Assembly (NCBI RefSeq): GCF_041435335.1
Contig: NZ_CP108430.1
Location: 2,108,001-2,172,000 of the forward strand
Reading direction: 5' to 3'
Origin: Streptomyces sp. NBC_01283
GTDB lineage: Bacteria; Actinomycetota; Actinomycetes; Streptomycetales; Streptomycetaceae
Length of the DNA: 64,000 bases
Part shown: piece by piece, positions 1 through 64,000 of the stretch
Numbering within the stretch: the first letter of the stretch is position 1
Layout of the letters: each line of letters begins with the position of its first letter
Notes under the pieces: generated by a model
Databases searched by the model: none
Told to the model about the DNA's origin: nothing
Seen by the model: only the letters and a program-made list of their open reading frames with translations
Position numbers and translations under genes: made by a program

Positions 1-415
1 TCGCGATGCCGAGGTAGGCGCCGCGCAGGCGACCGGCGATCGGGCTGAAGAGGCCGCCCGCGATCCCCGCGACGCCGACGGCCAGGGCGGCCGCGATCCA
101 GGTGGGCAGGCCCAGGCCGGTGAGGCCGTCCTTGCCGTCCCCCGCGAAGACGCAGTATCCGTACGCGCCGATCGCGAGGAAGAAGGCGTGGCCCATGGAG
201 AGCTGGCCGGTCGCGCCGGTGAGGAGGTTGAGGCCGATGGCGCCGATCGCGGCGGCCATGGCGAAGAGGCCGGCCTGGAGCCAGAAGCGGTCGAGGTAGA
301 AGGGCAGGGCGAGCAGCAGCACCGCGCCCGCGATCCAGAGGTATATGCGGGGGCGGGTCGGCATCGTACGGACTCGGGAGCGCAACTCCCTCCCGCGGGC
401 CAGGACTTCAGACAC
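1..415 (-). CDS. livM: Branched-chain amino-acid ABC transporter permease LivM (partial)
   Basis: Inner-membrane permease of the branched-chain amino-acid (HAAT) importer; only about the first 138 codons are in the window and the 3' end lies beyond base 1. The translation has a hydrophobic first helix followed by the LivM hallmark LLTGATGQLSMGHAFF and then an IGAYGY segment. I chose the GTG at 413-415 because AAGGAG lies 7 bases upstream inside livH; it overlaps the livH stop by 8 bases. An ATG at 362-364 is the alternative but has no nearby ribosome site. It is the last visible gene of livF-livG-livH-livM. No periplasmic binding protein is visible and it may follow beyond the left edge. Confidence 0.9.
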   Translation of the reverse strand, partial: MSEVLARGRELRSRVRTMPTRPRIYLWIAGAVLLLALPFYLDRFWLQAGLFAMAAAIGAIGLNLLTGATGQLSMGHAFFLAIGAYGYCVFAGDGKDGLTGLGLPTWIAAALAVGVAGIAGGLFSPIAGRLRGAYLGIA

Positions 416-1298
416 GGGCGAGCTCCTTCGTGCCGAAGAGTCCGGCGGGCCGGACGAGGAGGATGACGGTCATCACGAGGTAGGGCGCGAGGTCGCCGAG
501 CCCTCTGCCCAGGAAGGTGAGTTCACTCTGGTACCCGGTGGCGAGGGATTCGGTGACCCCGACCACGAGCCCGCCGACGAGCGCGCCCGTGGTGGAGTCG
601 AGGCCGCCGAGGATCGCGGCGGGGAACGCCTTCAGCGCGGCCAGGGAGGTGGCCCGTTCGAGCCCCGGGGTGGGGAAGACGGTGAGGAAGAGCGCGGCCA
701 CGGCGGCGAGGCCTCCCGCCACCGCCCAGGCGCCGAGCGAGACCCGGCCGAGCCGCACGCCCATCAGGGCGGCGGTCTCGGGGCTCTCCGCGGCGGCGCG
801 CATCGCCACGCCCCAGGAGGTGTAGCGGAAGGCGAGCAGGAAGACGGTGATGAGGAGCGCGGCGGCGACGAACGCGGCGATCCGCGTGTGGGCGATGGAG
901 ACCGACCCGATGGTGAGCACCGAGTCGCCCCAGGGGTCGCCGAGGGCGAGCACGTCGGTGCCGAGGCGGCGGGTGAGTTCGGTGGTGAGCAGGATGTCGA
1001 CGCCGATGGTGACGATGGCCAGGACGCTGTGGTCGGAGCCCCGGTAGCGCCGCATGACGAAGAACTCGATGGCGGCGCCGACGACGGCGGCGCCCGCGAT
1101 GCCGACGAGCAGCGCCGGCCAGAAGCCGATGTCGTCGTGGAGGGACGCGGTGAAGTAGCCGCCGGCCAGGAGCAGCGAGGCGTGCGCGAAGTTCACGACT
1201 TCGGTGGCCCGGAAGATGACGACGAAGCCGAGGGCGATGAGCGCGTAGACGGATCCCATCGAGAGGCCGTTGAGGAGGAGTTCGACGAAGGTGGTCAC
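408..1298 (-). CDS. livH: Branched-chain amino-acid ABC transporter permease LivH
   Basis: Second transmembrane permease of the LIV-type importer, 296 residues, the normal family length. The opening GLSMGSVYALIALGF motif and the repeated hydrophobic segments fit LivH, as does the conserved loop EALKAFPAAILGGLDS-like region near residue 230 (here AALKAFPAAILGG). The start is a GTG at 1296-1298 that overlaps the livG stop as GTGA, giving translational coupling. Longer upstream readings run out of frame through livG and are shadows. It should pair with LivM and be energised by LivG and LivF. Confidence 0.93.
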   Translation of the reverse strand: MTTFVELLLNGLSMGSVYALIALGFVVIFRATEVVNFAHASLLLAGGYFTASLHDDIGFWPALLVGIAGAAVVGAAIEFFVMRRYRGSDHSVLAIVTIGVDILLTTELTRRLGTDVLALGDPWGDSVLTIGSVSIAHTRIAAFVAAALLITVFLLAFRYTSWGVAMRAAAESPETAALMGVRLGRVSLGAWAVAGGLAAVAALFLTVFPTPGLERATSLAALKAFPAAILGGLDSTTGALVGGLVVGVTESLATGYQSELTFLGRGLGDLAPYLVMTVILLVRPAGLFGTKELARV

Positions 1299-2113
1299 GA
1301 GGTGGCCCCCTCTCCCAGGTACGCGCGCACGACCGCCGGGTCGTTCTGTACGTCGGCCGGAGCTCCGTCGGCTATCCGGCGTCCGAAGTCCAGTACGGTC
1401 ACCGCGTCCGCGAGCCGCATCACCACCCCCATGTCGTGTTCCACCAGGACGATCGAGATTCCGAGGCTGTCGCGGACGCCCGCGATGACGGCGGCGGTGC
1501 GTTGCCGCTCGTCCGCGGTCATGCCCGCGACGGGCTCGTCGAGCAGGAGCAGCCGGGGCTCCATGCACAGGGCGCGCGCCAGCTCGGCGAGTTTCTGCTG
1601 CCCGTACGGCAAAGAGCCCGCGGGCGCGTGGAGTTGATGTTCGATGCCGACGAACGCGGCGATCTCCCGCACCCGCTCGCGGTGCAGCCGCTCCTCGCGG
1701 GCCGCCGACGGGAGGCGGAGTCCCGCGGCGAGGAATCCCGTGCGGGTCAGCCGGTGGCGGCCGAGCATCAGGCTGTCGGCGACCGTCGCGCGCGGCGGCA
1801 GGGCGAGGTTCTGGAAGATCCGCGCGACGCCGAGGCCCGCGATGCGGTGCGGAGGCATCGCCGTCAGCTCGTGTTCACCGAAGCGGACGCTGCCGCCGGT
1901 GGCGCGGTACACGCCGGACAGGACGTTGAAGCAGGTGGACTTCCCGGCGCCGTTGGGTCCGATGACGGCGTGCACAGTGCCGGGCCTGACGGTGAAACTG
2001 ACGGCGTCGAGGGCGGTGAGGCCCGCGAATCGGACGGTCAACTCCCTTACTTCCAGGGCGGGTACGTCGAATGCGCGCGGCGGCGCGTCGGCCGCCGAGG
2101 GGTTCTCGGTCAT
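1295..2113 (-). CDS. livG: Branched-chain amino-acid ABC transporter ATPase LivG
   Basis: Cytoplasmic ATP-binding subunit of the LIV importer, 272 residues. Walker A GPNGAGKS is at about residues 52-59. The LivG-specific signature loop reads SLPYGQQ instead of LSGGQ, Walker B is LLLLDEP, and VLVEHDM carries the switch histidine. A short acidic/alanine-rich N-terminus precedes the domain. The ATG at 2111-2113 overlaps the livF stop (ATGA) and its own stop overlaps livH (GTGA), so four genes are likely one transcript. The longer open frame upstream is antisense-like shadow sequence and was rejected. Confidence 0.94.
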   Translation of the reverse strand: MTENPSAADAPPRAFDVPALEVRELTVRFAGLTALDAVSFTVRPGTVHAVIGPNGAGKSTCFNVLSGVYRATGGSVRFGEHELTAMPPHRIAGLGVARIFQNLALPPRATVADSLMLGRHRLTRTGFLAAGLRLPSAAREERLHRERVREIAAFVGIEHQLHAPAGSLPYGQQKLAELARALCMEPRLLLLDEPVAGMTADERQRTAAVIAGVRDSLGISIVLVEHDMGVVMRLADAVTVLDFGRRIADGAPADVQNDPAVVRAYLGEGATS

Positions 2114-2922
2114 CGTCGGCCCGCCCAACGGCTTAGCTGCGGATGGACACTGACGCCGCGTGAGGCGTCGGCAGCGGCGGTCTCGTCGACCACGCCGAGG
2201 TAGCGGCGGCGCACCTCGTCGGAGGCGGCCAGCTCGTCCGCGGCTCCGGACAGGGCCACTTCGCCCACGTCCAGGACGTACGCACTCGACGCGAGGCGCA
2301 GCGCCAGGGCGGCGTTCTGCTCGACGAGGAGTACCGAGGTGCCCTGGGCGTTGATCTCCTGGATGGTGTCGGCGATGCGTGCCGCCATCAACGGGGCGAG
2401 TCCCAGGGAGGGTTCGTCCAGGAGCAGCAACTTCGGCGAGGCCATCAGCGCCCTCGCGACCGCGAGCATCTGCTGCTCGCCGCCCGAGAGGAGCCCGGCC
2501 CGCTGGCCCGCGCGCTCCTGGAGCACGGGGAAGAGTTCGTGGACGCGGTCCATGGCCGTGCTCTTCACGGCGCGGCTGCCCGCGGATCCGAGAGCGCCCG
2601 CCCGCAGATTGTCCGCGACGGTCATCCGGGCGAACACCTGTCTGCCTTCCGGCACTTGGGACACTCCGGCGGCGACCACCCGGTCCGGGTGCAGACCGTC
2701 GATGCGCCGCCCGCCGAAGTGGATGGAGCCGGTGGTCAGCGCCCCCCGGTGAAAGGCGAGGGTGCGTGAAATGGCGCGCAGGAGCGTCGACTTGCCCGCG
2801 CCGTTGCCGCCGAGGACGGCGACGACGGCGCCGTCCGGTACTTCGAGCGACACCTGGCGCAGCGCGCGCACCGGCCCGTATCCGACGGACGCGTCCTGTA
2901 CGACCAGTCCGGAACCACCCAC
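2110..2922 (-). CDS. livF: Branched-chain amino-acid ABC transporter ATPase LivF
   Basis: Second ATPase subunit of the LIV importer, 270 residues, first gene of the operon. Walker A GGNGAGKS lies at residues 38-45, the signature is LLSGGEQQ, Walker B LLLLDEPS, and LVEQNAA carries the switch region typical of LivF. After residue ~238 there is a 30-residue tail beyond the usual end, so a slightly longer than average C-terminus. The GTG start at 2920-2922 has AGGGGG about 9 bases upstream. It faces the PucR-type regulator gene across roughly 270 bases, which would hold both promoters. Confidence 0.93.
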   Translation of the reverse strand: MGGSGLVVQDASVGYGPVRALRQVSLEVPDGAVVAVLGGNGAGKSTLLRAISRTLAFHRGALTTGSIHFGGRRIDGLHPDRVVAAGVSQVPEGRQVFARMTVADNLRAGALGSAGSRAVKSTAMDRVHELFPVLQERAGQRAGLLSGGEQQMLAVARALMASPKLLLLDEPSLGLAPLMAARIADTIQEINAQGTSVLLVEQNAALALRLASSAYVLDVGEVALSGAADELAASDEVRRRYLGVVDETAAADASRGVSVHPQLSRWAGRR

Positions 2923-2930
2923 CTGGGACC

Positions 2931-2970
2931 CCCTGTCCTGTCTGTCCTGTGCCTGTCCTGCTCGTCACGC
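2931..2970. repeat. Short CTGTCCTG direct repeats in the livF / PucR divergent region
   Basis: The octamer CTGTCCTG occurs three times within about 35 bases just upstream of livF (minus strand gene). The arrangement is tandem-like but irregularly spaced. It could be a regulator site for the liv operon or simple slippage sequence; nothing else supports a function. Confidence 0.4.
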
Positions 2971-3194
2971 AGGGGCGCCCCCTGCTACCGGGCCCTCCGC
3001 GTGGCACTCAGCCCAGCACCGCCGCGCCCGGCCGTCCACGACCTGTCCCCGAATCGCTGCGGGTGACCAGCGGGACCGGCCGCCGCTTGTGCACGGGCAC
3101 AACACCCCGTGTCAGGGGCCTGCCAGGGCGGCCGGGCGATGGCATCCTCCGCAGCACGGAGGCACGGCGGGCGGCGGCGATGGGGGGCGGATCC

Positions 3195-4421
3195 ATGAGC
3201 GGGCGCAGGCCTCGGACGGGCCATGACTGGAAGGTGCTCGAGAAGGCGTGCGTGGCGCTGAAGCCCCGCATTCCCGAGCTGGTGGACGAACATCTGCGGC
3301 AGCTCTCCGAGCACTCGCCGGTGTACGCGCGCGTGCTGCCGTACGACCAGCAGTGGCGGGAGGCGGAGGAGGCGATGCGCATCGGCATCGAGACGATCTC
3401 GGCGCCGCGCGCGTCACCGCGCCGCGATCTGGAGTACGCGGAGGAGGCCGGCAGGCGCCGTGCCCAGCAGGGGATGCCGCTCGACCTGGTGGTGCACTCG
3501 TACCGCAACGCGGGCTATCTGGTCTGGGACTCGCTGCTCGAAGGCGTGGTGGGGCAGGACCCGGAGAAGCTGGCGGTCCTGATGCGGTCGGCGACGATGG
3601 TGTGGTCGGCGGTCGACGCGCAGGCGGCGGCAGCGTCCGACGCGTACCGGGCGACGGAGCTGGAGCTGCGGCAGCGCACCGACGAGCAGTTGCAGGCGCT
3701 GCTCGACGCCCTCCTCGAAGGCCAGTCCGCGCCCGGACTCGTGGCGCAGGTGGCCGCGGGGCTCGATCTGCCGGAGCGCGGGCCGTACGCGGTGGTGGTG
3801 CTGCGCGCCGAGCGCCGGGACGGGCGGGCCGCGTTCCACCGGCAGATCCAGCGGGCCGGGTTCCGCTTCGTCTGGCGCATGCGGACGGACCGGGAGGTGG
3901 GCGTGGTGGCGCTCGGCACGGAGGAGGGCCTGGACGAGCTGGCCGCCGCGCTGGAGGGTCGGTGCCCCGGGCCCGGCGGGATCAGCCCGGTGGTGGCGGG
4001 GCTCTCCGAACTCGGGCATGCGCGACGCCTGGCCGAGCTGGCCCTGCGTACGTGTCCGCCGGACGCGACCGGGATCGTACGGCTCGACGAGCGGATGCCG
4101 ACGGCGCTGGTGGTGAGCCAGCCGGAGCTGGCGGGGCGCCTTGTGTCGGACGTCTTCGGGGAGGTGCTCGCGCTGGAACCGGCGGACCGTGCGGTGCTCC
4201 TGGAGACGCTGGACGCGTGGCTGCTGTGCGAGGGGTCGGCGGGGCGGGCCGCGGGGCGGCTCTACTGCCACCGGAACACGGTGTTCAACCGCTTGCGCCG
4301 GCTTGAGCAGCTGACCTCGCGGTCGCTGGCCAGGCCTCGGGACCTGATGGAGATGACGCTGGCCCTGGACGCGTATCGGCTGGCGCCGGGCCAGGGCGGT
4401 GTCCCGGGGGCGCCGCGCTGA
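3195..4421 (+). CDS. PucR/CdaR-family transcriptional regulator
   Basis: Predicted DNA-binding regulator of about 408 residues. The C-terminal ~60 residues carry the PucR-type helix-turn-helix, with the typical core AGRLYCHRNTVFNRLRRLEQ and a trailing LALDAYRL helix. The middle part is a degenerate GGDEF/CdaR-like sensory domain and the N-terminus is helical and charged. The ATG at 3195 follows GGGGGGCGG with close spacing; an in-frame ATG at 3180 would add five residues. It is divergent from livFGHM, so control of branched-chain amino-acid uptake is a reasonable guess, but no ligand can be read from sequence. Confidence 0.85.
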   Translation: MSGRRPRTGHDWKVLEKACVALKPRIPELVDEHLRQLSEHSPVYARVLPYDQQWREAEEAMRIGIETISAPRASPRRDLEYAEEAGRRRAQQGMPLDLVVHSYRNAGYLVWDSLLEGVVGQDPEKLAVLMRSATMVWSAVDAQAAAASDAYRATELELRQRTDEQLQALLDALLEGQSAPGLVAQVAAGLDLPERGPYAVVVLRAERRDGRAAFHRQIQRAGFRFVWRMRTDREVGVVALGTEEGLDELAAALEGRCPGPGGISPVVAGLSELGHARRLAELALRTCPPDATGIVRLDERMPTALVVSQPELAGRLVSDVFGEVLALEPADRAVLLETLDAWLLCEGSAGRAAGRLYCHRNTVFNRLRRLEQLTSRSLARPRDLMEMTLALDAYRLAPGQGGVPGAPR

Positions 4422-4457
4422 TCACCGGCTCCGCCGAGTTCGTCCTCGAACGCCGGA

Positions 4458-4477
4458 CGGGCTGAAGATCCAGCCCG
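4458..4477. terminator. Hairpin between convergent PucR regulator and glycerate kinase
   Basis: A 7-bp perfect stem CGGGCTG / CAGCCCG with a 6-base loop AAGATC sits between two converging genes. There is no U-tract, as is common for streptomycete terminators. The surrounding bases (a CGCCGGACGGGCTG string) resemble an element I recall from many streptomycete intergenic regions. Confidence 0.5.
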
Positions 4478-4532
4478 CCCGAGTCCGTCACCGCCCCTGC
4501 CCAGTGCAGCCCAGCCCAGCGCAGCGCAGCGC

Positions 4533-5684
4533 CTAGGCCAGGAAGTCCCGGGCGATGCCCTCCGCCACCGTTTCGAGGATGGGCCCCGCCTCGGCGATGC
4601 ACCGGGCGACATCCGGCTCCACGTCAGTGAGGGCGTACGCGCGGCGGATGCCCGCCTTGCCGAGGGCCTCCGCCGGGAGTGCCAGGCGGCCGCAGACCGC
4701 CACGACCTCGACGCCCGCCTCGCGGGCCGCCGCCGCCACACCGGCGGGAGCCTTGCCGTGGAGGGTCTGCTCGTCCAGCGAGCCCTCCCCCGTGATCACC
4801 AGCGACGCCCGCGCGAGGGCGGGCGCGAAGCCGAGGACGTCCAGCATGACCTCGATCCCGGGCCGGAAGCTCGCGCCGAGCCCGACCAGGGCTCCGTAGC
4901 CGATGCCGCCCGCCGCTCCGGCGCCCGGGGACTCCGCGTACTCGAGGGCGGCGGAGCCCACCGAACGGGAGAGCACCTGCGCGAAGTGCGCGAGGGCCGC
5001 GTCCAGCTCGGCGACGTCCTCCGGGGTCGCCCCCTTCTGCGGCCCGTACACCGCCGGAGCGCCCTTCGGGCCGGTCAGCGGGTTGTCCACGTCGCTGGCC
5101 AGGACCAGGTCGACCGAGGCGAACCGCTTGTCGAGGCCGGACAGGTCCGCCGTGGCCAGCGAGGCCAGCGGGCCGCCTCCCGGTGCCACGGGCTCCCCCG
5201 CCGCGTCCAGGAAGACCGCGCCGAGCGCGGCCAGCATCCCGGCGCCGCCGTCCGTCGTCGCGCTGCCTCCGACGCCGAAGACGATGGTCCGCGCGCCCGC
5301 GTCGAGCGCGGCGCGCAGCAGTTCCCCGGAGCCGTACGTCGTGGACGTGAGCGGGGCGAAGACTCCCTCGGGCAGGAGCTGGAGGCCCGAGGCCTCCGCC
5401 ATCTCCACCACGGCGGTGCCGTCCCGCAGCGCGTAGGCCGCGGTGACCTCGTCGCCGAGCGGTCCCGTCACCCGCACCTCACGGCGCTCGAAACCGGCCG
5501 CGACCGCCGCGGCGACCGTGCCGTCGCCCCCGTCGGCCACCGGCAGGGCCTCGACCTTCACCTGCGGGGCGACACGGTGGAGCCCGGCCGTCACCCGCTC
5601 CGCGACCTGCACGGCCGTGAGTGAGCCCTTGAACTTGTCCGCGGCGATGAGCACATGCCCCGCCGTCCCAGCAGCGTCCGCCAC
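4533..5684 (-). CDS. Glycerate kinase (type I, GarK/GlxK family)
   Basis: Phosphorylates D-glycerate with ATP, feeding glyoxylate, serine or tartronate breakdown into glycolysis; 383 residues, the family norm. Visible family blocks in order: IAADKFKGSLTA near the N-terminus, VADGGDGT, GVGGSATTDGGAGMLAALG, SDVDNPLTGPKGA and TGEGSLDEQT. The GTG at 5682-5684 is chosen because the family begins a few residues before the IAADKFKGS block and AAGGGG lies 7 to 8 bases upstream. It is a single-gene unit convergent with the PucR regulator. Whether the product is 2- or 3-phosphoglycerate cannot be decided here. Confidence 0.93.
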   Translation of the reverse strand: MADAAGTAGHVLIAADKFKGSLTAVQVAERVTAGLHRVAPQVKVEALPVADGGDGTVAAAVAAGFERREVRVTGPLGDEVTAAYALRDGTAVVEMAEASGLQLLPEGVFAPLTSTTYGSGELLRAALDAGARTIVFGVGGSATTDGGAGMLAALGAVFLDAAGEPVAPGGGPLASLATADLSGLDKRFASVDLVLASDVDNPLTGPKGAPAVYGPQKGATPEDVAELDAALAHFAQVLSRSVGSAALEYAESPGAGAAGGIGYGALVGLGASFRPGIEVMLDVLGFAPALARASLVITGEGSLDEQTLHGKAPAGVAAAAREAGVEVVAVCGRLALPAEALGKAGIRRAYALTDVEPDVARCIAEAGPILETVAEGIARDFLA

Positions 5685-5988
5685 CTTGCATCCCCTTGCT
5701 TTCCGGGCCTTGCTCGCGTCAAGGCAGTCGCGCCGCTGCGACCATAACCGCAGGAAGGGCCGCCTGCCCATGGCCGTCCGCATATCGGAGCCTCAGCCCT
5801 CCCCTTTAAATCGCTCTAAATCTACCCATAAGAGCGCAACATGATCATGGGAATGATCGATCAGGGGCTCCAAAGGGAGCCTCAGGAGCAGGGGACGTGG
5901 AACGAAAACCAGACGAACCTCTCACGCTCCGCGCCGAACCGGTGACGTAGACCGCGCACGAGCGCCCCGAATTCGGTAGACCGGACGC
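5685..5988. other. 304-bp divergent intergenic region, glycerate kinase / ADP-ribosylglycohydrolase
   Basis: No coding sequence is seen. It holds an AT-richer island around 5800-5860 with TTTAAATC and TCTAAATC near-repeats, followed by the dyad at 5840-5858. A TAGACC box at 5977-5982 lies six bases before the ATG at 5989. Confidence 0.5.
5840..5858. promoter_or_regulatory. Dyad-symmetric candidate operator
   Basis: Two nested symmetries: the palindrome CATGATCATG at 5840-5849, and the inverted repeat GATCAT-GGGA-ATGATC at 5843-5858. It sits in the AT-richer part of the divergent promoter region, about 155 bases upstream of the glycerate kinase start. It is a plausible repressor site, but no regulator gene is adjacent. 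Confidence 0.4.
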
Positions 5989-7050
5989 ATGACCCCAGTG
6001 CATACGGAACTCGCCGACCGTGTCCTCGGCGGGTGGATCGGGCGGATCGCGGGCAACATGCTCGGCAAACCCATCGAGCGGGGCGACTACTGGACGCGGG
6101 AGCGCATCGAGCGCTATCTGCGGCAGGCCGACGCGCTGCCGCTCACCGACTATCTGCCCGAACCCCCTTCCTGGGTGGAGGAGTTCCAGCTGCGGCCCGA
6201 GTGGCAGAGTTGCGTACGCGGCAAGGTGCACGGCAGCTGCCGCGACGACGACGTCGACTACGCGATCCTCGGACTGCACCTCCTGGAGACCCACGGATTC
6301 ACGTTCAGCACCGAACAGGTCGGCGAGCTGTGGCTGACGCGCCTTCCCTATCTGCAGACGTTCACCGCCGAGCGCGCCGCGTACCGGAATCTCGTGAACG
6401 GGCTCAAGCCGCCGCTCACCGCGACGTACGAGAACTCCTGCCAGGAGTGGATCGGTGCCCTCATCCGTGCCGACATCTTCGGCTGGACGAACCCCGGCGC
6501 GCCGCGCCGCGCGGCCTCCCTCGCCCGCCGCGACGCCGTGCTCTCGCACACCGGCAACGGTGTCTACGGGGCGATGTGGGCGGCGGCGCTCGTCTCGGCC
6601 GCGTTCACCGCGGCCACGGCGCGCGCCGCGCTCGACGCCGCGTTCCGCGTGATCCCGTCGAGCTGCCGGCTCGCCCGTACGGTGCGCCGGGTCGTCTCGC
6701 TCCACGGGGCCGGACTCAGCTGGGAGGAGACGCTGGCCACCGCCGAGTCGGAGAGCTCCGGGATGAGCTGGATCCACGTGGTGCCGAACTCGGCCGTCCT
6801 GGCCGCCGGACTCCTCTACGGCGAGGGCGACTTCACCCGGACCATCGCCCTGACGGTGCGCGGCGGCCTCGACACCGACTCGAACGGCGCGACCGCCGGG
6901 TCCGTCGCGGGGGTGCTGTGCGGGGCCAAGGCGATCCCCGCGCAGTGGCGGGACCCTCTGGAGGACCGGGTACGGAGTGCGGTGTTCGGTTTTGACGGGG
7001 CCAGGGTCAGTGAACTGGCGGCGCGGACCGTTGAGTTGGCGAAGGAGTGA
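5989..7050 (+). CDS. ADP-ribosylglycohydrolase family protein
   Basis: DraG/ARH-fold enzyme of 353 residues expected to hydrolyse ADP-ribosyl bonds or related N-glycosides using a di-Mg centre. The metal-ligand acidic run RDDDVDYA is at about residues 85-92. The C-terminal metal motif reads GLDTDSNGATAGSVAG, near the usual GGDTDTNAAIAG. The N-terminal GGWIGRIAGNMLGKP is also typical. No Shine-Dalgarno is evident before the ATG and a TAGACC box lies six bases upstream, so the message may be leaderless. Substrate is unknown; no ADP-ribosyltransferase toxin or DraT partner is adjacent. Confidence 0.87.
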   Translation: MTPVHTELADRVLGGWIGRIAGNMLGKPIERGDYWTRERIERYLRQADALPLTDYLPEPPSWVEEFQLRPEWQSCVRGKVHGSCRDDDVDYAILGLHLLETHGFTFSTEQVGELWLTRLPYLQTFTAERAAYRNLVNGLKPPLTATYENSCQEWIGALIRADIFGWTNPGAPRRAASLARRDAVLSHTGNGVYGAMWAAALVSAAFTAATARAALDAAFRVIPSSCRLARTVRRVVSLHGAGLSWEETLATAESESSGMSWIHVVPNSAVLAAGLLYGEGDFTRTIALTVRGGLDTDSNGATAGSVAGVLCGAKAIPAQWRDPLEDRVRSAVFGFDGARVSELAARTVELAKE

Positions 7051-7092
7051 CGGAAGCGGAGTGCGGGGGTGCGCCGCCCCTACCCTTTTCAC

Positions 7093-7584
7093 GTGACCAA
7101 TCAGGATTACGCCACGTACATCGCAGGCCTGCCCCGCATCATCGCCGGGGCCGCCGCGCTCTTCCGCGACACCGAGGGGCGGGTACTGCTCGTCGAGCCC
7201 AACTACCGCGAGGGGTGGGCCCTGCCCGGCGGCACCGTCGAGTCGGACGAGGGCGAGACACCGCGGCAGGGGGCGCGCCGCGAGACAGCCGAGGAGATCG
7301 GCCTGGACGTCGAGCTGGGGGCACTGCTCGCGGTGGACTGGGTGCGGGGTGTGGCGCGGCCTCCGCTGGTCGCCTATCTGTACGACGGCGGGGTGCTCGG
7401 CGACGACCGGCTGAAGTCGATCAGGCTCCAGGAGGACGAGCTGCTCTCCTGGCGTCTGGTGGCCCGCGAGGATCTGCCGGAGTTCCTGCCGGGCGAGCTG
7501 GGGCTGCGCGTGCGGGCCGGACTTGAGGCACTCGATGCGGGAACGGGGCCGGTCGAGCTGGAGGACGGCCTGCGGGTCGGCTGA
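7093..7584 (+). CDS. Nudix hydrolase with a lengthened Nudix box
   Basis: Predicted pyrophosphohydrolase of about 163 residues that cleaves nucleoside diphosphate-linked substrates. The Nudix region spans about residues 46-71: GG, VESDEGE, then RRETAEEIGLD. The catalytic RExxEE core is intact, but the spacing between the glycines and RE is two residues longer than GX5EX7REUXEEXGU. I prefer the GTG at 7093 because the family usually starts just before the DYATYIAGLP segment; a GTG at 7069 would add eight residues. It lies 42 bases after the ADP-ribosylglycohydrolase stop, so the two may be co-transcribed and both act on ADP-ribose-type substrates. Confidence 0.85.
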   Translation: MTNQDYATYIAGLPRIIAGAAALFRDTEGRVLLVEPNYREGWALPGGTVESDEGETPRQGARRETAEEIGLDVELGALLAVDWVRGVARPPLVAYLYDGGVLGDDRLKSIRLQEDELLSWRLVAREDLPEFLPGELGLRVRAGLEALDAGTGPVELEDGLRVG

Positions 7585-7615
7585 ACCCCGTGTTCCGACC
7601 GACCCTGCCTTCGGC

Positions 7616-8119
7616 TCAGAAGAGGGCATCCTCCTGGCGTGGTGTCGTCGCGCCCTCGAAGGCCAGCAGCCGCTGCTTGCGGTCGAGTCCGCCGCCGTAA
7701 CCGGTCAGGGAGCCGCCCGCGCCGATCACCCGGTGGCAGGGCACGATGACCCCGATCGGGTTCTTTCCGTTGGCGAGCCCGACCGCGCGTGACGCGTTGG
7801 GCTTGCCCAGCAGGGTGGCGAGCTCGCCGTACGTACGGGTCTCCCCGTACGGGATGAGCTGAAGCTGCTCCCAGACGGTGCGCTGGAACGGAGTGCCGTC
7901 GAGGCGCATCGGCAGGTCGAACTCCGTCAGCTCGCCCGCGAAGTAGGCATCGAGCTGCTCGATCGCCCCGCCGAAGGGTTCGGCGTCGCGGTCGCCGAAG
8001 GATTCCTCGGGCGGGCGGTGGCGCTGTTCCGTCATGTAGAGCCCGCTGAGGGTGCCCTCGGTGGCGACGAGGGTCAGGGGGCCGTAGGGGCTGTCGATGA
8101 GGGTGTGTTGGCGGTGCAC
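7616..8119 (-). CDS. ogt: Methylated-DNA--protein-cysteine methyltransferase
   Basis: Suicide repair enzyme that moves the methyl group from O6-methylguanine in DNA to its own cysteine; 167 residues. The active-site block IVPCHRVIG lies around residues 125-133 with the acceptor Cys in PCHR, followed by GYGGGLDRK. The helix-turn-helix part (TYGELATLLGKPNASRAVG) precedes it. It is the downstream gene of a two-gene unit with ada-alkA (12 bases between), which makes an alkylation-response operon very likely. Confidence 0.95.
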   Translation of the reverse strand: MHRQHTLIDSPYGPLTLVATEGTLSGLYMTEQRHRPPEESFGDRDAEPFGGAIEQLDAYFAGELTEFDLPMRLDGTPFQRTVWEQLQLIPYGETRTYGELATLLGKPNASRAVGLANGKNPIGVIVPCHRVIGAGGSLTGYGGGLDRKQRLLAFEGATTPRQEDALF

Positions 8120-8131
8120 GGGTGCTGCCTC

Positions 8132-9628
8132 TCAGGCCGGGATGCGGTTGATGGGGTGGGCGTCGGTGGCCCACAGGTACTGGACCGCGTACGCCCGCCA
8201 GGGGCGCCAGGCCGCGGCCCGTCCGGTGAGCGCCGCCGGGGTGTGCGGCAGGCCGAGCTCCTGGGCCGCGCGCCGGATCCCGAGGTCGGTGGGGAGGAAG
8301 GCGTCGGGGTCGCCGAGCGCCCGCATCGCGATGACCTCGACCGTCCAGGGGCCGAAGCCGGGCAGTGCGGTGAGCCGGGCGCGGGCCTCCTCCCAGCCGC
8401 TCTCCACACCGAGCCGGAGTGACCCGTCGGCGAGGTGGCGTACGAGCGTGGTCAGGGTGGTGCGGCGGCTGCGCGGCAGCGCGAGTGACTCGGGGTCGAG
8501 CGCGGCCAGGGCCTCCGGCGCCGGGAAGAGGTGGGTGAGGCCGCCCTCGGGATCGTCGACAGGCTCGCCGTGCGCGGTGACCAGGCGGGCGGCGTGGGTG
8601 CGGGCGGCGGCGGTGGAGACCTGCTGGCCCAGTACCGCGCGCACGGCGAACTCCGCCTCGTCGACCGTGCGCGGCACGCGGCGGCCGGGCGCCTTGGCCA
8701 CCAGGGGTGCGAGGAGCGGGTCGGTGCTCAGCTGGCCGTCCACCGCGACCGGGTCCGCGTCCAGGTCGAGCATGCGGCGGCAGCGGCTGATGGCGATCGT
8801 GAGGTCGCGCAGGTCGGTGAGGCTGAGGCGGCAGGCGATGTGGTCCGGGGCGGGGATGAGTGCGACGACTCCGTGGCCGTAGGGGAGGCGGAGCGTGCGG
8901 CGGTACGCGCCGTCGCGCCACTCCTCGACGCCGGGTACGGCGGTGGCGATGAGGTGGCCGAAGAGGTTGTCGGGGTTGAGCGGGGCGCGGAAGGGGAGCC
9001 GGAGCGAGAGCGCGCCGGGGGCGGCTGCCCTCCGGTGGGACTTCGGGGCGCGGGCCCGCAGTTCGCCGGGGGCCAGGGCGAAGACCTCCCGGACGGTGTC
9101 GTTGAACGTGCGGATCGAGGAGAAGCCGGCGGCGAAGGCGATCTCCGCCATGGGCAGGGGCGTCGTCTCGATGAGCAGGCGGGCGGTCTGGGCGCGCTGG
9201 GCCCTGGCCAGGGCGAGGGGTCCCGCGCCGAGTTCCGCGAGGAGCTGGCGTTCCACCTGGCGGGTGCTGTAGCCGAGGCGGGTGGCGAGGCCTGGTACTC
9301 CGTCGCGGTCCACCACGCCGTCCCCGATGAGGCGCATCGCGCGGGCCACGAGGTCGGCGCGCTGGTTCCACTCGGGCGAGCCGGGGCTGCTGTCGGGCCG
9401 GCACCGCTTGCAGGCCCGGAACCCTTCCTGCTGGCAGGCTGCCGCGCTCGGGTAGAAGCTCATGTTCTCGGGCTTCGGGGGGACCACGGGACAGCTGGGG
9501 CGGCAGTAGATGCGGGTGGTCAGGACCGCCGTGAAGAACCATCCGTCGAACCGGGCGTCCTTCGACTGCACGGCCCGTACGCAACGGTCGGCGTCGGTGT
9601 GCATCGAGGGGGGCGGGGTGGTGGTCAT
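8132..9628 (-). CDS. alkA: Ada-type regulator fused to AlkA 3-methyladenine DNA glycosylase
   Basis: A 498-residue three-domain protein. Residues ~12-80 form the Ada metal domain with zinc cysteines at 42, 46, 73 and 76 (YCRPSC...CKRC); the first normally accepts a methyl from phosphotriesters. Residues ~85-190 are an AraC-type DNA-binding domain. From ~205 onward is the AlkA glycosylase with helix-hairpin-helix LPGFGPWTVEVIAMRALGD and the catalytic Asp in FLPTDLGI. It excises alkylated bases and probably activates its own operon once methylated. It lies upstream of ogt, and the divergent side has no gene. The AraC and Ada parts keep all key residues. Confidence 0.95.
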   Translation of the reverse strand: MTTTPPPSMHTDADRCVRAVQSKDARFDGWFFTAVLTTRIYCRPSCPVVPPKPENMSFYPSAAACQQEGFRACKRCRPDSSPGSPEWNQRADLVARAMRLIGDGVVDRDGVPGLATRLGYSTRQVERQLLAELGAGPLALARAQRAQTARLLIETTPLPMAEIAFAAGFSSIRTFNDTVREVFALAPGELRARAPKSHRRAAAPGALSLRLPFRAPLNPDNLFGHLIATAVPGVEEWRDGAYRRTLRLPYGHGVVALIPAPDHIACRLSLTDLRDLTIAISRCRRMLDLDADPVAVDGQLSTDPLLAPLVAKAPGRRVPRTVDEAEFAVRAVLGQQVSTAAARTHAARLVTAHGEPVDDPEGGLTHLFPAPEALAALDPESLALPRSRRTTLTTLVRHLADGSLRLGVESGWEEARARLTALPGFGPWTVEVIAMRALGDPDAFLPTDLGIRRAAQELGLPHTPAALTGRAAAWRPWRAYAVQYLWATDAHPINRIPA

Positions 9629-9742
9629 GCCTCAAGGATCGGGCACGGGGGGTGCGGGTGGCTGGCGAGAATCCGACATGGCCCTTGGGGGTACGGCGTG
9701 GGTCCCGCGGGGCGCCTCGGAGCCGCGGTCGGCCGGGTCACG

Positions 9743-11161
9743 TCATGACGCGCGGAGCTTGCGCCACACCGCCTTCGCCGCGTTGTGCCCGGACATGCCG
9801 TGCACGCCGGGTCCGGGCGGGGTCGCGGAGGAGCAGATGAACACGGCCGGGTGCGCGGTGCCGTACGGAAAAAGGGAGGGCTTGGGGCGGAGCAGCAGCT
9901 GGAGGCCGCTGGCGGCGCCGCAGGCGATGTCACCGCCCACGTAGTTGGCGTTGCAGGCGGCCAGCTCGGGCGGGCCCGCGGTGGCGCGGGCCAGGACGCG
10001 GTCGCGGAAGCCGGGGGCGAAGCGCTCCAGCTGGCGCTCGATCGCGTCGGTGAGGTCGCCGTCCCAGCCGTTCGGCACATGGCCGTACGCCCAGAAGACC
10101 TGCTTGCCCTCGGGGGCGCGGGACGGGTCGACGAGGCTGGGCTGCACGGTGATCAGGAACGGCGGGTCGGGCGCGCGGTTCTCGCGCGACGCGGCGTTCA
10201 GCGCGGCGCTGATCTCGGCGCTGCCGCCGCCGACCTGCACGGTGCCCGCCGTGCGGGCCTCCTTCGCCGTCCACGGGACGGGGCCGTCGAGGGCGTAATC
10301 GATCTTGAAGACGCTCGCGCCGTACCGATAGTTCTGATAGCTGCGGCCCAGGCCCGCGATCCGGGCCAGCGCGGTGGGCGAGGTGTCGAAGATGTACGCG
10401 CGCGCCGGCGGGAGGTCGTCCAGCCGCTTGACCTCGTAGTCCGTGTGGACAGTGCCGCCGAGGTCCTTCAGATACGCGGTGAGCGCGTCCGAGATCGACT
10501 GTGAACCGCCCCGGGCGACCGGCCAGCCGCGGGCGTGTGCGGCGAGCGCGAAGACCAGGCCGACGGCGCCGGTGGCGAGCCCGCCGAGCGGCGCGATGAC
10601 GTGGGCGACCAGGCCGGAGAACAGGGCGCGGGCCCGGTCGTCGCGGAAGCGGCGCATCAGCCAGGTGGAGGGCGGCAGGCCCGTGAGGCCGAAGCGCGCG
10701 AGGGCCACGGGGTCGCGGGGCAGCGCGGTCGACGGCAGCGCCATGAAGTCCCGCAGGAGGTTGTCCCACTTGCCGACGAAGGGGTCGACGAGCCTTCTGT
10801 ACGCCCCCGCGTCACGCGGCCCGAACGAGGCGGCGGTCTCGGCGACGGAGCGGGACAGCACGGCGGCGGTGCCGTCCGTGAAGGGGTGCGCCATGGGCAG
10901 CTGCGGCTGGAGCCAGTCAAGGCCGTACCGGTCGAGGGGCATGGTCCGGAACACGGGCGAGTTGATGCCCAGCGGGTGTGCGGCGGAACAGGGATCGTGC
11001 CGGAACCCGGGAAGCGTCAGCTCCTCGGTCCTCGCCCCGCCGCCGACGGTTTCCTTGGCCTCGAACACGGCCACCGAGAAGCCGCGACGGGCCAGCTCGA
11101 CGGCAGCGGTCAGACCGTTCGGTCCCGCCCCCACGATGACGGCATCAAGCATCGACGGCAC
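9743..11161 (-). CDS. Phytoene-dehydrogenase-like FAD oxidoreductase (PYROXD2-like)
   Basis: FAD-dependent oxidoreductase of 472 residues. The N-terminal Rossmann segment [19 protein letters not shown] binds FAD and is followed by [16 protein letters not shown]. The C-terminus [16 protein letters not shown] is the conserved CrtI/PYROXD2 FAD-contact block. The start is a GTG at 11159-11161 with AAAGGAG 8 bases upstream; an ATG three codons in is less well placed. There are no carotenoid genes nearby, so a housekeeping or unknown desaturase/dehydrogenase role is more likely than carotenogenesis. Confidence 0.85.
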
Positions 11162-11388
11162 CTTCGGACTCCTTTGTCAGCCGATGGCCTCTGCCGCCCA
11201 GGATAGGCCGGGCCACCGACAGCGCCGTGAGCGCGGGGGCCTCCGGCGGGTGACGTATCGCCTGCGCCGCGCTGACGCGGGCTCCGACGACCGGACCGAC
11301 GGCTGCTCCGAGACGGGGCACGACGGGATCGCCGGACGAACCGGCCTGCGCCCACGGCAAGTTCGAGACTCCGACAGCACCCCGCAGA

Positions 11389-12219
11389 TCAGGCCGCGGC
11401 CGACAGCAGCTCCACCACCCGGTCGACGGTGGCGGCGTCCCGGCCTGCCGTGAACGGCAGCGCGTTCCCGCCCTCTATGCGGAAGGGCTCACCGGCGATG
11501 GTCAGGTTGCTGCCGCCGGCCTCGGCCACGAGGAGCAGTCCCGCCGCGTGGTCCCAGGCGAGCTCCCAGGAGAAGGCGACCGCGTCCAACTCGCCCTTGG
11601 CGATGGCCAGATACTCCAGTCCCGCCGAACCGCAGGGCCTGGGCACGACGCCCTCCCCGCGCAGGCCGAGCAGTGCCTGCTTCTGCTCGGGCGTGGTGAA
11701 GTCCGGGTGCGAGGTCGCCACCTCGATCGCCTCCTGCGGAGACCCGGCCACAAGACGCTCTCCGTCGAGCCAGGCGCCCTTGCCGCGCACGGCGACCGCC
11801 ATCTCGTCGAGCGCGGGGGCGTACGTCCAGGAGGCGATCACCTCGCCGCGCCATGCCAGGGCGATCAGCATGCAGAATCCGGGGTCGCCGTGCACGAACT
11901 GGCGTGTGCCGTCCACGGGGTCGACGATCCACACCGGTGCGTCGGTGCGTATCGCCTCGTATACCGAGGGGTCCGCGTGCACCGCTTCCTCGCCCACGAC
12001 CACCGATCCCGGGAGCAGGGCGGTGAGGGCCTCCGTCAGCTGCTCCTCGGCGAGGCGGTCGGCCACCGTCACGAGGTCGTGCGGGCCGCTCTTCTGGACG
12101 ACATCGCCCTCGGCGAGCTGCCGGAACCTCGGCATGACCTCGGCCGCGGCGGCCTTGCGGAGGGCTTCTTCGACATCGGGAACGCCACGTACAAGAAAGT
12201 CTTCGATCGCTTCGATCAT
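11389..12219 (-). CDS. Inositol monophosphatase-family phosphatase
   Basis: Mg-dependent sugar/nucleotide phosphatase of 276 residues. The metal-binding motifs are all visible: VVGEEAV, WIVDPVDGTRQFVHG and the C-terminal SWELAWDHAAGLLL. In streptomycetes such proteins may act as inositol monophosphatase, histidinol phosphatase (HisN) or 3'-phosphoadenosine phosphatase, and sequence alone does not choose among them. The ATG at 12217-12219 is the first in frame. It reads toward the FAD oxidoreductase with 227 bases between, in which I recognise no gene. Confidence 0.88.
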   Translation of the reverse strand: MIEAIEDFLVRGVPDVEEALRKAAAAEVMPRFRQLAEGDVVQKSGPHDLVTVADRLAEEQLTEALTALLPGSVVVGEEAVHADPSVYEAIRTDAPVWIVDPVDGTRQFVHGDPGFCMLIALAWRGEVIASWTYAPALDEMAVAVRGKGAWLDGERLVAGSPQEAIEVATSHPDFTTPEQKQALLGLRGEGVVPRPCGSAGLEYLAIAKGELDAVAFSWELAWDHAAGLLLVAEAGGSNLTIAGEPFRIEGGNALPFTAGRDAATVDRVVELLSAAA

Positions 12220-12380
12220 GCATCCATGAGAGCACGCCGGACTGACAATCCGTACGGGTCGGGAGAAGGGGGCATGGATTCGAGATGAATCCCACGTGAC
12301 CTGGCCCCCGGTCCTTGCTTTTCACGCTTCCCTGCCGTCCCACCAGGCAGAACGTGTCCCGACGGCCCCACCCCCGACGG

Positions 12381-14162
12381 TCAGTAGGGGGACTCCCTGG
12401 TCTGCATGTGCGTGCGCAGGCGTTGCGTGTCCTGGGGAGTCCAGCCGTCCCGGGGGACGATCGCCGCCCAGCCGTCCACCGGGGCCGTTCCGTAGCGGTG
12501 GCCGTGGGGGGCCTCCACCCCGTACGACACCGCCATGTCCACCGACGTCTGCCAGAAGCTGACGACGGGGAACCAGCGGATCGCCGGGGTGACGTCCGGG
12601 CCGAGCGGCTTGTCGAGCCACTCCGGGCGGTGCAGGAACAGGTCGGGCGACCACCAGACGACCGGGTCGGACGCGTTCTGCAGGTAGACGACCCGCGGGT
12701 GGTTCCAGGCGGCGGAGGGACCGGGCCGTCTGAGGTCACGCTCCGGGAACTGGGCGAACCGCACGTTCTTGCCGCCCTCGTACAGCGGTCGCCAGACGGG
12801 GCTCCCGGCGTCCCGGTGGTCCCGGATCTCCCGCGACATCGGCGCGAAGTCGGGCGTGCCGACGATGAGCGCTCCGTCCGTCCGCGCGAGCACGTCGTCC
12901 ACGCCGTCGAACGACGACTCGATCGCGAACCCGCCCAGGCTCTCCCCCGTGACCACGAGCCTGGGCCGGTCGTCCGCGGGCAGGGCGGACCACTTCGCGA
13001 GGACCGCGTCGACGAGCCGGCGGGTGGCCTGCGCCGCCCGTTCCTTGTCGACGAGGAAGGAGACCCAGCTGGGCAGGTAGGAGTACTGGACGGCGACGAC
13101 GGCGGTGTCGCCGTCGTGCATGTACTCAAGGGGTTCGGTGATGTCGGCGTTGACCCAGCCGGTCCCCGTCGTCCCCGCGATGGCCAGGACGTCCCGGTCG
13201 AAGGCGCCGGTCCGCTCGAGTTCCTCCACGGCAAGGTGCGCCTTGGCCTCGAAGGGGTCCCGGCTGCTGAAGACCTCCGGCGCCGACGCGCTGACGTAGA
13301 CCCGGACGGGGTCCTTCGCGGGTCGGCCCGTGTACGAGGTGATCTGCTGCTTCGTCGGCGTGGACCCCGCGAAGTTGCGGCCCTGGAACCCGAGGTCCTC
13401 CCAGCGCAGGAGAGAGCCTGGCCCGCCCGAGACCAGCGGTGAGTCCGGCCGCCGGACGCCCTTCTCGGTGCCGCCGTTCGTCGCGTACGCGATGCGGTCC
13501 GCGAGGTCGATGACGCCGCGCTGGAAGACGACGTCCCGCAGTCCGATCGTGACGATCAGCGCGCTCAGCGTGAGGCCGAGCCCGATGGCCAGGGGCAGCG
13601 GCACGAACCGGTGCAGGGCGCGGATCAGCCTGCGCGACCCCAGCCGGTTGCCACGGGCCGCGAGCAGGAGCAGGGCCCAGAGCAGGACGGCGATCAGCAT
13701 GATGACCGGCGTGCGCCAGGCCGTCGTCGGCGGCAGCCCCTGGAGCTCGCGCAGGCGGCGCTGCGCGTGGTCGCTCTCGGTGATCAGCCGGACGGTGAGG
13801 ACGAGCCCGAGCACCCAGTACGCCTGCCAGAGGCGGGCCCGCGCCTTCTCGCCCGGCCGCCACCGGAACAGCGCGCGGCACGCGGTGGCGACCACCGAGC
13901 CGAGGCCGTAGCCGATGGCCGCGGTGATCCCTCCGACGACGCCCTGGAGCAGCCAGGGGCGGGGCACGAGGGACGGCGTGAGCGAGAGCCAGAAGAAGAC
14001 GGTGGCGAAGCAGGCGGCGGTGAGGTCGGGCCAGCGCCGGACGAGGTGGGTGGGGTCGGGCCGCTCCCAGTACGGCTTCCTGGCGACCGCCCCGGCCCGC
14101 CGCGCGACGCCCCGCACGCCCCGCCGCACGGTCTCGCGCCAGGTGTCCGCTCTTCCGGTCAT
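12381..14162 (-). CDS. Membrane alpha/beta hydrolase (Abhydrolase_9 family)
   Basis: Polytopic membrane protein of about 593 residues. The N-terminal ~230 residues contain about five hydrophobic helices, for example FATVFFWLSLTPSLVP and IMLIAVLLWALLLLAA. The C-terminal half is an alpha/beta hydrolase with nucleophile elbow GESLGGFA and a preceding VVAVQYSYLPSW strand. Family members are conserved in actinobacteria but their substrate is unknown. Start choice is weak: the ATG at 14160-14162 and one ten codons upstream (14190-14192) both lack a good ribosome site. It is divergent from the baeRF gene. Confidence 0.82.
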   Translation of the reverse strand: MTGRADTWRETVRRGVRGVARRAGAVARKPYWERPDPTHLVRRWPDLTAACFATVFFWLSLTPSLVPRPWLLQGVVGGITAAIGYGLGSVVATACRALFRWRPGEKARARLWQAYWVLGLVLTVRLITESDHAQRRLRELQGLPPTTAWRTPVIMLIAVLLWALLLLAARGNRLGSRRLIRALHRFVPLPLAIGLGLTLSALIVTIGLRDVVFQRGVIDLADRIAYATNGGTEKGVRRPDSPLVSGGPGSLLRWEDLGFQGRNFAGSTPTKQQITSYTGRPAKDPVRVYVSASAPEVFSSRDPFEAKAHLAVEELERTGAFDRDVLAIAGTTGTGWVNADITEPLEYMHDGDTAVVAVQYSYLPSWVSFLVDKERAAQATRRLVDAVLAKWSALPADDRPRLVVTGESLGGFAIESSFDGVDDVLARTDGALIVGTPDFAPMSREIRDHRDAGSPVWRPLYEGGKNVRFAQFPERDLRRPGPSAAWNHPRVVYLQNASDPVVWWSPDLFLHRPEWLDKPLGPDVTPAIRWFPVVSFWQTSVDMAVSYGVEAPHGHRYGTAPVDGWAAIVPRDGWTPQDTQRLRTHMQTRESPY

Positions 14163-14391
14163 GCTGTTCGCCGCCCCGCCGATCCCACGCATAGTTCGCA
14201 AACCATATGTAGACGACGCGACGCAGGGCTTCATTTCGGGCCGTCACCACGTGGTCGAAGCGTCTCGGGGACATGCCACAGCCCCGGAACCGGCATAGGG
14301 TGCGTTTCATGGCGTAACGCCCTCCCTGAGGCGTGAGGCATGCCCCTCCGGGAGGCTCCTCGCCCGCCGCCCCGCCCCGAAAGGGTCACCC

Positions 14392-15486
14392 ATGCATCCC
14401 TCCCTCAACCCGGCCACGCTGGCCGGGCTGCGTCGGCCGCGCCCCTATCCCGCCGTCACGGTCCTGCTGCCGACCCACCGCAGAGAGCCGGACAACGCGC
14501 AGGATCCCGTGCGGCTGCGCAACCTCGTCGCCGAGGCCAAGGAGCGCCTGAAGTCCGACCCCGCCGTGGCCAGGGAACAGCGGATCGAGGTGGCCGCGCA
14601 GCTGGACCGGGCGGTGGCGGAGATCGACCTCGTGCACGCCGGGGACGGGCTCGCCGTCTTCGCCGCCCCCGGAGAGCACCAGGTGTGGTCGCTGGCCAGG
14701 ACCGTGCCATCGCGCGTGGTCTTCTCGGACACCTTCCTGACCCGCAACGTCGTCGCGGCCCAGGCCGCCGAGCGCCCCTACTGGGTCCTCGCTGTCTCGG
14801 CCGACCGCGTCTCGCTGTGGAGCGGCACCCCGGAGCGGGTCGTCGAGCACACGGCGGACGGGTTCCCGCTGACCCGGAGCCTCGACGACCCCGACGCCGA
14901 GCGCAAGGAGCGGATCGGCGACGTGCCGAGCACCTTCCGCGACGAGCACACCCGCAAGTTCCTGCGCGAGGCGGACCTGGCCGCGGCCCGTGTGCTGCAC
15001 GCGCATCCGCGCCCCCTGTTCGTGGCCGGTGAGGCCGCGGCGCTCTCCCTCCTCGACGACGTCGGCGCGGTCATCAGAGGGGCCACTGCGGTGCCGCACG
15101 GAGGCCTCGCGCACGGCCCGGTGGACGCGGTGTGGCAAGCGGTGCGCCCCTTCCTCGCCACCCGGGAGAAGTCCGAACTCGACTCCGTGGTGCACGAGTT
15201 GGACGCGGCGCAGGGACGGCATCAGTACGCCGCGGGCCTCGACGAGGTCTGGCAGAACGTGACCACGGACCGGGTGCGCCTCCTCGCCGTGGAGGACAGC
15301 TACCAGGCGACCGTGCGCGACGACGGCGGGCATCTCGTCCCGGCCGGCGACGACGATCTCGACGCGGTGGACGACGTGGTCGACGACATCGTCGAGCGGG
15401 CCCTGGACACCGGCGCGCAGGTCCGCTTCGTACCCGAAGGCAGGCTCACCGACCGGGGCCGGATCGCCTGCGTCCTGCGGTACTGA
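14392..15486 (+). CDS. baeRF-family protein (bacterial relative of eRF1/Pelota)
   Basis: A 364-residue cytoplasmic protein that matches the pattern of the bacterial archaeo-eukaryotic release factor families: YPAVTVLLPTHR at the start, a central segment DGLAVFAAPGEHQ, and a C-terminal eRF1 domain-3-like part ending GRIACVLRY. Proteins of this type are thought to act on stalled ribosomes or on tRNA-linked peptides, often under stress, though direct proof for this family is thin. I see no GGQ motif. AAAGGG precedes the ATG. It shares strand with the lipoprotein gene 45 bases downstream. Confidence 0.75.
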   Translation: MHPSLNPATLAGLRRPRPYPAVTVLLPTHRREPDNAQDPVRLRNLVAEAKERLKSDPAVAREQRIEVAAQLDRAVAEIDLVHAGDGLAVFAAPGEHQVWSLARTVPSRVVFSDTFLTRNVVAAQAAERPYWVLAVSADRVSLWSGTPERVVEHTADGFPLTRSLDDPDAERKERIGDVPSTFRDEHTRKFLREADLAAARVLHAHPRPLFVAGEAAALSLLDDVGAVIRGATAVPHGGLAHGPVDAVWQAVRPFLATREKSELDSVVHELDAAQGRHQYAAGLDEVWQNVTTDRVRLLAVEDSYQATVRDDGGHLVPAGDDDLDAVDDVVDDIVERALDTGAQVRFVPEGRLTDRGRIACVLRY

Positions 15487-15530
15487 CGTCAGCCCCACCG
15501 TTTCAGAGATCAGGGAAAGGACCGCAGCGA

Positions 15531-16196
15531 ATGAATCCCCTGCCACCCCTCGGGAAACGACGCACCACGCGCCGCGCGCGCCGCGGGCCCGTGGTGTCCG
15601 CCGCCCTCACGCTCGCCGCCACGGTGACGGCCGCCGCCGCCCTCGTCTCGTGCGGCTCCGACGACGACTCCCCCTCGGCCGAGAGCAGCGGCTCGGTCAG
15701 CGAACGGCCGACGGCCCCCGACGCGTCGTCCTTCTCGGAGAAGACCGCGTCGCCGCTGAAGTCGCAGGCCTCGGAGGCGGCCGAGTCCGCCCGCGCCTCG
15801 GCGTCCGCCGCCGAGGCCTCCGCGTCGGAGCGCGCGGACGAGTTCGAGGCGTCGGTGTCCGCCGACACGGAACGGGCCAACCAGGCCGCCGAGGACGCCC
15901 TCAAGGGCGTCGACGGGCGGGGCAACGCGACGGCCGACGTCTCCATGACGGGGAAGCCGCGCGCCGACACCGGCGGTGTGCTCGCCTCCGTGGTCACCTT
16001 CACCAACCGGACCGACAAGAAGGCGGACTTCGCCGTGCAGGTCGACTTCGTCGACTCCTCGGGCAAGACCGTGGAGACCCGCTACGTCGGCACGCAGGAC
16101 CTCGAACCGGGCAAGCGGGCCCAGCGGTACGCCATCAGCCACGAACCCCCGGAGCCGAAGCTCACCGCGAAGCTGGTCAAGGCACAGCGGTACTGA
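15531..16196 (+). CDS. Lipoprotein with coiled-coil linker and FxLYD-like domain
   Basis: Secreted lipoprotein of 221 residues. The signal peptide has a twin-basic-rich n-region (RRTTRRARRG), a hydrophobic stretch and the lipobox LVSC. Residues ~50-125 are Ala/Ser/Glu-rich and predicted helical or coiled. Residues ~140-215 form a beta domain (ASVVTFTNRTDKKADFAVQV ... LEPGKRAQRY) resembling FxLYD domains. The ATG at 15531 follows GGGAAAGG. Function unknown; probably a cell-surface binding or scaffold protein. It converges with arcA, with only a short CCGGCC repeat between the stops. Confidence 0.8.
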   Translation: MNPLPPLGKRRTTRRARRGPVVSAALTLAATVTAAAALVSCGSDDDSPSAESSGSVSERPTAPDASSFSEKTASPLKSQASEAAESARASASAAEASASERADEFEASVSADTERANQAAEDALKGVDGRGNATADVSMTGKPRADTGGVLASVVTFTNRTDKKADFAVQVDFVDSSGKTVETRYVGTQDLEPGKRAQRYAISHEPPEPKLTAKLVKAQRY

Positions 16197-16211
16197 GCCC
16201 GGCCGGCCGGT

Positions 16212-17474
16212 TCAGAAGTCCACGGCGTCGCGGACGAGCGGGCACGTCATGCAGTGCCCGCCACCGCGACCGCGCCCGAGTTCGGCGCCGACGATGGTGA
16301 TGACCTCGACCCCGGCCTTGCGCAGCAGTGTGTTGGTCTGGGTGTTGCGGTCGTACGTGAAGACCACGCCGGGTTCCAGGGCGACGGCGTTGTTGCCGCT
16401 GTCCCACTGCTGCCGCTCGGAGGCGTAGACGTCCCCGCCCGTCTCGATGACGCGCAGCTCGCGCAGGCCCAGCGACCTGGCGACGACGTCGACGAAGGGG
16501 CGCGAGCCCTCGTCCGTGATCTCGACGCCCGCCGCCTTGTCGCTCGGGCGCAGCGTGAAGGAGTGCACGGCATCCATGATCTTCGGGTAGAGCGTGACGA
16601 TGTCGCGGTCGGCGAAGGTGAACACGGTGTCGAGGTGCATCGCGGAGCGCAGCTTGGGCATGCCCGCGACGATGACCTGCTCGGCCGCGCCGTTCTTGAA
16701 CAGCGAGGCGGCGACCTGGGTGATGGCCTGGCGTGAGGTGCGCTCGCTCATGCCCATCAGGACGACGCCGTTGCCGACGGGCATGATGTCGCCGCCCTCG
16801 AACGTCGCCTGGCCCCAGTCGAGTTCGGGGTCGCCCCACCACACCGTGGCGCCGGTGAAGTCGGGGTGGAACTGGTAGACGGCCTTCATCAGGAGCGTCT
16901 CGTCGTGCCGGGCGGGCCAGTACAGCGGGTTGAGCGTGACACCTCCGTACAGCCAGCACGTCGTGTCGCGGGTGTAGAGGGTGTTGGGCAGCGGGGGCAT
17001 CAGGTATTCGCGTACGCCGGTGGATTCGCGCACGAGGGAGACGTAGTCGGAGCGGAACTCGTCCGGCAGGTCCGCGGTGGCCAGGCCGCCGATGAGGTAC
17101 TCGGTGAGCTGCCGGGGCTCCAGTGTCTCCAGGAAGGCACGGGTGTCGTCGGTGAGTCCGAGGCCGACCTCGTTCGCGGTGATCTTCCGTTCGAGGAGCC
17201 AGGACTTCGCCTCGGGGATCGCCATGGTCCGGGCCAGCAGGTCGTGCAGTTCGACGACCTCGACGCCGCGCTGCTGCAGCTTGATGACGAAGTCGGCGTG
17301 GTCGCGCTGGGCGTTCTCCACCCACATGACGTCGTCGAAGAGCAGGTCGTCGGCGTTGGTGGGGGTCAGCCTGCGGTGCGCGAGTCCGGGCGCGCAGACC
17401 AGTACCTTGCGCAGCCTGCCGACCTCGGAGTGGACGCCGAAGTTCGGGGTGGCGGGGGTGTCGTGGCTGGTCAC
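16212..17474 (-). CDS. arcA: Arginine deiminase
   Basis: Hydrolyses L-arginine to citrulline and ammonium; 420 residues. Visible family motifs: the N-terminal [15 protein letters not shown] substrate loop, [31 protein letters not shown], and the C-terminal GGGHCMTCP whose first Cys is the nucleophile. The GTG at 17472-17474 is chosen because AAAGG lies 7 bases upstream; the open frame extends nine codons further to a TTG with no site. It is the downstream gene of a two-gene unit with an antiporter. No carbamoyltransferase or carbamate kinase follows in the window. Confidence 0.95.
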
Positions 17475-17513
17475 GGGGCGCCTTTCGGTCGGTGGCGGCA
17501 AAGGTCGGGACGG

Positions 17514-18971
17514 TCAGAGTTCGATCCAGCCGGCCGCGAGGGCGATCACTCCCACGACGGCGCCCGCGATCGAGACGGCGCAGATGACGGCCTCGCGCGG
17601 GGAGAACAGACGCCGGTTCTGTTCCCGCCGGGCCTTGATGAACAGGAGCGTCGCGGGGGCGTAGAGGAGGAAGGAGACCAGGACGAACTTGAGCCCGGCG
17701 GCGTACAGCAGGAACGCCGTGTACAGCGTGGCGATCACCGCGACCACGAGTTCCTTGCGGGTGCTCCGCCCGGCGACCTGCTCGCTGCCGGGGCCGAGCG
17801 CGATCTTGACGGCGAAGCAGGCCGCGAGCAGGAACGGGATGAGGCTGAGCGCGCTGGTCAGGTCGAGCGCGAAGTTGAACGCGTCGTCGGAGAACATCGT
17901 GACGACCAGGACCACCTGGCTCAGTGCGGTGGTCATCAGGAGCGCGGGGACCGGCACGTCCTGCGATGTGGCCTTGCGCAGGAAGCGGGGCATGTCGTCG
18001 TCCTTCGCGGCGACGAAGAGCACTTCCGCGGCCATCAGCGTCCAGGCGAGGTAGGCGCCGAGCACGGAGACGATGAGCCCGACGCTGACGAAGACCTTGC
18101 CCCAGGTACCGACGGCCTCCTCCAGGACGCCCGCCATGGAGGGCTGGCGCAGCTCGGCGATCTCCGCCATCGGCATGATCCCGTACGACACGATGGTGAC
18201 GGAGGCGAAGACGGCGAAGACGCTGAGGAAGCCCAGGATCGTGGCCCTGCCGACGTCCTCGCGGCGTTTGGCGTGCCGGGAGTAGACGCTGGCGCCCTCG
18301 ACCCCGAGGAAGACGAAGACGGTGGCCAGCATGGTGCCGCGCACCTGGTTGAAGAGTGATCCCGCGTAGTCGGCGCCGCCGAAGTTGTCCGCGAACACGG
18401 ACGCGTCGAAGAAGAAGAGCGCCAGGATCACGAAGACGATGATCGGCACGATCTTGGCGACGGTGACGATCCGGTTGATCGCCGCCGCTTCCTTGACCCC
18501 GCGCCGGATCAGCAGGAAGAACCCCCACAGTCCGAACGACGACAGGACGACGGCGAGCAGGGTGTCGCCGTCGCCGAGGGTCGGCCAGATGGCCCCGACG
18601 GTCGACATGATGAGCACCCAGTAGGTGACGTTGCCGACGCACGCGCTGGCCCAGTAACCGAAGGCGGAGAAGAAGCCGAGGTACTCGCCGAACCCGGCCT
18701 TCGCGTAGGCGTAGACACCGGCGTCGAGGTCCGGTCTGCGGACGGCGAGGGTCTGGAAGACGAACGCGAGCATCAGCATGCCCGTACCGGCGATCGCCCA
18801 GGCGATCAGGGCGCCCGCGACACCGGTCTCCTGCGCGAACCGTCGTGGCAGCGAGAACACGCCCGCGCCGACCATGGAGCCGACGACCATCATCGTCAGC
18901 GTGGTGAGGGTCAGCTTGACGGCCGGTGATGCTCCGGCGGTGGCCCGGTCACTCGTCTCTGCGTGGCTCAT
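17514..18971 (-). CDS. Basic amino-acid/polyamine antiporter (ArcD-like, APC superfamily)
   Basis: Inner-membrane exchanger of 485 residues with about 12 hydrophobic segments. The first helix carries the APC signature MMVVGSMVGAGVFSLPRRF, and GVEGASVYSRHAKRREDVG is the conserved loop of the arginine/ornithine antiporter branch. GAGGAG precedes the ATG at 18969-18971. It sits 39 bases upstream of arcA, so it most likely brings in arginine in exchange for ornithine or citrulline. A charged, alanine-rich cytoplasmic N-terminus precedes helix one. Confidence 0.9.
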   Translation of the reverse strand: MSHAETSDRATAGASPAVKLTLTTLTMMVVGSMVGAGVFSLPRRFAQETGVAGALIAWAIAGTGMLMLAFVFQTLAVRRPDLDAGVYAYAKAGFGEYLGFFSAFGYWASACVGNVTYWVLIMSTVGAIWPTLGDGDTLLAVVLSSFGLWGFFLLIRRGVKEAAAINRIVTVAKIVPIIVFVILALFFFDASVFADNFGGADYAGSLFNQVRGTMLATVFVFLGVEGASVYSRHAKRREDVGRATILGFLSVFAVFASVTIVSYGIMPMAEIAELRQPSMAGVLEEAVGTWGKVFVSVGLIVSVLGAYLAWTLMAAEVLFVAAKDDDMPRFLRKATSQDVPVPALLMTTALSQVVLVVTMFSDDAFNFALDLTSALSLIPFLLAACFAVKIALGPGSEQVAGRSTRKELVVAVIATLYTAFLLYAAGLKFVLVSFLLYAPATLLFIKARREQNRRLFSPREAVICAVSIAGAVVGVIALAAGWIEL

Positions 18972-19132
18972 GGACTCCTCGTCAGCTCCCGTCGGGGCGG
19001 GCGCCGGGGGAACGACTGACCACCCTGTGCGGGAATCTATCCCCAGTGGACCGAGTTGTCCTGATATGAAATCGCAGGCCGACGGTGTCCGCGATCCGGC
19101 CTGACCCAGCAGCAGCCCCCGGAGGATGCAGA

Positions 19133-20188
19133 GTGCACGGTGAGTACAAGGTCCCCGGCGGCAAGCTCGTCGTCGTGGATCTGGAGGTCGAGGACGGCGT
19201 GCTGCGGCACGTGCGGGTGGCGGGGGACTTCTTCCTGGAGCCCGACGAGGCGTTCGATGCCCTGAGCCGCGCCCTGGAGGGCGCACCCGCCGACACCGAC
19301 GCGGCGGGCCTCGCCGCCCGCGTCGACGCGGCGCTCCCCGAGGGCACGGTGCTGTACGGACTCACTTCGGAGGGGGTGGGCGTCGCGGTGCGCCGCGCCC
19401 TCGCGCACGCCACCGACTGGACCGACTACGACTGGCAGCTGATCCACGAGGCCCCCGAGTCGCCCGCTCTGCTCATGGCCCTGGACGAGGTGCTCACCGA
19501 GGAGGTCGCCGCCGGGCGCCGCCCGCCGACGCTGCGGGTGTGGGAGTGGGCGTCCCCGGCGGTCGTCATCGGCAGCTTCCAGTCCCTGCGCAACGAAGTG
19601 GACCCGGCGGGCGCCGAGCGGCACGGCATCGAGGTGGTGCGCCGGATCAGTGGCGGCGGCGCCATGTTCTGCGAGCCGGGCAACGCCATCACGTACTCGC
19701 TCTCGGTGCCCGACTCCCTCGTGCAGGGCCTGTCCTTCGCCGACAGTTACGCCTATCTGGACGACTGGGTGCTGGAAGCCCTCGGCGACATGGGCATCAA
19801 GGCGTGGTACCAACCGCTGAACGACATCGCCACCGACGCGGGGAAGGTCGCGGGCGCCGCCCAGAAGCGGGTCGCGGGCGGGCACGGCGCCGTGCTGCAC
19901 CACGTGACCATGTCGTACGACATCGACGCGGACAAGATGGTCGAGGTGCTCCGCATCGGCCGCGAGAAGCTCTCGGACAAGGGCACGAGGAGCGCGAAGA
20001 AGCGTGTGGATCCGCTGCGCCGCCAGACGGGTCTGCCCCGGGAGGCCGTGATCGAGCGGATGCTCGACTCCTTCCGCACGCGGTACGGCCTGACGGCGGG
20101 CAAGGCCACGGACGAGGAGATGGCCAGGGCGCGGGAGCTGGCCCGTACGAAGTTCAGCTCGCCGGAGTGGACGGCGCGGGTGCCGTAG
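19133..20188 (+). CDS. Lipoate--protein ligase-like protein with permuted domain order
   Basis: A 351-residue protein. Residues 1-~85 resemble the small accessory (C-terminal) domain of LplA, with GEYKVPGGKLVVVDLEVEDG and FFLEPDEAFD. Residues ~110-345 form the LplA/BPL catalytic domain, with LRVWEWASPAVVIGSFQS and VVRRISGGGAMFC, the lipoyl-AMP binding loop, and later DIATDAGKVAGAAQKR with the catalytic-lysine region. So the accessory domain comes first, opposite to E. coli LplA. It would attach lipoate (or octanoate) to dehydrogenase E2 or H proteins. The GTG at 19133 has GGAGG 7 bases upstream. Its 3' end overlaps the converging gene by 35 bases. Confidence 0.87.
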   Translation: MHGEYKVPGGKLVVVDLEVEDGVLRHVRVAGDFFLEPDEAFDALSRALEGAPADTDAAGLAARVDAALPEGTVLYGLTSEGVGVAVRRALAHATDWTDYDWQLIHEAPESPALLMALDEVLTEEVAAGRRPPTLRVWEWASPAVVIGSFQSLRNEVDPAGAERHGIEVVRRISGGGAMFCEPGNAITYSLSVPDSLVQGLSFADSYAYLDDWVLEALGDMGIKAWYQPLNDIATDAGKVAGAAQKRVAGGHGAVLHHVTMSYDIDADKMVEVLRIGREKLSDKGTRSAKKRVDPLRRQTGLPREAVIERMLDSFRTRYGLTAGKATDEEMARARELARTKFSSPEWTARVP

Positions 20189-20912
20189 GCCGGGACGGGT
20201 TCATCTCGTCCGACGGGCTCCGCTGCCAGGCGGTGGTGCCGATGCGGCCGGTGTTGCCGAGGTCGATGCGGCCTTCCGGGGTCACGGTTGCCGGGCCGGC
20301 GCCGGGGGCCGGGGTGACCTTGAGATAGGTGCCGCTGACGGCGGTCGTCGTCGTGTCGGTGACGGTGTTGCGCCAGGCGAGGACGGTGTAGGCCTGCTGC
20401 CCGTGTTTGAGCGAGACGGAGTGGTGCGCGCCGGGGTCGTCGTCCCTCGTCATGATGGGCTCGGTGCCTTCGAGGATCTGTACGTCGAGGGGCTCGCGGT
20501 GCTCGTCGAGGACCCGCAGCTTCGGGTAGCCCTTCAGGCGGTAGGTGTCCTTGCCGCAGTTGGTCAGCGTCACGCTCATCGCGCGCAGGCCCATGGCGGC
20601 GCTGACGATGCCCGCCTCGATGCGGACCCCGGACGTGGGGCAGGACGCCGAGGGCGCGTCGGACACTTCGGGCACCTCGGGCGGCGCGGTCTGTACGGGG
20701 TCCCCCGTGGGCGAGTCGGGGCCGGTGGGGGCGGCCATGCCGTCCTCCGCCGTGGACCGGTCATCCTCGGCAGGCGCCGTACGCCCGGGATCCCGCTCCC
20801 GATCCAGCTCCTCCGAGAGCCCGCATCCGGAGGCGAGCAGGACCACGGCCGCGAGGACGGCTATGCGTCCGGTGACGTGTCCGGAGGCGTGTCTGAACGG
20901 TATGGCGGTCAC
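20154..20912 (-). CDS. DUF4232-type secreted lipoprotein
   Basis: Exported lipoprotein of about 252 residues. The signal segment (GRIAVLAAVVLLASGCG) ends in lipobox LASGC. A Pro/Asp/Thr-rich linker to about residue 100 precedes a DUF4232-like beta domain with paired cysteines (SASCPTSGVRIEAG ... VTLTNCGKDTYRLKGYP), a fold frequent in streptomycete lipoproteins. The GTG at 20910-20912 is the only canonical start close to the signal; no good ribosome site is visible. Function unknown. Its last 35 bases overlap the lipoate ligase gene tail to tail. Confidence 0.8.
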   Translation of the reverse strand: MTAIPFRHASGHVTGRIAVLAAVVLLASGCGLSEELDRERDPGRTAPAEDDRSTAEDGMAAPTGPDSPTGDPVQTAPPEVPEVSDAPSASCPTSGVRIEAGIVSAAMGLRAMSVTLTNCGKDTYRLKGYPKLRVLDEHREPLDVQILEGTEPIMTRDDDPGAHHSVSLKHGQQAYTVLAWRNTVTDTTTTAVSGTYLKVTPAPGAGPATVTPEGRIDLGNTGRIGTTAWQRSPSDEMNPSRPTAPAPSTPAS

Positions 20913-20997
20913 GCGGAGATCATGCCATGGCCAGAGTTTCCTCCTGGTTGAGTGCTGAGCACCGCGACGCCCTAAGAGCTCTGCCTCGATCACGCAC

Positions 20998-21666
20998 CTA
21001 CTGACTCGCGTTGCGGGCCTCGACGAGCCCCGACTCGTAGGCGAAGACGACCAGTTGGGCCCGGTCACGCGCCCCGAGCTTCGTCATCGCCCGGCTCACA
21101 TGCGTCTTCGCCGTGAACGGGCTGATCACCATGTGCGTGGCGATCTCCTCGTTCGTCAGTCCGCGCGCGGCAAGCGCGGTGACCTCACGCTCCCGGCGGG
21201 TGAGGTTCTCCAGACCCGGCGCGGTGGCCCGGTCCGGCGGCCGGGAGACGAACTCGCCGATCAGCCTGCTGGTCACCGAGGGCGAGAGCAGGGAGTCCCC
21301 GCGCGCGACGATCTCGATGCCGTGCAGCAGGTCGGCGGGCTCCGTGTCCTTCAGCAGAAAGCCGCTGGCCCCGGCGCGCAGGGCGTCGAAGACGTACTCA
21401 TCGAGGCCGTAGTTGGTGAGGATCACGACGCGTACGCCGCCGAGGCGCGGGTCGGCGGCGATCCGGCGCGTCGCCTCGATGCCGGTCATCACCGGCATCT
21501 GTACGTCGATGAGCGCCACGTCCGGCACGCACTCCCGCACGAGTGCGACCCCACGCTCCCCGTCGGCGGCCTCCCCCACCACCTCGATGCCGTCCTCGGC
21601 GTCGAGCAGCGCACGGAACCCGGCGCGCATCAACGCCTGGTCGTCGACGAGCGCCACCCGGATCAC
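20998..21666 (-). CDS. NarL/LuxR-family response regulator
   Basis: Two-component output regulator, 222 residues. The receiver has the acidic pair in RVALVDDQ, phospho-acceptor Asp in VALIDVQMP and the conserved Lys in GFLLKDTEP. The C-terminal LuxR helix-turn-helix runs LTRREREVTALAARGLTNEE through KTHVSRAMTKLGARDRAQLV. The GTG start overlaps the kinase stop (GTGA), so the pair is translationally coupled. No obvious target gene neighbours it. Confidence 0.93.
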   Translation of the reverse strand: MIRVALVDDQALMRAGFRALLDAEDGIEVVGEAADGERGVALVRECVPDVALIDVQMPVMTGIEATRRIAADPRLGGVRVVILTNYGLDEYVFDALRAGASGFLLKDTEPADLLHGIEIVARGDSLLSPSVTSRLIGEFVSRPPDRATAPGLENLTRREREVTALAARGLTNEEIATHMVISPFTAKTHVSRAMTKLGARDRAQLVVFAYESGLVEARNASQ

Positions 21667-22895
21667 GCGCCCTCCCCGGAATGCCACCCGGCATCAGCGG
21701 CCACCGTCACTCCCCCGGACGCTTCGGCCCGGTCGACTCCCCTCACCGACGGCTCGCCCACCAACGTCTCGTATTCCAAAGGCAGTTCGGCCCGCACCAG
21801 GAATCCCCCCTCGCTCCTCGGCCCCGCCCGCAGCGTCCCGCCCAAGGAGGCGACCCGCTCCCGCATCCCCGTGAGTCCGGTGCCTTCCACCGGCGGCCGG
21901 TCCGCTTCGGCGACCCCGTCGTCCTCCACCCGGACCCCCAACACCCGCTCCCCGTAGTCGAGTCCGACCGTCACCTCCGCGGAGCCCCCCGCATGGCGTG
22001 CCGCGTTGGTGAGGCCTTCCTGCACGATCCGGTACGCCGCCCGCTCCAGGTCACCGGCCAGCGGCCGCTCCCGGCCACGCACCGTCAGCTCCACCGCGAG
22101 CCCGGCCGCCCGCGCACGTTCGACGAGCAGTGCCGGGCTTCCCGCCGGTTCGTCCGTGCGCAACACCGTGAGCGTGGAACGCAGTTCGCGCATCGCCTCG
22201 CCGCTCGCCTCCTGGATGGCGAGCAGCGCGGGCGGTACGTCCTCGCCCCGCTTGCGGGCGAGGTGGACGGCCACCCCCGCCTGGAGCTTGACGATCGAGA
22301 TGCTGTGCGTCAGCGAGTCGTGCAGTTCGCGTGCGATCCGCAGCCGTTCCTCGCCCGCCCTGCGCAGCGCCGCCTCCTCGCGGGTCCGCTCGGCCTCCAT
22401 GGCCCGCTGCTCGGTCTGGCGCAGATACGCCTGCCAGTTCTTGTCGGCGAGCCCCGTGACCAGGGCGCACAGGAACCAGCCGGCCAGGAGCAGCGTCCGT
22501 TGCATGACGTCGTCCGACGCCTCCCCCGCCACCGTGAAGCCCACGAGGAACACCCCGGCGGCGAGGGCGGCGAGGCCCCGGTGGGCGGCGCGAGCGGCCG
22601 TGTGCACGGCCGCGACCACCGGAATCGCCGCGACGCTGCCCGCGCCCCCGTACACCACCTCGCCGAGCAGGCAGGCCGTGGTGAAGGCGAGCACGGTGCG
22701 TGGCACCCTGCGATGCACGGCCAGGGCCAGCGAACCACCGGCGATCAGGGCGTAGTCGAGTAACCCCGCACCACCGTCACCCAGCATCACCGCGACCGAG
22801 ACGATCACGCCCACCACAACGGCGAGCACCAGATCCCCGACCCACTCCTGCCGCACCCGCTCCCTAACCCACTCCCGCACACTCACCCGCCTCAC
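21663..22895 (-). CDS. Sensor histidine kinase (HisKA_3 type)
   Basis: Membrane sensor of 410 residues. About four to five hydrophobic helices occupy residues ~18-150, including LVLAVVVGVIVSVAVMLG. A coiled linker rich in Arg/Glu then leads to the phospho-acceptor box RIARELHDSLTHSISI. The ATPase domain shows NAARHAGG, VRVEDDGVAEAD and GTGLTGMRERV. The C-terminal ~40 residues are an unusual extension past the ATPase domain. The GTG at 22893-22895 has GGGAGG only 3 bases away; the GTG at codon 4 is better spaced. It is coupled to the response regulator downstream. Confidence 0.92.
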   Translation of the reverse strand: MRRVSVREWVRERVRQEWVGDLVLAVVVGVIVSVAVMLGDGGAGLLDYALIAGGSLALAVHRRVPRTVLAFTTACLLGEVVYGGAGSVAAIPVVAAVHTAARAAHRGLAALAAGVFLVGFTVAGEASDDVMQRTLLLAGWFLCALVTGLADKNWQAYLRQTEQRAMEAERTREEAALRRAGEERLRIARELHDSLTHSISIVKLQAGVAVHLARKRGEDVPPALLAIQEASGEAMRELRSTLTVLRTDEPAGSPALLVERARAAGLAVELTVRGRERPLAGDLERAAYRIVQEGLTNAARHAGGSAEVTVGLDYGERVLGVRVEDDGVAEADRPPVEGTGLTGMRERVASLGGTLRAGPRSEGGFLVRAELPLEYETLVGEPSVRGVDRAEASGGVTVAADAGWHSGEGA

Positions 22896-22987
22896 CAGCC
22901 TCCCGCGCTGCGGCGTATCCCCCGCCGTGTTCAGAAACGATAGGTGCCGCCACGGACGAGCGCGTCACCCCAACAGACTGCTCTCGC

Positions 22988-23007
22988 ACTACTCCCCGCG
23001 CAGTAGT
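22988..23007. promoter_or_regulatory. Inverted repeat ACTACT-N8-AGTAGT in the kinase / CMD divergent region
   Basis: A perfect 6-bp dyad with an 8-base spacer lies about 90 bases before the CMD-fold gene and about 90 bases before the kinase start. It is the only clear symmetry in this 200-base region and is a candidate operator, for example for the adjacent response regulator. Confidence 0.35.
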
Positions 23008-23096
23008 CGTGGGCCCGCACGAACCCCGGCGGCTCAGCCCGAACTGCCTTCCGGCGGACGACGACCCGAGGCATCGGGTGCCGCCAGCATCGGGCC

Positions 23097-24134
23097 ATGG
23101 CAACCTACCGATACACCGATCCCGTACTCCCGAAGTCCGCGTCCGGCAGGACCGCCGAGGCCTACGCGCAGATGGCCGCCGACTTCGGCATCGCCGAGCC
23201 CGCGCCGCTCGTCGCCCTCAGCCCGGCGCCCGAACTGCTCACCGCCGCCTGGTCCTTGCTCCGCGAGTCCCTGCTGGCCGCCGGCGACGACACTTTCGGC
23301 AGCGGCGGCACGACCCGCACCGACCGCGAACTGGTCGCCGTGGGTGTCTCGCTCGCCAACCGCTGCCCGTTCTGCGTGAACGCGCACACGATGATGCTGC
23401 ACGCCACCGGCGACCACCGCGTCGCCGAGCGGGTGCTGCGCGGCGAGGAGCCCGAGGACCCGGCGCAGGCGCGACTGCTCGCCTGGGGCAAGGCCACCCG
23501 GACACCCCAGGTGCCGGAGCTCGGCCCGCCGCCCTTCCCGCGCGCCCACGCCCCCGCCCACATCGGCACCGCGCTCACCTTCCACTTCATCAACCGCGTC
23601 GCGTCCGCGCTGATCACCGAGGCCATCCTGCCGTGCAACGCGCAGCGCTTCCGGGCGGTGCGCTCGATCGGCGGCCGGACCCTCCACAAGGCAGTGCGCC
23701 GCTCCTTCACCCCCGGCGACTCGCTGTCCCTGCTCGACGACCCGCAGCCCGGGCCTTCCTGGGCCGCGGGCACACCCATCGGCACCGCCTACGCCGCGCT
23801 GCGTACCGCGGCGACGACGGGCGCGGGCCTCCTGGACGAGGCCGACCTGGCCCTCGTGCGGGCGACGGTGGCCGCATGGGACGGCACGCATCCGCCGCTG
23901 GCCTGGGAGGCCCTGCCCGACCGCGCGTCCCGCCCGGGGGCACGGCTCGCGCTGCTCGCCGCGCTCGCCCCGTACCGCATCACCGACGAGGACGTGGCGG
24001 CCTGGAAGAAGCCGCCGTTCAGCGACCACTGCCTCGTACACCTGATCGCGTTCGGCGCGTTCACGGCGGTCGACCGCATCGAGACCGCGCTCGCGGCGCA
24101 GCACGCGGCCCACCAGGCCGAGGAGACAGCATGA
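23097..24134 (+). CDS. Carboxymuconolactone decarboxylase-fold (AhpD-like) protein, long form
   Basis: A 345-residue protein with an AhpD-like redox core: the motif RCPFCVNAHTMML near residue 95 has the CxxC plus histidine of alkylhydroperoxidase D. A second, degenerate helical half follows (residues ~190-330), so it looks like a duplicated CMD fold with only one active CxxC. It probably reduces hydroperoxides or disulfides. The downstream methyltransferase gene overlaps it as ATGA, so the two are one operon. No ribosome site is evident before the ATG at 23097. Confidence 0.8.
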   Translation: MATYRYTDPVLPKSASGRTAEAYAQMAADFGIAEPAPLVALSPAPELLTAAWSLLRESLLAAGDDTFGSGGTTRTDRELVAVGVSLANRCPFCVNAHTMMLHATGDHRVAERVLRGEEPEDPAQARLLAWGKATRTPQVPELGPPPFPRAHAPAHIGTALTFHFINRVASALITEAILPCNAQRFRAVRSIGGRTLHKAVRRSFTPGDSLSLLDDPQPGPSWAAGTPIGTAYAALRTAATTGAGLLDEADLALVRATVAAWDGTHPPLAWEALPDRASRPGARLALLAALAPYRITDEDVAAWKKPPFSDHCLVHLIAFGAFTAVDRIETALAAQHAAHQAEETA

Positions 24135-24979
24135 CGACAGAGGCGACCGCGGGCCCCAACTCCCGTCAGGGCAAGGCCTGGAACGGCCCCCTGGGCACCC
24201 ACTGGGCCGGCCACCACGACCGCTACGACACGATGCTGTCCGGCGTGAACGACGCCCTCTTCGACGCCGCCGCCATCGGCGCCGGAGACCGCGTCCTGGA
24301 CGTCGGCTGCGGCGCCGGCGCCACCACCCGCATCGCGGCCCGCCTCGCCGCGCACGGCCACGCGGTGGGGGTCGACATCTCGGCGCCGCTCCTCGACCGC
24401 GCCCGCGCGAGCACGGCGTCCGACGGCATCACGAACGCGGCGTACGAACAGGCCGACGCCCAGCTCCACCCCTTCCCCGCGGCCGGGTACGACGTCGCGA
24501 TCAGCCGGGGCGGGGTGATGTTCTTCGCCGACCACACCGCCGCGTTCACGAACATCGCCCGTGCGCTGCGCCCCGGCGGGCGGCTGGTGTTCGTCTGTCC
24601 GCAGCCCGTCGGCGCGGAGAGCGAGGAGGCCCGGACGCTCGGCCTCTTCGCCGAGCTCCTGGCACAGGAGAGCGTCCCCGCGGCGCACGACGCCATGGCC
24701 TCGCTCTCCGACCCGGCCCGCATCCACGAGGTCCTCGCCGCCTACGAGGACGTGACGGTGACCCCCGTACCGGTGGAGACCGTGTGGGGCCGGACCCCGG
24801 CGGACGCCGTCGACTTCATGCTCTCGCGCACCCCGGACCGGACGGTCACCGAGGCGACACGGGTCTCCATGGAGGAGGTGTTCCGGCCGCATGCCACCGA
24901 GCACGGCGTGCGGCTGCGGGCGGGGGTGTGGCTGGTGACCGCGGTGCGCCCGGCCCGGACCCGCAGGGCCACGGCCTAG
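24131..24979 (+). CDS. Class I SAM-dependent methyltransferase
   Basis: A 282-residue methyltransferase of the Methyltransf_11/25 kind. Motif I is VLDVGCGAGATTR at about residues 56-68, with the acidic residue of motif II in GVDIS. AISRGGVMFFAD and LRPGGRLVFVCPQ fit motifs IV and V. The substrate is not deducible. The start ATG at 24131 overlaps the stop of the CMD-fold gene, implying joint expression and perhaps a joint small-molecule pathway. Confidence 0.87.
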   Translation: MTTEATAGPNSRQGKAWNGPLGTHWAGHHDRYDTMLSGVNDALFDAAAIGAGDRVLDVGCGAGATTRIAARLAAHGHAVGVDISAPLLDRARASTASDGITNAAYEQADAQLHPFPAAGYDVAISRGGVMFFADHTAAFTNIARALRPGGRLVFVCPQPVGAESEEARTLGLFAELLAQESVPAAHDAMASLSDPARIHEVLAAYEDVTVTPVPVETVWGRTPADAVDFMLSRTPDRTVTEATRVSMEEVFRPHATEHGVRLRAGVWLVTAVRPARTRRATA

Positions 24980-25091
24980 CTTTTCCCCGCTCCCCGTTCT
25001 CCTGCATCGCCCTGGTCTCACTCTTGAGGATCCGCCGTGACTTGCCCACCGCGCGGGCCGTGTCCGGCAGCTTCTTCGAGCCGAACAGCAC
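24980..25091 (-). pseudogene. tatA-like gene remnant
   Basis: Read on the minus strand, this stretch encodes VLFGSKKLPDTARAVGKSRR, then ILKSETRAMQEN. That is the hinge and amphipathic helix of a TatA protein (twin-arginine translocase). The transmembrane N-terminal helix is missing: upstream codons read as low-hydrophobic Pro/Arg sequence with a stop. Downstream the frame runs without a stop into the methyltransferase gene on the other strand. I therefore call it a 5'- and probably 3'-truncated relic, not a gene. Confidence 0.7.
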
Positions 25092-25161
25092 GGCGCGGGG
25101 AGGCCGGAGTTGTTGCCCCGGTCACGTCACATCAGCGGCGCGGGCGCCTTGGCTCGATTCA

Positions 25162-26121
25162 TCAATACGACGTCCAGGGCCGTAGTTTCTCGGGGTTCCG
25201 TACCGCCCACATGCGCGTGATCCGGTCGCCCTCGATGTCGAAGGCCAGCACGGACGTGGTGACGCCGTCGTGCTGGACCACCAGTCCGGGCTGGCCGTTC
25301 ACCGTGCGTTCCAGGATCGTCTGATCGAACGCCTGCTCGTCGATGACGGCGGAGACGGCGACCAGGTAACGCGCGATCTCCTCGCTTCCCACGAGGGGGC
25401 GGGGCGCGGAGTCGACCAGCCCTCCGCCGTCGGCGAGTGCCGTGGCGTCGGGGTCGAGGATACCGATGAGCGCGGCGATGTCCTTGGTTTCCCAGGCGTG
25501 CCTGAAGTCTCTGACGACGGCGGCGCGCCGGGCAGCCGACGGGGCGGGTACGTCCGAGGCACGGGTACGGCGGCGCGCCGACGAGGCGAGCCGGCGGCAC
25601 GCCGCCGGGCTGCGTCCGACGATCTCGGCCACTTCCGCGAAGGAGTAGCGGAAGACGTCGTGCAGGATGAACGCGACGCGCTCGGCCGGGGTCATCGATT
25701 CGAGCACGACGAGGAAAGCCATGCTGACCGACTCGTCGAGAGTGACCCGGTCGGCCGGGTCGGCGGTCGCGCCGCCCTGCCGCCCGTCGGCCCACTCCGT
25801 GCGATCGGGCAGCGGCTCCGGGATCCATTCGCCCACGTAGCTCTCGCGCCGGACCCGCGCCGAGCGGAGCTGGTCGAGGCAGATGCGCCCGGCGACCCTC
25901 GTCAGCCAGCCGCCGGGGGATTCGATGGCCTGCTGCTGCCGCGGGGACATCGCGTACCAGCGGACGTAGGCCTCCTGTACGACGTCCTCGGCATCCGCCA
26001 GGGAGCCGAGGAGCCGGTACGCGAGATTGATCAACTGGCGCCGTTCGCCCATGACCGCACTCAGGCTCGCGTCGATCTGTCCGTCGATCTGTCCGTCGCC
26101 GGGCTCGAACTGGGTCCCCAT
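25162..26121 (-). CDS. sigJ: ECF41-group RNA polymerase sigma factor (SigJ-like)
   Basis: Extracytoplasmic-function sigma factor of 319 residues with a fused SnoaL-like regulatory domain in place of an anti-sigma factor. Region 2 is ERRQLINLAYRLLGSLADAE onward with WYAM; region 4 includes VFRYSFAEVAEIVGRSPAAC. ECF41 hallmarks are present in slightly altered form: EWIPEPL between the regions (WLPEP in the group), LADGGG in the C-terminal domain (DGGGK), and RNPEKL near the end (NPDKL). Groups of this type normally regulate themselves and one CMD/oxidoreductase/epimerase gene. That fits the divergent AhpD-like gene and the mirrored promoters between them. Confidence 0.93.
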   Translation of the reverse strand: MGTQFEPGDGQIDGQIDASLSAVMGERRQLINLAYRLLGSLADAEDVVQEAYVRWYAMSPRQQQAIESPGGWLTRVAGRICLDQLRSARVRRESYVGEWIPEPLPDRTEWADGRQGGATADPADRVTLDESVSMAFLVVLESMTPAERVAFILHDVFRYSFAEVAEIVGRSPAACRRLASSARRRTRASDVPAPSAARRAAVVRDFRHAWETKDIAALIGILDPDATALADGGGLVDSAPRPLVGSEEIARYLVAVSAVIDEQAFDQTILERTVNGQPGLVVQHDGVTTSVLAFDIEGDRITRMWAVRNPEKLRPWTSY

Positions 26122-26184
26122 GTGTCGCCGCTCCCTTGCCGCGTCAGCCGTCCCGCGTCCGACGCGACAGCCTCTCCCACTCCC

Positions 26185-26210
26185 GACGGGACAGCCCCTC
26201 GGAATGTGAC
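26185..26210 (-). promoter_or_regulatory. Candidate ECF41-type promoter for the sigma factor gene
   Basis: On the minus strand: -35-like GTCACA (26205-26210), a 16-base spacer, then CGTC (26185-26188). This equals the ECF41 promoter pattern as I recall it (TGTCACA, about 16 bases, CGTC). It would give a leader of roughly 55-60 bases to the sigma factor start and implies self-activation. Confidence 0.65.
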
Positions 26211-26225
26211 GTCGCCCCCCCGCAC

Positions 26226-26251
26226 CTCACATTTCGAGGGGCTGTCCCGTC
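26226..26251 (+). promoter_or_regulatory. Candidate ECF41-type promoter for the AhpD-like / YceI genes
   Basis: On the plus strand: CTCACA (26226-26231), a 16-base spacer, then CGTC (26248-26251). It is the mirror image of the sigma factor promoter with one changed base in the -35 element (C for G). The leader to the ATG at 26343 would be about 85 bases. Confidence 0.6.
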
Positions 26252-26342
26252 GGTGCTGCAGGGACGACAACGATCCCGCCACCGGCCGGTCCGCCCGTCC
26301 ACGGGGTGGACCGGCCGGACAGCCAAGAAAAGGGAGATCACC

Positions 26343-26816
26343 ATGCAGGCCCGTCTCGACTTCCTCACCAATCCGGTCTCGGCCGGTGCCGTCAAGCACA
26401 TCGCCCTCGCGGGCAGGTCGCTCCTGGAGTCGACGCTGCCGGCCGCGACGCGGGAGCTGGTCGAGCTCCGCGTCAGCCAGATCAACGGCTGCGGATTCTG
26501 CGTCGACATACACACCAAAGAAGCCGCGCACGCAGGAGAGACCCAGCAACGCCTTCACCTGGTCGCCGCCTGGCGCGAGGCCACGGTGTTCACCGACGCC
26601 GAACGGGCCGCCCTGGAGCTGGCGGAAGAGGGCACGCGGATCGCGGACGCCGCCGGTGGCGTCCCGGACGAGGTGTGGGCGAACGCAGCCAAGCACCACG
26701 ACGAGGACCAGCTCGCCGCCCTGGTGTCGACCGTCGCCCTCATCAACGCCTTCAACCGCCTGAACGTCCTCACCCAGCACCCGGCGGGCGACTACAAGGT
26801 CGGCCAGTTCGGCTGA
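26343..26816 (+). CDS. AhpD-like carboxymuconolactone decarboxylase-family protein
   Basis: A 157-residue single-domain CMD protein. The redox centre QINGCGFCVDIHTKEA has the CxxC and distal His of AhpD-type thiol peroxidases; residues ELVELRVSQ precede it as in the family. It likely acts as a small peroxidase or disulfide reductase. It is divergent from an ECF41 sigma factor, which is the textbook genomic pairing for that group. AAAAGGGAGATCACC precedes the ATG, giving a strong ribosome site. The YceI gene follows 87 bases later on the same strand. Confidence 0.92.
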   Translation: MQARLDFLTNPVSAGAVKHIALAGRSLLESTLPAATRELVELRVSQINGCGFCVDIHTKEAAHAGETQQRLHLVAAWREATVFTDAERAALELAEEGTRIADAAGGVPDEVWANAAKHHDEDQLAALVSTVALINAFNRLNVLTQHPAGDYKVGQFG

Positions 26817-26903
26817 CCCGGATCCACCACGGCTGGAGCCCCGGCCCGAGCGGCCGGGCCCAGCCGTCCACGCGCGATGACGAGAGAAGAGGCAGGAGGC
26901 ACC

Positions 26904-27449
26904 ATGCCCACCACCCTCAGCGCCGGCGAACTGACCGGCGCCTATGCACTCGACGCCGCCCGCTCCCGGGTCGGTTTCGTCGGCCGGCACACCATGTCCA
27001 CCCGGGTCCGCGGGGAGTTCGAGGAGTACGAGGGCAGCGGCTACCTGTTCGGCGACCACCCGTCGAAGTCCAGCGCACGCCTCACCATCCGGGCGTCGAG
27101 CCTCCAGACGCACCACCGGCAGCGTGACGAACAGCTGCGCGGCACGTTCCTGGACACGGACCACCACCCCTCCATCAGCTTCGCCTCGACCGCGGTACGG
27201 CCGGTCGACGCGACCACCTACGAGGTCACCGGCGACCTGACGATGCGCGGCGTGACCAAGCCGGTCACCTTCCACGTCGAGCTGACCGCCGCCGAGTCGG
27301 ACGCGCGGGGCGACATCCGGATCGGCCTCCTGGGCAGCGCCACCATCGACCGCAAGGACTGGGACCTGAACTGGAACGCCGCGACCTCCGTCCTCGTGAG
27401 CCCGAAGGTGACGCTGGAGTTCGACCTCATCGCCGTCCGGCAGCCCTGA
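26904..27449 (+). CDS. YceI-family lipid/isoprenoid-binding protein
   Basis: A 181-residue YceI lipocalin-like protein that binds long-chain isoprenoids or amphiphiles. Characteristic pieces are YALDAARSRVGFVGRH, FLDTDHHPSISFAST, GDLTMRGVTKPVTF and the closing DLNWNAATSVLVSPKVTL. No signal peptide is present, so it is cytoplasmic, as for many actinobacterial members. I used the ATG at 26904 because GGCAGGAGG lies just upstream; an ATG nine codons earlier in frame (26877) has no site. Placement after the CMD gene suggests one ECF41-controlled transcript. Confidence 0.92.
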   Translation: MPTTLSAGELTGAYALDAARSRVGFVGRHTMSTRVRGEFEEYEGSGYLFGDHPSKSSARLTIRASSLQTHHRQRDEQLRGTFLDTDHHPSISFASTAVRPVDATTYEVTGDLTMRGVTKPVTFHVELTAAESDARGDIRIGLLGSATIDRKDWDLNWNAATSVLVSPKVTLEFDLIAVRQP

Positions 27450-27477
27450 CCGCCCGACGGCCCGGCGATCGCTGCTC

Positions 27478-28494
27478 TCACGACAGGGCGGGGATGACCG
27501 TGGTGCCGTAGCCGTCGATGACCTCCTCGCGGGCGTCGTGCATCGCGTACAGCGCGAACTGGTCGACTCCCAGGCGCTTCAGCTCCTCCAGCTTGGCGAT
27601 GTGCTGCTGTGCCGTGCCGATGAGGCAGAAGCGGTCCACGATGTCGTCGGGGACGAAGGCCGTGTCGGGGTTGTCGGCCCGGCCGTGGTGGGAGTAGTCG
27701 TAACCCTCGCGGGCCTTGATGTACTCGGTGAGAGCCTCGGGGACCAGGTCCGAGTGTTCGCCGTACTTCGCCACCAGGTCGGCCACGTGGTTGCCGACCA
27801 TCCCCCCGAACCAGCGGCACTGCTCGCGGGCGTGGGCGAGCGCGGCAGGTGAGTCGTCCTGCGTGAGGTACGCGGGGGCCGCGACGCAGATCTTCACCGA
27901 TGCCGGGTCGCGGCCCGCCGCCGCGGCGGCGTAGCGGACCGCCTTCACCATGGTCTCCGTCAGATACGGGTCGGCGAGCTGGAGGATGAAGCCGTCCGCC
28001 TCCTCGCCCGCCATCTTCAGCGCCTTGGGCCCGTACGCGGCCATCCACACCGGGAGTTCGGCGCCCTCGCCGATCCACGGGAAGCGGATCGTGGTGCCGC
28101 CCAGGTCCGCCTCCTCGCCCGAGGCCAGCGCGCGGATGACCTTCATCGCCTCGCTGATCCGGGCGAGGGTGTTCGGGGTGCGGCCCGCCACCCGCATCGC
28201 GCTGTCGCCGCGGCCGATGCCGCAGACGGTGCGGTTGCCGTACATGTCGTTGAGCGTGGCGAACGTGGAGGCCGTCACCTCCCAGGTGCGCGTGCCCGGG
28301 TTGGTGACCATCGGGCCGACGATCAGCCGTTCCGTGTGGGCCAGGATCTGGCTGTAGATGACGAAGGGTTCCTGCCACAGCACGGCCGAGTCGAAGGTCC
28401 AGCCGTAGCTGAAGCCGTTCCGCTCGGCGCGCTTCATCAGGCTGATGACCTGCGCGGCCGGCGGATCGGTCTGCAGGACGAGTCCGAAGTCCAT
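27478..28494 (-). CDS. LLM-class (luciferase-like) F420/flavin-dependent oxidoreductase
   Basis: A 338-residue TIM-barrel oxidoreductase of the luciferase-like superfamily, nearest in pattern to the CPS_4043 type that occurs beside hydantoinases. It begins MDFGLVLQTDPPAAQV and shows GPMVTNPGTRTWEVTAS, VCGIGRGDSAMRVAGR and PVWMAAYGPKALKMAGEEAD. The ATG at 28492-28494 has TAGGAG upstream that overlaps the dihydropyrimidinase stop, so it is the fourth and last gene of the pyrimidine operon. Its redox step in that pathway is not established; cofactor could be FMN or F420. Confidence 0.88.
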   Translation of the reverse strand: MDFGLVLQTDPPAAQVISLMKRAERNGFSYGWTFDSAVLWQEPFVIYSQILAHTERLIVGPMVTNPGTRTWEVTASTFATLNDMYGNRTVCGIGRGDSAMRVAGRTPNTLARISEAMKVIRALASGEEADLGGTTIRFPWIGEGAELPVWMAAYGPKALKMAGEEADGFILQLADPYLTETMVKAVRYAAAAAGRDPASVKICVAAPAYLTQDDSPAALAHAREQCRWFGGMVGNHVADLVAKYGEHSDLVPEALTEYIKAREGYDYSHHGRADNPDTAFVPDDIVDRFCLIGTAQQHIAKLEELKRLGVDQFALYAMHDAREEVIDGYGTTVIPALS

Positions 28495-28505
28495 GGTCGC
28501 GTCTC

Positions 28506-29909
28506 CTAGCCGAGGTACTGGGTGGTGGAGCGCGGGACGTACGCGCCGTGCCCGGCGTGGCCGGTGAACTTCCGCTGGTCGATGACCACTTCGCCCCGCG
28601 ACAGGACCGTCTCCACCTGGCCCGTGACGCGCTTGCCCTCGTACGCGGAGTAGTCCACGTTCATGTGGTGCGTGTCCGCCGACATGACCTGCTCGGCGGC
28701 CGGGTCGTAGATGACGACGTCCGCGTCCGCGCCCGGCGCGATCGTGCCCTTCTTGCCGTACAGGCCGAACATCCGGGCCGGGCTCGCGCAGGCGATCTCG
28801 ATCCAGCGGCGGCGGCCGATGTGCCCGTCCACCACGGCCTGGTGGAGGAGGTCCATGCGGTTCTCGACCCCCGGAAGACCGTTCGGGATCTTGGAGAAGT
28901 CCCCGCGGCCCAGTTCCTTCTGCCCCACGAAGCAGAACGGGCAGTGGTCCGTGGAGACCACCTGGAGGTCGTTCGTGCGCAGCCCGCGCCAGAGCGCGGC
29001 CTGGTGCTCGCGCGGTCGCAGCGGGGTCGAGCAGACGTACTTGGAACCCTCGAAGTCGGGCTCCGCGAGATTGTCCGTGGAGAGGAACAGATACTGCGGG
29101 CAGGTCTCCCCGAACACCGGCAGGCCCTCGTCGCGGGCCTTGGCCAGCTCGGCCACCGCCTCCTGCGCCGACACGTGCACCACGTACACCGGCGCGCCCG
29201 CCACCTGGGCGAGCTTGATCACCCGGTGCGTCGCCTCCGCCTCCAGGAGCGTCTTGCGCACCTCGCCGTGGTAGCGCGGATCCGTCTCGCCGCGGGCGAG
29301 GGCCTGCTCCACCAGGACGTCGATGGCGAGGCCGTTCTCCGCGTGCGTCATGATCAGCCCGCCGTTGACGGCGGCCCGCTGCATCGCCCGCAGGATCTGG
29401 CCGTCGTCGCTGAAGAAGACTCCGGGGTACGCGGTGAAGAGCTTGAAGGAGCTGACCCCTTCCTCGATGAGGTGGTCCATTTCCTTCAGGGTCCGCTCGT
29501 TGACGTCCGAGAGGATCATGTGGAAGCCGTAGTCGATCGCGCACTTGCCGTCCGCCTTCGCGTACCAGGCGTCGAGGCCCGCGCGCAGCGCCTGTCCCCG
29601 GGTCTGCACCGCGAAGTCCACGATGGTGGTGGTGCCGCCCCAGGCCGCGGCCCGGGTGCCCGTCTCGAAGTCGTCGGACGAGAACGTGCCGCCGAAGGGG
29701 AAGTCCATGTGCGTGTGCGCGTCGACTCCCCCCGGGATCACGTACTTGTGGGAGGCGTCTATGACGCGGTCCGCGGTCCACGCCTCGGCGGCGCCCGAGC
29801 CGTGTGCCGCGAGGGCCGCGATCCTGCCGTCCTCGATCAGCACGTCGGCGTGGGTCTCTTCGGCGGCGGTGATGACCAGTCCGCCGCGGATCAGGGTGCG
29901 GGTACTCAT
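28506..29909 (-). CDS. hydA: Dihydropyrimidinase / D-hydantoinase
   Basis: Cyclic amidohydrolase of 467 residues that opens dihydrouracil or dihydrothymine to the N-carbamoyl-beta-amino acid. The binuclear metal ligands are visible: GGVDAHTHMDFPFGG, the carbamylated Lys in SSFKLFTAYPG, the His in MTHAENG, the His in VVHVSAQ and the Asp in VSTDHCPF. It is the third gene of an operon after beta-ureidopropionase and a class III transaminase. This order fits reductive pyrimidine breakdown better than a free-standing hydantoinase. Confidence 0.94.
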   Translation of the reverse strand: MSTRTLIRGGLVITAAEETHADVLIEDGRIAALAAHGSGAAEAWTADRVIDASHKYVIPGGVDAHTHMDFPFGGTFSSDDFETGTRAAAWGGTTTIVDFAVQTRGQALRAGLDAWYAKADGKCAIDYGFHMILSDVNERTLKEMDHLIEEGVSSFKLFTAYPGVFFSDDGQILRAMQRAAVNGGLIMTHAENGLAIDVLVEQALARGETDPRYHGEVRKTLLEAEATHRVIKLAQVAGAPVYVVHVSAQEAVAELAKARDEGLPVFGETCPQYLFLSTDNLAEPDFEGSKYVCSTPLRPREHQAALWRGLRTNDLQVVSTDHCPFCFVGQKELGRGDFSKIPNGLPGVENRMDLLHQAVVDGHIGRRRWIEIACASPARMFGLYGKKGTIAPGADADVVIYDPAAEQVMSADTHHMNVDYSAYEGKRVTGQVETVLSRGEVVIDQRKFTGHAGHGAYVPRSTTQYLG

Positions 29910-29990
29910 GATGGGGCGCTCCCTTTCATGCTCGTACGTTCGTGCGCGCAGGTACGTGCTGATACGTGCGGGTGCGTGCGGGTGCCTGAA

Positions 29991-31274
29991 CTAGACGCTC
30001 CGCAGGGCCTGTTCGAGGATCGCCGCGCCTTCTTCCGCCTCCGCCACGGTCAGCGAGAGCGGCGGGGCGATGCGCAGGACGCTGGTGTCGTGGCCGCCGC
30101 CCTTGCCGATGAGGAGTCCTCCCTCGCGGGCCGCTTCGAGGACGGCGGACGCCGCCTGCGGATGGGCCTCGCCCGTCTCGGGGTTGATCAGCTCGATGCC
30201 GATCATCAGGCCCCGGCCGCGCACCTCGCGTACGACGGGCAGCTGGGCGCAGATGGCGCGCAGCCGCTCGATGAGCAGACCGCCGACGCGCCGCGCGTTG
30301 CCCTGGAGGTCGTGTTCCAGGAGATACGTGAGGTTGGCGAGGCCGGCCGCCATGGTGACCGGTGAGCCGCCGAAGGTCGAGATGGAGTTGGAGTCCAGGG
30401 AGTTCATGACCTCGGCGCTCGCGACCACACCGCCGATGGACATGCCGTTGCCGATGCCCTTGGCGAAGGTCAGGATGTCCGGCGGACCGCTCGCGGCATG
30501 CGCCTGCCAGCCCCAGAAGTGCTCGCCGGTGCGGCCCCAGCCGGTCTGCACCTCGTCCGAGATCCACAGGACGCCGTGCTCCCACAGGACTTCGCGGAAG
30601 GCGGCGTACAGTCCGTCCGGTGGTGAGGTGAAGCCGCCGACGCCCTGGATGGGCTCGGCGATCAGCGCCGCCACTCCCCCGCGCGCCTGCCCGAGCATGT
30701 CCTTCAGGTCGGCGACGCAGGCCTCGATGAACTCGGCGTCGCTGAGCGCGGCGTACGGCCCCCGGCTGCGGACGCCGCCGTGCACGTACAGCGTCTGGAG
30801 CGGCGAGAGGCTGGTCGGCGACCAGGCGTTGTTGCCGGTGATGCCGACTGCCGTGAAGGAACGGCCGTGGTAGCTGTTGCGCATCGCCAGGATCTGGTTC
30901 GAGCGGCGGTGCGAGGTGGCCAGGAGCAGGGCCGTGTCGTTGGCCTCGGTCCCCGATGTGGTGAAGAAGACCCGGGCGTCCGGGATGCCGGAGAGGCCCG
31001 CGACCCGCTCGGCGAGGTCGATCATCGGCCGGTTGAGGTAGAGCGTGGACGAGTGGATGATCCGTCCGGCCTGCTCGCTGACCGCCTTGGTGACCTCGGG
31101 CAGCGCGTGGGCGGTCATGGTGGTGAGGATGCCGCCGAAGAAGTCGAGGTACTGCTTGCCCTCCGCGTCCCAGACGCGGCGGCCCTCGCCGTGGGTGATC
31201 TCCAGCGGGTCAGCGTAGTAGAGGGCGAGCCACTCGGGCAGCACGGCCCGGTGGCGGGTGTGGAGGTCCTTCAC
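29991..31274 (-). CDS. Class III aminotransferase, probable beta-alanine/3-aminoisobutyrate--pyruvate type
   Basis: PLP enzyme of 427 residues. PLP-binding features are the GTEAND loop, ISDEVQTGWGRTG, and the Schiff-base Lys in LTFAKGIGNG; STFGGSPV follows. By family and position it should transfer the amino group of beta-alanine or 3-aminoisobutyrate, the products of the neighbouring hydrolases, to pyruvate or glyoxylate. The GTG at 31272-31274 overlaps the stop of the ureidopropionase gene (GTGA). Family annotation alone would allow 4-aminobutyrate, so the operon is the main argument. Confidence 0.88.
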   Translation of the reverse strand: MKDLHTRHRAVLPEWLALYYADPLEITHGEGRRVWDAEGKQYLDFFGGILTTMTAHALPEVTKAVSEQAGRIIHSSTLYLNRPMIDLAERVAGLSGIPDARVFFTTSGTEANDTALLLATSHRRSNQILAMRNSYHGRSFTAVGITGNNAWSPTSLSPLQTLYVHGGVRSRGPYAALSDAEFIEACVADLKDMLGQARGGVAALIAEPIQGVGGFTSPPDGLYAAFREVLWEHGVLWISDEVQTGWGRTGEHFWGWQAHAASGPPDILTFAKGIGNGMSIGGVVASAEVMNSLDSNSISTFGGSPVTMAAGLANLTYLLEHDLQGNARRVGGLLIERLRAICAQLPVVREVRGRGLMIGIELINPETGEAHPQAASAVLEAAREGGLLIGKGGGHDTSVLRIAPPLSLTVAEAEEGAAILEQALRSV

Positions 31275-32113
31275 GGCTGTACCAGTCCTTCGTACGCGTC
31301 GGGGCGGCGGTCGCGGTAGAACGCCCACTGCTGGCGTACTTCCTCGATGAGCCCCAGGTCCAGGTCCCTGACGACGAGTTCCTCGGCCTTGTCGCTCGCG
31401 GTCTCGCCGACGAACTGGCCGCGCGGGTCGACGAAGTACGACGTCCCGTAGAAGTCGTTGTCGCCGTACTCCTCGACGCCGACGCGGTTGATCGCGGCGA
31501 TGAAGTACTCGTTGGCGACGGCCGCGGCGGGCTGTTCCAGCTGCCAGAGGTAGGCGGAGAGGCCGCGGGAGGTGGCGGAGGGGTTGTAGACGATCTGGGC
31601 GCCGTTCAGGCCGAGCTGGCGCCAGCCCTCGGGGAAGTGGCGGTCGTAGCAGATGTAGACGCCGACCTTGCCGACCGCCGTGTCGAAGACGGGCCAGCCC
31701 GCGTTCCCCGGCTTGAAGTAGTACTTCTCCCAGAAGCCCTTGACCTGGGGGATGTGGTGCTTGCGGTACTTGCCGAGATACGAGCCGTCGGAGTCGATCA
31801 CGGCGGCGGTGTTGTAGTAGAACCCGGACTGCTCGACCTCGAAGACCGGGACGACTACGACCATGCCGGTCTCGCGGGCCAGCTCCCGCATCCGCGTGAC
31901 GGTGGGTCCGTCCGGCACGGGCTCGGCCCAGCGGTAGTGCTCGGGCTCCTGCACCTGGCAGAAGTAGGGGGCGTTGAACACTTCCTGGAAGCCGATGATC
32001 TGCGCACCCTGGCGGGCCGCCTCGCGGGCGTGCTCCTCGTGCTTGGCAATCATGGATTCGGTGTCGCCTGTCCAGGTTGCCTGGACCAGTGCGGCGCGTA
32101 CGACGTTGGCCAT
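31271..32113 (-). CDS. Nitrilase-superfamily hydrolase, probable beta-ureidopropionase
   Basis: A 280-residue carbon-nitrogen hydrolase that would convert N-carbamoyl-beta-alanine to beta-alanine, CO2 and ammonia. The catalytic triad is clear: Glu in IIGFQEVFNAPYF, Lys in LGKYRKHHIPQ, and Cys in GVYICYDRHFPEGWR. It is the promoter-proximal gene of the operon (GGAGC just before the ATG at 32111-32113). An agmatine-type N-carbamoylputrescine amidase is the main alternative, but the dihydropyrimidinase downstream favours ureidopropionase. Confidence 0.9.
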   Translation of the reverse strand: MANVVRAALVQATWTGDTESMIAKHEEHAREAARQGAQIIGFQEVFNAPYFCQVQEPEHYRWAEPVPDGPTVTRMRELARETGMVVVVPVFEVEQSGFYYNTAAVIDSDGSYLGKYRKHHIPQVKGFWEKYYFKPGNAGWPVFDTAVGKVGVYICYDRHFPEGWRQLGLNGAQIVYNPSATSRGLSAYLWQLEQPAAAVANEYFIAAINRVGVEEYGDNDFYGTSYFVDPRGQFVGETASDKAEELVVRDLDLGLIEEVRQQWAFYRDRRPDAYEGLVQP

Positions 32114-32146
32114 GAGCTGCTCCTTCGACGGGACGTCAGAGAGCTT

Positions 32147-32173
32147 CTACGCCCGTAGACTTGGTGCGTAGAC
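32147..32173. promoter_or_regulatory. CTACG-CC-CGTAG dyad with a repeated CGTAGAC upstream of the pyrimidine operon
   Basis: A perfect 5-bp inverted repeat (32147-32158) lies about 35 bases before the first gene start, and CGTAGAC is repeated 13 bases further on (32154 and 32167). This is a candidate repressor site for the operon; no regulator gene adjoins it. Confidence 0.35.
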
Positions 32174-32304
32174 AGGAAAACGTAAGCCTCCCCGACGGGC
32201 TGGGCAAGACCATCGCCGTGAACCGGCGGAGTCGATCATGTTTCGCACCCAAGCGGACGAGAAGCGGAAGACAACGCGCACGCACAACGGGTGCGTCAGG
32301 CGTG

Positions 32305-34002
32305 TCAGGCGCTGAATCCGGCAACGCGCAGCGCGTGCACGAGATCCCAGTGGCGCTCGTCCGACACTCCCTGGGCCGCCCGGAGGAGCTGCGGGATGAG
32401 GCGGTAGGGATCGGTGTGCGCGCACGCGGCCGCGTCCTCGGGGGTACGGACGCGGATGTAGGCGTCGAGCAGGGCACGGGCCTCGCGCTCACGGCCCGCG
32501 TCGATCAGCGCGAGCACCGCCTCGGCGATCTCCGGGGCGGGCCGGGAGACGCCCTGCCGCAGCAGCTTGCGGCAGTCGTCGGCGCGGCCCGCCCCGGCGA
32601 GGGCGTCGGCGAGCGCGACGAGCCGGTCGGGCGGCAGCGACGCGGCCTCCCAGAGCAGTGTCGACCAGTCGGCGCCGAGGCCCGCGCGGTGCAGCTCACC
32701 GGCGAACACGGGCAGGCGTGCCGCGGGCCAGCCCGCGGCCTCGACGAGTACGCCGTGCGCCTCGCCGCTGCGGCCCTCGCCCCGGAGCTTGATGAGCGCG
32801 GCGACGGCTTCGGCGGTGGCCCGCTCGGCGTCGCGGTCCGGCCCCGCGGAATCACCGCGCCCGCCTTCACCGGTGCCGCCCAGCCCCTCGGCGGCGTGCG
32901 CGAACCGCGCGCCGCGCGGGGTGTTCGCGGCGGGCGACTGCGCGGCCGACTCCGGTACGGCGACGGCCTCGGACCCGCCCTCGTCGTCGCTCTGCCCGGC
33001 GAACCCCGCGAAACGGGCGCCACGGGGGCGGCGCGGGCGACGGGACGTGTCACGCGACTTGCGGCCCTGCTTGGGGACGCGGGGTGCTTCGGGGGCGGCT
33101 GCGCCGGATGAGTCGGATGGGCCTGATGGGTCGGCCGACAGAGTGCGGGCGTCGGGGGCCGGGGCGCCCTCGTCCGGGAAGGTGCCGAACTCGGGCGTGC
33201 GGGTGCCGGGATGCGGCGAACCCGCGTCGAGGTCACCCGCCGTCGTGCCGAACCCGTCCGCGGCCCCGAACCCGTCCGCGGTCCGGGCCCCGAAGGCGTT
33301 CCGCGTCTGCTCCCCGAAGTCGTCGAACTCCTCGGCCCCGAGAGCAGCTCCGGCACCGAAAGCCGCCGGTCTGCTCCGGAAACCGCCCGCCCCTGCGTCA
33401 GGACCCGCCGCCGTCCCGTCCTCGAAGTCGTCCGCCCCCACGGCCGCGAAGTCGTCCGAGACCGGAGTGCCGAGGTCGACCCACTGCGGGCGGTCCGCCC
33501 GGTCCAACCGCTCGATGCGCTCCCGGAGTTCCGCGCACCGCGCGGTCGCCCGCTCGTGGTCGTCGCGGACCCAGGCCAGATCGCGGTTGAGCCGCTCCAC
33601 CTCGTCCTGCGTGGCGGCCGCCGCGAGCGAGTAGCCCAGTTCCACCTGCCGTTCCACGGCGAACCGCTGCTCGGTGAGCATCATGTCGAGGCGCTCGCCG
33701 AGCAGCCCGCGCCCCCCGGCCCGCGCGTCGTACGCGGTGAGCGAGGCCGTGTGCAGCGCCCGCGCCCGCTCCGTCTCGCGCTCGGCGGCCTGCGCCCCGT
33801 ACCCGGCGGCCAGATCGTGCAGCAGCGCCTCCACCACGTCCCAGGGGGGCACTTCCGAGCCATCCAGGCAGGCCTGCATCCCCTCGGGGTCCCGGGACCA
33901 GAACACGCCGCACCACCCGGCGCCCGGATCGAGCCGCGCCAGGAGGTCACGCAGGTACCTCGCGAACTCCCTGACCTGTTCCGGGAGTTGTCCAACTGCC
34001 AT
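32305..34002 (-). CDS. Large unknown protein: HTH-like head, disordered middle, helical-repeat tail
   Basis: I do not recognise a named family. About 565 residues from the ATG at 34000-34002 (a longer frame to 34107 is possible). The first ~60 residues (FARYLRDLLARLDPGAG ... SEVPPWDVVEALLHDLA) resemble the XRE-like heads of streptomycete regulators. Residues ~60-170 are a charged coiled coil. Residues ~180-390 are a Gly/Ala/Asp/Ser-rich disordered part with repeated short FGA units and two RGARFA motifs. The last ~190 residues are alternating amphipathic helices like a TPR/HEAT array. It is cytoplasmic, with no signal or membrane helix. Confidence 0.7.
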   Translation of the reverse strand: MAVGQLPEQVREFARYLRDLLARLDPGAGWCGVFWSRDPEGMQACLDGSEVPPWDVVEALLHDLAAGYGAQAAERETERARALHTASLTAYDARAGGRGLLGERLDMMLTEQRFAVERQVELGYSLAAAATQDEVERLNRDLAWVRDDHERATARCAELRERIERLDRADRPQWVDLGTPVSDDFAAVGADDFEDGTAAGPDAGAGGFRSRPAAFGAGAALGAEEFDDFGEQTRNAFGARTADGFGAADGFGTTAGDLDAGSPHPGTRTPEFGTFPDEGAPAPDARTLSADPSGPSDSSGAAAPEAPRVPKQGRKSRDTSRRPRRPRGARFAGFAGQSDDEGGSEAVAVPESAAQSPAANTPRGARFAHAAEGLGGTGEGGRGDSAGPDRDAERATAEAVAALIKLRGEGRSGEAHGVLVEAAGWPAARLPVFAGELHRAGLGADWSTLLWEAASLPPDRLVALADALAGAGRADDCRKLLRQGVSRPAPEIAEAVLALIDAGREREARALLDAYIRVRTPEDAAACAHTDPYRLIPQLLRAAQGVSDERHWDLVHALRVAGFSA

Positions 34003-34108
34003 TCGAGCCAGCACCGCCCCATGGAGCCGGAAGTGTTCTGGTCCGGAAGATAACACCAGTCGTGTTACGGGACGGCTACACGCAGTTTTCCGGCCGCCCG
34101 GCAGCACC

Positions 34109-34702
34109 TCACACGCCGCTGCCCGCGCCGTGAGCGAGGACGGAGGCGCAGAGCGTCCGCAGGCCCGCGTGCAGTTGCGCGGGACCGGCGCCCTGGCTGG
34201 TCAGGTGCTCGACCAGGTCGCTGCGAACGGCGGCGAGCAGGGCGTGCGCGAGGTAGTCGGCATCCTCGCGCCCGTGTACGGCGGACAGCATTCCGGCGAC
34301 TTCGGAGTGCCAGAGTCCGTACGCCGGATTGAGGTAGGGACTGCCGGCCCCCGCCCGCTCCAGGGCCAGCATCAGTGCGCGCTGGTTCAGCTTGAGGTCG
34401 AGGAGTGCGGCCATGAGCGCGGGCACCCGCTCGGCCACCGGTGTGCCGGGACCGAGCGGCGGCGGACCGTCGGTGACCTGTTCGCGCAGCTGCTGCGTCT
34501 CCTCGACGACCAGCGCGCCGATCAGGCCGATGCGGTCGGAGAAGTGCCGGAAGACCGTGCCCTTTCCGGCACCGGCGGCCTGGGCGATGTCGGCCATCTT
34601 GACGCTGTCGGGGTCGTCGGCGTCCTTGAACAGCCGGGCGGCGGCGGCCAGCAGCGCGGCCCTGTTGCGGACGGAGTCGGCTCTCTCCTTGCGGGCGGCG
34701 AT
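34109..34702 (-). CDS. TetR-family repressor with an apparent ATC start codon
   Basis: A 197-residue TetR protein. The N-terminal DNA-binding domain is complete: RNRAALLAAAARLF, then MADIAQAAGAGKGTVFRHFS, followed by a ligand-binding helical domain ending LRTLCASVLAHG. The only ATG in frame (34597) would delete half of that domain. Reading upstream, the only codon at the right place is ATC at 34700-34702, directly after GAGGAGGAACC, a near-ideal ribosome site; no ATG, GTG or TTG lies between the DNA-binding domain and it. It is divergent from the NTF2/NmrA pair and the intergenic dyad is its probable operator. Confidence 0.85.
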   Translation of the reverse strand: MAARKERADSVRNRAALLAAAARLFKDADDPDSVKMADIAQAAGAGKGTVFRHFSDRIGLIGALVVEETQQLREQVTDGPPPLGPGTPVAERVPALMAALLDLKLNQRALMLALERAGAGSPYLNPAYGLWHSEVAGMLSAVHGREDADYLAHALLAAVRSDLVEHLTSQGAGPAQLHAGLRTLCASVLAHGAGSGV

Positions 34703-34766
34703 GGTTCCTCCTCGATGAGTGCCCCATGGGCAGGGCGGGCGGGGCGAGCAGACCCCAGCATAAGTC

Positions 34767-34803
34767 GACCCCGGGTCCGGTACTTGTAAACGGACCCGGG
34801 GTC
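34767..34803. promoter_or_regulatory. 13-bp perfect inverted repeat, probable TetR operator
   Basis: GACCCCGGGTCCG and its exact complement lie at 34767-34779 and 34791-34803 with an 11-base AT-richer spacer (GTACTTGTAAA). It is centred between the TetR gene and the divergent NTF2-like gene, 18 bases before the latter's start. A size and position typical for TetR dimers blocking both promoters. Confidence 0.75.
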
Positions 34804-34820
34804 AGGTTAACGTCGCCGCC

Positions 34821-35288
34821 ATGACGACACACCCCGCCACCGGGACGCCGCACACATCGGCGACCGACGTGTTCACCCGCTCCCTCGACCTCCTGCTCGC
34901 CAAGGACATCGACGGCTGGGTCGGCCTGTGGGCGCCGGACGGAATCTTCGAGTTCCCCTTCGCGCTCCCCGGAGCTCCGCGGCGACTCGTGGGCCGCGAG
35001 GCGGTACGCGACTACATGGCCGACTATCCCGACCACATCGACCTGCGGAGCTTCGAGGACCTGACCGTCCACCGCACCGACGACCCCGAGACGATCGTCG
35101 TGGAGCTGCGCGGCACCGGCCGGGCGGTCGCCACCGGACGCCCCTTCGACATGCCGTACATCCAGGTCGTCACGGTTCAGGAGGGCCGGATCACGCGCTT
35201 CCGCGACTACTGGAACGGCGCGCTGGCGGCCGACGTCTTCGACGGGGAGATCCCCGTGGGCGCCGCTCGCCCCGGAGAGGACCGATGA
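34821..35288 (+). CDS. SnoaL/NTF2-like ketosteroid-isomerase-fold protein
   Basis: A 155-residue NTF2-fold protein: DVFTRSLDLLLAKDIDGWVG, WAPDGIFEFPFA, a central GREAVRDYMADYPDH and the terminal ITRFRDYWNGA are the family pattern. Such proteins are isomerases, cyclases or hydrolases of small hydrophobic molecules. It overlaps the NmrA-like gene by four bases (ATGA) and is divergent from the TetR repressor, so it is probably induced with its partner in response to a xenobiotic or metabolite. Confidence 0.85.
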   Translation: MTTHPATGTPHTSATDVFTRSLDLLLAKDIDGWVGLWAPDGIFEFPFALPGAPRRLVGREAVRDYMADYPDHIDLRSFEDLTVHRTDDPETIVVELRGTGRAVATGRPFDMPYIQVVTVQEGRITRFRDYWNGALAADVFDGEIPVGAARPGEDR

Positions 35289-36136
35289 CGATGCGCTTCC
35301 TGATCACCGGCGGTACGGGAACCACCGGCCGCCGCGTGGCGGCAGCCCTGGCCGGCCGGGGCATGTCCGTACGCCCCGGCAGCCGCACCCCGGCGCCGGA
35401 CACCGACCAGGTCCGCTTCGACTGGGCCGACCCCGCCACGCACGGCCCCGCCCTCACCGGCGCGGACGGCGTCTATCTGGTGCCGCCCATCGGGGACGCC
35501 GCCCCGGCCCGGCTGATGGTGCCGTTCCTGGAGCGTGCGCTCGACGCGGGCGTCCGCCGCTTCGTGCTGCTGAGTTCCTCAGCCATCGCCGAGGGCGACC
35601 CAGGGGCGGGCGAAGTCCACCGGGCGCTGCGCCAACTGGCCCCGGAGTGGGCGGTGTTGCGCCCCTCGTGGTTCATGCAGAACTTCGTCACCCCGGGCCA
35701 TCCGCACGTCGAGAGCATCCGCACCGCGGATGAGATCGTGACGGCCACCGGGCGCGGACGCGTGGCGTTCGTCGACGCGGACGACATCGCGGCCGTCGCC
35801 GTACGGGCCCTGACGGACGAGCGGCCGCACAACGCGGCACATCTGATCACCGGGCCACAGGCGCTCGGCTACTCGGATGTCGCGGAGGCCGTCTCCAAGG
35901 TCTCAGGGCGCGAGATCCGGCATCGCTCCGTCCCGGTCGCGGAGTTCCGCGAGCGGCTCTCGGCCACCGGGATGCCCGAGGCGTTCACTCATGTACTGGC
36001 GGCCATGGACGACGGCATCGCGCACGGGTCGGAGGACCGCGTGGACCCCACCGTCGAGCGGATCACCGGCCGGGCGGCCCGCAGCTTCGCGGACTTCGCC
36101 GTGGAGAACGCCGCCGCGTGGGCTCCCGCGCCGTAA
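35285..36136 (+). CDS. NmrA/atypical SDR NAD(P)-binding protein
   Basis: Atypical short-chain dehydrogenase/NmrA-type protein, 283 residues. The Rossmann motif is FLITGGTGTTGRRVAAAL, and RFVLLSSSAIAEG, LRPSWFMQNF and VDADDIAAVAVRAL are hallmarks of azoreductase-like NmrA proteins. Catalytic YxxxK is absent, so it may be a sensor or quinone oxidoreductase. It is translationally coupled to the SnoaL-like gene. Confidence 0.88.
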   Translation: MTMRFLITGGTGTTGRRVAAALAGRGMSVRPGSRTPAPDTDQVRFDWADPATHGPALTGADGVYLVPPIGDAAPARLMVPFLERALDAGVRRFVLLSSSAIAEGDPGAGEVHRALRQLAPEWAVLRPSWFMQNFVTPGHPHVESIRTADEIVTATGRGRVAFVDADDIAAVAVRALTDERPHNAAHLITGPQALGYSDVAEAVSKVSGREIRHRSVPVAEFRERLSATGMPEAFTHVLAAMDDGIAHGSEDRVDPTVERITGRAARSFADFAVENAAAWAPAP

Positions 36137-36163
36137 CCGCGAAGGCCCGCGGCGCGGTGTCAC

Positions 36164-36424
36164 TCACACCGGTGCGAGCGGAACCAGCGCACAGGCCCGG
36201 GCGACCTCGTCCAGCGAGAGGCCGAGCGCGACGGCCAGCGCCGACACGGTGAAGAACGCGGGCGTGGGCGCCCGCCCCGTCTCGATCTTGCGGAGCGTCT
36301 CGGCGGAGAGCCCGGCGCTCGCGGCCACCTCCACCATGCTCCGCTCACCACGCGCGGCACGCAGGAGCCGGCCGAGCCGCTCGCCGCGTTCGCGCTCTTC
36401 AAGGGTCAGGGGGGTCCGCACCAT
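36164..36424 (-). CDS. Small XRE-family helix-turn-helix regulator
   Basis: An 86-residue DNA-binding protein that is essentially one XRE/Cro domain: RLLRAARGERSMVEVAASAG, LSAETLRKIETGRAPTP and FFTVSALAVALGLSLDEVA. No toxin or second domain is attached. ATG at 36422-36424. A perfect palindrome about 40 bases upstream is a candidate autoregulatory site. It converges with the NmrA-like gene. Confidence 0.88.
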   Translation of the reverse strand: MVRTPLTLEERERGERLGRLLRAARGERSMVEVAASAGLSAETLRKIETGRAPTPAFFTVSALAVALGLSLDEVARACALVPLAPV

Positions 36425-36464
36425 GCGGTCAGTCTAGTCCGCCACCACCCAGAAGACCATTCTC

Positions 36465-36474
36465 ATACCGGTAT
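36465..36474. promoter_or_regulatory. Palindrome ATACCGGTAT upstream of the XRE regulator
   Basis: A perfect 10-bp palindrome set in an unusually AT-rich stretch, about 40 bases before the regulator start on the minus strand, overlapping where its -35/-10 region should be. Likely autoregulatory operator. Confidence 0.45.
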
Positions 36475-36490
36475 AGTTATTGGCGCAACC

Positions 36491-36518
36491 GCCGGGCGGG
36501 CCGGAGGGCCCGCCCGGC
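36491..36518. terminator. Strong hairpin at the end of ggt
   Basis: A 12-bp perfect stem GCCGGGCGGGCC / GGCCCGCCCGGC with a 4-base loop GGAG begins seven bases after the ggt stop (minus strand). It is the strongest intrinsic-terminator-like structure in the window and also insulates the XRE promoter. Confidence 0.8.
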
Positions 36519-36524
36519 CCCGGC

Positions 36525-38336
36525 TCAGCCGGGGTGCACCACCATCGCCGACCCGCCACCGCGACGCGTCTTCTCCGCCGCGGCCAGCCACTTGCCGCCA
36601 GGCAGCCGCTGCACGCCCGTCGCGGCCCCGATCTCCGGGTTCTGCTTGAAGGAGTGGCCGATCGCTTCGAGGTCGGCCCGCAACGGGCTGTCCCAGAGCC
36701 CCGGCTCCAGCTCGGTCTGCGCGGCGTTGCGCTGACTCGCGCGCGGCGCGGCGATCGCGTCGACGAGCGGCAGGCCCCGGTCCACGAACCCGGTCAGGGT
36801 CTGCAGCACGGTGGTGATGATCGTGGCACCGCCGGGCGAGCCCAGGGCGACCAGCGGCTTCCCCTTCTCCAGGACGATCGTCGGCGCGATCGAGGACCGG
36901 GGCCGCTTGCCCGGACCCGGCAGGTTCGGGTCGTGCACGGCCGGGTCGGCCGGCGCGAAGGAGAAGTCGGTCAGTTCGTTGTTGAGCAGGAACCCGCGCC
37001 CCGGCACGGTGATCCCGCTGCCGCCCGTCGACTCGATGGTCAGGGTGTAGGCGACGACGTTGCCCCACTTGTCGGCAGCCGTGAGGTGCGTCGTGTTCTC
37101 GCCCTCGTACGTGGTCGGGGCCGCCTTGTCACCGGACCCGCAGTCCGCCGGGTCCCGCGGGTCGCCCGGCGCGAGCGGGCTCTTGAGGACCGCGTCGTCG
37201 CGGATCAGGCACTCCCGCGAGTCGGCGAACCGCTGCGAGAGCAGTTCCTTCGTCGGTACGTCCTCGAAGGCGGGGTCGCCCACCCACCGCCCGCGGTCGG
37301 CGAAGGCGACGCGGCTCGCCTCGATGTACCGGTGCAGGTACTTCTTCTTGGAGGCCTTCGAGAGGTCGGTCCGCTCAAGGATGTTGAGCGCCTCGCCGAC
37401 CGTCGTGCCGCCGGAGGACGAGGGAGCCATCGAGTAGACGTCGAGCCCGCGGTAGGAGGTCTTCGTCGGCGCCTGCCGCTTCACCGCGTACGCCTTCAGG
37501 TCCTTCGCCGACAGGTCGCCGCGCCGGGCCACCCGCCCCGACGCAGGATCCACCGGCGGCTTGTTCACGGTCCGTACGACGTCCTTGCCGATGTCGCCCC
37601 GGTACATCGCCCCGACACCCTTGCGCCCCAGCTCCTCGTACGTCCGCGCGAGATCGGGGTTCTTGAAGGTCGAGCCGACCACGGGCAGCGCGCCACCGGG
37701 CAGGAACAGCTTCGCCGTGTCCGGGAAGTCGGCGAACCGGGCCTGGTTCGACTCGGTCTGCGAGCGGAAGGTGCCGTCCACGGTGAACCCGTCGCGCGCG
37801 AGCCGCTCCGCGGGCTTCAGGAGCGTGCCGAGCCGCTTGCTGCCCCATTTGTCGAGGGCGGACTGCCAGGTCGCGGGGGTGCCGGGGGTGCCCACGCCCA
37901 GGCCACTGGTGACGGCGTCCGCGAAGGGGATCGGTTTGCCGTCCTCCAGGAAGAGGCCGGAATCGGCGGTCCGCGGGGCCGTCTCGCGGCCGTCGATCGT
38001 GCTCACCTTGCCGCTCTTGGCGTCGTAGTGGACGAAGTAGCCGCCGCCCCCGACGCCCGCGGAGTAGGGCTCGGTCACGCCGAGGGCCGCCGCCGTGGCG
38101 ACCGCCGCGTCCACCGCGTTGCCGCCCTTCTTCAGGACCTCGATCCCGGCGGCCGACGCGTCCGCGTCGACGCTGGAGACGGCACCGCCGTAGCCGACGG
38201 CCACCGGCACCTTCGGCGGGGACTGCGAAGCCTGTTCAGCCGAGCGCGGAGACGAAGGGGGCGCGGCCGCACCGACCGACACCAACACCCCTCCGACCGC
38301 CAATAGCGTCAGATTCCGTACGACAGCACGACGCAT
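36525..38336 (-). CDS. ggt: Gamma-glutamyltransferase / glutathione hydrolase precursor
   Basis: Secreted Ntn-hydrolase of 603 residues that removes gamma-glutamyl groups from glutathione and peptides. A Sec signal peptide (RRAVVRNLTLLAVGGVLVSVGAAAP) opens the protein. The autoprocessing and catalytic Thr lies in GENTTHLTAADKWGN at about residue 415. TLTIESTGGSGITVPG and RPRSSIAPTIV belong to the small subunit, and GSPGGATIITTVLQ to the substrate pocket. GGAGG precedes the ATG at 38334-38336. The glutamate released could be taken up by the gluABCD system 5 kb away. Confidence 0.94.
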   Translation of the reverse strand: MRRAVVRNLTLLAVGGVLVSVGAAAPPSSPRSAEQASQSPPKVPVAVGYGGAVSSVDADASAAGIEVLKKGGNAVDAAVATAAALGVTEPYSAGVGGGGYFVHYDAKSGKVSTIDGRETAPRTADSGLFLEDGKPIPFADAVTSGLGVGTPGTPATWQSALDKWGSKRLGTLLKPAERLARDGFTVDGTFRSQTESNQARFADFPDTAKLFLPGGALPVVGSTFKNPDLARTYEELGRKGVGAMYRGDIGKDVVRTVNKPPVDPASGRVARRGDLSAKDLKAYAVKRQAPTKTSYRGLDVYSMAPSSSGGTTVGEALNILERTDLSKASKKKYLHRYIEASRVAFADRGRWVGDPAFEDVPTKELLSQRFADSRECLIRDDAVLKSPLAPGDPRDPADCGSGDKAAPTTYEGENTTHLTAADKWGNVVAYTLTIESTGGSGITVPGRGFLLNNELTDFSFAPADPAVHDPNLPGPGKRPRSSIAPTIVLEKGKPLVALGSPGGATIITTVLQTLTGFVDRGLPLVDAIAAPRASQRNAAQTELEPGLWDSPLRADLEAIGHSFKQNPEIGAATGVQRLPGGKWLAAAEKTRRGGGSAMVVHPG

Positions 38337-38426
38337 TCGTACCTCCAGTCAACAACCGTCCGCGCAGCGTAACTTCGGTCCCCCCGCCACGTCAGGACCC
38401 CCTCGAACACGGGTCCTAGAGCCCGC

Positions 38427-38432
38427 TAGCAT
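38427..38432 (+). promoter_or_regulatory. -10 box TAGCAT placed for a leaderless transcript
   Basis: TAGCAT matches the streptomycete -10 consensus and ends eight bases before the ATG of the next gene, which has no Shine-Dalgarno. The start of transcription would fall at or next to the ATG. Confidence 0.45.
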
Positions 38433-38440
38433 GCGCCCCC

Positions 38441-39199
38441 ATGACTGACGACGTGCGCACCATCGTCCTCGGCCTGGTCGCGGCCGGCCTCGGCGCCGTG
38501 CTGGGCTGGCTCGCCCGTACCTACCTCTGGCGGCGCAAGCTCCGCCGCAAGCAGGCCTTCTTCGGGCTGCCCGACAACTCCGAGTCGCTGCTCGTGGTGA
38601 ACCGCGAGGCGGGCGGCCCCGAGCTGACCGTCGTACGCCACGACGTGTTCGCGCTCCTCGAACTCGCCGCGCTGATCAAGGACTGCGGCGCGCACGCCCA
38701 GCTCGTCGCCCATGACGCCGCCCAGCAGAGCTTCGGCGAGCGCACGGAATTCTGCGTCGGCTCCCCGGCCGCGAACCGCCGGATGGCCGCGCACATGCAC
38801 TCCCTGCTGCCCGGCGTCCGCATCAACACCGAACCGGAGCCGGGCCCGGACCGCGGCGCCTTCCAGATCGGCAGCGAGCGGTACCGCATGGAGGGCGGCA
38901 TCACGGAGTACGTGATCCTCGCGCGGCTCACCGCGGGGCAGGGGCAGGAGGCGAGACCCGTCTTCGTCTTCTGCGGCCAGCGCGCGATCACCAACCAGGC
39001 GGCCACCCGCTACCTCGCCCGCCACCACGAGCGCCTCGCCCGCAAGCATGGCGCCAACACGTTCGTGCTGCTCCTGAAGGTCGTCAACTCCCAGGCGTAC
39101 GGCGCCGACGTCGTCGAGCTCGTCGGGGACGTCACACGCGCGGCCCAGACCCCGGCCCCGGCTGCCGCACTGCCGCGCAACTCCCACCGCGCGAAGTAG
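38441..39199 (+). CDS. Conserved membrane-anchored protein of unknown function
   Basis: Not recognised. 252 residues: one N-terminal transmembrane helix (TIVLGLVAAGLGAVLGWLA) followed at once by a basic stretch (RRKLRRKQ), so the bulk is cytoplasmic. The soluble part has SESLLVVNREAGGPELTVVR, a helix-rich segment, and a beta segment FVFCGQRAITNQAATRYLAR with a lone Cys. A low-complexity Ala/Pro tail ends it. No ribosome site precedes the ATG; a TAGCAT box suggests leaderless expression. It is divergent from ggt, about 100 bases apart. Confidence 0.75.
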   Translation: MTDDVRTIVLGLVAAGLGAVLGWLARTYLWRRKLRRKQAFFGLPDNSESLLVVNREAGGPELTVVRHDVFALLELAALIKDCGAHAQLVAHDAAQQSFGERTEFCVGSPAANRRMAAHMHSLLPGVRINTEPEPGPDRGAFQIGSERYRMEGGITEYVILARLTAGQGQEARPVFVFCGQRAITNQAATRYLARHHERLARKHGANTFVLLLKVVNSQAYGADVVELVGDVTRAAQTPAPAAALPRNSHRAK

Positions 39200-39325
39200 G
39201 CACCTGGCCGCTTGGCGCACATCCGGCCTCTGTGACCTATTCGGCAATTCAGGGCAAGAGGCAACCCACCGGGACCTTTGACCCTCTCTCCGTGCAGTTC
39301 CACATTCGCACGGAGGTACGTTCCC

Positions 39326-40525
39326 TTGAGGCTCCTGAGCTCGACGAGTCGCCGACGCCCCATACGCACCCGCCACACCGGGGCCGCGGTCACGGCCGCG
39401 GGTCTCGCGGCCCTTGCCGCCGCGCTGACCGCCTGTTCGGGCAGCACCCCGGCATCCGCCGACACCTCGATGAAGAAGCCGGACATATCGGTCAACCTCC
39501 AGGGCAAGCAGGCCAAGGCGGGCTCCCCGGTGAAGGTGAGGCTGGCCGACGGCAGGCTGAAGCAGGTCGAGGTCACCGATTCCGAGGGCGCGAAGCTCAG
39601 CGGCAAGGTCGCCGCGAACGGCACCACCTGGACCTCGGACCGCAAGGCGGTGCCCGGCACGTCGTACAAGGTCGAGGCGACCACGGACAAGGGCGGCAGC
39701 GCGCGGACCTCCTTCAGGACGGCCGCCCCGGAGCAGGTGAACAAGCTGTCCCTGACGCCCGGCAAGGGCACCACGGTCGGCGTCGCGCAGCCCCTCTCCG
39801 TCGTCTTCGACCACCCGGTGAAGAACAAGGCCGAGGTCGAGAAGCACCTGAAGGTGACGACCTCGAACGACACGACCGGATCCTGGGGCTGGATCAAGAA
39901 CTACGACGGCAAGGACCGCGTCGACTGGCGCCCCAAGGAGTACTGGGAGTCCGGCACGAAGGTGAAGCTCGACGCCCGCCTCGGCGGCATCGACTCGGGC
40001 ACCGGCGGCGGCTGGTTCGTCCGTGACTACGTCACCGGCTTCACGGTCGGCAAGAGCCAGAAGGTCAAGGTCGACCTCGACAGCAAGCAGGCCACGCTCG
40101 TGCGCGACGGCAAGAGCGTGAAGACCGTCCCGATGTCGGCGGGCACGCCCGGCGGCGACAAGGCGTCCTGGGGCGGCACGTCCGTCCTGATGGCCAAGGA
40201 GGGCACGATCAACATGCGCTCCGAGACGGTCGGGCTCGGCGACGCCTACGACAAGATGGTCGACAACTCGATGCGTCTGACCTGGTCGGGCATGTACGCG
40301 CACGCGGCCCCGTGGAACGCCTCGTACTTCGGCAACACCAACCACAGCTCGGGCTGCATCGGCATGAGCGACGGCGACGCCTCCTGGCTCTACGGCCAGG
40401 TCCGGGTCGGCGACCCCTTCGAGGTCTCCGGCAGCGGCTCGAAGGGCGTGCCGGACCCGGGCAACGGTTACGGCGAGTGGAACATCTCCTGGGCCGACTG
40501 GCAGGCGAAGAGCGCGCTGGGCTGA
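39326..40525 (+). CDS. L,D-transpeptidase lipoprotein (YkuD domain)
   Basis: Cell-wall enzyme of about 399 residues forming 3-3 peptidoglycan cross-links. A lipoprotein signal ends in lipobox LTAC. Two Ig-like beta domains (about residues 45-240, as in mycobacterial Ldt) precede the YkuD catalytic domain. There HAAPWNASYFGNTNHSSGC carries the active-site His and Cys (Cys near residue 343), followed by IGMSDGDASWLY. I chose the TTG at 39326 because CGGAGG lies 8 to 9 bases upstream and the signal peptide then has normal length. The Sec/lipoprotein export places it outside the membrane. Confidence 0.9.
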   Translation: MRLLSSTSRRRPIRTRHTGAAVTAAGLAALAAALTACSGSTPASADTSMKKPDISVNLQGKQAKAGSPVKVRLADGRLKQVEVTDSEGAKLSGKVAANGTTWTSDRKAVPGTSYKVEATTDKGGSARTSFRTAAPEQVNKLSLTPGKGTTVGVAQPLSVVFDHPVKNKAEVEKHLKVTTSNDTTGSWGWIKNYDGKDRVDWRPKEYWESGTKVKLDARLGGIDSGTGGGWFVRDYVTGFTVGKSQKVKVDLDSKQATLVRDGKSVKTVPMSAGTPGGDKASWGGTSVLMAKEGTINMRSETVGLGDAYDKMVDNSMRLTWSGMYAHAAPWNASYFGNTNHSSGCIGMSDGDASWLYGQVRVGDPFEVSGSGSKGVPDPGNGYGEWNISWADWQAKSALG

Positions 40526-40561
40526 AGCTCCGCCGCACTGAAGTAGACAGCTCAACAATCG

Positions 40562-40622
40562 TTACCGGGGCGTAACTTACCGACGGGTTACCCCCGGTAA
40601 AGCCCCGAGGTTACCGTCGGGT
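40562..40622. promoter_or_regulatory. Cluster of TTACCG elements upstream of the S15-family hydrolase
   Basis: TTACCG occurs three times on the plus strand (40562, 40577, 40611) and once inverted (CGGTAA near 40595). Two copies extend to TTACCGACGGGT and TTACCGTCGGGT, 34 bases apart. GTTAC-N6-GTAAC forms an added dyad. The cluster occupies the whole promoter region ahead of the ribosome site at 40641, so it is probably a multi-site operator. Confidence 0.55.
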
Positions 40623-40652
40623 CACTTTGCTTGCACGAGTAAGGAGTGACCC

Positions 40653-42257
40653 GTGGGACAACCCCGCAAGGCTCTGCGCACGACCACCGTGGGCGCCGCG
40701 TCGGCGGCGCTCGTCGCCGGCGCCGCCTTCGGCCTCGCCCCGGCGGCCCAGGCGGCCGGTGGAAACCCGTCGGCCGCTCCACGGGCGGCGAGCTCCACGG
40801 ACGTGCGCTTCGTCGACATCCCCGGCGACGGCGGCACGATCCTCAAGGCGAACGTCTTCACCCCCGAGGGCGCCGCGGCCGGCGCCAAGTACCCCGCGAT
40901 CGTGCTGCCCACCAGCTGGGCCATGCCGCAGGTCGAGTACGTCGCGCAGGCCCAGAAGCTCGCGAACTCCGGCTATGTCGTGGTCAGTTACAACTCGCGC
41001 GGCTTCTGGCAGTCCGGCGGCGAGATCGAGACCGGCGGCCCCGAGGACATCGCGGACGCCTCCAAGGTCATCGACTGGACCCTGGCGAACACCCCGGCCG
41101 ACCCCGCGAAGGTGGGCATGGGCGGTGTCTCGTACGGCGCGGGCATCAGTCTGCTCGCCGCGGGGCACGACAAGCGGATCAAGGCCGTGGCCGCCCTCAG
41201 CGGCTGGGGCAACCTCATCGACTCGATCTACAGCGGCCGCACCCAGCACCGCCAGGCCGCCGGGCTGCTCGGCGGCGCCGGCGCCCTCACCGGCCGCCCC
41301 AGCCCCGAACTCCAGCAGACCCTCGACGACTTCCTCGCGTCCGACCTGGACAAGGAGGACGAGATGATCGCGTGGGGCAAGAAGCGCTCCCCCGCGACGT
41401 ACATCGACCAGATCAACAAGAACGGCGCGGCCGTCATGCTCGGCAACGCCTGGGGCGACACGATCTTCCCGCCCAACCAATACGCCGCGTTCTACGAGCA
41501 GTTGACCGGACCCAAGCGCCTCGAATTCCGTCCGGGCGACCACGCGACCGCCGAGCTGACCGGCCTGCTCGGGCTGCCGAACGACACCTGGACCTCGACC
41601 CAGCGGTGGTTCGACCGCTATCTCAAGGGCGAGAAGAACGGCGTCGACAGCGAACAGCCCGTCCAGCTCAAGTCCCGATCCACCGGCGGCTACGAGGGCT
41701 ATCCCGACTGGAAGTCCGTCGGCGCGACGAAGAAGAAGATCGACCTTGCGGGCTCCACCACGCTCCGCACGAACGTCGACTCGGGCGCCAACGGCGGCAC
41801 CGTGCTGCTCTCGAACGCCCTGGACCAGTTCCTCAAGATCCCGCCGGTGGCCTCGATGCCGCTGCTCCCGCGGCGCTACGCGGGCGTCTGGCAGTCCGAG
41901 AAGTACGACACGGCCCAGCGGGTGCGCGGTACGGCGAAGCTGCACACGACGCTCACCAGCACCAAGGAGAGCGGCACCCTCGTCGCGTACCTCTACGACG
42001 TGGGCCCGCTCGGCCTCGGCAAGCTGGTCAGCAACGCGCCGTACACCTTCCACGGCAAGACTCCCGGCCGGCCGTTCGGCGTGGACCTGGAGTTGTTCTC
42101 CACGGCCTACGACGTACCGGCAGGCCACAGACTCGCCCTGGTGGTCGACACGGTCGACCCGCTCTACATCGAGCACAACCCGACCGGCGCACAGCTGACC
42201 TTCTCCTCGCCGGCGTCCGACCCGTCGTACGTGTCGGTCCCGCTGCGCGAACAGTGA
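40653..42257 (+). CDS. Secreted CocE/NonD (peptidase S15) family hydrolase
   Basis: Exported alpha/beta hydrolase of 534 residues. The signal peptide is TTTVGAASAALVAGAAFG onward, ending at AQA. The catalytic core has GYVVVSYNSRGFWQSGG and the nucleophile elbow GGVSYGAGIS. The C-terminal third (from about residue 370) is the jelly-roll PepX_C-like domain with GTVLLSNAL and LVSNAPYTFHGKTPGRPF. It could be an X-prolyl dipeptidyl peptidase or an esterase of acylated substrates. The GTG at 40653 has AAGGAG 6 to 7 bases upstream. Confidence 0.88.
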   Translation: MGQPRKALRTTTVGAASAALVAGAAFGLAPAAQAAGGNPSAAPRAASSTDVRFVDIPGDGGTILKANVFTPEGAAAGAKYPAIVLPTSWAMPQVEYVAQAQKLANSGYVVVSYNSRGFWQSGGEIETGGPEDIADASKVIDWTLANTPADPAKVGMGGVSYGAGISLLAAGHDKRIKAVAALSGWGNLIDSIYSGRTQHRQAAGLLGGAGALTGRPSPELQQTLDDFLASDLDKEDEMIAWGKKRSPATYIDQINKNGAAVMLGNAWGDTIFPPNQYAAFYEQLTGPKRLEFRPGDHATAELTGLLGLPNDTWTSTQRWFDRYLKGEKNGVDSEQPVQLKSRSTGGYEGYPDWKSVGATKKKIDLAGSTTLRTNVDSGANGGTVLLSNALDQFLKIPPVASMPLLPRRYAGVWQSEKYDTAQRVRGTAKLHTTLTSTKESGTLVAYLYDVGPLGLGKLVSNAPYTFHGKTPGRPFGVDLELFSTAYDVPAGHRLALVVDTVDPLYIEHNPTGAQLTFSSPASDPSYVSVPLREQ

Positions 42258-42263
42258 TCACCG

Positions 42264-42316
42264 GCTGCTGCCGGGTGGGCCCTGGCCCCTTTAGCTACTG
42301 CGGACCCGGCAGCAGC
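42264..42316. terminator. Bidirectional terminator reaching into the gluD stop
   Basis: A 13-bp perfect stem GCTGCTGCCGGGT / ACCCGGCAGCAGC with a 27-base loop lies between two convergent genes. The right arm is inside the last codons of gluD (LLPGPQ) and the loop contains its TAG stop. Confidence 0.65.
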
Positions 42317-43164
42317 GTCCCTGGTTCGGCCGAGGCCACTTCCGCGGCCTCGGTCTTGGGATTGCGCCGCTGTCGTTTGGACACCCACTGGGCGAACCAC
42401 GAGAGCAGCATGCACATCCCGATGTAGATCGGCGAGATCACCAGAACCACGGGGATGAAAGGTAGATCGTAGTCGAGGTTCGACGCGATCAGCTTCCCGG
42501 CGTGGAGGAACTCCTCATAGGTGATCAGATAGCCGAGCGACGTGTCCTTCAGTGCCACCACCAACTGGCTGATGATGGCGGGCAGCATGGCGCGCACGGC
42601 CTGCGGTACGAGGACGTGCGTCATCACCTGCGTCTTGCGCATCCCGAGCGCGTACGCCGCCTCCCGCTGGCCGCGCTCCACGGAGTTCACGCCCGAACGG
42701 AAGACCTCGGCGAGCACCGAGCCGTTGTAGAGCGTGAGCCCGGTGACCAGGGCCGGCAGCGGCTGGACCTTCAGCGCCACGAAGACGAAGAAGATCATCA
42801 CCAGGACCGGCATCGCGCGGAAGAACTCCACGAGGAGCGTGGCGAGCCAGCGCACCGGCCGGTGGTCGGAGAGCCGCCCCATCGCGAGCAGTCCGCCGAG
42901 CGCGAGCGCGAGCACCGCGGAGATGGCGAAGGCCTTGAGCGTGTTGCCCAGACCCTTCAGGAGGAGTTCCTGGATGCCCTTGTACTCGAAGGGCGTCCAC
43001 TTGGTCGCGGTGAACTGGTCGGTGTCGAAGAGCAGATAGACGAGCCAGCCTGCCAGGGCGAGGAACACCACGGTGGAGAGGAGCCCGTAGAGCCTGTGCC
43101 TCCGCTCGGTCTTGGGGCCCGGAACGTCGTAGAGGGCGGTGGATTCGTGGGAGAGGGCTTTCAT
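42295..43164 (-). CDS. gluD: Glutamate ABC transporter permease GluD
   Basis: Membrane permease of a polar amino-acid ABC importer, 289 residues. It has about five to six helices, the HisM-type loop EVFRSGVNSVERGQREAAYALGM, read in pieces as VNSVERGQREAAYALGM, and VPQAVRAMLPAIISQLV. A ~40-residue charged N-terminal extension and a C-terminal tail are usual in the glutamate group. The ATG at 43162-43164 overlaps the gluC stop. The order ATPase, binding protein, two permeases matches gluABCD of actinobacteria. Confidence 0.92.
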   Translation of the reverse strand: MKALSHESTALYDVPGPKTERRHRLYGLLSTVVFLALAGWLVYLLFDTDQFTATKWTPFEYKGIQELLLKGLGNTLKAFAISAVLALALGGLLAMGRLSDHRPVRWLATLLVEFFRAMPVLVMIFFVFVALKVQPLPALVTGLTLYNGSVLAEVFRSGVNSVERGQREAAYALGMRKTQVMTHVLVPQAVRAMLPAIISQLVVALKDTSLGYLITYEEFLHAGKLIASNLDYDLPFIPVVLVISPIYIGMCMLLSWFAQWVSKRQRRNPKTEAAEVASAEPGTLLPGPQ

Positions 43165-43805
43165 CGGGCGACTCCCCAGCGCTTCTCGAGGACATTGAAG
43201 ACGGCGCTGATGGCGAGGGTGATGATCAGGTAGCCGACGGCGATCCAGACGAACGTCCAGATGATGTTGTAGCCGAGCTCACTGAGCGTCTTGTACGTGC
43301 CGAGCAGTTCGGTGACGCTGAACGCGCCCGCGATGGCCGAGTTCTTGGCGAGGGCGATGAGGGTGGAGCCGACCGGCGGGATGACGGACCGGAAGGCCTG
43401 CGGGAGCACGACCATGGACAGTGTCTGTCCGAAGCTCATCCCCAGGCTGCGGGCGGCCTCGCCCTGGCCCTTGGGGACGGTGTTGATGCCCGAGCGCAGT
43501 GCCTCACAGATGAAGGCGGAGGTGTAGCAGCCGAGCGCGAGGACGGCGAACACCTTGAAGGGCAGGACGAGTCCGAAGCGCGGCAGCCCGAGCAGCACCG
43601 CGAAGAAGAGCAGGGTGAGCGGGGTGTTGCGCAGGACCGTCACCCAGGCGGTGCCGAACGCCCGGAAGGAGCCGACCGGTGCCACCCGGCAGGACGCCAT
43701 CACGAAGCCGAGCACGAGGGCCAGGATCGAGGCGTAGACGGTGAGTTCGACGGTGCCGACGAACCCCTTGCCGAAGGTGGAGAAGTTGTCTGTCAGTACG
43801 TCCAC
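43161..43805 (-). CDS. gluC: Glutamate ABC transporter permease GluC
   Basis: Partner permease of GluD, 214 residues, with typical LTVYASILALVLGF first helix, LRNTPLTLLFFAV, the SGINTVPKGQGEAARSLGM coupling loop and VLPQAFRSVIPPVGS. The GTG at 43803-43805 has GAGGAGG just upstream. Together with GluD it forms the pore. It is coupled to gluD by a four-base overlap and lies nine bases after gluB. Confidence 0.93.
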   Translation of the reverse strand: MDVLTDNFSTFGKGFVGTVELTVYASILALVLGFVMASCRVAPVGSFRAFGTAWVTVLRNTPLTLLFFAVLLGLPRFGLVLPFKVFAVLALGCYTSAFICEALRSGINTVPKGQGEAARSLGMSFGQTLSMVVLPQAFRSVIPPVGSTLIALAKNSAIAGAFSVTELLGTYKTLSELGYNIIWTFVWIAVGYLIITLAISAVFNVLEKRWGVAR

Positions 43806-43814
43806 GACGCCTCC

Positions 43815-44723
43815 TCAGCTCGCCGGGTAGCGGTCGATGGCGGGCGGCTTCGGCGCCGGGACCCCGGAGAGTCCGAGGGTGGCGTCGTAGGCCTTCTTCC
43901 AGTCGCCGTTCTTCTCCCGTGCGGCGAGGGCGTCGTCGACGGCGAACCGCAGCGCGTTGTCGCCCTTGGGGACGCCGATGCCGTAGGGCTCCTCGGAGAA
44001 CGGCTTGCCGACCACCTTGAGCTCGTCGGGCACCTTGGCCGCGTACCCGATCAGGATCGCGTCGTCGGTGGTGACGGCGTCGACCTGGTAGGTCAGCAGG
44101 TTGTCGACACAGACCGAGTAGGTGTCGTACGCGACGAGCGTCGCCTTCGGGTAGTCCTTCTGGATGCGCTGGTAGGGGGTCGAACCGGCGGCCGAGCAGA
44201 CCTTCTTGCCGTTCAGGTCCTGCGGCCCCTTGATGTCGTCCTCGTCGCTGCGCACGAGGAGGCCCTGGCCCGCCATGTAGTAGGGGCCGCCGAAGCCGAC
44301 GAGCTTCTTGCGGAGGTCGTTGATGGTGTAGGTGCCGACGTAGTAGTCGATCTGCCCGTTCTGCAGGGCGGTCTCGCGGTTCGCCGACGCGATCGTCTTG
44401 AAGGTGATCGACTCGGGTGCGAAGCCGAGCGAGGCCGAGATCATCTTGGCGATCTCGATGTCGAAGCCCGAGTAGGCCCCCGTGGCGGGGTTCTTCTCGC
44501 CGAGGAAGGGCTGGTCCTCCTTGGCGCCGACGACGAGGTGACCGCGCCGTTTCGCCTTCTTCCAGGTGCCGGAGTCCGGCAGCTGGAACCCCGTCGCTAC
44601 CTGGTACTTGGGCAGTTCGTCGGGCTGCGGCCCCTTCACCGGTGGGCTGCCCTCCTTGCCGCAGGCGGTCGCGGCACAGGCGGCGAGGACGAGCGCCGCG
44701 AACAGACGTGTCGTACGCATCAT
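43815..44723 (-). CDS. gluB: Glutamate-binding lipoprotein GluB
   Basis: Extracellular substrate-binding lipoprotein, 302 residues, SBP_bac_3 fold. The signal ends in lipobox ATAC. Domain signatures include LVVGAKEDQPFLG, GFDIEIAKMI, and YYVGTYTINDLRKKLV, then LNGKKVCSAAGSTPY and VDAVTTDDAIL. It delivers glutamate (perhaps also aspartate) to GluCD. The start uses the first of two ATGs after GGGGGG. Confidence 0.93.
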   Translation of the reverse strand: MMRTTRLFAALVLAACAATACGKEGSPPVKGPQPDELPKYQVATGFQLPDSGTWKKAKRRGHLVVGAKEDQPFLGEKNPATGAYSGFDIEIAKMISASLGFAPESITFKTIASANRETALQNGQIDYYVGTYTINDLRKKLVGFGGPYYMAGQGLLVRSDEDDIKGPQDLNGKKVCSAAGSTPYQRIQKDYPKATLVAYDTYSVCVDNLLTYQVDAVTTDDAILIGYAAKVPDELKVVGKPFSEEPYGIGVPKGDNALRFAVDDALAAREKNGDWKKAYDATLGLSGVPAPKPPAIDRYPAS

Positions 44724-44736
44724 GGCCGGCCCCCCG

Positions 44737-45480
<744 letters not shown>

Positions 45481-45601
45481 GCCCTGCCCTGCCCACTCTC
45501 GGCGGTGTCGGTCCGCGCAAACTATCCACGTAAAAACGGGACTTACTGGACGACACGCACTTATGGGCATTAACCGTATTTGCAGTTACTTCATCCTGCG
45601 G

Positions 45602-46042
45602 CTACGCCTCCGACGCCTCCGCGTAGACCTGGGACAGCTCGGGAGCACCCGTCACCGCCCAGTCGAGCCCCGCCTCCACCACCTGGATCTCCCGCCCCGA
45701 GGCGAGCCGCACGACGGGGCTGCCGCCGGGCCAGACGTGCCAGGTCGTGCCGGGCACCGTACGGACGATGACCGAACCCAGGTACAGGCCCGCGTCGTTG
45801 CCGAGCCACGGAAGGAGCTCGGGGTCGTCGCGCCAGCGCGGCAGTAGCTGATCGAGCGCGGTCAACGAGCCCGGGGAGTCGTCGAGTTCGAGCCCGGCGG
45901 AGGCTGCCTGCGAGCGCAGCAGCTCGCATTCGGCGAGGAGCTCGGCCACTCCGGCCGGGTCCCGGTCGAACGCCGAGGCGAGTCCTGGGCTCCGGTCGGC
46001 GGACTGCTCCCTGCGCCACCTGCCGAAGAAGGAGATGTTCAT
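45602..46042 (-). CDS. Conserved actinobacterial protein of unknown function (possibly DUF6278)
   Basis: A 146-residue soluble protein without signal or membrane helix. It begins MNISFFGRWRREQ, then has a helical part (DPAGVAELLAECELLRSQA) and a beta-rich part (LYLGSVIVRTVPGTTWHVWP, RLASGREIQVVEAG). It resembles streptomycete proteins grouped as DUF6278, from memory. Upstream lies an AACTT-GCGT-AAGTT dyad that could be part of its promoter. No function can be stated. Confidence 0.75.
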   Translation of the reverse strand: MNISFFGRWRREQSADRSPGLASAFDRDPAGVAELLAECELLRSQAASAGLELDDSPGSLTALDQLLPRWRDDPELLPWLGNDAGLYLGSVIVRTVPGTTWHVWPGGSPVVRLASGREIQVVEAGLDWAVTGAPELSQVYAEASEA

Positions 46043-46344
46043 GATCGGCCTCTCCGTAAGGGTGTGTCTGCTCCCCGGTCCAACGAATGTAACTTGCGTA
46101 AGTTGATCACGGAATCATGCGAATGGCGCCACGCGGGGGCGAACTGCCGGAGCGCGTCGGTGAGTAGCACGCGCTCCCATCGGGGCCCCGGTCGGCATTC
46201 GGGCGGACGCCACCCGGTGGGCTACGGCATCCCAGCGAGTTCGGGTCATGTTCACGCGCACCTCATTGACGCTTCTTCCTCGCCTCCTTAGCTTCATGGC
46301 GCACCTGTCGTCACGTCAGCTTCAGCCAAGGGGAGGGGTCTGGT
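46043..46344. other. 302-bp divergent intergenic region, DUF6278-like / SGNH hydrolase
   Basis: No gene seen. It contains the dyad AACTT-GCGT-AAGTT at 46091-46104 near the minus-strand gene and a good promoter for the plus-strand hydrolase at 46266-46294. It is less GC-rich than its surroundings. Confidence 0.5.
46266..46294 (+). promoter_or_regulatory. Housekeeping-type promoter for the SGNH hydrolase
   Basis: TTGACG at 46266-46271 and TAGCTT at 46289-46294 are separated by exactly 17 bases, a close match to the HrdB-type consensus. The leader would be about 45 bases to the GTG at 46345. Confidence 0.6.
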
Positions 46345-48141
46345 GTGCACCCACACAGCTCGCGTACCTCGCGCATGTCACGTGTCTGGGGAGCGGCCGC
46401 CGTACTCGCGGTCCTCACGAGCGCCGTACCCGTGGCGGCGGCGCAGGCCGCCCCGCACAGACCCGAGCCGCTCCCCCTGGAGCGGCTCTTCGACAACCGG
46501 GGGATCAGCGACGACGCGCGGCCCGGCGACGCGGACTTCGACGGTTCGGGACGCTCCCTCTCGGCGCGGGACCTGACGGCGGCGGGCTGGACGCCGGGCC
46601 GCTCGCTCGCCATGGACGGGGCGCGGCTCAGCTGGCCCCGCACACAGCCGGGCCGCGCCGACAACGTGCGCGCCGACGGGCAGCCCGTGCGGGTGCGCGG
46701 GCGCGGGGACGCCCTGGCGTTCCTGGTCGCGGGCACGGGCGGCGATGCGAGCGGCGCGGGAACGGTGCGCTACCGGGACGGCTCGAAGGGGACGTACCGC
46801 CTGACGGCACCGGACTGGCGCTCGGGACCGCTCACCACGAAGGCGGTCGCGCTGCCGCACGTGAACACTCCGGGCGGCCAACTCGCCGAGAAGGCGCGGC
46901 TGTACGTCGTGACCGTGCCGGTGGCGCGCGGGCGCGAGATCGCGTCGCTGACCCTGCCGAAGGACCCGGGCACCCCGGATCTGCACGTCTTCGCGCTCTC
47001 CGTGCGGCAGCCGGCCAAGGGGTGGACCGGCAGCTGGTCGGCGTCGACGGCCGGGTACACGGCGGTGGGCCCATGGGCCGACCGGACCGTGCGGCTGGTC
47101 GTCCACACCAGCACGGGTGGGCCGCGGGTGCGGATCCGGCTCGACAACACGTTCGCCTCGGCGCCGGTGCGGATCGGGAGCGCGACGGTGGCGGTGCAGG
47201 AGTCCGGGGCGGGGGCGCGGGGCGAGCCGCAGCCGCTGTCCTTCCGGGGCGGGGCCGGCACCGAAGTCCCGGCGGGGGCGCAGGCGTTCAGCGACCCGCT
47301 CGACTTCGACGTGCCCGAGGACACGAATCTCCTCGTGAGCTTCCACCTCCCGGAGGCGGTGACGACGGCGCCCGTGCACAGCCAGGCCATCCAGCGCTCG
47401 TACGTGAGCGGCCCCGGCGACCACGCGGCGGAGGGCTCCCCGGCGGCGTACACCTCGACGATCACCACATGGCCGCTGCTCACGGGGGTCGACGTGGCCG
47501 GCGGGCCGGGATCGGTGGTGCTGCTCGGCGACTCCATCACGGACGGCGTGAAGTCGACGCAGGACGCGAACCACCGCTGGCCCAACATCCTTGCCACGCG
47601 GCTGCTCCAGCAGGACGAGGTCCCGCGCTTCGGCGTCCTCAACCAGGGGATCTCGGCGAATCGCGTGGTCGCGGACCGCTACCCCGGCGACGGCGTCTCC
47701 ACCGACACGGGCGGCGTGAGCGCGCTGCACCGCCTGGACCGTGATGTGTTCGCCCAGACCTCGGCCCGTACGGTCGTCGTCTTCGAAGGCGTCAATGACG
47801 TGCGGTGGGGCGCGTCGGCGGATCAAGTCACCGCCGGGATGCGCGAGATCGCCGAGCGGGCCCGCGTGCGGGGCCTGCGGGTGGTGGCGGCGACGATCGC
47901 ACCCTGCCAGGGCGAGTCCCTGTGCACGGCCGCGGCGGACGCGGAGCGCGTGAAGGTCAACGACTACCTGCGGGGCGGCGGCGACTTCGACGCCGTCCTG
48001 GACTTCGACGCGGTGCTGCGGGACCCGGCGAATCCGTCGCGGATGCTGGCCGCGTACGACAGCGGGGACCATCTGCATCCGGGGGACGCGGGGCTCGCCG
48101 CGCTCGCGGAGTCGGTGGATCTGCGGGAGCTGGAGCCGTAG
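46345..48141 (+). CDS. Secreted SGNH/GDSL-family hydrolase with N-terminal beta domain
   Basis: Exported esterase or lipase-like enzyme of 598 residues. A Sec signal peptide (VWGAAAVLAVLTSAVPVAAA) ends at AQA. An N-terminal beta-sandwich half (LFDNRGISDDARPGDADFDG onward) probably binds a surface or polymer. The SGNH hydrolase lies in the C-terminal half: block I GSVVLLGDSITDG, block II GVLNQGISANRV, block III FEGVNDVRWG and the catalytic pair SGDHLHPGD. The GTG at 46345 has GGGGAGGGG before it; a later ATG at 46375 would shorten the n-region. Confidence 0.9.
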   Translation: MHPHSSRTSRMSRVWGAAAVLAVLTSAVPVAAAQAAPHRPEPLPLERLFDNRGISDDARPGDADFDGSGRSLSARDLTAAGWTPGRSLAMDGARLSWPRTQPGRADNVRADGQPVRVRGRGDALAFLVAGTGGDASGAGTVRYRDGSKGTYRLTAPDWRSGPLTTKAVALPHVNTPGGQLAEKARLYVVTVPVARGREIASLTLPKDPGTPDLHVFALSVRQPAKGWTGSWSASTAGYTAVGPWADRTVRLVVHTSTGGPRVRIRLDNTFASAPVRIGSATVAVQESGAGARGEPQPLSFRGGAGTEVPAGAQAFSDPLDFDVPEDTNLLVSFHLPEAVTTAPVHSQAIQRSYVSGPGDHAAEGSPAAYTSTITTWPLLTGVDVAGGPGSVVLLGDSITDGVKSTQDANHRWPNILATRLLQQDEVPRFGVLNQGISANRVVADRYPGDGVSTDTGGVSALHRLDRDVFAQTSARTVVVFEGVNDVRWGASADQVTAGMREIAERARVRGLRVVAATIAPCQGESLCTAAADAERVKVNDYLRGGGDFDAVLDFDAVLRDPANPSRMLAAYDSGDHLHPGDAGLAALAESVDLRELEP

Positions 48142-48151
48142 GACGGGGGGG

Positions 48152-48186
48152 GCGGCGGCCGGGAAGGGCTTCCGCCCGGCCGCCGC
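48152..48186. terminator. Bidirectional terminator between SGNH hydrolase and xthA
   Basis: A 12-bp perfect stem GCGGCGGCCGGG / CCCGGCCGCCGC with an 11-base loop, placed 10 bases after one stop and 18 before the other, between two converging genes. Confidence 0.8.
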
Positions 48187-48204
48187 TCCGTACCCCGTAC
48201 TACT

Positions 48205-48987
48205 TCACTTCACGTCGAGGTCGACCACGACCGGCGCGTGGTCGGACGCGCCCTTGCCCTTGCGCTCCTCACGGTCCACGTACGAGTCCGACACGGCCTT
48301 CGTGAACGCCTCGTTCCCGTACACCAGGTCGATGCGCATCCCCCTGTTCTTGGGGAAGCCGAGCTGGCGGTAGTCCCAGTACGTGAAGGGGTGGTCGTAC
48401 TTCAGGGGCCGCGGCACGACGTCCGAGAGCCCCGCCTCCCGCAGCGCGGCGAGCGCCGCGCGCTCGGCGGGCGTCACATGCGTGGCGCCCTCGAACAGGG
48501 AGGGGTCCCACACGTCCGCGTCGGTCGGCGCCACGTTGAAGTCGCCGAGGACCGCGAACGGCCGCGCGCCCGCCGCGTCGGCGGCGACCGCGCCCTTCAG
48601 CGCCTCGAACCACTCCAGCTTGTACGCGAAGTGCGCGTGGTCGACCTCGCGGCCGTTCGGCACGTACACCGACCAGACGCGCGCGGGGCCGCAGGTGGCG
48701 GAGATCGCGCGGGGCTCCTGGACCCCGTCGTAATCGGGACCGCCGGGCAGCCCGGTCGTCACGTCCTCGAGGCCCACCCGGGAGACGAGTGCGACGCCGT
48801 TCCACCGGCCTGTCGCGTTCACCGCCGACTCGTAGCCGAGCTCGCGCAACTCGTCGGCGGGGAACTGCTCCGCGGTGGTCTTGGTCTCCTGGATGCACAG
48901 CACATCCGTACCGCTGCTCTCCAGCCAGGCGAGCAGCCTCGGCAGCCGAGCGGTGATCGAGTTCACGTTCCAGGTGGCAATGCGCAT
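48205..48987 (-). CDS. xthA: Exodeoxyribonuclease III
   Basis: AP endonuclease/3'-5' exonuclease of base excision repair, 260 residues. It shows MRIATWNVNSITARL, the metal Glu in LCIQETKT, VYVPNGREVD, the catalytic GDFNVAP, YWDYRQLGFPKNRGMRIDLV, and the closing GASDHAPVVVDL with the catalytic Asp-His pair. Complete ExoIII architecture of normal length. It lies alone, converging with the SGNH hydrolase, and the MBL gene follows upstream in the same orientation. Confidence 0.95.
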   Translation of the reverse strand: MRIATWNVNSITARLPRLLAWLESSGTDVLCIQETKTTAEQFPADELRELGYESAVNATGRWNGVALVSRVGLEDVTTGLPGGPDYDGVQEPRAISATCGPARVWSVYVPNGREVDHAHFAYKLEWFEALKGAVAADAAGARPFAVLGDFNVAPTDADVWDPSLFEGATHVTPAERAALAALREAGLSDVVPRPLKYDHPFTYWDYRQLGFPKNRGMRIDLVYGNEAFTKAVSDSYVDREERKGKGASDHAPVVVDLDVK

Positions 48988-49032
48988 GCCTCACAACCTA
49001 CCGGGCGCCACTGACAGCCCCGGGTCCGCCGG

Positions 49033-49686
49033 TCACAGCTGTGCGGACTCCCCCGGTGTGAGCCGCAGGTGCTCCGCGCCACCGAGGGACCCGATCTGCG
49101 AGTCGTAGATGGGCCGGGCGAGGTCCGTGAGCAGGGCGTCATGGATGTCGTAGGCACGCTGCGGCTTGAGCTCGCGCACGTAGTCGATGACCTCGGAGAT
49201 CTTGCTCCAGGGCGCCATCACCGGCAGCATCAGCGTGTCCACGGGCTGCTCGGGGACGGTCAGCGCGTCGCCCGGATGGAAGACCGAACCGTCCACCAGA
49301 TAGCCGACATTGGTGATGCGCGGGATGTCCGGGTGGATCACGGCGTGCAGCTCGCCGTGCACCTGTACGGAGAACCCGGCGGCCTCGAAGGTGTCGCCGT
49401 GCCCGACCGTGTGCACGCGCCCCGGGAAGGCCGCCGAGATCTTCTCCGCGACGGAGCGCAGGGTCCAGATCTCGGCGCCGGGGTTGGCCTCCATGCCGGC
49501 CCGCAGCCGGTCCTCGCTGAAGTGGTCGGGGTGCTCGTGCGTGACGAGGATCGCGTCGGCGCCGAGCGCCGCGTCCTCCTCGCTGAAGGCGCCCGGGTCG
49601 ATGACGAGACTCCGGCCGTCCCGCTCCAGGCGGACACAGGCGTGTGTCTTCTTCGTGAGCTTGATGCGCTTCGCGGCAGTCGTCAT
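49033..49686 (-). CDS. Metallo-beta-lactamase-fold hydrolase (UlaG-like)
   Basis: A 217-residue MBL-fold protein. The motif VTHEHPDHFS gives the first metal ligands, GELHAVIHP and GSVFHPGDAL the later ones, and LPVMAPWSKI with DIHDALLTD completes the site. The group is L-ascorbate lactonase-like or a general phosphodiesterase/lactonase; substrate unknown. It sits 12 bases after the PcaL-like gene, same strand, so the pair may be an operon. Confidence 0.9.
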   Translation of the reverse strand: MTTAAKRIKLTKKTHACVRLERDGRSLVIDPGAFSEEDAALGADAILVTHEHPDHFSEDRLRAGMEANPGAEIWTLRSVAEKISAAFPGRVHTVGHGDTFEAAGFSVQVHGELHAVIHPDIPRITNVGYLVDGSVFHPGDALTVPEQPVDTLMLPVMAPWSKISEVIDYVRELKPQRAYDIHDALLTDLARPIYDSQIGSLGGAEHLRLTPGESAQL

Positions 49687-49698
49687 GCCCCCATCCTG

Positions 49699-50997
49699 CT
49701 ACTCCTGCGGCGTGGTTTCCTCACGGATCACGGCCTGGGCGACCTTGAAGGCGGAGTTCGCCGCGGGTACTCCGCAGTAGACGGCCGCCTGGAGCAGCAC
49801 TTCCTTGATCTCCTGCGGGGTGAGGCCGTTGCGCAGGGCCGCGCGGGTGTGGAACGCCAGCTCGTCGAGGTGGCCGCCCGCGACCAGCGCGGTGAGGGTG
49901 ACGCAACTGCGGGAGCGCCGGTCCAGGCCGGGCCGGTTCCAGACCTCGCCCCACGCGTAGCGCGTGATGAGCTCCTGGAAGTCCGTGGAGAAGTCGTCGG
50001 CGGCGGCGAGCGCCCGGTCGACGTGGGCGTCGCCGAGCACCTCGCGGCGGACCTTGATCCCCGCTTCGTACGGGTCGGGGCGTCCGCCGCCCACGGCCTC
50101 GGGCTGCTCCGTGGGGCCGATCTCGGCGACGGGGAAGACGGGCGTCGGCGGGGCGAGCACCGGCTTGACGGGCGGTGCGCTGATCGCCGCGTGCGTCCCG
50201 GTGGCGTCGGGCCCGAGCTGCCAGGCGGTGGAGAAGTGGCGTACGAGGAGGTCGGTGACGGCCGCGGGCTGCTCGACCGGGGCGAGGTGGGAGGCGCCGG
50301 GCACCACGGCGAGGCGGGCGTCCGGGATGCCGGCGACGAGGGTGCGGGCCTCGCCCTGCCCGGTGACCTGGTCCTCCGACCCGACCAGGACGAGCGTGGG
50401 CACGCCTATCCGCCCGAGCTCGGCGCGCACGTCGAAGGCGGCGAGGGCCTCGCAGGCCGCGATGTAGCAGCCCGGGTCGGTCGTCCGCACCATCTGGACG
50501 GCCCAGTCGGTGATCGCGGGCTGCGCGGCGGCGAAGCCGGGCGTGAACCAGCGCTCGGGGGACGTACGCGCGATGGGGTCGAGGCCGTTGCTCCGCACGA
50601 TGACCCCGCGCTGGCGGAACTCGTCGGCGCTGCCGAAGCGCGGCGACGCGGAGATCAGGGCCAGGGAGGCGACGCGCTGCGGGTGGCGCAGGGCGAGCTC
50701 GGCACCGATCGCGCCGCCGAACGCGCAGCCGGCGTACCCGAAGCGCTGCACGCCGACCTCGTCGAGGGTGGCGAGCAGCCGCTGGGATATCTCGGCGACG
50801 GAGCCTGCCGGGTGGGCCGGGGCGCCCCCGTGTCCGGGCATGTCGAAGCGGAACACGCGCCACTGCTTGACCAGCTCGGGTACTTGCCTGTCCCACATGT
50901 GCCACGTGGTACCCAGCGAGGGACCCAGAATCAGGACAGGAGCATCTTCCGGCCCGTCAAAGCGGTACTGCAGGGTGTTCTTCGGTGTCTCGCTCAC
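49699..50997 (-). CDS. pcaL: PcaL-like enol-lactonase/carboxymuconolactone decarboxylase fusion with altered nucleophile
   Basis: A 432-residue fusion. The N-terminal ~265 residues are an alpha/beta hydrolase like 3-oxoadipate enol-lactonase (PcaD), with GPSLGTTWHMWDRQV and FDMPGHGGAPAHP. The C-terminal ~125 are a 4-carboxymuconolactone decarboxylase domain (PcaC) with RSRSCVTLTALVAGGHLDEL. At the nucleophile elbow, where PcaD has GxSxGG, this protein reads GYAGCAFGG, so the Ser is Ala. The linker is Pro-rich. No other pca gene is present. The GTG at 50995-50997 is used; an upstream frame extension has no similarity. Confidence 0.85.
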   Translation of the reverse strand: MSETPKNTLQYRFDGPEDAPVLILGPSLGTTWHMWDRQVPELVKQWRVFRFDMPGHGGAPAHPAGSVAEISQRLLATLDEVGVQRFGYAGCAFGGAIGAELALRHPQRVASLALISASPRFGSADEFRQRGVIVRSNGLDPIARTSPERWFTPGFAAAQPAITDWAVQMVRTTDPGCYIAACEALAAFDVRAELGRIGVPTLVLVGSEDQVTGQGEARTLVAGIPDARLAVVPGASHLAPVEQPAAVTDLLVRHFSTAWQLGPDATGTHAAISAPPVKPVLAPPTPVFPVAEIGPTEQPEAVGGGRPDPYEAGIKVRREVLGDAHVDRALAAADDFSTDFQELITRYAWGEVWNRPGLDRRSRSCVTLTALVAGGHLDELAFHTRAALRNGLTPQEIKEVLLQAAVYCGVPAANSAFKVAQAVIREETTPQE

Positions 50998-51027
50998 TCG
51001 CCCGACCCTCTCATCTGTCACGCACGC

Positions 51028-51214
51028 CCCTATAACAGGGGGTCGCTGGATGCCGTTTTGACTGGGTTGAATACCTCCCGGGCGGCATATCGCTTGAGGC
51101 ATCGCATGATCTCACGCCGGGTTTCGCCCTCCTGGGTGCGGCGTTCGTAGTACGCCTGGGTGCGCGGGTCGTGGCGAACACAACAGAGCAGCGCCGCACG
51201 GCGAGCGCGGGCTC
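51028..51214 (-). pseudogene. IS110-family transposase, C-terminal remnant
   Basis: The minus-strand translation reads HDPRTQAYYERRTQEGETRR followed by EIMRCLKRYAAREVFN and a TAG at 51028-51030. This is the C-terminal signature of IS110/IS116/IS902-type transposases. The rest of the transposase is absent: upstream codons (EQSRPRARARRAALLCC) lose similarity quickly. No terminal repeat or target duplication is seen. It marks an old insertion and deletion between the PcaL-like gene and the LysE exporter. Confidence 0.75.
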
Positions 51215-51228
51215 TGGGTCGGCTCTGC

Positions 51229-51438
51229 TCAGTACTTCGTCAACCGTCCGGGCCGCTCGAAGTAGAAACCTCTGGGCCCCTGCCGTTCACCGCTCTCCCC
51301 AGGTGGTGGAGCCGCCGCGACACCCTTGACCGGCGCGCTGCCGTCAAGGACGCGCTTGCCGTCGGACACCAGCGGGATGGAGAGGAAGAGGTTCCTCTTC
51401 TCGCGCGCCGCGGGACCGGTCCACAGCGCAACGGTCAC
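51229..51438 (-). other. Short open frame of doubtful status after lysE
   Basis: A 69-codon frame starting GTG with no clear ribosome site (VALWTGPAAREKRNLFLSIP ... RGFYFERPGRLTKY). It lies in the same frame as the LysE gene just after its stop, so it may be the tail of another protein brought there by the rearrangement. I do not recognise it, and it could be chance coding. Confidence 0.3.
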
Positions 51439-51507
51439 CCGAGGCTCGTCCAGGTCTGGGACGTCTATCGGAGAAGGCGGAGGCGCCGGTAGCGCCGTGG
51501 GCCCGAC

Positions 51508-52152
51508 TCACGTGGAGACAACGTCGCGGGACAGCGCCGTATGCAGGGCGAAAGCACCGAGCAGACCGCCTGCCGTGAAGCGTTGGGCGGTCAGGACGCG
51601 GGGCCGGGTGGCCAGGAACTTCGACATGCGTGCCGCGCCCAGCATGATCAGGGCGTTCACGGAGATTCCCACGACGATCTGCACCGCCCCGAGCTGAAGC
51701 AGCTGTCCCCAGGCCGGGCCTGCCTGCGGGTCCAGAAACTGGGGCAGCAGTGCGGCATACATCAGGGCGATCTTGGGGTTCAGCAGGTTGGTCAGCAGCC
51801 CCATCGAGAACAGGCGGGCGTCGGAGACCGGAGGCAGGTCCCGGGCCGGGGCGAAGGGCGAACGACCGCCGGGCTTGATCATGTCCCAGGCGAGGTACGC
51901 CAGGTAGGCGGCCCCGGCGAGCTTGACCACCGTGAAGGTCACCGGCACGGCGGCGAACATCGCGGACAGGCCCGCAGCCGCAGCCAGCAGGTAGCACACG
52001 AATCCCACGGCGGTCCCACTGAGGCTGACCAGGCCCGCCCTGCGGCCTTGGGTGATTGCCCTGGAGGCGAGGTGAATCATGTTCGGTCCGGGAGTCAACG
52101 CCATGCCCAGTTCGACTAGGGCCACTCCTCCGACTGCGGTCAGAGCGATCAC
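51508..52152 (-). CDS. LysE/RhtB-family amino-acid exporter
   Basis: Inner-membrane exporter of 214 residues with six predicted helices. The family motif LGMALTPGPNMIHLASRAITQGRRAG follows the first helix (shown here in two parts: ALTPGPNM, then SRAITQGRRAGL). Later features are KLAGAAYLAYLAWDMIK and GLLTNLLNPKIALMYAALLP. It would expel basic or neutral amino acids. The GTG start at 52150-52152 is the first in frame. The segment downstream holds the transposase remnant. Confidence 0.9.
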   Translation of the reverse strand: MIALTAVGGVALVELGMALTPGPNMIHLASRAITQGRRAGLVSLSGTAVGFVCYLLAAAAGLSAMFAAVPVTFTVVKLAGAAYLAYLAWDMIKPGGRSPFAPARDLPPVSDARLFSMGLLTNLLNPKIALMYAALLPQFLDPQAGPAWGQLLQLGAVQIVVGISVNALIMLGAARMSKFLATRPRVLTAQRFTAGGLLGAFALHTALSRDVVST

Positions 52153-52197
52153 CGGTCAACCTTCCGTTGTCCGTCGGGAGCCTCGTACGGAGGGGCG

Positions 52198-52217
52198 CCC
52201 GGCCGCAGAGGGCCGGG
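52198..52217. terminator. Hairpin after the ABC exporter genes
   Basis: A 7-bp perfect stem CCCGGCC / GGCCGGG with a 6-base loop between the ABC permease stop and the LysE start, both on the minus strand. A plausible terminator that separates the two units. Confidence 0.45.
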
Positions 52218-52365
52218 GGTAGCGCACGAGCTGCGCCCGCCTCGTCCGGCTCAGCATATGACTTCGCCGCTCGGTATCTTTATGCGCCCTGTTCCTGGCC
52301 CGACATCAGGTGCCGGGCTCTCACCTGCGACAAGACTGAGCAGTGCGCGAGCACCACCGGGGCGA

Positions 52366-54678
52366 CTATTCCGTATGCAGAACCGTGGCGATGGTGGTGC
52401 GGGCCGCCGTGCGGGCGGGGATCAAGGCACCGAGCACGGCGATCGTCACTCCGGCCAGGAGCATCGCGGCCAGTTGGGGCGCGTGCCATACGTCCTTCAT
52501 GTACTCGGGGAAGTCGACTACGCCGACGTTGTCCACGACGAGGCGGTGGGCCGCGATCCCGAGGGGGATGCCGAGCAGTGCGCCGACGGCGCCGAGCCCG
52601 GCGACCGAGGTGACCGTCATCAGGATCACTTGACGGGGTGTCATGCCGATGGACTTGAGCATGCCCAGGTCCCTGCGCCGTTCACGGGTGTTGAGCAGGA
52701 CGGTGTTGAAGACGCCGAGCGAGGACACCAGGGTGAGCAGCACGGTGAAGACGGTGGAGAAGGTGATGACGGTGGCGGTCCCGGCGTTGCCGGGGTCCAG
52801 TACGGAGGCGTGCACGGCCGGGTCGAGCTTCCCGGCAGCCTCGGCGTAGGCGCGGGCGTCGGCGTCGGGGGCGAGACGGACCGTGTACTCGGTGGCGTGG
52901 GCGTTGGGTGCGAGGTGGGTCAAAGTGTCCCACGTGGCCTCCAGCGCACGGGCATTGCCTTCGATGACCTGGCCCACGACAGTTGCGGTGATCTTCTTTC
53001 CGTTCAGTTCCAGAGTGGTCCGGTCGCCGATCTTCAGGCCGCGTTGGGTGAGGAAGGCCGGTCCGGCCACGATCTCGCCGGCCGCCTTCGGGGCTCGGCC
53101 CTTGACGATGGTGTGCTCGTAGAGGGAGTTGTCGCCGCGGTAGAAGTCGGCGAAGACGGACTGGTGCTGGCCGGTCATGCTCGCCTGGGAAAACGCGCGG
53201 GCCCGTACCCCCTTCGCACCCGGCAGGGCGCTAAGCCGCGCCTCGATCTGCTGGTCGCTGAGTCGGGGCGCCGTACGGCCGCCGTCACCGGAGCCCCCGG
53301 TGGTGACCTGGACTCGGGCGCTGCCGTCCTCCTTGCCGACGTTGCCGTACGCGACCAGGGTGCTGGTCAGGCCGGTGGACAGGGTGACGGTGGTGACGCC
53401 GAGGACGATGGCGGCCAGGGTCAGCAGGGTGCGGGCGGGGCGGGCGAAGGGCTGGCCCATGCCCAGACTGACCGGGCGTGGCAGGCGGGTGGCACCGAGC
53501 ATCCGCTGGACGCGCAGTCCATGTCCGGTCCGGGGCGCGCCGCCGGCGCTGATGGCCTGTGCGGCGGGCAGCCGGTGGGCCCGCAGGGCGGGGATCAGTG
53601 CGGTGAACAGGACGAGGGCGGGCATGCCCAGCAGGCAGGCCACGGTCACCCACGGGCTGACCTCTCCGACCGTGGCCCGGCCGACGTCGATGCCGGTGAA
53701 GGCGACCTTCATCATCGGCCCGGCCAGTGCGTTACCGACCAGCGTGCCCAGCACGCAGCCTGCCAGGGCCGGTACGGAGAGCATGGTCAGGTAGACGGCA
53801 ACGACTTGGTTGGGGGTGAACCCCAGCGCCTTGAGGACGCCGATGTGCCGGTATCCGGAGACGACCGCCCCGCTGACCACGTTGCCGACGATCAGGACGG
53901 AGACCAGCAGGCCGAGGATGCCGAAGAGGGTCATGAAGGGGAGGTAGGAGTCGACCAGTGCGGAGAACGCCTGCTTGAGGGTGAGGTAGGTCTGCGCGCC
54001 GGTGAGTGCGTCCTTGGGCAGTCCCTCGGTGGCCCGCTCCAGCGAAGTGCTCAGCTGTGCTTCGGTGTCGGATTTCGTGAAGCGGTAGAGCATCTGGGCG
54101 GAGGTGGGGTGCAGGGCGGTCATCTGCGCGGGTGAGACCCAGGCGCTTGCCGACTTGCTCATGCTGGTGGCGAACCCGACGACGGTCAGCGTCGCTCCGC
54201 TCGGTGTCTTCAGCTTCGTACCGAGGAATTCGGTGCCGGGAGAGCCCTGTACGGACCAGTTGACGACGATCTCGCCGGTGCCGGTGGCCCACCGGCCCTC
54301 CAGCAGGTCGATCCGGTCCACGGGGCCCGCCGGGTCGGCCCGGCCCACGACGCTGAGGGTGCCGCCTGCCATCCACAGCCAGTTCTTGGGTATGCCGACG
54401 ACTGCCTGTCCGAAGGGTCCCGCAGCCGCTTCCACTCCGGGCTGCTTCGCGGTACGGGCCAGTTGTTCCGGGGTGACCTTCGTGGTGTCGAAGGAAGCGG
54501 CCGTGTGCGCGCCGCGCTGTTCGGCGTACGCCTTGTCGAAGGGGCTGGACGCCGCGGTCAACAGGGTCAGCGCGAGCAGGACCGTGGTGGTGGAGCAGAG
54601 CACCACAAGACCGATGACGAAGGTCTGGACCCGGCGCCGCTTCACTGCTGCACGCGAGGCTCTCCACACGGCCCTCAC
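52366..54678 (-). CDS. FtsX/MacB-type ABC exporter permease
   Basis: Large permease of 770 residues with the duplicated FtsX layout. One N-terminal helix (RVQTFVIGLVVLCSTTTVLLA) leads to an extracytoplasmic domain, then three helices (YLPFMTLFGILGLLVSVLIV, then VVAVYLTMLSVPALAGCV). A second copy ends with ITFSTVFTVLLTLVSSLGVF and a terminal helix before RTAARTTIATVLHTE. It would export peptides, lipids or drugs. The GTG at 54676-54678 overlaps the ATPase stop. The adjacent divergent two-component system is its probable regulator. Confidence 0.9.
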   Translation of the reverse strand: MRAVWRASRAAVKRRRVQTFVIGLVVLCSTTTVLLALTLLTAASSPFDKAYAEQRGAHTAASFDTTKVTPEQLARTAKQPGVEAAAGPFGQAVVGIPKNWLWMAGGTLSVVGRADPAGPVDRIDLLEGRWATGTGEIVVNWSVQGSPGTEFLGTKLKTPSGATLTVVGFATSMSKSASAWVSPAQMTALHPTSAQMLYRFTKSDTEAQLSTSLERATEGLPKDALTGAQTYLTLKQAFSALVDSYLPFMTLFGILGLLVSVLIVGNVVSGAVVSGYRHIGVLKALGFTPNQVVAVYLTMLSVPALAGCVLGTLVGNALAGPMMKVAFTGIDVGRATVGEVSPWVTVACLLGMPALVLFTALIPALRAHRLPAAQAISAGGAPRTGHGLRVQRMLGATRLPRPVSLGMGQPFARPARTLLTLAAIVLGVTTVTLSTGLTSTLVAYGNVGKEDGSARVQVTTGGSGDGGRTAPRLSDQQIEARLSALPGAKGVRARAFSQASMTGQHQSVFADFYRGDNSLYEHTIVKGRAPKAAGEIVAGPAFLTQRGLKIGDRTTLELNGKKITATVVGQVIEGNARALEATWDTLTHLAPNAHATEYTVRLAPDADARAYAEAAGKLDPAVHASVLDPGNAGTATVITFSTVFTVLLTLVSSLGVFNTVLLNTRERRRDLGMLKSIGMTPRQVILMTVTSVAGLGAVGALLGIPLGIAAHRLVVDNVGVVDFPEYMKDVWHAPQLAAMLLAGVTIAVLGALIPARTAARTTIATVLHTE

Positions 54679-55385
54679 GCCGACACCTCCAGCGTGCGCT
54701 CGCGGGCGACCCGGCCGTCGGCGACCTCGACCAGGCGGCTGGCGCAGCGGGTGGCCAGCTGCGGGTCGTGGGTGACGATCAACAGGGTCTGGCCGATCTG
54801 GTTCAGGTCGATCAGCAGGTCCATCACCTGTTCGCCCGACCGGCTGTCGAGGGCGCCGGTCGGCTCGTCCGCGAGGAGCAGTGCCGGGCGGTTCATCAAC
54901 GCCCTTGCCACGGCGACGCGTTGACGCTCGCCGCCGCTCAGCGTCGCCGGGTAGTTGTTGCGGCGCTTGGCGACACCGAGTTCGTCCAGCAGCTCCAGGG
55001 CTCGGCGGCGCGCCTGCCTGGCCGAGGTGCCGGTCAGCTGCGCGGCCAGTGCCACGTTGTCCAGGACGGGCAGGTCGTCGATGAGGTTGAAGAACTGGAA
55101 GATCATGCCGACGTGGCGGCGTCGAAACAGTGCAAGCCCCGTTTCGTTCAGCTTGCCCAGGTCGTGGCCCTGTACCTCGACCGTGCCCGAGGTCGGCCGG
55201 TCCAGCCCGGCCACCATGTTGAGCAGCGTGGACTTGCCGCAGCCGGAAGGCCCCATCACCGCCACCGCGTCGCCCGCCTTGATCTCCAGCGACAGCCCGT
55301 CCAGGGCCTTCGCGTCGCCGTACTCCTTGTGTACGCCGTCCAGCCGTACCACTGCCTGCCGGGCACCCTCGTGATCGTTTGTCAT
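54675..55385 (-). CDS. ABC exporter ATPase (LolD/MacB group)
   Basis: ATPase of 236 residues driving the FtsX-like permease. Walker A GPSGCGKST, Q-loop MIFQFFNLIDDLPVLDNV, signature LSGGERQRVAVARAL, Walker B LLLADEPTGALD and switch IVTHDPQL are all intact. The ATG at 55383-55385 begins the protein eleven residues before the first beta strand; a poor GGGGC precedes it. It is translationally coupled to the permease gene. Confidence 0.93.
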   Translation of the reverse strand: MTNDHEGARQAVVRLDGVHKEYGDAKALDGLSLEIKAGDAVAVMGPSGCGKSTLLNMVAGLDRPTSGTVEVQGHDLGKLNETGLALFRRRHVGMIFQFFNLIDDLPVLDNVALAAQLTGTSARQARRRALELLDELGVAKRRNNYPATLSGGERQRVAVARALMNRPALLLADEPTGALDSRSGEQVMDLLIDLNQIGQTLLIVTHDPQLATRCASRLVEVADGRVARERTLEVSA

Positions 55386-55538
55386 GCCCCGAAACCTAGG
55401 CCCGGCGGGATCGTGGTGCGTCGCCCCCCGGGTGTATCCGTATGCGCAGGTCATCCTGGGGATGTACGCGGGGGATGCAGGGGGTCGCGTCCAGAAGGCA
55501 GGCGCACCGCACCATCGCGCTCCTGGGAAGATGACCGC

Positions 55539-56387
55539 ATGGGGGAATCATGGACGACCTTGCTGTTCGTCGCGCTGACTGTGGCCATGGGCGCCGCCGG
55601 ATGGCTGGCTGTGGCAGCGGCGCGGTGGCGGCGCCGCCACCGCAAGGCCATCGAGGAGCGTGGCTGGCTGCTGGAACGTGAGCGAGAGGGCGCGACACGG
55701 GCTGCGGTCGATGCCGAACGGGCAAGGATCGCCTCGGAGTTGCACGACATCGTCAGCCACAACGTCAGCGTCATGGTGGTACAGGCCGGTGCTGCCCGCG
55801 AAGTACTGACCACTCTGCCCGAAGAAGCCGCGGCTGCGCTGAGCGCCGTGGAAACCGCGGGCCGGAACACGATGACCGAGCTGCGGCACCTGCTCGGCCT
55901 GCTCGCCCCCGCGCAGAACGGCGAGGACGCTCCCTACGACCCCGACCACGTGGACCTGTCACCGCAACCGAGCCTGAGCCGGCTCGGTCCGCTCATCGAC
56001 AAGATCGCCTTCGCCGGCCTGCCCGTCGAGATGCGGGTCTCGGGCGAACCTCGCCCACTGCCGACCGGGATCGACGTCACCGCCTACCGGATCATCCAGG
56101 AGGGCCTGACCAATGCACTCAAACACGGAGACGGGGCGAAAGCCGAAGTGACGGTGCGGTACGCGGACAACCACCTGCGCGTCGAAGTACTCAACAGCGG
56201 GCCGAGCGTCCTGTCGGGCGGCACACCCGGTCGGACGGCGCCGGACCGGGAAAAGGCGGACGGCACGGGACGCGGGCTGCTGGGCCTGCGCGAGCGGGTC
56301 TCCGTCTACGGCGGCGACCTCGACGCACGCCGTCGCCTCGGCGGCGGCTACCGCGTTCGCGCCCGCATCCCCCTGGACCGCCCGTGA
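55539..56387 (+). CDS. Sensor histidine kinase (HisKA_3 type, single membrane helix)
   Basis: A 282-residue kinase with one N-terminal transmembrane helix (LLFVALTVAMGAAGWLAVAA), no sizeable sensor domain, then the phospho-acceptor box RIASELHDIVSHNVSV. The ATPase part shows NALKHGDG, VEVLNSGPS and GRGLLGLRERV. Such short sensors usually detect signals within the membrane, often via the neighbouring ABC exporter. I used the ATG at 55539, after GGGAAG. It is divergent from the ABC genes and coupled to the response regulator. Confidence 0.9.
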   Translation: MGESWTTLLFVALTVAMGAAGWLAVAAARWRRRHRKAIEERGWLLEREREGATRAAVDAERARIASELHDIVSHNVSVMVVQAGAAREVLTTLPEEAAAALSAVETAGRNTMTELRHLLGLLAPAQNGEDAPYDPDHVDLSPQPSLSRLGPLIDKIAFAGLPVEMRVSGEPRPLPTGIDVTAYRIIQEGLTNALKHGDGAKAEVTVRYADNHLRVEVLNSGPSVLSGGTPGRTAPDREKADGTGRGLLGLRERVSVYGGDLDARRRLGGGYRVRARIPLDRP

Positions 56388-57112
56388 TCACCCCCGCCGC
56401 GCCCGCCCCGCGTGTGGTGATCGCCGATGACCAGGAACTGCTGCGCGCCGGCTTCCGGATGATCCTCACCGCCCGCGGCATCGACGTGGTGGCCGAAGCC
56501 TCCGATGGCGTGGAGGCTGTGAGCGCGGTTCGGGAACTGCGGCCCGATGTCGTCCTCATGGACATTCGCATGCCCAACATGGACGGCCTGGAGGCCACCC
56601 GCCACATCCTCGCCCAGGCCCCGGACTGCCGGGTGATCATGCTGACCACCTTCGACCTCGACAAGTACGTGTATGCCGCCCTTGCCGCCGGAGCAAGCGG
56701 GTTCCTCCTCAAGGACGTCACCCCCGCGCACCTGGCCGCCGCCGTACGCCTCGTCGACACCGGCGACGCCCTCCTCGCCCCCGCGATCACCCGCCGCCTC
56801 GTGGAACGCTTCGCTGCGGACGACCCGACGCGGGGTACCGGCCAGGGCCCCCACCGCGCCGTCCCGGCGGTCCACCGGGATCTGGCCGCGCTGACACCAC
56901 GGGAACGGGAGGTGCTGGCGTGGATGGGCCGGGGCCTGTCCAACACCGAACTGGCCGGTCGACTGACGCTCAGCGAAGCGACCGTGAAGACCCATGTCGC
57001 GCGGATCTTCTCCAAGCTGACCCTGCGCGACCGCGCCCAGGCGGTCGTCGTCGCCTACGAGACCGGGCTCGTCTCCCCGGGTGACGCCGAGGAGATCGTC
57101 GGCCCCGCGTGA
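56384..57112 (+). CDS. NarL/LuxR-family response regulator
   Basis: A 242-residue response regulator. Receiver residues are in VVIADDQELLRAG, phospho-acceptor VVLMDIRMPNMDG and GFLLKDVTP. The LuxR domain is LTPREREVLAWMGRGLSNTE with KTHVARIFSKLTLRDRAQAV. The GTG start overlaps the kinase stop (GTGA). Probable activator of the divergent ABC exporter. Confidence 0.93.
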   Translation: MITPAAPAPRVVIADDQELLRAGFRMILTARGIDVVAEASDGVEAVSAVRELRPDVVLMDIRMPNMDGLEATRHILAQAPDCRVIMLTTFDLDKYVYAALAAGASGFLLKDVTPAHLAAAVRLVDTGDALLAPAITRRLVERFAADDPTRGTGQGPHRAVPAVHRDLAALTPREREVLAWMGRGLSNTELAGRLTLSEATVKTHVARIFSKLTLRDRAQAVVVAYETGLVSPGDAEEIVGPA

Positions 57113-57117
57113 CGTGC

Positions 57118-57384
57118 TCAGTGCGGCGGAACGACGAGTCCCCACTCGTACGCCGTGATCACGAGCTGGACCCGGTCCCGGGCGCCGAGCTTGGTGAACA
57201 GCCGCGACACGTGGGACTTGGCGGTGGCCACCGTGATGAACAGGTCGTCCGCGATCTCGGTGTTCGACCGGCCCTGCCCGATCAGAGTGAGTACCTCCTG
57301 CTCGCGTTCGGTGATGCCCTCGACCGGCCGCAGGGGGCGCCGCGGAATGCCTTCGCGGTGTTCGACGAAGTCCGCGATCGAACG
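57118..57384 (-). pseudogene. Truncated LuxR-type response regulator (DNA-binding half only)
   Basis: Minus-strand codons give IADFVEHREGIP, then GITEREQEVLTLIGQGRSN and ATAKSHVSRLFTKLGARDRV, ending at a stop at 57118. This is the C-terminal half of a NarL/LuxR response regulator with its helix-turn-helix intact. The receiver domain is missing: sequence further upstream on this strand is the antisense of a cupin gene fragment. It ends six bases after the intact regulator stop on the other strand. Confidence 0.85.
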
Positions 57385-57616
57385 CGGCGACCTGGTCGTC
57401 GTTCCGCCCGGCCTCGCCCACGCCTTCGCCGCCGCACCGGGACACGACGCGGACCTTCTCATCGTCATCACTCCCGGCGTCGAACGCTTCGAGTATTTCC
57501 GCCACTTGGCGCGCATCGCCTACGGCAACGTGCCCCCGGAGAGCCTGCGGGAGGTCCAGGAGCTCTACGACACCTACTTCCTGACCAGCCCCGCCTGGAC
57601 CGACATCAGGCCGTGA
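57377..57616 (+). pseudogene. Truncated cupin-domain gene (3' part only)
   Basis: From about 57377 the plus strand encodes IERGDLVVVPPGLAHAFAA followed by DADLLIVITPGVERFEYFRH and a tail ending at a stop at 57614-57616. That is the second half of a cupin barrel with its metal His-containing PPGLAHAF motif. The 5' half is gone: the frame upstream is antisense to the regulator stub. The two stubs meet near 57374-57386. Confidence 0.8.
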
Positions 57617-57663
57617 GCGTCCGCCCCTGGCCCCCTCCAACTGTCGGTCGAGATGAGACGGGA

Positions 57664-58179
57664 ATGCGGAAGTCCTATCACGCAGCACACCTTTACATGA
57701 TCCTGGGAGTGGTATCCGGGCTGTACTACCGGGAGTTCACCAAGCTCCACGACTTCGACGGGCGTACTCAGCTCGCCCTCGTCCACACGCATCTGCTGGC
57801 GCTTGGCATGCTGGCCTTCCTTGTCGTCCTGGCCCTCGACAAGCTGTTCCGCCTGTCCGGGAGCAGGCTGTTCACCACGTTCTTCTGGGTCTGCAACGCG
57901 GGCCTCGTCCTGTCCGCCGCCATGATGTTCGTCCACGGCAGCCGGACGGTTCTCGGCCGTCCCGTTCCGGTGGGAGTATCACTGCCCGCCGGCCTCGGCC
58001 ACATCCTGCTCACGGCCGGGCTCGTCCTGCTGTTCGTCCTCCTCGGCAGACGCCTCAAGGAAAGTGCTCCGGCTCACGGCCCGAACCCCGTACGCCCGTT
58101 CAGAGCCGGTGCACGGACCGGCATCAGCTCCGGACAGGAGGAGAAAGCCGAACGGCGACGTTCTGGGCGGCCCGGTTGA
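57664..58179 (+). CDS. DUF2871-family membrane protein
   Basis: A 171-residue protein with four predicted helices, beginning MRKSYHAAHLYMILGVVSGL and continuing LALVHTHLLALGMLAFLVV, TFFWVCNAGLVLSAAMMFVH and GHILLTAGLVLLFVLLG. This matches DUF2871, whose function is unknown. The histidine in helix two (VHTH) is conserved in pattern. The last ~35 residues are a polar tail that overlaps the converging LysR gene by 56 bases. Confidence 0.87.
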   Translation: MRKSYHAAHLYMILGVVSGLYYREFTKLHDFDGRTQLALVHTHLLALGMLAFLVVLALDKLFRLSGSRLFTTFFWVCNAGLVLSAAMMFVHGSRTVLGRPVPVGVSLPAGLGHILLTAGLVLLFVLLGRRLKESAPAHGPNPVRPFRAGARTGISSGQEEKAERRRSGRPG

Positions 58180-59035
58180 AGGCGTGGATCTCAGGTGTGG
58201 TGTTGGTGACGAGCCAGGTGGGTGCCCATTCCAGGGGCGCTGCGTCACTCAGCGGCAGATAGGTCACGCCGGGGCGCGCGTAGAACCGTGACACCTGGGC
58301 GCCCATGACGAAGGCGCCCTCGTCGGCGTCGATCAGCGCCAGGGCCTCCTGGAGCGTTTCGAACTGGGGGCCCTGTGCGATGGGGCGGCCCGCGGGCGTC
58401 AGGCGGGGTGTGCGGTCTGCGCGCCAGTATTCGGGAAAGGCTTCGGCCACCTGCAGCATCTTGACCGCAGCCAGGTCTTCCAGCGAAACGCTGTCACGGC
58501 GGGCGAGCGGGTGGCCGGACGAGACCCCCAGCACCCGGGGTTCGGAGAACAGGACCGGTCCGGTGACCATGTCGGGTTCGTGGTGCGGAAGGCTCACGAC
58601 CAACAGGTCGACATCGCCTTCCCGCAACCGCCGGAGGCCGTCGACGATCTGCATTTCCCTGAGCCGGGCTCGCCAGCCGGGGTGACCTTGGTCGAAAAGC
58701 CTGGCGGCCTGTGCCATGAGCTGTCCTGCGGCGGCGCCGAGGAACCCGACCCGGAGAAGGCGATCGATGCCGCGCGCGGCGTTGATCGCCTTCTCCACCC
58801 CGGCCTCGATCTGGTCGTAGGCCGGGCGCACGTCCTCGTGCAGCAGTCGGCCGGCCTCGGTGAGGCAGACATGACGACTGTTGCGTTCGAACAGCGGTGT
58901 ACCGATGTGACGTTCCAGCCTCTTGATCGTCTGGCTGATCCGGGCGGTGCTCACGTGCAGGCGTTCGGCCGTGCGGCCGAAGTGCAACTCCTCGGCCAGC
59001 GTCAGGAACGCCTCCAGCTCAAGCCGCTCCAGCAC
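58124..59035 (-). CDS. LysR-family transcriptional regulator
   Basis: A 303-residue LysR regulator. The winged helix-turn-helix occupies residues ~1-60 (AFLTLAEELHFGRTAERLHV, then ARISQTIKRLERHIGTPLFE) and an effector-binding domain follows (LRVGFLGAAAGQLMAQAARL onward). GTG start with GGAGGCACGA before it. A T-N11-A dyad lies 13 bases upstream. It is divergent from the quinone oxidoreductase gene, its likely target. Confidence 0.92.
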   Translation of the reverse strand: MLERLELEAFLTLAEELHFGRTAERLHVSTARISQTIKRLERHIGTPLFERNSRHVCLTEAGRLLHEDVRPAYDQIEAGVEKAINAARGIDRLLRVGFLGAAAGQLMAQAARLFDQGHPGWRARLREMQIVDGLRRLREGDVDLLVVSLPHHEPDMVTGPVLFSEPRVLGVSSGHPLARRDSVSLEDLAAVKMLQVAEAFPEYWRADRTPRLTPAGRPIAQGPQFETLQEALALIDADEGAFVMGAQVSRFYARPGVTYLPLSDAAPLEWAPTWLVTNTTPEIHAFNRAAQNVAVRLSPPVRS

Positions 59036-59048
59036 TCGTGCCTCCGAA

Positions 59049-59067
59049 CGTTAAATCCACCTTAACG
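59049..59067. promoter_or_regulatory. LysR-type operator
   Basis: A perfect dyad CGTTAA-N7-TTAACG, containing the T-N11-A LysR consensus, sits 14 bases before the LysR start and about 207 bases before the divergent oxidoreductase. Probable autoregulatory and activation site. Confidence 0.7.
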
Positions 59068-59273
59068 ACCGTTGCACTATGCCAGCTTGTTGGCGCATCG
59101 GACCCGTAGGAGTCTGAACGGGCCGACTTCACCCGGCACTTGCGCCCCTCGCCCGAGGCTCCCGCCCTGTCTCTCCGACCGGGCCCGCCCCTCCGGACGC
59201 GAGACCTCCGCTCTTTCCACCCGCATGGCCGGACCACCATGGACGGCGTGCCGGACACAAAAGGAACCTCACT

Positions 59274-60209
59274 ATGCGCGCCATCGGGCAGGACTCCTTC
59301 GGCGGACCTGACGTCCTGAAGATCATTGAGGTACCGCGGCCGGTGCCCGGCCCCGCCGAAGTGCTCGTCCGGGTGCGTGCGGCGGGAGTGAACCCGACCG
59401 ACTGGTGGCACCGGGCCACCGGAGGACTTGCGGGCGATGTCCCGATCCGCCTGGGGTGGGACGTATCCGGTGTGGTCGAAGCCGTCGGGCCGGGTGTCAC
59501 CCTGTTCGGGCCGGGCGACGAGGTGTTCGGCATGCCGCGCCAGCCGGCTCCTGCGGGTACCTACGCCGAGTACGTGGTCTCTCCCGCGCGGCACTTGGCC
59601 GCCAAGCCGCCGGTGCTCTCCCACGTGGAGGCCGCGGCCCTCCCCCTGGCCGCGCTCACCGCGTGGCAGGCCCTGGTCGACACGGCCGATGTCCGCCCCG
59701 GGCACAGGGTCCTGATCCACGCCGCGGCCGGTGGCGTCGGGCACCTGGCCGTACAGATCGCCAAGGCGCGCGGCGCCCACGTCATCGGCACCGCTCGTAC
59801 CGCCAACCACGACTTCGTACGAGGACTGGGGGCCGACGAGGTCATCGACTACACCCGCGCCGACTTCACCACCGCCGCCCGGGACGTCGACGTCGTGATC
59901 GACACCATCGGTGGCGACTACGGGCCGCGCTCCCTCAAGACCCTGCGCCCGGGAGGCATCGTCGTCTCGCTCGCCTCCCCCGCCGAGGCGCACCTGGCGG
60001 ACCGGGCCCGAGCGCTCGGACTGCGCTCCATCTTCATGATCACCGAAGCCGACCAGGCGGGGTTGAAGGAGATCGCCTCCCTCGCCGCGTCCCACCGGCT
60101 GCGGGTGCGCGTCGACACGGCCCTGCCGCTCGAACAGGCGGCCAAGGCCCACGAGATCGGCGAGACAGGCCGTACCACCGGAAAGATCGTGCTCACCGTC
60201 TCCGGCTGA
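59274..60209 (+). CDS. NADP-dependent quinone oxidoreductase-type MDR dehydrogenase
   Basis: Zinc-independent medium-chain dehydrogenase of 311 residues. It starts MRAIGQDSFGGPDVLKIIEV and has AAGVNPTDWW, then the cofactor motif HAAAGGVGHLAVQIAKARGA and GADEVIDYTRADF. The closing block is GKIVLTVSG. It reduces quinones, enones or aldehydes with NADPH. It opens a four-gene run under the divergent LysR regulator. Confidence 0.92.
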   Translation: MRAIGQDSFGGPDVLKIIEVPRPVPGPAEVLVRVRAAGVNPTDWWHRATGGLAGDVPIRLGWDVSGVVEAVGPGVTLFGPGDEVFGMPRQPAPAGTYAEYVVSPARHLAAKPPVLSHVEAAALPLAALTAWQALVDTADVRPGHRVLIHAAAGGVGHLAVQIAKARGAHVIGTARTANHDFVRGLGADEVIDYTRADFTTAARDVDVVIDTIGGDYGPRSLKTLRPGGIVVSLASPAEAHLADRARALGLRSIFMITEADQAGLKEIASLAASHRLRVRVDTALPLEQAAKAHEIGETGRTTGKIVLTVSG

Positions 60210-60283
60210 CCCTCCCCTCACCGCGAGGGAGCACGGAGTCCCGAAGCCCCTTGCCCTGAAACCCTTGTCACGAGAGCAGGACC

Positions 60284-60901
60284 ATGCGTTTGTTCCTTTC
60301 CTCCTGGAAACTGGGGGACGCCCCCGAACTGCTTGACGACCTCGCCAACGGTGCCCGGAACGCAGCTGTCATCGGCAACGCGCTGGACGCCCTCCCCGCC
60401 CCGCAGAGGCAGCAGGCCACCGGCCGGGAGACCGCGATGCTGTGCGATCGCGGCTACCTGGCGACCGAGGTGGATCTGCGGGACCACTTCGGTGACGCGG
60501 GCACGCTCGCCGAGCGGCTGGCCGGCTTCGACGTCGTCTGGGTCCACGGCGGCAATCCGTTCGTCCTGCGGCTGGCGATGGCCCTCAGCGGCGCCGACCG
60601 GATCCTGACCGACCTGCTGTATCGCGACGCCCTCGTCTACGCAGGCTGGAGTGCCGGCGCCTGCGTCCTGTCGCCCAGCCTGCGCGGCCTCGAACTCGTG
60701 GACGATCCCGCCGACGCCGTCACCGCCTACGACCGGCAGGTGCTCTGGGAGGGGCTCGGCCTCCTTAGCTACGCCTTCGTTCCCCACTACCGCTCACCGA
60801 TCCCCGAGAGCGAGTCGATCGAGCGCGTCGTGGAGCGCTACGACCGCGAAGGAGTGCTCTACCGCGTTTTCCGCGACGGCGAGGTCACCCTCGTCTCCTG
60901 A
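60284..60901 (+). CDS. Peptidase S51 (peptidase E / cyanophycinase-like) protein
   Basis: A 205-residue member of the class I glutamine amidotransferase-like fold, peptidase S51 branch. Substrate loop VWVHGGNPFVLR precedes the nucleophile elbow VYAGWSAGACVL with its Ser, and a His lies in SYAFVPHYRSP. Such enzymes cleave Asp-Xaa dipeptides or related isoaspartyl bonds. The ATG at 60284 follows GAGAGCAGGACC. Second gene of the LysR-divergent run. Confidence 0.88.
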   Translation: MRLFLSSWKLGDAPELLDDLANGARNAAVIGNALDALPAPQRQQATGRETAMLCDRGYLATEVDLRDHFGDAGTLAERLAGFDVVWVHGGNPFVLRLAMALSGADRILTDLLYRDALVYAGWSAGACVLSPSLRGLELVDDPADAVTAYDRQVLWEGLGLLSYAFVPHYRSPIPESESIERVVERYDREGVLYRVFRDGEVTLVS

Positions 60902-60943
60902 CCGCCGACCCCTGCAATCCGATCGCCCTCGAAGGAGAATTCC

Positions 60944-61390
60944 GTGACGTCCGTACGACTGCCGGTGGACAAGCTGGCCCCGCACATCAACCGCGCCCTC
61001 AATGCGCTCGACGCCGCCTCCCGGAAGGTCAGCCTGGAGCCCGCGCTGCTGGAACTGGTGCGGGCTCGCGTCTCCCAGCTCAACGGCTGCGCCTACTGCG
61101 TCGATATGCACACCCGGGACGCGCGTACGGGAGGCGAGAGCGAGCAGCGCCTCTACGCACTGCCCGTGTGGCGCGAGACGCCCTTCTTCACCGACCGCGA
61201 GCGGGCCGCCCTGGAGCTGGCGGCCGAGGCGGCGACCCGTCTCACCGGCGGCCCCGTGACCGACGAGGTGTACGACCGGGCGGCCGGCGAGTTCACCGAG
61301 GTCGAACTCGCCGAGCTGATCTGGACCATCACCGTGATCAACGCCTGGAACCGGCTCGGCGCCACCGCCCGGCCCTGGCCGCTCGACTGA
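60944..61390 (+). CDS. AhpD-like carboxymuconolactone decarboxylase-family protein
   Basis: A 148-residue single-domain CMD protein of the same type as the ECF41-linked one at 26343: ALLELVRARVSQLNG and CAYCVDMHTRDAR give the CxxC-His active site. Probably an alkylhydroperoxidase-like reductase. GTG start at 60944 with AAGGAG upstream. Third gene of the LysR-divergent run. Confidence 0.92.
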   Translation: MTSVRLPVDKLAPHINRALNALDAASRKVSLEPALLELVRARVSQLNGCAYCVDMHTRDARTGGESEQRLYALPVWRETPFFTDRERAALELAAEAATRLTGGPVTDEVYDRAAGEFTEVELAELIWTITVINAWNRLGATARPWPLD

Positions 61391-61579
61391 CCGACGACAC
61401 GACCGGGCCCGCGGGCAACCTACGCCGACCCCACGGGCCAGCCTGCCCCTGGGTCGTCGGCCGGGTCCCGGCCGCCCTCCTCTACGTATCGCCCGGAGGG
61501 CGGCCGGGCCCGCCGGCCCATGACCTGACCCGGACAGAACGCACCGCCCCTTTCCCCGCCCTCGAATTGGAGCCCTCCC

Positions 61580-62491
61580 ATGCGCGTCTTCGTCACCGGA
61601 GCCACCGGCTACATCGGAGGAACGGTCGCCGATCTGCTCCTGCACTCCGGACACCAGGTCGAAGGTCTCGTCCGCAACCAGGACAAGGCCCACGAACTGG
61701 AGCGCCGAGGCATCACCCCCGTCCTCGGCACCCTCGACGACGGCGCACTGCTCACCGCGCGGGCCCGCGCGGCCGACGCCGTCGTCAACGCGGCCGACAG
61801 CGACCACAAGGGAGCCGTCGAAGCGCTCGTCGAAGGGCTGGCGGGAACCGGCCGCCCCCTGGTGCACACCAGCGGCTCCAGCATCGTCAGCACCGACTCC
61901 CGAGGTGAAGCCGCGGACGAGATCTTCAACGAGGCGATCGTCGCCCCCGGGTCGGGCTGGCAGCCCGTCAAGGAGAAGGCCGCCCGCGTCGCCCTCGACC
62001 GTTACGTCCTGGACGCGGCACACAGAGGCGTGCGTTCGGTCGTGCTGTGCAACTCCCTCATCTACGGGCACGGCCGGGGGATGGCCCGCGACAGCGTGCA
62101 GATTCCCGTGCTCGCGCAACAGGCCCGCGACAGTGGAGTCGTGCGGTACGTGGGAAGGGGCCGCAACATCTGGTCGACCGTGCACATCGACGACATGGCC
62201 GACCTCTACCTGCGCGCCCTCACGCACGCCGCGCCCGGATCCTTCCACTTCGTCGAGAACGGCGAAGCCTCGTTCTCCGACATCTGCGCCGCGATCGCCT
62301 CAGCACTCGGCCTCGGCCCCGCCGAGTCCTGGGACGCGGACACCGCCGTCGCCTTCTGGGGGCGCGAACTCGCCTCGTACGTACTCGCGTCCAACAGCCG
62401 AGTACGAAGCGGCGGCGCCCAGCTGGGCTGGCGTCCGGCCCACTCCTCCGCCCTCGACTGGATCAAGAAGGATTACCCGCACTCCCCCTGA
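61580..62491 (+). CDS. NAD-dependent epimerase/dehydratase family protein
   Basis: Extended SDR of 303 residues. N-terminal RVFVTGATGYIGGTVADLL binds NAD(P), and RPLVHTSGSSIVSTDSRGE gives the Ser of the active site. VNAADSDHKG, VLCNSLIYGHGRGM and WSTVHIDDMADLYLRAL are family blocks; the usual YxxxK is not obvious, so it is an atypical member. With the oxidoreductase and CMD genes it completes the trio known as COE. Substrate unknown. Confidence 0.9.
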   Translation: MRVFVTGATGYIGGTVADLLLHSGHQVEGLVRNQDKAHELERRGITPVLGTLDDGALLTARARAADAVVNAADSDHKGAVEALVEGLAGTGRPLVHTSGSSIVSTDSRGEAADEIFNEAIVAPGSGWQPVKEKAARVALDRYVLDAAHRGVRSVVLCNSLIYGHGRGMARDSVQIPVLAQQARDSGVVRYVGRGRNIWSTVHIDDMADLYLRALTHAAPGSFHFVENGEASFSDICAAIASALGLGPAESWDADTAVAFWGRELASYVLASNSRVRSGGAQLGWRPAHSSALDWIKKDYPHSP

Positions 62492-62876
62492 CCCCCTTGC
62501 CCCCCCGCTGACATCCGACCGTGTGGTCGGTGCAGGAGGAGACGGCGCGGGCTGTCCGACTTGCCCCCGGCCGGCCCTGCCCGACAACCCCGCAGCACGT
62601 GAGCTGCCGGCCGGTGTACTGCCTCGGCTCCACAGCGGGACCTACTGCGCCACGCCTACAAGGTCAGTGCCTCCGGCATGCGCGGAACCCTTCCTCGCGC
62701 CGGCCGCGCCCCGACACAGGCTCCGGTTCTGTCGGTTCCGAAGCAACTCCTGCCTCCCGCCGGCACAGCCCCGCCGCAGAACCAATGCGCCCACGGTTCC
62801 GCAGTCGAAGTGGCTCGCTCACCGCGCCACCCATGGGCCCCGTGGTTCAGCCCCACACCCACTCACGGTCAGGGAC
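62492..62876. other. 385-bp region without a recognisable gene
   Basis: Open frames here (for example 62521-62880 on the plus strand) are rich in Arg/Pro/Ser, lack any family pattern and have no good ribosome site. I see no clear promoter or dyad. It may be the promoter region of the MFS gene or decayed sequence. Confidence 0.5.
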
Positions 62877-64000
62877 ATGATGAAGCTACTACCGCCCGCA
62901 GGGCCCCCGCGCACTCTCGCTCTGGCCCAGTTGAGCAACTCCGTCGGCGACGGTGCGTTCTACGTGACCTCCGCGCTCTACTTCACCCAGGTCGTCGGCC
63001 TCGCCCCCGCGAGCATCGGTCTCGGCCTCGCAGTGGCCTGGGCCGTCGGCTCGATCGTCGGAGTACCGCTCGGGCGCCTCGCGGACCGCAGGGGCCCGCG
63101 CGGTACGGCCGCGCTGCTCGCCCTCACGACCAGTGCCTCCGTCGCTGCGTTCCTCGTCGTACGGGACTTCCTGCCGTTCCTGCTGGCCGCCTGTCTGTAC
63201 GCCACCGCGCAGTCCGGCCTGGCCGCCGCCAGGCAGGCACTCCTTGCCGGCCTGATCGCCAGGGAAGAACGCACCGGCGCACTCGCCCACCTCCAGTCCA
63301 CCCTCAACGCGGGCCTTGCCATCGGCGCGGCCCTCGGCGGACTTGCCCTCTCCGCCGGTACCCGCAGCGCCTACCTGGCCGTTTTCGCAGTCGACGCGGT
63401 GAGTTTCCTGCTCTGCGCCCTCGTCCTGCTGCGCCTGCCGACGGTGGCCCCTCTTCCCGCGCCGAAGGGTGCCAAGCTCGCGGTGCTGCGCGACCGCCCG
63501 TACACCGTCCTCACCCTCCTCAACACGGTGCTGCTGCTGCGGATGCCCCTGCTCAGCCTCGGCCTGCCGCTGTGGATCACCGAACGCACCACCGCCCCCG
63601 CCTGGCTGGTCTCCGCGCTCTTCGTCCTCAATACCGTCGCGGTCATGTTCTTCCAGGTCCGCACTGCCCGCTCCGTCACCAGCACACCCAGCGCGGTCAA
63701 GGCCCTCCGCCGCTCCGGCTCCCTCATGCTCCTCACCTGCGCGGTCTTCGCCCTCTCCGCGGGAACGCCGACCTGGGCGGCCGTCGCCGCCCTGATCGCG
63801 GGCTCGGTACTGCTGGTCGCTGGGGAAATGCTCCAGTCCGCGGGTTCCTGGCAACTCGGCTTCGACCTGGCCCCGCCCGACCGGATCGGCGAGTACCAGG
63901 GCTTCTTCGGCACCGGCGTCACCGTCGCCCGTACCCTCGGCCCACTGGCGCTCACCACTCTGCTGATGTCCGTGGGAACCATGGGCTGGCTCCTGCTCGG
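62877..64000 (+). CDS. MFS transporter (partial, cut at the window end)
   Basis: Major-facilitator-superfamily exporter; the first ~374 residues are present. Helix one is LAQLSNSVGDGAFYVTSALY. The MFS loop between helices 2 and 3 is GVPLGRLADRRGPRG. Eight or more helices follow, with AALIAGSVLLVAGEMLQSAG and GFFGTGVTVARTLGPLALTT near the cut. Sequence resembles drug/solute exporters of streptomycetes. Start: ATG ATG at 62877, after CAGGGAC. Confidence 0.88.
   Translation, partial: MMKLLPPAGPPRTLALAQLSNSVGDGAFYVTSALYFTQVVGLAPASIGLGLAVAWAVGSIVGVPLGRLADRRGPRGTAALLALTTSASVAAFLVVRDFLPFLLAACLYATAQSGLAAARQALLAGLIAREERTGALAHLQSTLNAGLAIGAALGGLALSAGTRSAYLAVFAVDAVSFLLCALVLLRLPTVAPLPAPKGAKLAVLRDRPYTVLTLLNTVLLLRMPLLSLGLPLWITERTTAPAWLVSALFVLNTVAVMFFQVRTARSVTSTPSAVKALRRSGSLMLLTCAVFALSAGTPTWAAVAALIAGSVLLVAGEMLQSAGSWQLGFDLAPPDRIGEYQGFFGTGVTVARTLGPLALTTLLMSVGTMGWLLL

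Follow-up and report, generated by a model that had tools for sequence, protein, structure and literature searches.

Two probable ECF41-type promoters, back to back in an inverted repeat between a sigma factor gene and an AhpD-like gene of Streptomyces

The divergent locus and its inverted repeat

The stretch of DNA analysed here, called the window, is 64,000 nucleotides long and belongs to a Streptomyces genome of 9.59 Mb in five contigs. In it, a 221-bp gap separates two divergent genes, one for a sigma factor of 319 residues (25162–26121, minus strand) and one for an AhpD-like protein (26343–26816, plus strand). The sigma factor is assigned to the ECF41 group (SigJ type) by the NF007214 model, which it matches at 307.6 bits (cut-off 271). 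Profile searches gave Sigma70_r2, Sigma70_r4_2 and a C-terminal SnoaL_2-like extension; the SnoaL_2 match itself, at 22.9 bits, lies below the Pfam threshold of 27, and the SigJ subfamily model is above its own cut-off. By sequence, the best solved relative is SigJ of M. tuberculosis (PDB 5xe7, 2.7e-44), likewise an ECF41 factor with a SnoaL_2 extension, while the nearest named relative among the matches listed is from Streptomyces longisporoflavus (81% identical). ECF41 factors carry a WLPEP motif in the linker between sigma2 and sigma4 (PMC3426412). Here the motif reads WIPEP, at residue 99, and its W, P, E and P are present in all 74 core relatives (window included), with the I in 68. The factor therefore has the sigma2 and sigma4 regions, the SnoaL-like extension (of about 100 residues in this group), the WLPEP-type motif and the COE-type neighbour (PF02627) that mark an ECF41 factor. 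COE stands for carboxymuconolactone decarboxylase, oxidoreductase or epimerase.

The neighbour, presumed to be the target of the sigma factor, is a carboxymuconolactone decarboxylase (CMD) family protein of 157 residues with CGFC at residue 50 (PF02627, 4.3e-22; TIGR00778, 9.6e-21). It is followed on the same strand by a gene for a YceI-domain protein at 26904–27449 (PF04264, 1.4e-42 for 26907–27449, start codon excluded), whose start we place at the ATG at 26904 rather than at 26877 as in the list of open reading frames. Since the gap is short and the strand the same, the YceI gene is probably on the AhpD-like gene's transcript. In all, four proteins were typed around the locus: the sigma factor, two CMD proteins and one YceI protein. 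ECF41 loci characteristically lack an anti-sigma gene, and there is none among these typed neighbours.

A preliminary description of this DNA had reported a 26/27 inverted repeat between the two genes, and this was confirmed. The repeat spans 26183–26253, with arms at 26183–26209 and 26227–26253 that match at 26 of 27 positions, and at 28 of 30 (93%) when extended inward. Among all placements of 27-bp arms with loops of 3–30 in the 64 kb it is the only one to reach 26/27; 16 placements reach 20–25. Read outward, as had been described, each arm has the layout TCACA-N16-CGTC. The arm facing the sigma gene reads GTCACA, a 16-bp spacer TTCCGAGGGGCTGTCC and CGTC; that facing the target reads CTCACA, the spacer TTTCGAGGGGCTGTCC and CGTC, so that the base before TCACA is G on one side and C on the other. 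The predicted sigma-directed promoter (26185–26209, minus strand) has its -35 TCACA at 26209–26205, preceded by G at 26210, its spacer at 26204–26189 and its -10 CGTC at 26188–26185, with a predicted start at about 26180–26177. In the predicted target-directed promoter (26227–26251, plus strand) TCACA (26227–26231) is preceded by CC and followed by the spacer (26232–26247) and CGTC (26248–26251); the start would lie at about 26256–26259. A 17-bp centre (26210–26226) separates the two TCACA cores.

The published ECF41 promoter is TGTCACA-n16-CGTC, with a spacer tolerance of 1 bp either way and with starts mapped in two species; of 55 divergent ECF41 loci, 36 have the motif ahead of the sigma gene and 41 ahead of the target (PMC3426412). 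Dual promoters at such loci are thus already known. Compared with the published TGTCACA, the first two bases in the window are CG on the sigma arm and CC on the target arm, the latter being the usual form in the clade of the window's factor, and TCACA-N16-CGTC is exact on both. A weight matrix trained on 73 relatives, with the window excluded, scores the target-side arm at 35.9 and the sigma-side arm at 35.2, against a training median of 33.9. We also scanned the window's own genome for sites with exact TCACA and CGTC boxes and scored 53 of the 55 found (two on contig C3 were omitted). The best of the other 51 scored 18.5. The arms are the sole strong site pair of their class among these 53, and the circuit looks closed on itself as regards exact-box sites. 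From its sequence, the inverted repeat very likely represents two ECF41 promoters.

Conservation of the promoter pair among relatives

The 81 loci compared comprise the window and the 80 best of 544 confirmed relatives of its sigma factor in named genomes. With exact boxes, both promoters are found in 45 of the 81 and no pair in 36. With a relaxed matrix, whose cut-off was never reached by reversed sequences (0/162), both are found in 64, the sigma-directed promoter alone in 14, the divergent one alone in 1 and neither in 2; these counts lean upward because the matrix was trained on overlapping loci. Even so, at least one promoter is missing in 17 of the 81. A search made independently of the protein found the paired pattern in 26 of 392 same-genus genomes (own included), and the reversed pattern in 1 of 392. 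A sigma match lies near 24 of the 26 paired loci (at L095 it is a 53-residue piece; L104 and L105 have none). In wider samples the pattern turned up in 32 of 394 genomes at class level and 8 of 396 at phylum level; the samples overlap, include the own genome and contain some chance-like matches (e.g. L146, which has no sigma match). Conservation of the arms and layout in relatives had been set beforehand as a check, and it was borne out. The proposal of two outward ECF41-type promoters, probably served by one factor, is therefore supported by the conserved layout as well as by the arms themselves.

Conservation extends into the spacers. Across 74 related loci, window included, whose sigma factors share at least 60% identity with that of the window along the matching part, there is a marked bias, given here for the two sides, towards T6 (94/90%), C8 (90/86%), G14 (91/82%), G17 (90/89%) and T20 (87/93%), and downstream of CGTC towards G25, A27 and C28 (75–89%). 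The window arms are without the downstream GTACTG found in several relatives. In the 37 loci with a gap of 15 bp between the TCACA cores, the mean information content is 1.00 bits per position in one spacer and 1.07 in the other, compared with 0.13 in the far flank on the target side and 0.57 on the sigma side, which probably holds the ribosome site. Box and spacer conservation cannot be compared, because the search fixes the boxes at 100%. The preliminary description had taken the identity of the arms beyond their boxes to point to a duplication or to a second protein that reads the spacer. Neither is required by the identity in itself, which is largely explained by a promoter longer than its boxes, the spacer being conserved in 74 loci; in the near-perfect case of the window, past homogenisation or duplication may have contributed.

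The spacing between the promoters is also tight. The TCACA-to-TCACA gap is 14–17 bp in 35 of the 45 exact pairs (26 at exactly 15; the other ten range from 4 to 93) and in 52 of the 64 relaxed pairs (40 at exactly 15), all from the best 80 of the 544 relatives plus the window. The centre of the 37 gap-15 loci is itself conserved, with the consensus GGCGACGCGCCGACC at 0.98 bits per position. At the window the gap is 17 instead of 15, and the centre deviates from this consensus. Larger centres (L011, L021, L053) consist of tandem -35-bearing units, with several CTCACA-like copies in L053 and L021; a helical phasing of about 10 bp steps outside gaps 14–17 was considered and dropped on account of these tandem copies. 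If transcription starts 5–8 nt after CGTC, the two predicted starts at the window lie some 76–82 bp apart, about the space that two polymerases need, and mutual exclusion or contact of the two polymerases may therefore be possible.

Likeness of the arms and rival explanations

The reading we favour, with a probability of roughly 0.8, is that one sigma factor uses two back-to-back extended ECF41 promoters to transcribe its own gene together with the AhpD-like and YceI genes, forming a self-amplifying circuit. The inverted repeat would be two copies of the extended promoter (about CCTCACAnTnCGnnGnGnTGTnTCGTCGnAC), facing away from each other. The SnoaL_2 domain, judging from published work on ECF41, would release the factor, and the holoenzyme would then use both arms; transcription of the sigma gene by its own product would amplify the signal, and the target would be a peroxidase-like enzyme. 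Selection appears to act on the whole block beyond the boxes: spacer, near flanks and back-to-back spacing are kept across numerous genera, whereas target genes differ. The residue at position 181 in region 4.2 would read the base before TCACA; it is Ser in the window's factor, and other ECF41 factors, in which it is Arg, keep G at that base. The unusual identity of the window arms would then reflect two near-consensus promoters, one of which may have homogenised the other.

A recent inverted duplication, or homogenisation by template switching, could have made the arms alike, in which case the identity would reflect copying and not a function of the spacer; we regard this as possible, though somewhat on the doubtful side. 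Spacers alike at 15 of 16 positions or more are seen in 3 of the 74 loci (the window, L009 and L097), where cross-locus pairs lead us to expect 0.22 (Poisson 0.0015). At a score cut-off of 33 the figure is 3 of 26 against 0.26 expected, and at 35 it is 0 of 11 against 0.23. Both window arms have a C at spacer position 20, a base found there in 8/74 promoters on the sigma side and 2/74 on the target side (window included) and shared by L097 on both arms. In L009, the nearest relative among the matches listed (81% identity in the sigma factor), the two arms depart from those of the window in the same manner. Adjoining the left arm, furthermore, is a partial third copy of the spacer and -10 block (26159–26176, plus strand), a direct repeat of that arm at 16 of 18 positions without a -35. 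None of 2972 random 343-bp pieces of the window reached 16, and 15 pieces reached 15, so this copy speaks for duplication activity in the gap.

Against copying as the general explanation, dual promoters are widespread and their spacers usually unlike, with a mean likeness of 9.4 of 16 within loci and 8.9 across loci; the pair itself was thus probably not made recently. A shuffle test of arm likeness over 45 loci gave p = 0.001. When the tree was controlled for, the pair test gave p = 0.024 for 45 pairs and 0.11 for 37 core pairs, and among the control stretches that further downstream gave 0.021 and that adjacent downstream 0.59. General concerted evolution of the arms was therefore rejected, the tree-controlled test being weak and a control stretch as significant as the spacer, and the idea is kept as a suggestion for the three loci only. 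In these, one arm may now and then have been copied onto the other, or selection may have favoured a pair of equal promoters.

A bolder version of the favoured reading, which we think unlikely but by no means far-fetched, treats the block of about 65 bp as a single bidirectional promoter of composite build. A pair of ECF41 holoenzymes, or one holoenzyme and a partner, would bind it back to back, their 15-bp spacing being fixed by contacts with each other or with the conserved centre; spacer and flanks would serve as a paralog-specific address (compare the second class of sites in the own genome, three loci, below); an Arg-to-Ser switch in sigma4.2 would have turned a TGTCACA -35 into CCTCACA; and the module would be kept as its target is swapped. 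Also unlikely is that the arms are the operator of a second DNA-binding protein, or of the SnoaL_2 domain, bound to the symmetric block as a composite element. The conserved 15-bp centre of the gap-15 loci and the tight spacing would suit such an element, as would the title of a paper, in the reference list of PMC8999054, according to which the SnoaL_2 domain of SigJ modulates promoter recognition. However, the window's own centre deviates and is 17 bp long, no other regulator was found among the four proteins typed around the locus, and the 14 loci of 81 noted above have a sigma-directed site with the whole motif but no divergent partner.

Finally, it is very improbable that the repeat acts as a hairpin (a terminator, attenuator or cruciform): although its single-strand DNA fold is strong (z -9.4), the predicted starts lie outside it, so that neither ECF41-driven transcript would contain it, most relatives have the promoters without the pairing of the spacers, and scans of 25900–26600 and 26050–26400 found no terminator-like site, Rfam match over gathering scores, RNA hairpin or sigma-70-type promoter.

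Promoter discrimination, targets and known systems

The two arms of the window differ at the base before TCACA, and this base tracks a residue of the sigma factor. Among 91 loci there are 16 whose factor has Arg at the position equivalent to Ser181, and in all of them G precedes TCACA on both sides. In the 75 loci whose factor has Ser, Thr or Gln, G is found on the sigma side in 9 and on the target side in 3. These counts are not independent, since they come down in essence to a single split between clades, together with L145 (which has Gln, and C before TCACA). The window's factor, with Ser181, has the usual C on its target arm and the rarer G on its sigma arm. In the own genome, the paralogs readable at this position (L226, L227 and L228; L229–L232 were left out) all have Arg, and TG precedes TCACA at the nearest sites of two of them, none being found for L228. 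The base before TCACA is probably read by the residue at Ser181. Unequal strength of the arms, raised in the preliminary description, has a rationale in this association, because the differing base tracks the sigma4.2 residue: if the link is causal, the arm with C, on the target side, should be stronger than the arm with G, on the sigma side.

The own genome also contains a second class of sites, at L224, L225 and L226 (C1 near 1129965, 8893033 and 3339599), which share TCCA, GTCACATTCC, CG-CGC, CGTCA and AGTGA (L224:1266, L225:1334, L226:2200). That at L226 is divergent from a paralogous sigma gene, that at L225 precedes a gene named CMD-like by eye, and that at L224 precedes a small membrane protein, DoxX-like by eye. 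These sites, in one genome, suggest that paralogs may be kept apart by spacer and flanks, and that targets in trans may exist for some ECF41 factors. L227 (C1 near 1390900) has a TGTCACA site with a 17-bp spacer ending in GGGGCTGCCT; the site lies some 1 kb upstream of a match to a paralogous ECF41 factor and points in the same direction.

A second target of the window's factor was sought in an AhpD paralog (78% identical) at C1:1899156–1899623 of the same genome (G000), which has TGTCACA-N16-CGTC just upstream (L223:2088; C1:1899663–1899687, minus strand). This candidate was rejected: with TGTCACA and a matrix score of 10.5, the site more likely belongs to an Arg-type paralog. In other genomes of the genus, four AhpD genes (L158, L161, L167, L174) have TCACA-N16-CGTC about 64 bp upstream with a spacer theme of their own, GCCGAGCTGTTC, and a sigma match is absent from the 3.5 kb covered at each.

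A divergent reading frame follows the promoter in 90 of 91 non-redundant pairs, as called by a mechanical ORF caller that probably took the wrong frame in some (e.g. L080). Eighteen target ORFs picked for variety were typed by Pfam and gave 14 families: CMD, YceI (2), DoxX_2, SnoaL_4, FMN reductase (2), LUD, FAD-binding/BBE, MMPL, short-chain dehydrogenase, NAD(P)-binding, epimerase, methyltransferase, beta-lactamase fold and DUF6220. For the ORFs at L012 and L014 no Pfam match was found. Five of the typed targets (L145, L150, L182, L201, L202) stand under factors less than 60% identical to the window's. This variety implies that the control block stays while its cargo changes.

A single DNA element serves both directions in those bidirectional bacterial promoters whose -10 elements are symmetric and overlap. 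The window differs in having two full promoters back to back, with their -35s inward. It is closest to the divergent <ECF41< >COE> loci of Wecke et al. 2012 (PMC3426412), with which it shares the sigma group, a CMD-type neighbour, the 16-bp spacing, the CGTC -10 and a motif often found before both genes. In the portion of that paper available to us, the motif is TGTCACA and bipartite, and a fixed back-to-back spacing, a spacer consensus or a CCTCACA clade is not mentioned; the targets of the present loci also go beyond COE, unlike those of the set described there. Titles and opening lines of abstracts in the literature searched contained neither the fixed spacing nor a spacer consensus, and the latter may have been described earlier. 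A figure legend in PMC3817407 refers to logos with spacers for 29 ECF subgroups, ECF41 not being named in the available text. Within this literature, the extended consensus, the tight back-to-back geometry, the swapping of targets and the residue–base link appear to be new.

ECF41 factors are widely distributed, often with several copies in one actinobacterial genome (PMC3426412), and the avoidance of crosstalk between such paralogs is a question that concerns every large ECF family. The conserved spacer, the tight geometry and the association between a region 4.2 residue and a promoter base offer direct and cheap handles on promoter discrimination. A natural switch of this kind, bidirectional, self-amplifying and found beside a wide range of target genes, would be useful as a building block too.
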